This document shows, piece by piece, positions 1 through 24,012 of a DNA stretch of 24,012 bases. The translations under genes were made by a program, and so were the position numbers. The notes under the pieces are model-generated. The model saw only the letters and a list, made by a program, of their open reading frames with translations, was not told where the DNA came from and ran no database searches. Source of the stretch: a virus. The stretch's first letter is position 1, and each line of letters opens with the position of its first letter. The stretch spans positions 1 through 24,012 of IMG/VR virus record IMGVR_UViG_3300004463_001176; one strand, 5' to 3'.

Positions 1-144
1 GCTGTAGAAGCCGTTCGGGGTGGATGGCATCCCCGAGGTGATGCTGTCGCCCTCGATGACAATACGATTCACGGCATACGGCGCGGCACCGGCTCCAAAT
101 CGCCTCGGCGCGTTGCGCCCGACCCGGCCAGGCGTAATCAGCAT
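1..144 (-). CDS. SGNH/GDSL hydrolase, N-terminal fragment (cut by window edge)
   Basis: Only the first 48 codons are present; the gene runs off the left edge. The ATG at 144-142 shares its A with the TGA of the upstream repeat protein (TGATG), so the two are translationally coupled. Residues 28-37 read IVIEGDSITSG, which is block I of the SGNH/GDSL hydrolase family: Gly32-Asp33-Ser34-Ile-Thr, with Ser34 as the expected nucleophile. Family knowledge: these enzymes cleave esters or deacetylate glycans, and in phages they often sit on tail fibres or spikes that act on surface polysaccharide. The position right after head-completion and repeat-protein genes fits a virion-associated enzyme. Only one motif can be seen, so the substrate and the rest of the fold are unknown. 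Confidence 0.72.
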   Translation of the reverse strand, partial: MLITPGRVGRNAPRRFGAGAAPYAVNRIVIEGDSITSGMPSTPNGFYS

Positions 145-953
145 CAGCCGACCACCGGCACCACGTTGAGGTAACCATCGGCAGTGTCGCGGATCACCGC
201 GACCTTGTGGCCACTGGTGATCCGCAACGTGAACTTCTCTCCCGCCTCGATCGGAACATCGTTGGTGGTGGCGGTTGGGTTCAGGCCGGTCGCGATGAAG
301 CACCGGGTCGAGGCATGGACCAGCACCTCGGTCGCTGCGATCGCGGCAGACTGCGCAGATGCCGCCGCGACCGCGACCCGCGCCAGTCCCGCGCCATAGG
401 CGCGCGTGCCGACCAACTTGGTCGCGTCGAGCTGCGCCAATTGCCCGGCTTCGAGCCCGTCGACATAACCGTTGAGCGCGGTCGCCAGCGCCTCCAGCCC
501 GTCGACGTAACCCGCCAGCGTCGCCAGCGTGGAATTCGTCGTTCCCTGCAGCGTCTCCAGCCCGTCGACGAAGCCATTGAGCTGCGTCGCCAGTCCTTCC
601 AGCCCGTCGACGTAGCCGCCGATAGCGCCGAGCGAGGTGTTCGTCGTACCAATCAGGCCCTCGACCTGGTCGACCAGGCCGTTGAGCGTGGTGGCGAGCG
701 CCTCCAGGCCATCGACGCTGCCCGCCATGCCGCTGACACCATCGGCAATCGCCTTGAGCCGCGCCAGCACGGTATTGGCGGCGGGGGTGGCCGTGGCCTC
801 CCCCGTCGCCTCGACAAGCGCGTCGATCGCCGCCTTGTCCTCGTTCGACAGGACAACCGGGCCCGAAGCTGTCGCTGCCGCACGGCCGGGCGCGAGTGGC
901 TCCTGGAGCTCGACGTCCAGCCCAGCGGCGTCCTTGACTGTGATCGTGCCCAT
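144..953 (-). CDS. Virion-type protein with 35-residue tandem repeats
   Basis: A 269-residue protein of unrecognised family. An N-terminal part (about 1-75) starts MGTITVKDAAG and is rich in Ala, Gly and Val. The middle (about 79-170) holds three copies of a 35-residue repeat built on (Y/S)VDGLE(A/G)LAT-x-LNG, starting at residues 79, 114 and 149; the third is incomplete. The repeats look amphipathic and may form a helical bundle or coiled coil. The C-terminal part (about 185-269) looks like a beta-rich cap, ending in a hydrophobic tail. The gene lies between head closure and an SGNH hydrolase and is coupled to the latter by TGATG, so a structural role in the particle (fibre, decoration or tail-associated stalk) is inferred, not shown. 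Confidence 0.7.
   Translation of the reverse strand: MGTITVKDAAGLDVELQEPLAPGRAAATASGPVVLSNEDKAAIDALVEATGEATATPAANTVLARLKAIADGVSGMAGSVDGLEALATTLNGLVDQVEGLIGTTNTSLGAIGGYVDGLEGLATQLNGFVDGLETLQGTTNSTLATLAGYVDGLEALATALNGYVDGLEAGQLAQLDATKLVGTRAYGAGLARVAVAAASAQSAAIAATEVLVHASTRCFIATGLNPTATTNDVPIEAGEKFTLRITSGHKVAVIRDTADGYLNVVPVVG
444..719 (-). repeat. Tandem 105-bp coding repeat in the structural protein
   Basis: Three near-copies of a 105-bp unit (35 codons), the last one partial. On the plus strand the most conserved word is CCAGCCCGTCGACG, reading VDGLE on the coding strand. Copies have diverged at many third positions, so this is an established protein repeat and not a recent duplication. Unit number could vary between related phages. 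Confidence 0.75.
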
Positions 954-962
954 GTCGTCTCC

Positions 963-1490
963 TCAGAAAACCGCCAGCAGCCCGCTATTCTGGGTCTGCG
1001 AAAAGTCGAACGTGCCCGCCGCGCCAACCGAAGCCGCACCCGCCAGGCGCAGCAGCGCCAGCAGCCCGCTGTTGGCGGGGTCGCTGAAATCCATCGTCCC
1101 GGGCGAACCCGCGCCGCCACCGGGCGTCCACATGGCGAGCGCGTCGACATCGATCCGTGCCTGGGCGGGATCTGCTGTCACGATCAACTCGATCCCGTCA
1201 CGCCGCCCGACCGTGCCGATCGCGGCGATCTCCCAGACCAGCCCGTCCCAGAACACGCGGTCACGCTCATCCAGCCCGGCGGTCAGGGTGTCGTGACGAA
1301 CCCAGAACGTGCCCGATCGCACCGCGCGAATGGCACCGCTTTCCAGCAGCTCGCGCCCACGGGCGGACTGGAACGAAGCCCATCGCTTGCCGAGGCGCTG
1401 CAACGCACCCGGCACAGTGCCATAGCCGTCATCCACCGCCGCGCCGCTGCGCAGCAGCCACACGCGCCGGTCGAGCCGTCCCGCCCTCAC
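963..1490 (-). CDS. Phage head closure / head-tail joining protein with repeated C-terminal motif
   Basis: Residues about 2-110 look like the phage head-tail joining family (PF05521, SPP1 gp16-like): RAGRLDRRV at the start, then a small beta-rich domain with RGRE at 45-48 and VFWDGLVWEI at 79-88. This protein plugs the portal channel after packaging. I use the GTG at 1490, which overlaps the stop of the upstream connector gene (GTGA). An ATG at 1517 is also in frame, but it would add nine residues atypical of the family. The family is usually about 110 residues; here about 65 extra residues follow, carrying the motif DFS-x3-NSGLLA twice (starting at residues 134 and 162). That extension is unusual and its role is unknown. 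Confidence 0.78.
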   Translation of the reverse strand: MRAGRLDRRVWLLRSGAAVDDGYGTVPGALQRLGKRWASFQSARGRELLESGAIRAVRSGTFWVRHDTLTAGLDERDRVFWDGLVWEIAAIGTVGRRDGIELIVTADPAQARIDVDALAMWTPGGGAGSPGTMDFSDPANSGLLALLRLAGAASVGAAGTFDFSQTQNSGLLAVF

Positions 1491-2077
1491 AGCAGCACCG
1501 GGCGGAAGGCCGAGCACAGCGCCGTCACACCGAGCGGCGCTTCGCCGGAAATCGTGCCCACGATCACCGCCTCGCGATTCAGGTAAAGATGCCCCAGCAT
1601 CATCCGCACCGCGGCGAGCAACATCGGCGGAGCCTCACCCGCGGGATAACCCGCGTCGAACGTCACCACTACGCCGCCTGCTACTCCGCTGGGCCAGTGC
1701 AGGGATGGGGCAGGGCGCAATCGCCCCGATGCCTCGAACCGGTAATTACCCGGAGCGCCAGCGACCTCTGCACCCGCACTGTCCAGCCACCCGATGCCGG
1801 TGATCCCAGTCACCGGACGAACGGCCAGATCGATGTAGCCAGACCCACCGTGCGGCAAGCCCTCCGCCCGCCAGGTCAGCCCCGCCACCGGCGCCAGCTT
1901 CACCGCGCAGTACCGCTCGACATACTCGATCGCGGCATCCCGCAACGCCAGGATCAGCAGATCCTCGCTATCGTCGTCCGCGTCGTCGACCCGCAGATGC
2001 TGCTTGCACGCCTCGAGCGAAAGCAACCCATCCCCATACCCCTCCGGCATGGGAACATGGCCAAGCTCGAAACGCAT
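1487..2077 (-). CDS. Head-tail connector protein, gp6-like
   Basis: A 196-residue protein resembling the HK97 gp6-like connector family (PF05135). Its N-terminal helical segment (about 18-60, LSLEACKQHLRVDDADDDSEDLLILALRDAAIEYVERY in outline) is the typical hallmark: short acidic stretch, then a helix ending in a conserved Tyr. A beta-rich middle follows (about 65-150), then a helix near 155-170. The protein would form the ring beneath the portal that receives the head closure protein. It is followed by that gene with a GTGA overlap, the order expected for HK97-like phages. No strong Shine-Dalgarno precedes the ATG at 2077; an in-frame ATG at 2050 is a possible alternative start. Confidence 0.8.
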   Translation of the reverse strand: MRFELGHVPMPEGYGDGLLSLEACKQHLRVDDADDDSEDLLILALRDAAIEYVERYCAVKLAPVAGLTWRAEGLPHGGSGYIDLAVRPVTGITGIGWLDSAGAEVAGAPGNYRFEASGRLRPAPSLHWPSGVAGGVVVTFDAGYPAGEAPPMLLAAVRMMLGHLYLNREAVIVGTISGEAPLGVTALCSAFRPVLL

Positions 2078-2095
2078 CGGATCGAACTGGCTACG

Positions 2096-2308
2096 TCAGC
2101 CGGCCGACTTGTCGGCAGGCGTAATGCGCGCTTTGTTCGTTGGCTTCGGCGCGGACTTGGTTTTGGCGGCCCGCCGAGCCTTTTGGCCTACACGTTCCAC
2201 CGCGCCCTGATCTTCCAGGCGCTTCACATCGACCTCATCGAACCGCGTGCGCGTGCCGATCTCCATGCCGTCGAGCGGCTTTAGCAATGTCACGTAGATC
2301 TTGCGCAT
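2096..2308 (-). CDS. Small phage protein with basic tail, between capsid and connector
   Basis: A 70-residue protein of no family I can name. Residues 1-40 begin MRKIYVTLLKPLDGMEIG and look like a small folded domain. Residues 45-70 are Lys/Ala/Pro-rich and strongly basic, so nucleic-acid or capsid-lumen contact is possible. I chose the ATG at 2308 because AAGGA lies 10 bases upstream; the longer reading would need a TTG at 2329. Small proteins at this position in HK97-like clusters are often head accessory proteins, but nothing in the sequence proves it. Confidence 0.65.
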   Translation of the reverse strand: MRKIYVTLLKPLDGMEIGTRTRFDEVDVKRLEDQGAVERVGQKARRAAKTKSAPKPTNKARITPADKSAG

Positions 2309-2371
2309 GATGCAATCATCCTTTGCCAAGAGAGATGCTCAGGGCGGGCCGATGCCCGCCCTGAGAGACGA

Positions 2372-3565
2372 CTAGGCGACGAAGCCCAGGTCGCCGTACA
2401 CGAAGGCTTGCGGGCGGTAGATCGCCAACGCGAGCCGCTCTTCCGCGCGGATCGTGACCTTGTTCTTGACGAAGTTGTCCTGATCCTCGGTCGAAACTTC
2501 GACAGTTGCGTCCTGGCGGTCGAAAATCTGCGCGCCGAGGTTGAACGCGCCGGTCAGGAATTTGTCGACCGTCATCGCCTGTGTCGCAACGACCGGAAGC
2601 CCCCACAGGCTCGGCGAGATCGTGCCCTGGGGATTGCCGATGAGGTAACGGCCCTCGGCGTCCTTCGTGAGTTCGATGCGCGCCCAGTCGATGGGATTGA
2701 GAACAAACCCAGATGCGGAATACTCCGCCAGCGATACCTGCAGTGCGGCAAGCCGCAGCTGATCGATCGCCGTAGCCGAAACCGGGGTAAACGCTGCAGA
2801 ATAGGCTGTCGCTGCGGTGACCAGCCCCAGAAGGTTCTGACCCGTACCGCTGCCGTTGAGGAGCTGGGCCTCTTCGGCGAGTGCGAGACCATACCGCAGG
2901 CGCTGGTCGATGATCGAGCGAAGCGCTGGCGCATCAGCCAAAACCTGAACGGATGCACGCATCCAGTGTGCGATCGTCCGAACTGTCGCCGTCGCTTCTT
3001 CGAACTGCAGTTCGGACTGCGGCTTGATGGTACCTTCGGCGACGGGTGCGGCCGCGTTGGTGAACACCTTTTCGCGATCGTATTCGATCATGTTCGAATT
3101 GGTCTGACCGGGGGCCAACAGCGCTCGGACCGTCATCCGCCGTTTCGGGAGCATCTGCGGGGCGACCTGCTGATTCTCGATCAGATGGCCGACCGAACCC
3201 GCTGCATCGGTGGTCAGGGACGAGATGTCCTTTACATCGACGATCACCCGCCCGCGCGGACGGCTTTGCTCGGCAAACGTCTTGAATTCGTCTGCTTCCA
3301 CGAACCGAGCACCGGCAGTGGACGGCGCCGATGGTGCTGCACTTTCTCGCGCGAGCTTCTGCTCGAGCTGGTTGAGCAATCCCTTGACCTCGTTCAGTCC
3401 TGTGATTGCCTCGTCGGCCTTAACCTTCTCTGCTTCGGTCAGCTGCTTGCCTTCCTGCGCCAGCGCGAGAGCCTTCTCGGCGATGTCCTGGACTTCGCTG
3501 TGACGGCGCTCGAACGCAGCAGTGGTCTCGGCGGCCAGATCGGCCGCAGACTTCTGTTCACTCAT
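2372..3565 (-). CDS. Major capsid protein, HK97 fold
   Basis: A 397-residue protein matching the HK97 major capsid family (PF05065) in length, layout and neighbours. Residues about 1-95 form an Ala/Glu/Lys-rich helical delta domain that acts as internal scaffold. The Ala/Pro/Ser linker at about 75-87 is where the adjacent protease would be expected to cut. The rest is the capsid core: the N-arm and E-loop region (about 130-175), the spine helix (about 200-245, with LRYGLALAEEAQLLNG) and the A domain. The C-terminus contains VTIRAEERLALAIYRPQAF, a typical P-domain ending. AGGGA lies 8 bases upstream of the ATG. The prohead protease and portal genes precede it, as in HK97. Whether it cross-links like HK97 gp5 cannot be judged from sequence. 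Confidence 0.93.
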   Translation of the reverse strand: MSEQKSAADLAAETTAAFERRHSEVQDIAEKALALAQEGKQLTEAEKVKADEAITGLNEVKGLLNQLEQKLARESAAPSAPSTAGARFVEADEFKTFAEQSRPRGRVIVDVKDISSLTTDAAGSVGHLIENQQVAPQMLPKRRMTVRALLAPGQTNSNMIEYDREKVFTNAAAPVAEGTIKPQSELQFEEATATVRTIAHWMRASVQVLADAPALRSIIDQRLRYGLALAEEAQLLNGSGTGQNLLGLVTAATAYSAAFTPVSATAIDQLRLAALQVSLAEYSASGFVLNPIDWARIELTKDAEGRYLIGNPQGTISPSLWGLPVVATQAMTVDKFLTGAFNLGAQIFDRQDATVEVSTEDQDNFVKNKVTIRAEERLALAIYRPQAFVYGDLGFVA

Positions 3566-3592
3566 TTCGAAAATCCCTGTGCTGGGGTGAGT

Positions 3593-4249
3593 TCAGGCGC
3601 TCAATTGCGCCGCAAGTGCCGCAAGATATTCTTCGGCATCGGTGGTGTTGCCGGGCTCACCCCGGAGCAACGGAGCGAGGCCTTTCCCGGCGATCGCCGC
3701 GGCCTCGGACTTCGAAAAGCCTGCCTCGCGCAGGAACGTCTCGAATTCGGGAAGCGAAGGCAAACCGCCGACGCGAATGTTCTTGACCGCCGTCACTGCG
3801 GCCGCACGGTTTGCCGGAAAGTTTACCGGAGAAATCTCCCACAGGTTCACCTTCTCCAGCAGCCGCACGCCCTTGCGCTTCGGGTCGTCTCGGCTCTCGA
3901 TGGTCTCATATCCGATCGAAAGGCCGCGCATCGCGTTGCGGGCAAGAGCGCGGTGCACCCGCACGCCGAGCGGATCGTCAAGGTCAATCTGCCCCTTGAC
4001 CCACAATCCCTTTCGATCCTCGCCGAGGTCGATCCAGTTGCCGATCGGTAGCTCGCTGGACTGGTGGCCCCACAGCATCAGCGGCATAGTCCCTGCCGCC
4101 TTGTGCTCGGCCACCGAATCCTTGAATGCCCCGCGCAGGATTACGTCGCCATAACTGTCGGGCTCGCCGCCGAAGGTGCTGCCGTAACCCTCGATCACAC
4201 CTGCAGCATCGGCGGCCTTGATCTCCAGGCCGAAATCCTTGTGAAACAT
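3593..4249 (-). CDS. Prohead maturation protease (HK97 gp4-like)
   Basis: A 218-residue protein of the HK97 prohead protease family (PF04586, herpesvirus-type serine protease fold). A catalytic triad is readable: His62 in MLWGHQ, Ser111 in GLSIGYE and Glu138 in LWEIS. It opens with a beta-rich segment that includes EGYGSTFGGEPDSYGD, also typical. It would cleave the capsid delta domain and itself during maturation. The ATG at 4249 overlaps the portal stop (TGATG), so the longer upstream extension in this frame is rejected. The C-terminal 60 residues (Ala/Glu-rich) may be the self-cleaved or capsid-targeting tail. Confidence 0.92.
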   Translation of the reverse strand: MFHKDFGLEIKAADAAGVIEGYGSTFGGEPDSYGDVILRGAFKDSVAEHKAAGTMPLMLWGHQSSELPIGNWIDLGEDRKGLWVKGQIDLDDPLGVRVHRALARNAMRGLSIGYETIESRDDPKRKGVRLLEKVNLWEISPVNFPANRAAAVTAVKNIRVGGLPSLPEFETFLREAGFSKSEAAAIAGKGLAPLLRGEPGNTTDAEEYLAALAAQLSA

Positions 4250-5529
4250 CACTGGTTCTCCTGCCCGGCTTGCGCGATTGGGACGTTCTGCATCTGCATG
4301 CGGGGCACGTCGCCGCCCTCGACAGGCGGTAGGTTTTCCAGGGCGCGCACTTCGTTGATGGTGCGCCACCCGTTTTGCAGACCGGACTGGTAAAAGTCGG
4401 CCCGGCTCTTGCTATCGCCCCGCAGAAGGCCCTCAAGATTGAATTCGATCGAGATACCGCTCTCTCGATCGGACCATGTAAGTAATTGTTTTTCCAGAGC
4501 TTGCTCGATCCTTTTAAGGCGGCGGCGCAGGCTGAATTTGACGAAGCCGAGCGTCTGCTGCTCAAGGCCACTTCCCCAGCTCGTCGATTTTTCGGAATGT
4601 CCGACCATGTGGGGCGGTACGCCGAATATGCGGCAGATTTCCTCGACGCCCCAACCACGAGTTTCGATCATCTGCGCATCTTCCGGCGACAGGTCGAGAG
4701 CCTGAAATGTCATGCCCCGATCGAGCAGCAGCGGCCGGCCTTGGTTGCGAGCGCCCAGATATCTCTCCCGAAGATAATCATCGAACTGGCTGCGCTGTTC
4801 GGCCGTTAAGGCGACCTCGGGTTTGGTCGTGAATACACCTGTGGTGCGAATGCCATTGGCAAAGATCGTCTCGGCTGCCGAGTCCGCTGACATTGCGGCG
4901 TCAAACGCTGGGCGACATGTTGCGATCGTCGACAGTCCGCCCAGCGCGTCACCAAGCGGGCCGCGGATGTGCAAAACCTTTTCCTCAGTTTCTGACATCT
5001 CTTCTCCGGCTACCGTCCAATTGTAGAGGATGTGCCCGGACTTCAGTCGACGCGCCTTCATGCGATCTGGACGTATCGGCTCCAGAGAAACGATGCCGCC
5101 GGCAACCCCGCGTTTTATCAGTGCGTAGGCGTTCCCCTGCAGCTCAATGCCCGCAGTCTGGTATTCCCAGAAATCTACGGCCGTTTGATCATGGTTCGGA
5201 CTATCATGCAGCAGCCAGAACAATGGATGCTCGCGCGCCACGTGCTTCACTTCGCCATCCCGGCGGTAAACCATCAGCGGCAGCGAGCCGATCGTTCCCG
5301 CAATCAGATTTACACACGCCCATGTGGCGGAGTGGCCAATCGCGTTGCGGTTTCTGACCGCCAGTGCGTCCTGCATTTCAGCGACGGTGACTTGATTGCG
5401 GATGAAATTATCGGCGTGCTCGGTGGACACCGCCGAACCCCGCCAAGGCTGAACATCTTTGCCGATGATCGGACGAGACCAAGCTAGCTCCGCCCGCTGA
5501 GCAGCCGAAGATAGTCGATATGCAGCCAT
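4249..5529 (-). CDS. Portal protein, HK97 family
   Basis: A 426-residue phage portal protein (PF04860). Visible features are the N-terminal NAIGHSATWACVNLIAGTIG segment, LPLMVYRRDG, and the mid-region DGRGL-like motif replaced here by LLLDRGMTFQALDLSPED. The family hallmark EEICRIFGVPPHMVGHSE follows. Twelve copies would form the DNA entry channel at one head vertex and dock the terminase. The ATG at 5529 shares its A with the large terminase stop (TGATG), which is why it is preferred over the in-frame start seven codons upstream. The C-terminus overlaps the protease start in the same way. The order terminase-portal-protease-capsid is the standard HK97 one. Confidence 0.93.
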   Translation of the reverse strand: MAAYRLSSAAQRAELAWSRPIIGKDVQPWRGSAVSTEHADNFIRNQVTVAEMQDALAVRNRNAIGHSATWACVNLIAGTIGSLPLMVYRRDGEVKHVAREHPLFWLLHDSPNHDQTAVDFWEYQTAGIELQGNAYALIKRGVAGGIVSLEPIRPDRMKARRLKSGHILYNWTVAGEEMSETEEKVLHIRGPLGDALGGLSTIATCRPAFDAAMSADSAAETIFANGIRTTGVFTTKPEVALTAEQRSQFDDYLRERYLGARNQGRPLLLDRGMTFQALDLSPEDAQMIETRGWGVEEICRIFGVPPHMVGHSEKSTSWGSGLEQQTLGFVKFSLRRRLKRIEQALEKQLLTWSDRESGISIEFNLEGLLRGDSKSRADFYQSGLQNGWRTINEVRALENLPPVEGGDVPRMQMQNVPIAQAGQENQ

Positions 5530-7283
5530 CACGCGTAACCCGCGATCCACTCATCGACCGAGAATAGGTTGCCAGCCAACGGATTCGCCTCGAGCAGTTT
5601 CGTCGCGTTCATGCCCGCCATCAGCGGGTCGATCTTCGCCGTGCCGGAGGCGTTCTTGACCAGCATGACCGTCTGCCTCCCTTGCTCTTCCTTGGCGTTT
5701 CCGACGCACCACGCCATCAGCGCGGATCCGTTGTGCAGCGCGCCGGCGAACTTCAACTTGCGGGCCAGCCCGACGATTGCCGACATCAGGCGGTATCCCT
5801 GCCCGACCGCGACCATCTGTTCTTCCTTCACCCCAGCGGCGATCAGTGCATCGACCAGGTCGGCCACCCCTTGGGGGTCGAGCCCGATCGCATTCTTCTC
5901 GGGCAACAGGCCGCTTTCCTTGACCAATACCACCACTTCCACGATCTCGCGGATATCTTGGGGCAGGGCGTAATCGTCGCCCTCGTCGTCGATATCCGAC
6001 TTCGGCAAAGCCGCTTCGCAGATTACCAGGTCACCGTCCGCCGCGAAGCCGCGCAGGATCGACGCGATCGACTTCCGCAGTTTCAGCACATCGGGCCAGA
6101 CCCATGCCTTGAACCAGTAGAGCCAGCGCCCCGTAACCTTCTCGCGGCCAGCGACGCAAAGGCCGTAAAGGTCATCCAGGCCGCCGCCGTCAATCCCGAT
6201 TACCACGACCTCGCATCGCGCCAGCAACGCATCGAGGGAGAGCGATCGGTCAGCCGCAGCGTCCCAGTAATCCGCGCCGCGCCACCGGTCGCGCCTCAGC
6301 CGCAGTCCGATCTCGACGTTGAGGTATTTCGCCAGCACCACCTGGATGCTGCCGGTGTCCTCGTCGTCGTCGATCTCGCCGCCATTGGCTTTGCGCAGCT
6401 TGCCGCTGATGAAGGCCTCGGTCACCGACCGTCCGAGGTTCGGGTTGGTGACGTAGAAGTTCTCGGGCTTGAGGTAAGCCTGCGCTTCGATCATCGCCTC
6501 GGGCCACTCGTACAGCATCCCGAAACAGCTGTTGTCCTCGATCCGTCCGTCGCGAACGTCGCGGAAATATTCCAGCTTGTCCTTGAACACACCTGCCGGC
6601 GGCTCGTCGCTATGCGTGGTCAGATAGACCACGAAGCCCTCCGGCCGCGACGCCATGCCGCCCGTCGCCTCCTCAAACATCGCGTCGGCGTCAGGGCGCT
6701 TCCCGAATAGCCACAGTTCATCGACCAGGATGAACCCTGCTTTCGAACCGCCCAGCGTTCCACTGTCCGCCGCGATGATCCTCAGTTCCGCCCCGGTCAC
6801 GCGATGCTTGATCAATCGCTGGTTCGCGACGATGTGGAACATCGCGTCGAGCTTCGGGTCGGCGCGGATCATGCCCGATGCCGGCCTGAAACTGTTGCCG
6901 GCCACTTGAATGGTCGGCGCTAGAATGATCAGCTCCGCAAGTTCGCGCCAGTTCCGGATCATGGCCGTTACCATGATGCCGGCTGCCAGCGTCGACTTCG
7001 TGTTCTTCTTGCTGATCAGGAGCATGAACTCCGTGATCAGTCTGATGCCCGCCTTGGCGTCGTAGGCCCCAAAGATCGCGCGCACGAACTCGATGACGAA
7101 ACTGTCGTCCTCGTACAGTTCGCCGAAGGTCGGCCTGCCAGGAAGATCGACGACGCGCAGCGACTTGAACACCTCGACTGCTGCGTCGGCTTCCGCCGGG
7201 AACAGCGGCTCGAACGGTACAAGGCTGCGCCGCGCGACGATCCGCTCTTCCCAATCGGGGCAGGCCGTCGACCAGGTCGGCAT
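5529..7283 (-). CDS. Terminase large subunit, HK97-type
   Basis: A 584-residue terminase large subunit (Terminase_1 type): the ATP-driven packaging motor with a C-terminal RNase H-fold nuclease. A Walker A-like segment SKKNTKST lies at 91-98. Walker B GFILVDEL is at 183-190, with Asp188 and Glu189 as the acidic pair. The coupling segment VVYLTTHSDEPP is at 218-229. The nuclease domain starts near VVVIGIDGGGLDDLYGL, with Asp365 the likely first metal ligand. The lysine-rich, poor-glycine Walker A is normal for this family. It follows the small subunit by one base and overlaps the portal gene by TGATG. With HNH and small terminase genes next to it, a cos-type packaging system is likely. Confidence 0.93.
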   Translation of the reverse strand: MPTWSTACPDWEERIVARRSLVPFEPLFPAEADAAVEVFKSLRVVDLPGRPTFGELYEDDSFVIEFVRAIFGAYDAKAGIRLITEFMLLISKKNTKSTLAAGIMVTAMIRNWRELAELIILAPTIQVAGNSFRPASGMIRADPKLDAMFHIVANQRLIKHRVTGAELRIIAADSGTLGGSKAGFILVDELWLFGKRPDADAMFEEATGGMASRPEGFVVYLTTHSDEPPAGVFKDKLEYFRDVRDGRIEDNSCFGMLYEWPEAMIEAQAYLKPENFYVTNPNLGRSVTEAFISGKLRKANGGEIDDDEDTGSIQVVLAKYLNVEIGLRLRRDRWRGADYWDAAADRSLSLDALLARCEVVVIGIDGGGLDDLYGLCVAGREKVTGRWLYWFKAWVWPDVLKLRKSIASILRGFAADGDLVICEAALPKSDIDDEGDDYALPQDIREIVEVVVLVKESGLLPEKNAIGLDPQGVADLVDALIAAGVKEEQMVAVGQGYRLMSAIVGLARKLKFAGALHNGSALMAWCVGNAKEEQGRQTVMLVKNASGTAKIDPLMAGMNATKLLEANPLAGNLFSVDEWIAGYA

Positions 7284-7284
7284 G

Positions 7285-7764
7285 TCAGTTGATCAGGTTG
7301 GGCATCGGCGGTGCGGGCGGAGGCTCGTACAATCCGGTCTGCTCGCGCGCCGCACGATCGGCCTCAGCCTTCTTGCCGAGCTTCGGTTCCTTCGTCGGCG
7401 CTGCCGAGGCCTGTGCAGTCGCGCTGTCACGCATGCGTAGCTGGTCAAGACGCCGGGCGAGCTCCCGCTCCGCGCTGACATTTCCAGCGGCGGCCTGGTC
7501 GTTCAGCCGCACAAGCTGCAGCATCTCGAGCTTGACCCGGGCTAGCTTCCGCTTCCGGCACTCTGAAAAGAATACCCGCCGAAAAGTCGGCTGCGACATC
7601 CCGGCGACCTCGGCCGCTTCTTTGATAGTCAGTCCCCGTGCGAAGCACAGCAGCACACGATCCGAACCCTCGCGGCTCCAGAAAACTTCCGGCCGCCCAG
7701 GCCCGTTACGACGCGCGAGAACCGGCTCGCCGAACAGGTCGACATCCAGTTTTTCATCGCTCAT
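7285..7764 (-). CDS. Terminase small subunit (probable)
   Basis: A 159-residue protein directly upstream of the large terminase, one base from its start. Residues about 44-66 (GLTIKEAAEVAGMSQPTFRRVFF) form a clear helix-turn-helix of the kind that recognises cos or pac DNA. A charged helical segment follows (about 70-112) that could mediate ring assembly. The C-terminus (about 130-159) is rich in Pro and Ala, ending PPPAPPMPNLIN, and could bind the large subunit. The call rests on the HTH plus position; overall sequence is not one I can assign to a specific small-terminase family. Confidence 0.72.
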   Translation of the reverse strand: MSDEKLDVDLFGEPVLARRNGPGRPEVFWSREGSDRVLLCFARGLTIKEAAEVAGMSQPTFRRVFFSECRKRKLARVKLEMLQLVRLNDQAAAGNVSAERELARRLDQLRMRDSATAQASAAPTKEPKLGKKAEADRAAREQTGLYEPPPAPPMPNLIN

Positions 7765-7840
7765 GAAAAAAATCTCTGAATGAGAGGGGCGGAGGTTACT
7801 GGGACCTCAGCCCCCCAGACTTTCGACCACCCCCCGCCCG

Positions 7841-8149
7841 TCAGCGCCGCCACACCCGCTGAGCGCGCGCCGCCGCCGTTTTCCCATTGTGATGCCCGAC
7901 GCAGTACCAGTCCGTCTCGTCGAGCGGCGGCAGGTCCGCGCCGCCGTCCTTTCGCTCGGTCCTGTGGTCGAGGATCAGCTTTCCGCCCTTGCCGCAGACA
8001 CAGCAGAACGCGGGCCCTTGCGCCTTCTTGGCGGCGCGCAGGTCGCGCCACGCTTTCGAGAGATAGAACGGGTCGACGACCTTGGGCGCTGGCGCGATCC
8101 GCGGCTTCATCGCACCGAGCCGCCCCGGCATCGACGTCAGACGCGGCAT
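7841..8149 (-). CDS. HNH endonuclease, packaging-associated
   Basis: A 102-residue HNH nuclease (PF01844 type). The zinc/catalytic core is readable: Cys49-x2-Cys52, the first His in LILDHRTERKDGG (His62), and Cys83-x2-His86-His87-Asn88 before GKTA. Family knowledge: in HK97-type cos phages a small HNH protein encoded beside the terminase is needed for cos cleavage and morphogenesis. Its place just before the small terminase fits that role. The ATG at 8149 is used because GGAG lies 5 bases upstream; the ORF could extend to 8185 but without support. It is probably the first gene of the late operon. Confidence 0.9.
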   Translation of the reverse strand: MPRLTSMPGRLGAMKPRIAPAPKVVDPFYLSKAWRDLRAAKKAQGPAFCCVCGKGGKLILDHRTERKDGGADLPPLDETDWYCVGHHNGKTAAARAQRVWRR

Positions 8150-8667
8150 GATCGCTCCAGTCAGGTCAAGCGAGCAGGCGACCACCGTCGAGGCAGCCGC
8201 CTGCCCGCCCGTCCCAGGGGAGGAAGACTACTGGCGAGGAAGCGCGATCGAGCTTCGGCGGTCGTCCAACACGCGCCCCTCGCCAGCCTGACAGGGGATA
8301 GCCCACGAACACGCGACAAACGAACACCCTATTTTTGCGCGACACTTTTTTAGGGGGCTTGACACAGTGTCACAGCAGCATTTCCGCCATTCATGATCGC
8401 CGTCACGCGACAATCTGGCGGATAACTCCGGTTATCCCGGCGATATCCCCAGCGCGGGGTTACCCCACTGCCTTCGAATCTTGGCCCGAACACACTATGG
8501 TGATCGGGAACGAAAAGGCCGAGCTTCCAACAGGAAACCCGGCCCGATCGTTCGGCGGGGGTCAGCGAGCCGACCCGCCCCGAAGGTGCTGCATCCAACA
8601 GCCAGTGCATTTGATGCACCGGTGCACCTTTGGTCAAGGCTCGATTATAACGTGGAGTAATAGACCA
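8150..8667. promoter_or_regulatory. Gene-free region with repeats: candidate cos and late control region
   Basis: About 500 bases without a convincing gene, between the HNH gene (minus) and the DUF3892 gene (plus), so it must carry divergent promoters. It holds CACGCGACAA twice in direct orientation (8310-8319, 8404-8413), with a related CGCGACA at 8338-8344. It also holds the palindrome GACACAGTGTC (8361-8371), a GGATAAC/GTTATCC hairpin (8420-8437), GGGGTTACCCC (8456-8466) and a GTGCA cluster (8605-8628). Direct and inverted repeats beside HNH-terminase genes are what a cos site with terminase-binding sites looks like, but no nick site can be pinpointed. A TTGACA at 8359-8364 lacks a good -10 at normal spacing. 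Confidence 0.45.
8605..8628. promoter_or_regulatory. GTGCA/TGCAC palindrome cluster upstream of DUF3892 gene
   Basis: GTGCAT-TTG-ATGCAC (8605-8619) is a perfect 6-bp inverted repeat with a 3-base centre. It is followed at once by the perfect palindrome GGTGCACC (8621-8628). The three half-sites lie 40-60 bases before the start at 8668. A TATAAC at 8646-8651 could be the -10 box, putting the palindromes around the -35 position, as expected for an operator or activator site. No classic -35 is present. Confidence 0.45.
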
Positions 8668-8934
8668 ATGGCTACTTACCGCATCACCCACATTCGGCCG
8701 GATGGCCGTGACGCCGATCGCCGCATCGACGCTGTCCGCATTGGAGACAGCGTTTTTCGGATCGATGATGTCATTAATTGGATCCGCACCGGCGCGCACC
8801 GCTTCTATGTCGAAGTGCACAACCGGTCGGTATGGGTCGTGGCGGACCAGCACCGCACCTCGGGCCGGTGGTACCTCACCACGGAGGGCGACGGCTTCCC
8901 GCCTAACAACCTGCTGGCACTGCCGCACTGCTAA
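8668..8934 (+). CDS. DUF3892 domain protein
   Basis: An 88-residue protein covered end to end by what I recognise as DUF3892: an N-terminal YRITHIRPDG strand, DRRIDAVRI, a helix DVINWIRTG (34-42), FYVEV (46-50), then WYLTTEGDG (68-76) and the terminal NNLLALPHC (80-88). The domain's biochemical role is unknown; it occurs as a small stand-alone protein in many bacteria. GGAG sits 10 bases before the ATG. The gene is on the plus strand, against both flanking minus-strand modules. It has its own candidate promoter with palindromes and ends just before a hairpin: the layout of an independently expressed accessory (moron) gene. Confidence 0.82.
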   Translation: MATYRITHIRPDGRDADRRIDAVRIGDSVFRIDDVINWIRTGAHRFYVEVHNRSVWVVADQHRTSGRWYLTTEGDGFPPNNLLALPHC

Positions 8935-8941
8935 CGAAACC

Positions 8942-8969
8942 GGGAGCGCGCCCTAACCAGCGCGCTCCC
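8942..8969. terminator. Perfect 10-bp hairpin between convergent genes
   Basis: GGGAGCGCGC (8942-8951) and GCGCGCTCCC (8960-8969) pair perfectly around an 8-base loop. The hairpin lies 7 bases after the DUF3892 stop and overlaps the last codons of the convergent minus-strand gene. It likely serves as a two-way terminator or transcript-stabilising hairpin. Neither strand has a U-run after it, so intrinsic termination would be atypical. Confidence 0.6.
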
Positions 8970-9447
8970 ACCGCGCCCGCGTCATCGCCCCCGCCAGCTT
9001 GGCGATCGCCCGCTCGTACCGCATCCGCAGCGCATCGCCGCTCGGCACTCCGGCGGGGCGCCCGCCCATTTCCTCGCGCACGTCGTCCCAGGCAAAGCCG
9101 CCCGCGCTCCACCGCTTGCGCGCCACCACGCGGCCCACCAGGGCGCGGTGCTGTTCGGGGATCGCGCTGGCGAGCGGCGCCTCGCCCAGCAGCATCCGGT
9201 CGAGGAACGCCATCTCGGCCACCCCCACGCGCCGCCGCACGGGCCGCTCGGCGCCGATCGCATGGGCATCGCCATAATCGCCCGCATTCACCTCGCGCAC
9301 GATCGCGGGCCAGTTCGAACACTTGCGCCCCACGCCCGGCGCGAGCCACCCGCGCTCGCGATCGGGCAGCGCGCCCAGCAGCTCGAACGCCTCGACCATC
9401 GCATCCTCGGCATCCTGCCAGGTCACCATTCCATCCACTTGCGTCAT
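8953..9447 (-). CDS. Phage protein with C-terminal helix-turn-helix, unknown function
   Basis: A 164-residue protein. The C-terminal third (about 102-152, from RALVGRVVARKRWSAGGFAW to LRMRYERAIAKLAG) looks like a DNA-binding helix-turn-helix followed by a basic recognition helix. The layout recalls small phage proteins such as DUF6362, though I cannot confirm that. The N-terminal part has an acidic helix (QDAEDAMVEAFELLGALPDRE) and a WPAIVREV segment. The ATG at 9447 is preferred over 9474 because AAAGG lies about 8 bases upstream. It is the last gene of the early block before the late region, so a late-gene regulator is a reasonable guess; function remains open. Confidence 0.62.
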   Translation of the reverse strand: MTQVDGMVTWQDAEDAMVEAFELLGALPDRERGWLAPGVGRKCSNWPAIVREVNAGDYGDAHAIGAERPVRRRVGVAEMAFLDRMLLGEAPLASAIPEQHRALVGRVVARKRWSAGGFAWDDVREEMGGRPAGVPSGDALRMRYERAIAKLAGAMTRARWERAG

Positions 9448-9460
9448 GCCGCGCCCTTTG

Positions 9461-9692
9461 CCTCCATTTCGCAAACCTGCGAAAACCCATGCCCAATCAA
9501 TTGTTTACCCTTCACCATTCATCTTCCATTGGAAGAAATGGAGGAATGGAGCATAAAATCGCACCACCCCCGCGCGCGCGCGCCCGCACACACGAGGGGG
9601 CATGAAACCAGCCTCCATTCCTCCACATGCGCGGAAATCCGCCGAAAACCGGCTCCAATCGCGCTGTCGGTTCCCTCCATTTGCCCTCCATT
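9461..9692. repeat. Iteron-like CCTCCATT repeats; candidate phage replication origin
   Basis: The 285-base gap 9448-9732 is packed with one word. CCTCCATT occurs forward at 9461-9468, 9612-9619, 9674-9681 and 9685-9692. In reverse it occurs as the tandem pair AATGGAGG/AATGGAGC at 9537-9552. Two copies form palindromes: CTTCCATTGGAAG (9523-9535) and CTCCATTGGAG (9686-9696). A (CG)n/(CA)n alternating tract lies at 9571-9592, flanked by CCCCC and GGGGG. Position directly downstream of the D5 helicase gene fits an iteron-type origin. A regulatory array controlling the next gene is the alternative. Confidence 0.6.
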
Positions 9693-9732
9693 GGAGCCAA
9701 ACAGGGTCGATTTCGGGGGTCAGGGGGCATCG

Positions 9733-11535
9733 TCAGTCACCCGGAATGGCCCCTTCGACAGCGCCCAGGGCCCCGTCAGGCACGTCAGCGGCCTCGTCAG
9801 CGGCGGTCCAGAACCCTTCCTTCACGTCGGTCAGCGTCACCACGTTCTGGATGCCCAGCCACCACGCACCGTTGCTGTGCTTGTCCTTGAACCGCTTGGC
9901 GAACATCTCCTTGGCGAAGGCCCGCTCCTGCATCTCGTAGGCGCCGGTCTGGTGGCACCATGCCTGGTACAGCTCGAACAGGTCGCCCTTGCGCACCCGC
10001 CACGGCCGCGCGCGGGTGTCCTCGCCCACCTCGCAGGTCTGGCGCAGGAAGCGGCCGATCGTGTCCGAATCGTCGCGATACTCGCTTGTGGCGAGCCGCA
10101 CGTCCTCGGGCTCGATCAGGCCATGCTTGCGCCAGTCCAGCAGCCCGCGCATCAGCCAGGCGAAGATACCCGCGCGCTCGGCCAGCAGCTTGTCCTTCAG
10201 CGCCTTGTCGCGCTGGTTGGCCGGAATATCGGCCTCCCACGGGACCAGCTGCATGCGGCGCCAGATGCCGTCGCTGGTGTCCTTGATCACCGGCTTGTTG
10301 TTGCCGCTGATCGTGATCTTGAAATCGGGGAAGAACGTGAAGAAGCCCTTGTTCAGATGCCGCGCATCGACCGGGTCTTCGCCGGTCAGCTCCTTCACCA
10401 GCCCCTCGTCCAGCACCGCGCCCTTGCTGGGTTCGCTAACGCGCAGGAACCGCACCCCGGGCAGCTTGGCGATCGCGGGCGTGGCCTGGTCGCCCGATTT
10501 CTTGCCCTGGTCGAGCAGGCTCTGGATCTTCACCGTGCCCGCGTAATCGCCCGCGATCCGCGCGATCGTCTCGACCCAGGTGCCCTTGCCGTTGCTGCCC
10601 CCGCCATAGAAGAACGCCAGCTTCTGCTCGCCGGTGAAACCGGTCATCGACAGTCCGCCCCACTGGGCCAGGAACCGCCGCATTTCCGGCTTCGGCTGCA
10701 CCACCGCCAGGAATTCCTCGTACACCGGCGACCGCGCGCCCTCGTGATATTCGACCTCGGCCAGCTTGGTGATGAAGTCGTCGCGCTCGTGCGGGTGCAG
10801 CACCATGCACCAGGGCGTGTGCCATTCGCTCTTCCCGGCCTCCACCTCCGCGCTCGATCGTTTGCGCCGCCGCCGCTCCATGCGGAGCGTCCCGTTCAGC
10901 ACGTTGATCGCCATGCGCTCGCGGTCGAAATCCTCGACCCGGGCGACCAGCGCGGTCATGCTCTTGGCCAGCGCGCCGGCGGCCGCGATCTTGCCCGCGG
11001 CCTCGCTCGTGCGGGCCCATTCGGCGATCTTGTCCGAATACATCACCGGCACGTTGCGCTTGAAATCGACGACGAAATCCATCTTGCCCGCGTGCTCGCG
11101 ATCGAACGCGGCCAGCGCCTCGCCTGCCAGATGCGCCGGCACGTCCGGCCGCTCGCCGCTCGCGCGCACCAGCTGCGCTTCGTTCTTGATCGCGCGCATG
11201 GTCGAAAACAGCGCCTGCATCACCTCCGGCGGCAGCATCTTGGGCTCCTCGCCCAGCAGCAGCCAGCGCCGCCCGTCCCACCGGAACCAGCCCATTTCCG
11301 CGCAGAACCGGAAATCGCGGCCGTGCCGGTGGACGAAGCGCTCGGCATTGCCCAGGTCGGTCATGGGGAAGCGCGCACAGGCCCGGTCCAGCGCGTCGTC
11401 GGCCATCGGGCGCAGCTGCACGACCTTGCCCCCTGACCCTCCCTGAGGTTCACCAGCGCCGCCTGCTCCATCAGGAGCAAAGCCAGAACCCTCCCCAGCG
11501 GGGTCGGGGGTCGTATCGTCGTGCACGCTGGCCAT
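9733..11535 (-). CDS. D5/P4-type SF3 replicative helicase (primase-helicase C-terminal type)
   Basis: A 600-residue phage replication helicase. Residues about 75-280 match the D5 N-terminal region preceding the motor. The SF3 motor shows Walker A GGGSNGKGT (311-319), the Walker B strand VRFLRVSE (361-368), and motif C ITISGNNKP (408-416) with its sensor Asn. The arginine-containing GIWRRMQLVPW (423-433) follows. The C-terminus (about 480-580) carries the winged-helix-like region seen in poxvirus D5-type proteins. No primase active site is visible; that job goes to the DnaG-like protein two genes upstream. The ATG at 11535 overlaps the previous stop (TAATG), so the longer 655-residue reading is rejected. 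The Gly-rich N-terminal 40 residues look disordered. The iteron field follows its stop directly. Confidence 0.92.
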   Translation of the reverse strand: MASVHDDTTPDPAGEGSGFAPDGAGGAGEPQGGSGGKVVQLRPMADDALDRACARFPMTDLGNAERFVHRHGRDFRFCAEMGWFRWDGRRWLLLGEEPKMLPPEVMQALFSTMRAIKNEAQLVRASGERPDVPAHLAGEALAAFDREHAGKMDFVVDFKRNVPVMYSDKIAEWARTSEAAGKIAAAGALAKSMTALVARVEDFDRERMAINVLNGTLRMERRRRKRSSAEVEAGKSEWHTPWCMVLHPHERDDFITKLAEVEYHEGARSPVYEEFLAVVQPKPEMRRFLAQWGGLSMTGFTGEQKLAFFYGGGSNGKGTWVETIARIAGDYAGTVKIQSLLDQGKKSGDQATPAIAKLPGVRFLRVSEPSKGAVLDEGLVKELTGEDPVDARHLNKGFFTFFPDFKITISGNNKPVIKDTSDGIWRRMQLVPWEADIPANQRDKALKDKLLAERAGIFAWLMRGLLDWRKHGLIEPEDVRLATSEYRDDSDTIGRFLRQTCEVGEDTRARPWRVRKGDLFELYQAWCHQTGAYEMQERAFAKEMFAKRFKDKHSNGAWWLGIQNVVTLTDVKEGFWTAADEAADVPDGALGAVEGAIPGD

Positions 11536-11783
11536 TACCGTGCCATCGCGCGCGCGAGGCGTCGCGCGAGACGCTTTTCTGTAATCCCGCGCCAGACGTG
11601 CCAGTCCATCGTGTCCGAAGGATGGGTCCGCCCACGCAGGTTGCCGCGGCGAGCTTTCCAGTCGCGGACGGCGAAGTCGCGCGCCGACTTCTTGTTCCAA
11701 CCTGCGCTCAGGGCACTATTCACGAAATGCCGCACGGCATCGGCCTTGGAGCCGATCCTTTGGTTTATCCACGAGCGACCCAT
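11535..11783 (-). CDS. Small basic protein between primase and helicase
   Basis: An 82-residue, strongly Arg/Lys-rich protein (MGRSWINQRIGSK... ending ARRLARAMAR). It is overlapped on both sides: its ATG shares a base with the primase stop (TGATG) and its stop shares a base with the helicase start (TAATG). Such coupling means all three are made together. No family recognised. The charge and position suggest a nucleic-acid-binding replication accessory, perhaps a helicase loader or primase partner, but this is inference only. Confidence 0.72.
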   Translation of the reverse strand: MGRSWINQRIGSKADAVRHFVNSALSAGWNKKSARDFAVRDWKARRGNLRGRTHPSDTMDWHVWRGITEKRLARRLARAMAR

Positions 11784-13606
11784 CAACGCGCCCCCGCATC
11801 ATGCCAGGCGAGCGCGCTGGCGGCGCGGGGCGGGGTCGCCGTTCCCCCGGTCACCGCCTTGGGCGTCGGCCGCGCATCGACCACCACCGGCAGCAGTGCC
11901 TCGGTCAGCGGTCCCTCGATCGCCAGCACCCGGCGATAGAGCACCAGCACGCTCTCGGCCTCGTGCCGCCCCGCGCTCGATCCTTCGGCCAGGTCCGCCT
12001 CGATCATGCGCACCACCGCGTCGACCTGCGGCATCCGCAGGCCCGCCATCTTGCCGATCTCGCGCACGAACCGGCGTTCCTCGCGGATCGGCTCCACCGC
12101 CGCGCGCTCGTCGGCGCGCAGGCGCAGCAGCCGCTGGACCACCGCGATCAGGCGCTTCTCGCTGTCGTCCTCGCTCTCGGGCCAGTGATACTCTCCGTCC
12201 TCGGCCGGAACGACCGTGGCCAGCGCATCCGCGCGGCCCGCGCGCTCGACCCCGGAAACGAGCCGTTCGTACCGCGCCCGCCACGCCGCCAGGTATTCGC
12301 CGCGCAGCTCATCGTGCCCGATCGTCTCCGCCAGCCCCGCCAGCGCCTGCCACACCGCCGCACGATCTTCCGGCGACCATTCCGACAGATCGAGATCGGC
12401 GAGGGACCTAGCGGAGCGAGGCAAGGGCGACCGCCCGCCCGCAGCGGGTGCAGCTTGCTGCACGTCTAGCGAGGACGCGGCCCCGGATGGGGCTGCGGAA
12501 CAAACAACTTCCTGAAACATAAACCCGTCGAGCGGCAGCGCGTCGTCGATCAGCGCCTCGACCGCATCCTTGCCCCGCGCCCGCACGAAATCATCCGGAT
12601 CCTGCCCTTTCGGCAGCAGCGCGACCTTCAGTGTCCGGTCGGGCGCAAGGCCGGGCAGGGCGCGCTCGCACGCCCGCCGCGCGGCCTTGCGCCCGGCCGC
12701 ATCGCCGTCGAACATCAGCACCGGGGCGCGGCACAGCCGCCACAGGCGGGTCAGCTGCTCCTCGGTCAGCGCGGTGCCCATCGGCGCCACCGCCTCGGCC
12801 ACGCCGGCGCCCGCCAGCGCGATGACGTCGAAATAGCCTTCGACCACGATCGCGCGCTTGTTCGCCCGGATCGCAGGCGCGGCGCGGTGCAGGTTGAACA
12901 GCAACCGCCCCTTGTCGAAGATCTCGCTGTCCGGCGAGTTGAGGTACTTCGCCACGCCCTCCGGCGCACCAGGCGCGACGCGAGCGCCAAATCCCATGAT
13001 CCGCCCGCGGGCATCGTGCACTGGCACCGTGATCCGGCCCAGGAACCGCGCACCGCTGCGGCCGTCACGTTCCCATGTCAGACCTGCCGCGAGCGCGTCG
13101 GCCTGCCCGATCCCGGCGCGTTCGAGATAACCGGACCCTTCCGGCGCCAGGCCGAGGCCGAACTGTTCGGCGATCGCCTGCGAAACGCCGCGCTGCTGCA
13201 GGTACTGCTGGACCGACGAGACGCGCCCCAGCTGCGCCGCGAACAGCGCCTGTGCCGCCTCGAGCGCGGGCCGCACCCCGGCCACCCGCGCCGCCTTCGC
13301 TTCGGCCGCACGGCTGCGCTCGGGCATCGCCAGCCCCGCGCCCTCGGCCAGCTGCCGCACCGCGTCGAGGAAATCGAGGCCCTCGACCTCGGTCAGCCAG
13401 CGGATCGGCCCGGCATGGAATCCGCAACCGAAACAATGGGCAAAGCCCTTTTCGTCGCTCACCGTGAAGCTCGGCGTCTTTTCGGAATGAACCGGGCAAC
13501 ACGCCTTCCACTCGCGCCCGTTGCGCGTCAGCTTGACCCGCCCGGCGACCAGCCCCGACATTGCGGTGCGCGATTCGACCTCATCCAGAAATGATTGCGG
13601 GATCAT
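11783..13606 (-). CDS. DnaG-type DNA primase (CHC2 zinc finger plus TOPRIM)
   Basis: A 607-residue primase that would lay RNA primers for phage replication. The CHC2 zinc-binding domain is at the N-terminus: Cys37-Pro-Val-His40, then His57-Cys58-Phe-Gly-Cys61. The catalytic core region follows (about 120-250, with YLNSPDSEIFDKGRLLFNL). The TOPRIM domain shows Glu256 in IVVEGYFDVI and Asp300-Gly-Asp302 in MFDGDAAGRKAA, the expected metal ligands. The C-terminal part (about 405-607) is a divergent helical domain that may contact the helicase. A 38-residue stretch at about 367-404 looks inserted. The ATG overlaps the previous stop (ATGA). A short primase typical of D5-type proteins is absent, so this is the primase of the system. 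Confidence 0.93.
   Translation of the reverse strand: MIPQSFLDEVESRTAMSGLVAGRVKLTRNGREWKACCPVHSEKTPSFTVSDEKGFAHCFGCGFHAGPIRWLTEVEGLDFLDAVRQLAEGAGLAMPERSRAAEAKAARVAGVRPALEAAQALFAAQLGRVSSVQQYLQQRGVSQAIAEQFGLGLAPEGSGYLERAGIGQADALAAGLTWERDGRSGARFLGRITVPVHDARGRIMGFGARVAPGAPEGVAKYLNSPDSEIFDKGRLLFNLHRAAPAIRANKRAIVVEGYFDVIALAGAGVAEAVAPMGTALTEEQLTRLWRLCRAPVLMFDGDAAGRKAARRACERALPGLAPDRTLKVALLPKGQDPDDFVRARGKDAVEALIDDALPLDGFMFQEVVCSAAPSGAASSLDVQQAAPAAGGRSPLPRSARSLADLDLSEWSPEDRAAVWQALAGLAETIGHDELRGEYLAAWRARYERLVSGVERAGRADALATVVPAEDGEYHWPESEDDSEKRLIAVVQRLLRLRADERAAVEPIREERRFVREIGKMAGLRMPQVDAVVRMIEADLAEGSSAGRHEAESVLVLYRRVLAIEGPLTEALLPVVVDARPTPKAVTGGTATPPRAASALAWHDAGAR
12395..12508. repeat. Inverted-repeat-rich in-frame insertion inside the primase
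   Basis: This stretch interrupts the primase between FMFQE and LDLSEWSPEDR, where relatives run on directly (family knowledge, not aligned here). It contains three adjacent perfect dyads: CCCGC-A-GCGGG (12438-12448), GTGCAGC-TT-GCTGCAC (12448-12463) and GCCCC-GGAT-GGGGC (12480-12493). It encodes a low-complexity Ala/Ser/Pro/Gln-rich peptide in frame, resembling the palindromic elements that insert into genes of some alphaproteobacteria. Confidence 0.5.
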
Positions 13607-13917
13607 TTTTCGCTTACGCCCTCAGACGCCGGGCGCGGGGCATCCGCCCCGCTTGGCTTCGCGGCAGGGGCCGCGGCGGCCGGTCGGCCTTGCGGTTCAC
13701 TGGTCGTGAACCGTTGCAGCACACGAAGGGCCGTCTGCACCTCAGGCGCGTTGTTGAGCGTATTGGCGCGGATCGCCGCGATGCGTTGCTTCAGGCGTCC
13801 ACGCTGCTCGAACGACGCCGCCATGATCCTTTCCATCAGAACTTCCACGGCTACTTCTTGTGCTTGGCGCTCCAACGCTGTCGGACGCTCCGAAGCGGTC
13901 ACGGATCGAGGGCTCAT
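13603..13917 (-). CDS. Hypothetical early phage protein, helical with Ala/Pro-rich tail
   Basis: A 104-residue protein. Residues about 10-72 look helical (LERQAQEVAVEVLMERIMAA, then QRIAAIRANTLNNAPEVQTAL), and residues 75-104 form an Ala/Pro/Ser-rich tail. The ATG at 13917 overlaps the previous stop (ATGA) and its own stop overlaps the primase start (ATGA), which fixes both ends. The longer ORF in this frame is antisense noise upstream of this start. No family recognised. Co-translation with the primase suggests a replication-related role. Confidence 0.65.
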   Translation of the reverse strand: MSPRSVTASERPTALERQAQEVAVEVLMERIMAASFEQRGRLKQRIAAIRANTLNNAPEVQTALRVLQRFTTSEPQGRPAAAAPAAKPSGADAPRPASEGVSEK

Positions 13918-14114
13918 TCCTGTTCTCCAAGCACCGCGCGCATGGTATCGAACTGCCGAAGCGCCAGCGAGAGATCGGCGGTGGGCCCGGTCCCCGCGAA
14001 CTCGATTGCGCGGTCGGCAAGCACGCGCAGTTCGCGTGCCGCGGACCACACCAGGAACCGCGATGGCAGAACCGGTCCCAGATCGGCTTGCGGACCGGCG
14101 GCAGGCTCGCTCAT
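13914..14114 (-). CDS. Hypothetical 66-residue early phage protein
   Basis: The ATG at 14114 overlaps the stop of the 56-residue zinc-knuckle gene (ATGA), and the gene's TGA overlaps the next start (ATGA). Residues about 15-62 look mainly helical (SRFLVWSAARELRVLADRAI and LSLALRQFDTMRAVL). No motif or family is recognised. The start at 14171 is rejected because it would cover the neighbour in another frame. Confidence 0.62.
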   Translation of the reverse strand: MSEPAAGPQADLGPVLPSRFLVWSAARELRVLADRAIEFAGTGPTADLSLALRQFDTMRAVLGEQE

Positions 14115-14281
14115 CGCGTGCCTCCCGGCGGCGGCACGCGCCCGTCCCACACCGCATCGGGGTGTTCGCACACTGACTGCCCGCAGGCCGCGCAGGCCGT
14201 GCGCCCGCCGGGTTCACGCAGCGCCAGCGCCCCGCGCCACGAACCCGGCTCGCTGTCGTCGATGGTGACGGCTTTGGTCAT
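14111..14281 (-). CDS. 56-residue protein with CxxC...CxH zinc-knuckle-like motif
   Basis: A very small gene fixed by couplings at both ends: its ATG at 14281 overlaps the DnaA-like stop (ATGA) and its TGA at 14113-14111 overlaps the next ATG. Translation starts MTKAVTIDDSEPGSWRGALA. Cys30-x2-Cys33-x4-Cys38-x-His40 (in CAACGQSVCEH) could bind one zinc ion. The rest is Gly/Pro-rich and probably flexible. Codon use is as G/C-rich at third positions as the neighbours. Role unknown; a zinc knuckle in a replication operon suggests nucleic-acid or protein contact. Confidence 0.65.
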   Translation of the reverse strand: MTKAVTIDDSEPGSWRGALALREPGGRTACAACGQSVCEHPDAVWDGRVPPPGGTR

Positions 14282-14817
14282 GAGAATCGCCCGCCGCTCG
14301 CCGCGATCGCCGCACCCAGCGCGATGCTCGCCTTGCGCCGCCGCACCGCGTCGGTGTCGCCCGCGTCGATCACATTCTTCGGCTTGACCGGCCGCAGCGC
14401 GAGCAGAACGTCGACCTCGCGCCGCGTTTCAGGTAGCCGCCTGGTCAGCCGCTCAACGAGCGAGGCAGGCGCAGGCTCGATCGCCGCCGGCATCCGGCCA
14501 CGCGCCAGCGCATCGGTCCTGCGGCGATACTCGGGGCAAAGCGCGCGCCGCGCCTCCGCCTGCCGCGCACCATAGATCACGGTCGAGTGGTCGCGACCAC
14601 CCATCAGTATGCCGATGCAGGGCCAGCTCATCGCGGGCCACAGCTTGCGCAGGACCCAGCACGCCGCCTGCCGCGCTTCCACGATCTCGGCGATGCGGCT
14701 GCGCCCAATCAGCCGCGTCGCCGGAATGCCGAACGCGGCGGCCACCCGGTCCCGATCGGCCCGCATCGCAATGCTCGGCTGCCATCCACGCGGCGCACGT
14801 TTCGATCGCGGGCTCAT
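14278..14817 (-). CDS. Stand-alone DnaA domain IV (DNA-binding) protein
   Basis: A 179-residue protein. Residues about 20-90 match the DnaA C-terminal DNA-binding domain (Bac_DnaA_C, PF08299). ARQAACWVLRKL (48-59) corresponds to the conserved basic helix. WPCIGILMGGRDHSTVIYGAR (65-85) carries the DnaA signature with GGRDHSTV. The AAA+ ATPase and N-terminal domains of DnaA are missing, so it can bind DNA but not hydrolyse ATP. An unusual extra 65 residues follow (LVERLTRRLPETRREVDVLL, then NVIDAGDTDAVRRR). It is coupled to the GP88-like gene (TGATG) and to the zinc-knuckle gene (ATGA). A phage origin-binding protein, a decoy for host DnaA boxes, or a transcription factor are all possible. Confidence 0.85.
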   Translation of the reverse strand: MSPRSKRAPRGWQPSIAMRADRDRVAAAFGIPATRLIGRSRIAEIVEARQAACWVLRKLWPAMSWPCIGILMGGRDHSTVIYGARQAEARRALCPEYRRRTDALARGRMPAAIEPAPASLVERLTRRLPETRREVDVLLALRPVKPKNVIDAGDTDAVRRRKASIALGAAIAASGGRFS

Positions 14818-15560
14818 CAGTGCGCGCGGAACGCGATGGAGCGCTCACTTTGCCAGCAAAGCGCACAGGTTGCGCAGCAATCAGTGGCTCCGGTTTGCGC
14901 CGGGCAGAGTATGGCCAGGGCGTCAATTTCCCCCGCCGCCAGCACTCGCGCGGCGCGCAGGCCATGTGGGGCACCTGAAAAGCGGATCGCCGCGCGGGCC
15001 CACCCGAAGTCCGCCGCCAACAGAGACAGCTCCCGCCCGATATCGCTTGCCGGCGCATGAGCGGTGAAGCCGAACAGGTGCAGCGCCGCGTGTTGCGCCA
15101 GCATCCGGCGCCAGAAGCCGACGTAGCCCGCGCTGTAGAAGTCGCCCAGCACGTGGAGCCGGACCAGAAAGCCAGCATGGTGCCGTTGCGCCAGCACGCC
15201 GATCTCGTCTTCCAGCGCCAGCTCGAGCGCGGTTCCATGCACGATCCGCTCGGCGGCATGCATATTGTTGCCGTAACAGCTCAGCCACTCGCCGCAGGAA
15301 CGCGGGCAGGCCGCGCGTTCTTCCAGCGTCAGGGTGAAGATCGGCCAGCCCTTGCGCGGCCCCTTGACCACGGTCTTGCCGATCTTGCGGCTCTGATGCC
15401 CGGTCTTGAGCACGCGCTGCACTTCGTCCGGCTCGAACACGCGCGACGGGAACATCGAACGCCCGCCGCGAGCGGCCTGGTCGAAGACAGTCAGCACGAT
15501 GCCGCGTCCCGATGGCGCGATCGTGGCATGGCGGCGGATCGACGATGCGTGCGGCTTCAT
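14817..15560 (-). CDS. GP88-like cysteine-rich phage protein
   Basis: A 247-residue protein resembling the phage 'gene product 88' family, found in actinophages and other phages and of unknown function. The hallmarks are a cysteine cluster CPRSCGEWLSCYGNN (Cys85, Cys89, Cys95 and Tyr96), then LVRLHVLGDFYSAGYVGFW (132-150), and HLFGFTAHAP near 161-170. A second cluster lies near the C-terminus: Cys219, then Cys228-Cys229-x2-Cys232-x2-Cys235. Eight cysteines in two groups suggest bound metal, either zinc or an iron-sulfur centre, but the classical radical-SAM CxxxCxxC is not present. The ATG at 15560 overlaps the ParB-like stop (ATGA). Its place between a ParB-like and a DnaA-like protein points to a role in replication or DNA handling. 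Confidence 0.62.
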   Translation of the reverse strand: MKPHASSIRRHATIAPSGRGIVLTVFDQAARGGRSMFPSRVFEPDEVQRVLKTGHQSRKIGKTVVKGPRKGWPIFTLTLEERAACPRSCGEWLSCYGNNMHAAERIVHGTALELALEDEIGVLAQRHHAGFLVRLHVLGDFYSAGYVGFWRRMLAQHAALHLFGFTAHAPASDIGRELSLLAADFGWARAAIRFSGAPHGLRAARVLAAGEIDALAILCPAQTGATDCCATCALCWQSERSIAFRAH

Positions 15561-16570
15561 GCTCGCGCCTTCAGGCTGCACCACCGGCTCTTGCACCCGG
15601 TGGCCTGCGCGCCCGTCACGCGCATCTCGCACTGGTCGCACCACGCCATGCCGTCGCCAACGCCGCCGGGCCCGTCGCCTTTGCCATCCGGCTTGAACAC
15701 GAAGGCCGATTGCGGCACTCGCGGCGGCGCTGGCACCGGTGTCGCCGCCGGTCGCTCACCGTCGAACAGCGCGCCGACAATCTTTATCGCCGCCTTGACC
15801 CGGCCAAGCTCGGCCTGTTCGAAAATCACATCCTTGCGCAGCTGCTGCTGCCCGCGTGCGCCCAGCCTGGCGGTGAAGGTGGCGAACTTGCCCGGATCCA
15901 GCGGCTTGCCGTCCGCGCATTCGCGCGCGCAAACCGCAACGATGCCGGGGAAGATGGTGCCCGCGTACACCAGCACCTCGCCCGCGAAGGCCGTCGCCAG
16001 GCACTGCAAAGCCTCGCCCGTGGCGAGCGGTCCGACCGTGCGCCAGGCCAACTCGATCCCGGCCACACTTCCGACCATGCCGGGCTTCCATGCGGTCGGG
16101 TTTGAATGTGGCGCCAAGGCCAGCCCCGCCGCCTCCATCGCGGCCAGGATCGCGAGGGCTTGCGGGTCATCGCTTGCCAGTGCCGCCTTGAACAGGTCGA
16201 TCCGGCTCAAGGGGCGGCGCTGCTGGTTCAGATGAACGAAGCTCGCCGCCTCGTCCGCCGCGCTCGCGTAATCGCCCACGATGCAGGGGAGGTGGGCGAT
16301 ATCGCGGCGCAGCTTCGCCGCCTCGAGCCGGTGCTGCCCGTCGATCACGAACAACTCGCCGGTCGCGCGGCGGGCCACAACCAGCGACAGGCACAGGTCC
16401 CAGTTCCAGTGCTGCGCGATCTTGCGGATCAGCGTCTGGCTCTCGCTCGCTTCGATGCTCCGCTGGTACGCTGGATCGATTTGCAGCTCGTCGGGCCGCA
16501 GAAACTGCAGAACCGGCATCCGCCCCAGCGGCGGGTTGCACTTGAGCCGGGCTGTCGCCGCGCGCGCCAT
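15557..16570 (-). CDS. ParB/sulfiredoxin-fold protein with C-terminal zinc-ribbon-like tail
   Basis: A 337-residue protein. The N-terminal domain (about 18-125) has the ParB-like pattern: LRPDELQIDPAYQRS (24-38), then FVIDGQHRLEAAK (74-86) with the signature DGQHR, then LPCIVGD and FVHLNQQRRPLS. This fold binds nucleotide and is shared by ParB, sulfiredoxin and some phage nucleases. A helical middle (about 125-280) is unassigned. The last 28 residues hold Cys311-x2-Cys314-x11-Cys326-x4-Cys331, a plausible zinc ribbon. No canonical parS is apparent and there is no ParA gene nearby, so plasmid-type partition is unlikely. DNA binding, CTP/ATP-dependent switching or nuclease activity are open options. 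Both ends are coupled by overlaps (TGATG, ATGA). Confidence 0.75.
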   Translation of the reverse strand: MARAATARLKCNPPLGRMPVLQFLRPDELQIDPAYQRSIEASESQTLIRKIAQHWNWDLCLSLVVARRATGELFVIDGQHRLEAAKLRRDIAHLPCIVGDYASAADEAASFVHLNQQRRPLSRIDLFKAALASDDPQALAILAAMEAAGLALAPHSNPTAWKPGMVGSVAGIELAWRTVGPLATGEALQCLATAFAGEVLVYAGTIFPGIVAVCARECADGKPLDPGKFATFTARLGARGQQQLRKDVIFEQAELGRVKAAIKIVGALFDGERPAATPVPAPPRVPQSAFVFKPDGKGDGPGGVGDGMAWCDQCEMRVTGAQATGCKSRWCSLKARA

Positions 16571-16884
16571 CAGCCCACCTCCGCCAGGGTCGGATGATCG
16601 AACGGATAGCGCCAGCGCACCGCGCAGGGCCGCCCGGTAATTGCCTCGCCCACGTCGAACGCCCGCAGCGCCGCCGCCAGCTCGCCGCGCAACTGCTCGG
16701 CCTCAGCCCGGCTCAACAGCCGCAGCCTGTCCACCGCACCGCCGCCGCTTTCGACGACCTGGACCAGCTCTCCCTCGACCCCGAACCGCCCGTCGCCATT
16801 CGGCATCGCCATCGCGACAAACCGCCGCGGCTTGCCCATCCAGGGATGATCGACATCATCCACGATCTGCGCGGTGCGGGGCAT
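16570..16884 (-). CDS. Hypothetical 104-residue early phage protein
   Basis: Begins MPRTAQIVDDVDHPWMGKPR at the ATG sharing its base with the previous stop (TGATG), and ends overlapping the ParB-like start in the same way. It seems to have a beta-rich first half (RFVAMAMPNGDGRFGVEGELVQVVE) and a helix LSRAEAEQLRGELAAALRAF (57-76). The C-terminus contains RWRYPFDHPTLAEVG. No family recognised. The very long ORF in this frame upstream of the ATG is a shadow of the neighbouring gene. Confidence 0.65.
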   Translation of the reverse strand: MPRTAQIVDDVDHPWMGKPRRFVAMAMPNGDGRFGVEGELVQVVESGGGAVDRLRLLSRAEAEQLRGELAAALRAFDVGEAITGRPCAVRWRYPFDHPTLAEVG

Positions 16885-17426
16885 CAGCCATTCACTCCTG
16901 TCGGCGCGGTCCGCGCTCCTGTCGCCACGATCTCGATCACCCGCGCGCCGAAGCGGGCGGGCTCGATCACGCGGATCCGGCCCGCGTCGATCAGCTGGCG
17001 GAACCGGTATCGCGCGCGGGTCCAGTCCTTCAGGTCCAGCGCCCGGGCGATTCCCTCGTTGGTCGGGCACTGGCCGCGCTCGGCGGCGACCCGCATCAGC
17101 AGGTCGAGCACGCGCAGCGCCTCGTCGGGCAGCACCTCGGCCGAGATCGCGCCAGGCACCGCCGCCACCGCCCGCCGCCGCGCGTGGTAATCGAAACAAT
17201 TGGCCCGCGTGCCGCTGCGCCGCTGGAACAGCTCGACCGCGCCCGCCGCCTGCCACTGCTGCGCCAGCGCGGCGGCAGGTGCCGTGCCCAGGAACGGCCC
17301 GCTGGCATAGATCAGCTCCGCCCCCGCGCGGGCCGAGGCCAGCCACGCCGCCATCGCCGCCGGATCGGCATAATGCGTCAACGGGCCCAGGCTGAACCCG
17401 GCAGAAGGCGCAGCGGCGGCGCTCAC
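16884..17426 (-). CDS. Winged-helix protein of the phage early operon
   Basis: A 180-residue protein. The C-terminal part (about 103-168) reads as a winged helix: helix 1 EALRVLDLLMRVAAERG, the helix-turn-helix CPTNEGIARALDLKDWTRARYRFRQLI, then a wing GRIRVIEPARFGARVIEIV. The N-terminal 90 residues (LTHYADPAAMAAWLASARAG, YASGPFLG) form an unrecognised domain that also occurs as a prefix in other phage proteins of this style (recollection, not checked). The start is GTG 17426, overlapping the cupin gene stop (GTGA). A DNA-binding regulator or replication initiator is the likely class. Confidence 0.68.
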   Translation of the reverse strand: MSAAAAPSAGFSLGPLTHYADPAAMAAWLASARAGAELIYASGPFLGTAPAAALAQQWQAAGAVELFQRRSGTRANCFDYHARRRAVAAVPGAISAEVLPDEALRVLDLLMRVAAERGQCPTNEGIARALDLKDWTRARYRFRQLIDAGRIRVIEPARFGARVIEIVATGARTAPTGVNG

Positions 17427-17941
17427 CGGGACCGCTCCAAACCGCGCGCGGTGACCGGCGTTGGGAAGTAGCCCTCGCCACAACCGCGCCCAACCTTGCT
17501 GCTGTCGTCGGGGCTGGTGAAATCCTTCCAGTGCACCCAGCCCTGCGGGCAGGCGAAGCCCCATTCGCGAACCTTGGGCCCGGTTATGAACAGGCTGATC
17601 GCCCGCTCGCCCGGTATCACCTCAAGCCGGTGGAGCGCCTCGGCCGGGCGCCAGGCGAACTCGCCCGCGAGCCGTTCGACGCTGCCGTGCGGTGTGTGTT
17701 CGATGTATCGGCCCGCGATCAGGAAGCTACTGTTCGGCCAAGGATGATCGTGCAGCGCGCGATCGTCATCGCTCTTGCGGATGTCGTGCAGATAGACGTT
17801 GCACCACGGATTGCGCGGCACGATCCACCAGCGACGCAGGTAATCCTCGCCGATGACGAAGTCGGGCGCGCGCAGCATCACCTCGTCGGCCCATGCTTGC
17901 ATTCCGGCGAGGTCCGCCATCGTGATAGCCGAGCCGCTCAT
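17423..17941 (-). CDS. Cupin-fold protein
   Basis: A 172-residue protein with a cupin pattern. Motif 1 is RALHDHPWPNSSFLIAGRYIEH (61-82), giving His64, His66 and Glu81 as metal ligands. Motif 2, EALHRLEVIPGERAISLFITGP (101-122), supplies His104. The four ligands expected for an Fe(II) or similar metal site are therefore all present. The C-terminal half contains WGFACPQGWVHWKDF. Small cupins of this type occur in phages, where substrates are unknown. The start at 17941 overlaps the CII-like stop (ATGA). It could be an oxygenase or isomerase acting on a small molecule or on a protein or nucleic acid; nothing in the context decides. Confidence 0.72.
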   Translation of the reverse strand: MSGSAITMADLAGMQAWADEVMLRAPDFVIGEDYLRRWWIVPRNPWCNVYLHDIRKSDDDRALHDHPWPNSSFLIAGRYIEHTPHGSVERLAGEFAWRPAEALHRLEVIPGERAISLFITGPKVREWGFACPQGWVHWKDFTSPDDSSKVGRGCGEGYFPTPVTARGLERSR

Positions 17942-18432
17942 GCCCGCCGGTCCATCGGCACGACATCGGCCGTGTGGTTGACCAGCAGCGTCCGCAGCCG
18001 GACCAGCGCGGCCTGCGCCTCGTCGACCTGCGCCACCGCCGCATCGCGTTCGCGCGGGGTCAGCGTGCCGTCGCGCAGGCCATCGGTGATGGCGTGGGCG
18101 ATGTCGCCGAACTCGCCCGTTGCCGCGATCAGCCCCATCGCCAGCGCGTCGTCCGCGCCGTTGCAGTCGGGCAGGCGGAACACCACGCAGCCAAGCTCGG
18201 CGGCGCAGGCCTCCAGGATCGGCGCACGCCCGGTGGTCGCCAGCGCCACCTCGTCCAGCGCGTGCGCGCAATCGACCGGCGGGAAGGCGGTATGGTTGAT
18301 GTTGTTCCAGTCGCCCGCGACCGAGCGCTGCCGCTGCGCCGTCGCGCCCGCGCCGTCGATCCCGCCGCTGGCGGCGATCGCCGGGCGCACCCCGCGCGCC
18401 TTGATCCGGGCGAGGGCAGGGCTCCCGCTCAT
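17938..18432 (-). CDS. Phage CII-like regulator (CP76 family, probable)
   Basis: A 164-residue protein resembling the phage regulatory protein CII/CP76 group. A helix-turn-helix-like segment lies at about 15-50 (PAIAASGGIDGAGATAQRQR, then VAGDWNNIN). The stretch PVDCAHALDEVALATTGRAP (52-71) and ELGCVVFRLP (79-88) follow, as in that family. A C-terminal helix LTPRERDAAVAQVDEAQAAL (124-143) probably mediates oligomerisation. Its start has GGAGG 8 bases upstream and no overlap with a previous gene, so it opens the main early operon. The family sets lysis/lysogeny choice or activates early genes. The assignment rests on remembered pattern and position. Confidence 0.58.
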   Translation of the reverse strand: MSGSPALARIKARGVRPAIAASGGIDGAGATAQRQRSVAGDWNNINHTAFPPVDCAHALDEVALATTGRAPILEACAAELGCVVFRLPDCNGADDALAMGLIAATGEFGDIAHAITDGLRDGTLTPRERDAAVAQVDEAQAALVRLRTLLVNHTADVVPMDRRA

Positions 18433-18478
18433 GCCGCACCTCCACGGGCAGGGCTTGACGCCCCGCCCGCTTCGGCCA

Positions 18479-18502
18479 CAGTCGATACGCCGCAACCGAC
18501 TG
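18479..18502. promoter_or_regulatory. Divergent control region with CAGTCG-N12-CGACTG dyad
   Basis: The 86 bases between the CII-like gene (minus) and the 70-residue gene (plus) contain a perfect dyad: CAGTCG (18479-18484) and CGACTG (18497-18502). Both genes have good Shine-Dalgarno sequences, so promoters for both should lie here. A TTGACG at 18455-18460 could be a plus-strand -35 but lacks a well-spaced -10. Confidence 0.4.
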
Positions 18503-18518
18503 AAAGGATGGGATCGCA

Positions 18519-18731
18519 ATGCCGAGGCAGATCGTCGTCGCCCCGACCGGGCCGCAGGAATTCGGGATCATGGTCGACGATGCCGGCGCCACCCATGTCG
18601 CGTGGCGCATGCCAGATCAGCTCGACGGGGCTGACCTGGTGATCACCTTCGAACTGCCGCACTTCGTCGGCGTGGCGGATCACATGGCATCGATCGCCGA
18701 CACGCTCGTCCGCGACAGTGCGGGCGAGTAG
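18519..18731 (+). CDS. Hypothetical 70-residue protein, plus strand within the early region
   Basis: An AAAGGA lies 10 bases before the ATG and third codon positions are mostly G or C throughout, so this is likely a real gene even though it opposes the surrounding early operon. It reads MPRQIVVAPTGPQEFGIMVD at the start, with a central ADLVITFELPHFVGVADHM. No family is recognised, and no membrane segment or signal peptide is seen. Divergent transcription from the CII-like gene suggests separate control; it might be expressed in the lysogen. Confidence 0.58.
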   Translation: MPRQIVVAPTGPQEFGIMVDDAGATHVAWRMPDQLDGADLVITFELPHFVGVADHMASIADTLVRDSAGE

Positions 18732-18835
18732 CTGGCCGACTGGGGTGACCCGCGGCCAGATCGCGCCGGTGCAGCGCGGCGGCCTGTTCGGGGTGCGGAA
18801 AAGCAACGTCGCCACCGGGCGATAACTGGCGCGGA

Positions 18836-19057
18836 TCACGCCGCACGCTCCCGCCGCGCACCGGCACCGGACAAATCCACGTCATCTCCGGTGGATGCAT
18901 CGCCGCCCAAGGCGCTAACCCCCACCGCATGGCCGAACGCGACCACTTCCAGCGGCACCACGCGCACCCCGTCTGCATCGGCGGGCCAATTGGCAGGCTC
19001 GACCAGGAAGCGCGAGATTCGTCCCACGATTGCAGGGTGAAACAGGAATTCTTTCAT
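18836..19057 (-). CDS. Hypothetical 73-residue protein, second gene of the cro operon
   Basis: Its ATG overlaps the cro-like stop (ATGA), so it is made with it. It starts MKEFLFHPAIVGRISRFLVE and has a mixed middle (GVRVVPLEVVAFGHAVGVSA). The C-terminus is acidic/Gly-rich then basic (ARRERAA). No family is recognised. Immediate-early expression after induction is expected from its position; an anti-host or anti-repressor role is possible but unsupported. Confidence 0.62.
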   Translation of the reverse strand: MKEFLFHPAIVGRISRFLVEPANWPADADGVRVVPLEVVAFGHAVGVSALGGDASTGDDVDLSGAGARRERAA

Positions 19058-19269
19058 GCGGCGCGGTCCATTTCGAAGGCGCGCAATGCTTCATCGATCT
19101 TGCTCAACGACGAGATTGTTGCGCCGATCGGATCAGGGTTCCTGTCAGACAATTTCCATCGGCTGAAGGTGCTCGCTGCCACACCAGCACGCTCGCAAAC
19201 CTGTCGCATCGAAACACCTACCGCGATCGCGCGATCTTCGATGCCCTTGATGATTTCCTGCTGATCCAT
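19054..19269 (-). CDS. Cro-like helix-turn-helix repressor
   Basis: A 71-residue protein with an XRE-type helix-turn-helix at about 18-45 (GVSMRQVCERAGVAASTFSRWKL). It diverges from the cI-like gene, which is the classical cro position. A TACTAT -10 on the minus strand (19284-19279) lies 17 bases from a CTCTTG, with the operator word GTTAGCAATC between them. That promoter would leave a leader of only about three bases, so the mRNA may be nearly leaderless. It would shut off cI and tune early transcription. Confidence 0.82.
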   Translation of the reverse strand: MDQQEIIKGIEDRAIAVGVSMRQVCERAGVAASTFSRWKLSDRNPDPIGATISSLSKIDEALRAFEMDRAA

Positions 19270-19355
19270 GCCCCATGCATAGTAGCACGATTGCTAACGC
19301 ACAAGAGCATTTTTGCAACAAGATTGCTAATGGCAATCTTGCTAACGCTGCGCGG
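19270..19355. promoter_or_regulatory. cI/cro operator-promoter region
   Basis: Holds GATTGCTAAC (19289-19298), GATTGCTAAT (19322-19331) and TCTTGCTAAC (19337-19346). It also holds an 8-bp perfect dyad AAGATTGC/GCAATCTT (19320-19327 and 19333-19340). These repeated words are the likely binding sites for CI and Cro. They lie inside the longest cI reading frame, which is why the downstream GTG is taken as the cI start. Confidence 0.72.
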
Positions 19356-19985
19356 GTGGAAACAGACAAAGAACTGATCGAAGGGTTGATAGCCCACACC
19401 GGCAAGACCGCGACCGAAATCGCGCGCAAGGCTGGCCTCGCTGTGACCACCCTGACGCGACCGCTGAATCAGCCAGTGAAGCACCAGCTTTCCAAGGCGA
19501 CTATTGAAAAGCTGCGCGAAACTTTCCCCGGGTATTGGGCGCAGGAACCCGATCTGCCTGACGCGCCCGCGGGGCGGGATTACCTTCCCGTGGCAATCCT
19601 CCCATCGTTTGCAGGCATGGGCGGGGGAGGCACTGGCGAGGGTGACATAGAACACGCGCTAGTTCCTCGCCGGCTTGTAGAGGACGAGCTCCGCGCCAAG
19701 CCCTCCGACCTTATAGTGATCGAAGCCCGCGGAACGAGCATGGCGCCAGACTTCTTACACGGAGATCAAATTCTGATCGATCAACGCGACCGCAACACGG
19801 CTCAACCAGGCGCATTCGCGCTATGGGACGGCGACGCCTACGTTGTGAAAATGGTCGAGCGGGTCCCTTTGCATCCGGGACGTTATCGTGTGTTTTCAAA
19901 CGACGAACGATTCTCCGCGTACGAAGTCGACGAAGAGAATATCAGAATCATGGGGAGGCCAGTATGGTTCGGGCGGCGATTGTAA
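19356..19985 (+). CDS. CI-type repressor with self-cleaving S24 domain
   Basis: A 209-residue prophage repressor from GTG 19356 (an in-frame ATG at 19275 would put operators inside the coding region). The N-terminal DNA-binding helix-turn-helix spans about residues 14-38 (HTGKTATEIARKAGLAVTTL region). The C-terminal peptidase S24 domain shows a complete self-cleavage set. The Ala86-Gly87 site lies in SFAGMGGGG, nucleophile Ser128 in GTSMAPDFLHGDQI, and base Lys165 in AYVVKMVER. It should therefore hold the lytic genes off and be cleaved on RecA activation, giving SOS-inducible lysogeny. No Shine-Dalgarno precedes the GTG, so translation may be leaderless, as for lambda cI. The last 22 bases overlap the secreted-protein gene. 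Confidence 0.9.
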   Translation: METDKELIEGLIAHTGKTATEIARKAGLAVTTLTRPLNQPVKHQLSKATIEKLRETFPGYWAQEPDLPDAPAGRDYLPVAILPSFAGMGGGGTGEGDIEHALVPRRLVEDELRAKPSDLIVIEARGTSMAPDFLHGDQILIDQRDRNTAQPGAFALWDGDAYVVKMVERVPLHPGRYRVFSNDERFSAYEVDEENIRIMGRPVWFGRRL

Positions 19986-20677
19986 TTTCACTGCTGGGCA
20001 TTTCAGCCCCGCTACAGGCCGAGCCCCTTTGGCGCACTCTCGAAGCTGGCGATCACCCAAATGTTGCCGACGAAAAATTGAAAGCGATGCCCGAGGTGAA
20101 GCGGGTCAAGACAAGGCTTCGGGGCGAAACGGTGCGAGAGCAAGACATCAACATGGTCGGCTCCGGAATTCCAATTTTCGAGGGTAATTTCTCAATTGCT
20201 ACTGCTTATGATGGCCTCTCGCTGTCTCGCGTACAACTTGCAAGCGGCGCAGGGTGTGCAAATGAAGCATACAATCTTGTCGCACAGATCGCCGACCAGT
20301 TGCGTGAAAAGTATCCGACGGTTTTGACAGATGTGCCTGAAAGTTACGAATATTCTCGCGCTTCATTGGACGCGACGTCCACGACGCCAACATCAGTAAA
20401 TGCGATGTTTGCCAATGATTCAACTGCAGTGCTTTTAACCGCTGAATTCACGTATGAAGACGCGCCTCGCTATCATGGCGGGGGTTCCTTGGCCTATTCA
20501 ATTTATCAGATTGCTCGCGCAAGCTATGAAGCCCGCGCCAATTCATGCGCCGGGACCGGGTATCGCACGGCGCAAATACGGATAACCTACGCCACGAAGG
20601 CCGAGGTCGATCGAATGTTGTCGACAAGCCGTGAAGAGCGTGAAGCCGAAATCGAAAATGCGAAAAACAATCTCTGA
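19964..20677 (+). CDS. Secreted/periplasmic protein co-transcribed with cI; possible moron
   Basis: A 237-residue protein with a clear signal peptide: MVR, a hydrophobic core AAIVISLLGIS, and a LQA-E cleavage site after residue 19. The mature part holds only two cysteines (Cys98, Cys195), which could form one disulfide in the periplasm. It has no recognised domain and ends in a charged helix (TSREEREAEIENAKNNL). The start is set by GGGGAGG 6 bases upstream and overlaps cI by 22 bases, so it should be expressed in the lysogen. Its DNA is visibly less G+C-rich than the phage neighbours, suggesting separate acquisition. Superinfection exclusion, host-surface change or fitness factor are possible; function is unknown. 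Confidence 0.82.
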   Translation: MVRAAIVISLLGISAPLQAEPLWRTLEAGDHPNVADEKLKAMPEVKRVKTRLRGETVREQDINMVGSGIPIFEGNFSIATAYDGLSLSRVQLASGAGCANEAYNLVAQIADQLREKYPTVLTDVPESYEYSRASLDATSTTPTSVNAMFANDSTAVLLTAEFTYEDAPRYHGGGSLAYSIYQIARASYEARANSCAGTGYRTAQIRITYATKAEVDRMLSTSREEREAEIENAKNNL

Positions 20678-20756
20678 TTAGCACAAATGCAAATTTACGT
20701 TTGCATTAAGTAGCATTCCTGCTAACAGGCTCTCCACGTCAACGTTGGAGGCCAGT
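20678..20756. promoter_or_regulatory. Operator-like region before the integrase operon
   Basis: Contains TTAGCA (20678-20683) and, inverted, TGCTAAC (20720-20726), the same words as in the cI/cro region. Between them lies a perfect 8-bp dyad AATGCAAA/TTTGCATT (20686-20693 and 20700-20707). It is A+T-rich compared with the surroundings and followed by TTGGAGG just before the next start. It likely houses the promoter of the plus-strand small-gene/integrase operon, controlled by CI or Cro. Confidence 0.6.
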
Positions 20757-21020
20757 ATGCTCGCCATCGCTACCCAGTTCCCCCATGCCGGTTCCGCCGC
20801 CTTCGTGCGCGGCAGCGCCGATCCGGTCACCATCCTGCGCCGCAATGCCGATGGCACCGTGCTGGTCCGGCGCGAGCCGCGCCCGTTCGAGCGCCGCAAC
20901 CGCGATGCCAGTGGCAACACTACGCTGTCGCTGGACGATCTGGCCGAAACGGCTGACCTGGCTGTTTTCGGTCCCGACAAGCCCCGCCACCACCGCCGCG
21001 CCCGCCGGAGCGCACGGTGA
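20757..21020 (+). CDS. Hypothetical 87-residue protein, first gene of the integrase operon
   Basis: GGAGG lies 5 bases before the ATG at 20757, the strongest Shine-Dalgarno in this part. The protein starts MLAIATQFPHAGSAAFVRGS and has a possible beta-rich core (VTILRRNADGTVLVRRE). It ends in a highly basic tail (PRHHRRARRSAR). No family is recognised. The basic tail suggests nucleic-acid contact; a recombination directionality or accessory factor is possible in this position, but no helix-turn-helix is visible. Confidence 0.65.
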   Translation: MLAIATQFPHAGSAAFVRGSADPVTILRRNADGTVLVRREPRPFERRNRDASGNTTLSLDDLAETADLAVFGPDKPRHHRRARRSAR

Positions 21021-21214
21021 TGAACCGGCTCGCTGCGACGGCCGCTGGGTCCTTGCTGGTCGCCTACGTGACTGCTGCCTTCATCACGGCGTCACTCGAC
21101 CCGTCGGATTGGGGGCCATCTGGTCGAGCGTCCATGTGTCTAGGCGCGGCGTTCCTCTGGTTCTTTTCGTTCACCGCGCAGTCGCTCTTCGACCTTGTCC
21201 GGGCTGAGTGGTAA
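21020..21214 (+). CDS. Small two-helix membrane protein
   Basis: A 64-residue protein with two probable membrane segments: LAATAAGSLLVAYVTAAFI (about 4-22) and MCLGAAFLWFFSFTAQSLF (about 39-57), separated by a short polar loop (DPSDWGPSGR). The ATG at 21020 shares its base with the previous stop (TGATG) and its own TAA overlaps the next ATG (TAATG). It has the size and topology of a holin, but no endolysin gene adjoins it and it sits in the integrase operon, so a lysis role is not claimed. It could insert in the host inner membrane in exclusion or defence. Confidence 0.7.
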   Translation: MNRLAATAAGSLLVAYVTAAFITASLDPSDWGPSGRASMCLGAAFLWFFSFTAQSLFDLVRAEW

Positions 21215-21762
21215 TGGCTCCGCTCCCCACCCCGGCCGAAACCGCCGTCGCGGAATTCCGCCGCCGCCGCGCCAGTTGGCAGAAGGCTTGCCGCGCCTCG
21301 GCGTCAAGCAGCGGAGCGGTGGGCCGGATCACACCCGGCGCCGAGCCGACCGCAGCGGCCGAGCACAACCTGCGCCTGTGGCTGGCGATCTGCGCCGCCG
21401 CCGGGTGCGGGCAGGGACCTGATCCGCTGCCCGAACTCGAATGGCTGCGCGGCACCGCGATCTATCCCCCCGGCGCCACCCCGCCGCCCATGCTCGCATG
21501 CGAGATCGCGCCCCGCGCCGAATGGCAGGCCGAACTGCTCCGCGCCCGCGACGTGGCGCTCGCCCGCGCTCAAGCAGCCGCAGGCGGTAGCGCAGACCAG
21601 CATGCCGCGCTCCGCGATCTGGCGGACAAGGAACGCGGCCTCCGCGCCTGGACCCTCACCATCCTCGCCACCCATCTCGGCTGCCCCGCGCACGCCGAGC
21701 CCCTGCCGGAAAGGCAAGGGGGCTCATGCAGCGAAGCGATAGCCCGAAAGGAAGCGGCATGA
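21214..21762 (+). CDS. Hypothetical 182-residue phage protein
   Basis: Starts at the ATG overlapping the previous TAA. The N-terminal helix (PAETAVAEFRRRRASWQKAC) is basic; a middle region has AEHNLRLWLAICAAAGCG and Pro-rich stretches (YPPGATPPPML). A long Ala-rich helix (AEWQAELLRARDVALARAQA, then DQHAALRDLADKERGLRAW) could be a coiled coil. No family is recognised. Strong G/C third-position bias supports it as coding. Its stop overlaps the next start (ATGA). Confidence 0.66.
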   Translation: MAPLPTPAETAVAEFRRRRASWQKACRASASSSGAVGRITPGAEPTAAAEHNLRLWLAICAAAGCGQGPDPLPELEWLRGTAIYPPGATPPPMLACEIAPRAEWQAELLRARDVALARAQAAAGGSADQHAALRDLADKERGLRAWTLTILATHLGCPAHAEPLPERQGGSCSEAIARKEAA

Positions 21763-22001
21763 CCCGGAAGCGCGTCAACCCGTTCGCGCAGGGCACCGCC
21801 GAGCGCGTTCTTTACGATCGGTATCGCCGCGCAACTGGCGAGGCGGAGCGGCTCGAACGCGCCGCCGCCCTCGACATGACAGCCGCTCGCGCCGCCCGAT
21901 CAACGGCAGAGCGATACGCTGAGGCGCTCCGCGCGCTCGGCCACGGCGTCAAGGTGCCGGGCCAGAAGTCACTACCCGACTACGCGGGGCTCGCGAAATG
22001 A
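21759..22001 (+). CDS. Hypothetical 80-residue helical protein
   Basis: The ATG at 21759 overlaps the previous stop and has AGGA 8 bases upstream, so the ORF's earlier ATG at 21726 is rejected. Residues about 10-60 are one long charged Ala/Arg/Glu helix (AERVLYDRYRRATGEAERLE, then ARAARSTAERYAEALRALG), ending HGVKVPGQKSLPDYAGLAK. No family is recognised; it could be a small coiled-coil or DNA-contacting protein. Confidence 0.63.
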   Translation: MTRKRVNPFAQGTAERVLYDRYRRATGEAERLERAAALDMTAARAARSTAERYAEALRALGHGVKVPGQKSLPDYAGLAK

Positions 22002-22105
22002 TCGCCGTGACCCTGCGCGAACTCGCCGCCGACGCGATCGGCACCGCCGGCGTGCTGGCCCTCGGCCTCCTCCTCCTCGCCCTGATCTGGATCGCCACGC
22101 CATGA
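21998..22105 (+). CDS. 35-residue single-span membrane peptide
   Basis: A tiny gene set by overlaps at both ends (ATGA at 21998-22001 and at 22102-22105). It translates to a short soluble start (MIAVTLRELAADAIG) and one membrane helix (AGVLALGLLLLALIWIA) ending at ATP. Codons are G/C-rich at the third position like the neighbours. It resembles regulatory or toxic membrane peptides, but no function can be assigned. Confidence 0.6.
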   Translation: MIAVTLRELAADAIGTAGVLALGLLLLALIWIATP

Positions 22106-22302
22106 GATGTTTCCGCACCAGCGCGCCCGACCACTGGACGCAACCCCGCGCCCACCGCGACGCCTCCCAGCGCCGCCACACCCATGGCCCGATCGTGCCC
22201 ATGCACGGAACCACCAACGCCCCCCGCGACCGGCTAGCGATCGCCGCCATTGGCGCAGCCCTGGCCACCGCACTCGCCGCCCTGCTGGCCACCGCCGGAT
22301 AA
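22102..22302 (+). CDS. 66-residue protein with C-terminal membrane anchor
   Basis: Starts at the ATG overlapping the previous stop (ATGA). The first 42 residues are polar and His/Arg-rich (RAHRDASQRRHTHGPIVPMH). Residues about 45-66 (LAIAAIGAALATALAALLATAG) form one hydrophobic helix that could anchor it in the inner membrane. Its TAA overlaps the next ATG (TAATG). Function unknown. Confidence 0.6.
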   Translation: MRCFRTSAPDHWTQPRAHRDASQRRHTHGPIVPMHGTTNAPRDRLAIAAIGAALATALAALLATAG

Positions 22303-22457
22303 TGAACGCCCCCGCGCGCATTGACCTCTCCACAGGCCCCGCCGCGATCGAATTCGCGCGGGCCCTTGCGCGCGCCCATGTGGCGAGAGACATTGCCGCC
22401 GCACGCCAGGGGGACGATTCCCGCAATGCTCACGCTGATCTACGCCCGCTACTCTAG
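22302..22457 (+). CDS. 51-residue protein overlapping the integrase start
   Basis: Starts at the ATG shared with the previous stop and overlaps the first 32 bases of the integrase gene in another frame. It reads MNAPARIDLSTGPAAIEFAR at the start, then a basic helix (ALARAHVARDIAAARQ). No family is recognised. The overlap could couple or limit integrase synthesis, and the protein might act as an accessory factor; this is inference. Confidence 0.55.
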   Translation: MNAPARIDLSTGPAAIEFARALARAHVARDIAAARQGDDSRNAHADLRPLL

Positions 22458-24012
22458 CTCGCTCCAGAACCCGCGCTCGATCGAGGATCAGCTCGCCGCC
22501 TGCCGCGCGCGCGCCGCGCAGGAAGGCTGGCAGGTCGTCGGCGAATTCCACGACCGTGCCATCAGCGGCGCCGCCGGGATCGAGGACGACCAGCGCCCCG
22601 GCCTTGCCGCGATGCTCGCCCGCCTCGAGGGGGCGCGCTTCGCGGGCGAGCGCATCGACCAGGTCCTGACCGAATCGACCGACCGCATCGCCCGCCACCA
22701 GGGCGATGCCTTTGCCGTGCGCGAGCGGATCGAGCACGCCGGCGCGCGCCTCTTCACCCTGATGGACGGCCACGTCGACGACATCACCGGCACCATCAAG
22801 GGCCTCTTCGACGCGCGTACGCGGAAAGACCTCGCTCAGCGCGTAAAGCGCGGACACGCCGGCAACATCACCCAGGGCCGCGCCGCCAGCGGCGTCGCCT
22901 ACGGTTATCGGAAGGTGATCCGGCACGACGACAAGGGCGAACCGATCCGCGGCCTGCGCGAAATCGACCCCGACACGGCGCCCATCGTGCTGCGCGTCTA
23001 CCGCGAATATGCCGCCGGGCGCAGCGCACGCCAGATCGCGGAAGGGCTGAACCGCGACGGCATCCCCGGCCCGCGCGGCGGCTTCTGGCGGATCAGCGCT
23101 ATCGCCACGGACCGCGCGACCGCGCTCAGCCTGCTCACCAACCCCATTTACATTGGCCAACTGCAGTACGGCCGCACCCGCCGCGTGGTGGATCCGCGCA
23201 CCCGCCAGCGCCGCACCGTGCGTGGCACCGGCGACGTCGTGACCGGCGCCGCGCCGCACCTGCGCATCGTCGACGACGAACTGTGGCAGGCCGTGCAGGC
23301 CCAGATGGAACGCCGCAGCCACGGGCCCTCGCATCGCCAGCGCCGCCCAAAGCGGCTGATGTCGGGGCTGGGCCGCTGCGGGGTCTGCGGCGCAAACTAC
23401 ATCGTCGTTGGCGGGCCGCACTTCGGCTGCAGCGCCTACACCGATGGCCGCGCCTGCACCAACAACCGGCTGATCGCGAGCGACGACTTCGAACGCCGCG
23501 TGCTGGCCGAGCTGCGCGACCAGATGCTGGCGCCGGAAGTGGTAGAGGCGTACCTCGACGAATACCGGCGCGAACACGGCCGCCGCGCGCGCGAGCTCAC
23601 CGGCGAACGCGCCCGGCTCGATCGCCGCATTGCCGAGGCCGCGCGCAAGACAGAGCGCCTCGTCGCCGCGATCGCCGAGGGTGGCGGCGAGTTCGCCGAG
23701 ATCCGCGAGGCGCTGGCTACCGCCAAGGCCGACGAAGCCGCCGCGCGCAAAGCGCTGGCCTCGGCCGACGCGCTTCCCGCACTCGCCCTGCACCCCGGCC
23801 TCGCCCGCCAATACCGCGCCGCGATCGAACGGCTCTCGGAAGAACTCGCCGACGAAACCACCCGAACCGAAACCGCCCCCAAGATAAGGGCCCTGATCTC
23901 CCACGTGATCATCCGGCCCGGCCCGAAAAAGCGCGGCGTAACCCTGGAAGTCGTCCGCCACATCGACGAAATCCTAACCCTCGCCACCCCCCGAAAAGCA
24001 CAACTACGATAA
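22426..24012 (+). CDS. int: Large serine recombinase (phage integrase)
   Basis: A 528-residue large serine integrase. The N-terminal resolvase domain has the Y-x-R-x-S signature in IYARYSSS (Ser10 is the expected nucleophile), RSIEDQLAAC and the active-site arginine segment ESTDRIAR (83-90). The recombinase domain follows (about 155-290, with YGYRKVI, IPGPRGGFWR and LTNPIYIG). The zinc ribbon is Cys318-x2-Cys321-x13-Cys335-x8-Cys344. A coiled-coil region (about 375-470) and a C-terminal tail complete the family layout. It would recombine phage attP with host attB; such enzymes normally need a separate directionality factor for excision. The ATG at 22426 is chosen over the upstream ORF extension because homologues begin near here and a GGGGA precedes it. 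Its TAA is the last codon of the window. Confidence 0.94.
   Translation: MLTLIYARYSSSLQNPRSIEDQLAACRARAAQEGWQVVGEFHDRAISGAAGIEDDQRPGLAAMLARLEGARFAGERIDQVLTESTDRIARHQGDAFAVRERIEHAGARLFTLMDGHVDDITGTIKGLFDARTRKDLAQRVKRGHAGNITQGRAASGVAYGYRKVIRHDDKGEPIRGLREIDPDTAPIVLRVYREYAAGRSARQIAEGLNRDGIPGPRGGFWRISAIATDRATALSLLTNPIYIGQLQYGRTRRVVDPRTRQRRTVRGTGDVVTGAAPHLRIVDDELWQAVQAQMERRSHGPSHRQRRPKRLMSGLGRCGVCGANYIVVGGPHFGCSAYTDGRACTNNRLIASDDFERRVLAELRDQMLAPEVVEAYLDEYRREHGRRARELTGERARLDRRIAEAARKTERLVAAIAEGGGEFAEIREALATAKADEAAARKALASADALPALALHPGLARQYRAAIERLSEELADETTRTETAPKIRALISHVIIRPGPKKRGVTLEVVRHIDEILTLATPRKAQLR

Follow-up and report, generated by a model that had tools for sequence, protein, structure and literature searches.

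An iteron array behind a D5/P4-alpha-type helicase gene as a candidate phage replication origin

An array of short repeats (iterons) lies directly 3' of a D5/P4-alpha-type helicase gene in a 24,012-base virus record, referred to here as the window. This array is very probably the replication origin of the phage, and sequence comparisons point to the helicase as its own initiator, which would recognise the iterons through its C-terminal winged helix. The array is conserved at a fixed place in related phages, has a paired inverted layout and clade-specific words, and its word switches together with a single helicase residue, 611. The initial annotation had already called the region a candidate replication origin, a proposal for which conservation, architecture, and precedent all provide good support.

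The repeat array in the window

Siphovirus-type capsid, portal, and terminase genes lie to one side of the gap that holds the array, and genes for a primase, a DnaA-domain-IV protein, an S24 repressor, and a serine recombinase lie to the other (Table 1). The S24-type repressor and the large serine recombinase indicate a temperate phage that integrates by serine integrase, and because the cellular genomes with helicase relatives include Novosphingobium, Qipengyuania, and Erythrobacter, the host of this temperate siphovirus is probably a sphingomonad. The DnaA-like gene sits in the replication operon, and many related phages, though not all of them, encode a relative.

The gap separates the stop codon of the helicase gene (9733, - strand) from the start codon of its neighbour (ATG at 9447), which agrees with the description of the array as directly following the helicase gene. 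All five exact copies of CCTCCATT in the 24-kb window fall inside 9461-9692, where 0.57 would be expected per window of this size, and none of 100 shuffles reached five. Four copies are on the + strand (9461, 9612, 9674, and 9685) and one is on the - strand (9537), so that the word does occur in both orientations, as first noted; the initial figure of at least six copies exceeds the exact count but is reached once one-mismatch copies are allowed, since CTTCCATT at 9523-9530 and GCTCCATT at 9545-9552 (-) bring the total to seven. Two of the copies had also been described as perfect palindromes. Both palindromes have perfect arms, but with one unpaired base between them, and only that at 9686-9696 overlaps a full CCTCCATT, whereas that at 9523-9535 overlaps none. 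The strongest inverted pair, TGGAGGAATGGAG and CTCCATTCCTCCA, is complementary at 13 of 13 positions, with the arms 61 nt apart, and encloses the alternating CG/CA tract that had been placed, correctly, in the middle of the array, although one phase slip interrupts it.

Terminator-like sites in the gap number one (0.5 expected), the GC skew along the DNA has no step at the array, and a tRNA search returned none. An Rfam miRNA match on the CG tract was sub-threshold (32 bits against a gathering score of 58) and was taken as chance.

The array sits between the replication genes and the packaging and structural genes, a position that would also suit an operator or activator for the genes downstream of the helicase (the late operon), bound by a regulator and not by an initiator. 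TATAAT-like bases do follow the right-hand iterons in two related loci (L010 and L012), but these -10-like bases are poorly conserved and a search of the window gap for a sigma-70-like promoter found none. As the region equivalent to the array is annotated as an origin in Streptococcus phage Sfi21, and the word co-switches with helicase residue 611 (see below), we consider such a regulatory role improbable.

Table 1. Positions of the array elements and of the genes discussed in the text
Feature	Position	Strand	Basis or remark
Iteron array, candidate replication origin	9461..9698		five exact CCTCCATT plus one-mismatch copies, kept in 13 relatives
Iteron copy CCTCCATT	9461..9468	+	exact word match
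Least stable 15-mer of the gap, GTAAACAATTGATTG; candidate accessory melting segment	9494..9508	-	stability calculation
Palindrome CTTCCA-T-TGGAAG	9523..9535		perfect arms, one unpaired base
Inner inverted iteron arm TGGAGGAATGGAG	9539..9551		covers most of the - strand iterons 9537-9544 and 9545-9552
Alternating purine-pyrimidine CG/CA tract	9571..9594		runs of 13 + 10 nt, one phase slip
Inner inverted iteron arm CTCCATTCCTCCA	9613..9625		covers most of iteron 9612-9619
Half-site GGCTCCAAT	9651..9659	+	complementary to 9690-9698
Iteron copy CCTCCATT	9674..9681	+	exact word match
Iteron 9685-9692 overlapping palindrome CTCCA-T-TGGAG (9686-9696)	9685..9696	+	word match and perfect arms
D5/P4-alpha-type SF3 helicase, proposed iteron-binding initiator	9733..11700	-	D5_N, TIGR01613, Sfi21/P4 alpha homology, AF2 model
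Helicase C-terminal winged-helix domain, residues 547-622	9835..10062	-	AF2 model; co-variation with iteron word
Codon of helicase residue 611	9868-9870	-	wing loop of the winged helix
Phage primase gene	11783-13606		separate CHC2/Toprim protein
DnaA-like protein, 179 residues	14278-14817	-	only match Bac_DnaA_C (DnaA C-terminal DNA-binding domain)
S24-type repressor	19275-19985	+	
Large serine recombinase	22321-24012	+	

Conservation behind the helicase gene

The same block is found behind the helicase gene in 13 viral contigs, whose helicases are 57-89% identical, and close relatives have CCTCCATT in that gap only and nowhere else in their loci. Absence of the repeats from related phages had been named initially as an outcome that would speak against an origin; the array is in fact present in the corresponding gap wherever a relative has a similar helicase. 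Both arms can drift together, as in L015, where GCTCCATT/TTGCTCCA is used throughout.

The literal CCTCCATT is mostly gone from distant relatives (33-57% helicase identity). These loci were scanned for the densest short-repeat cluster, without prior knowledge of the word, and this cluster adjoins the helicase stop in most of the 36 loci of the first set and in about 50 of 57 further loci. Several apparent exceptions, namely L017, L018, L020, L035, L097, and L107, have an inserted gene or ORF that separates helicase and array. The array word differs by clade (CCTTCCA/G, TTGCTCCA, TCTCTCCA, GGTTCCA, ATCCTCCC(A/G/T), and CCTTGCA), and inverted iteron pairs around a central tract also occur in the relatives. 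Similar arrays are present in Lactobacillus phage MLC-A and mycobacteriophage Prithvi, whereas three actinophages with a D5 helicase (of Arthrobacter, Curtobacterium, and Microbacterium) have no array behind it; the arrangement is thus common, not universal.

Two further observations concern individual phages. In Mycobacterium phage Prithvi (L170), an iteron cluster of CAGTACGAGTAGTAC starts at 4068, directly 3' of a D5-type polymerase/primase gene, and is a candidate mycobacteriophage origin. Phages recorded from Microcystis, Pseudanabaena, and Nostoc (L042, L047, L050, and L051) have replication modules that resemble those found in phages of alphaproteobacteria, and their true hosts may be bacteria within the cyanobacterial cultures.

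Gene order in the window and in other phages also bears on whether the array could be a packaging site (pac/cos), read by the small terminase that is encoded about 2 kb downstream. Terminase genes do lie within about 2 kb of the array in the window, and RcapNL has its cohesive end some 300 nt past the helicase gene. However, the arrays of AmM-1 and Nsp-JY21 are behind the helicase with other genes downstream, the origin and cos of Sfi21 are about 6 kb apart, and in the pair L107/L113 (see below) the word change accompanies the helicase C-terminus while the flanking DNA is about 90% identical. A packaging function is, in our view, very unlikely.

The helicase and its co-variation with the iteron word

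The window helicase belongs to the P4-type D5_N/primase_Cterm family: it scores 243 bits against TIGR01613 (cut-off 108.7) and 1.9e-16 for D5_N, it matches orf382 of Sfi21, likewise a TIGR01613 protein, in BLASTP (2e-17), and its profile matches P4 alpha with a probability of 97.7. A sequence search of solved structures returned only distant D5/C962R-type helicases, and a fold search agrees, grouping it with the D5/C962R PrimPol helicases. The likely translation start is the conserved Met 56 (ATG 11533-11535) and not the TTG at 11700. AlphaFold2 predicts, with confidence, a winged helix at residues 547-622, and the model places residue 611 in its wing loop.

The initial annotation saw no known iteron initiator among the proteins of the window, and hence expected a new binding partner. 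This needs correction, as the adjoining D5 helicase belongs to an initiator type, P4-alpha/primase_Cterm (TIGR01613), members of which (Cch2 and SaPI Rep) bind iterons directly 3' of their own gene (PMC7581432). Other classes of origin fit less well: no Rep_3-type initiator, as expected near a RepA/RepE-type iteron plasmid origin, was matched among 20 window ORFs scanned with Pfam, and the repeats, CCTCCATT and variants, are unlike DnaA boxes (TTATCCACA).

Residue 611 follows the iteron word. It is Gly in 68/68 loci without CTCCC words and V, E, A, or S in 29/29 loci with them, in a set of 97 that leaves out ten loci with a longer, differently built C-terminus. Among the first 76 loci it was the sole column that split CTCCC words (non-Gly) from the others (Gly) perfectly, and the rule held without exception in the loci fetched later (97/97 in total). 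On a tree built from helicase residues 100-530, excluding the C-terminal winged helix, there are four word switches, each on a branch where residue 611 switches too (p 1.8e-8, resting on these four switches; the next best of 499 helicase columns gave 0.0066). The trait compared, CTCCC versus the rest, was picked after inspection of the data and then checked on the later loci, and the GTTCC words of L022 and of L034, a Novosphingobium kunmingense prophage, were scored as non-CTCCC in this final analysis. A first co-change scan with several word classes had ranked 611 only fourth among the columns tested. When word similarity was set against domain identities by the Mantel method, no C-terminal-specific signal emerged; the words track overall helicase phylogeny, and the claim therefore rests on the single-column analysis and on one swap pair, L107 and L113. 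The helicase cores of this pair differ at 1 of 206 residues and the C-terminal parts at 35 of 125, including G611A, and the words are TTGGGAAG in L107 and TGGGAGG in L113. DNA identity is about 0.9 on both flanks but lower across the last part of the helicase gene and the adjoining intergenic DNA; L107, in addition, has its extra ORF ahead of the array. This strong co-variation, in the co-switching of 611 and in the L107/L113 pair, would tie the C-terminal winged helix to the repeats.

Could the array be an origin whose iterons are read by another protein of the operon, such as the DnaA-domain-IV protein? The gene for this DnaA-like HTH protein does belong to the operon, and many relatives carry one too. 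Yet the 38-kb L002 record has the same array and no homologue of the DnaA-like protein was found in it, which makes that protein an unlikely iteron binder; moreover, the helicase is the only protein detectably shared by the most distant repeat-bearing loci, and it is in the helicase wing that a residue co-switches with the word. We give a reader other than the helicase little chance.

Known origins and the central alternating tract

Two known systems served as positive controls for the repeat scan, which recovered the 302-bp region annotated as the origin of Streptococcus phage Sfi21, directly 3' of orf382, and the crr iterons of P4, directly 3' of the alpha gene. The Sfi21 origin resembles the window array in lying directly 3' of a homologous TIGR01613 gene and in its inverted iteron pairs around a centre, but this centre is 89% A+T and the word is GTTACTTAGTTAC. 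P4 shares the P4-type primase-helicase and, in crr, short iterons of two orientations directly 3' of the alpha gene; its annotated ori, however, lies elsewhere, and whereas P4 alpha has its primase in the same chain, the window primase is a separate protein.

The origins of PICIs are immediately 3' of rep and have two iteron sets around a melting site (PMC6092414). With the rep-ori of SaPIs and other PICIs, the window array has in common the iterons directly 3' of a self-loading helicase gene and the two sets that flank a centre (PMC6092414, PMC7581432), but the PICI centre is AT-rich and that of the window and its relatives is alternating and GC-rich. The organisation has been called unique to PICIs (PMC6092414) and is seen here in full tailed phages. 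The C-terminal domain of SCCmec Cch2 (D5_N/Primase_Cterm), in isolation, binds direct repeats located 3' of the cch2 gene (PMC7581432), although that site has three 5-nt iterons and the element is not a phage.

The 13-nt run of the central tract ties for the longest alternating run in the window. The tract is interrupted in the window's own clade and is therefore clearest in relatives, of which the GC-rich ones have an alternating purine-pyrimidine run between inverted iterons (e.g., CATGTGCGCGTGTGCGCGCACATGCGCACACG). In 51 of 88 loci, against an expectation of 4.2, the longest alternating run of the locus is at most 440 nt from the helicase stop, and 23 of 48 dereplicated gaps have a run of at least 15 (0.11 expected from a first-order simulation). 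Tract sequences vary among relatives while the alternation persists, and their self-complementarity is close to that of alternation-keeping shuffles (mean z of -0.35 for energy and 0.29 for palindrome), which together suggest a structural constraint, e.g., Z-DNA propensity, in preference to a hairpin or a protein site of fixed sequence. Hairpin selection was not supported, as the tracts are hardly more palindromic than these shuffles.

The same comparison weighs against a stem-loop as the essential element, as proposed for plasmid pRN1, with inverted repeats that act by DNA folding. pRN1 requires a stem-loop behind its replicase gene (PMC4234260), a precedent for such an element, and the centre of the window array, as single-stranded DNA, folds far better than shuffles (z -4.8). 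But the tracts of relatives barely exceed the alternation-keeping shuffles in self-complementarity, the stem does not include many of the iterons, and the word varies with a protein residue, so that folding seems a poor candidate for the essential function.

Taking the array as an origin of the self-loading SF3 helicase type, we infer the following steps. The C-terminal winged helix would bind the CCTCCATT iterons, and residues 547-622 of the window helicase would prefer CCTCCATT over CCTTCCAA or CCTCCCAA iterons. Oppositely oriented iterons flanking the central tract would load a pair of hexamers head to head. Strand opening between or next to these hexamers would follow, with bidirectional replication primed by the phage primase. 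The central spacers of close relatives are 24-39% A+T (33-36% in their loci), the least stable 15-mers fall outside the inverted arms, and A+T content is moderately raised to the right of the tract (0.5-0.6 vs 0.37). A tentative possibility is that the Z-prone tract is a central structural element that replaces the AT-rich melting region: supercoiling would drive a B-Z transition there, and the transition or its junctions may aid opening between the head-to-head helicases. Full-text searches, in which coverage of the literature was incomplete, found no published alternating tracts in such origins, and the alternating Z-prone CG/TG centre of GC-rich phages appears new, Sfi21 and PICIs having AT-rich DNA there.

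The array and the helicase place a recognisable candidate origin and its putative initiator in many alphaproteobacterial phages, most of which are represented in metagenomes only. As the word is clade-specific and one wing residue follows it, these phages form a ready-made library on how SF3 helicases would read their origins, with the L107/L113 pair as a natural control, and through the conserved alternating tract a possible contribution of Z-prone DNA to origin opening can be tested directly.
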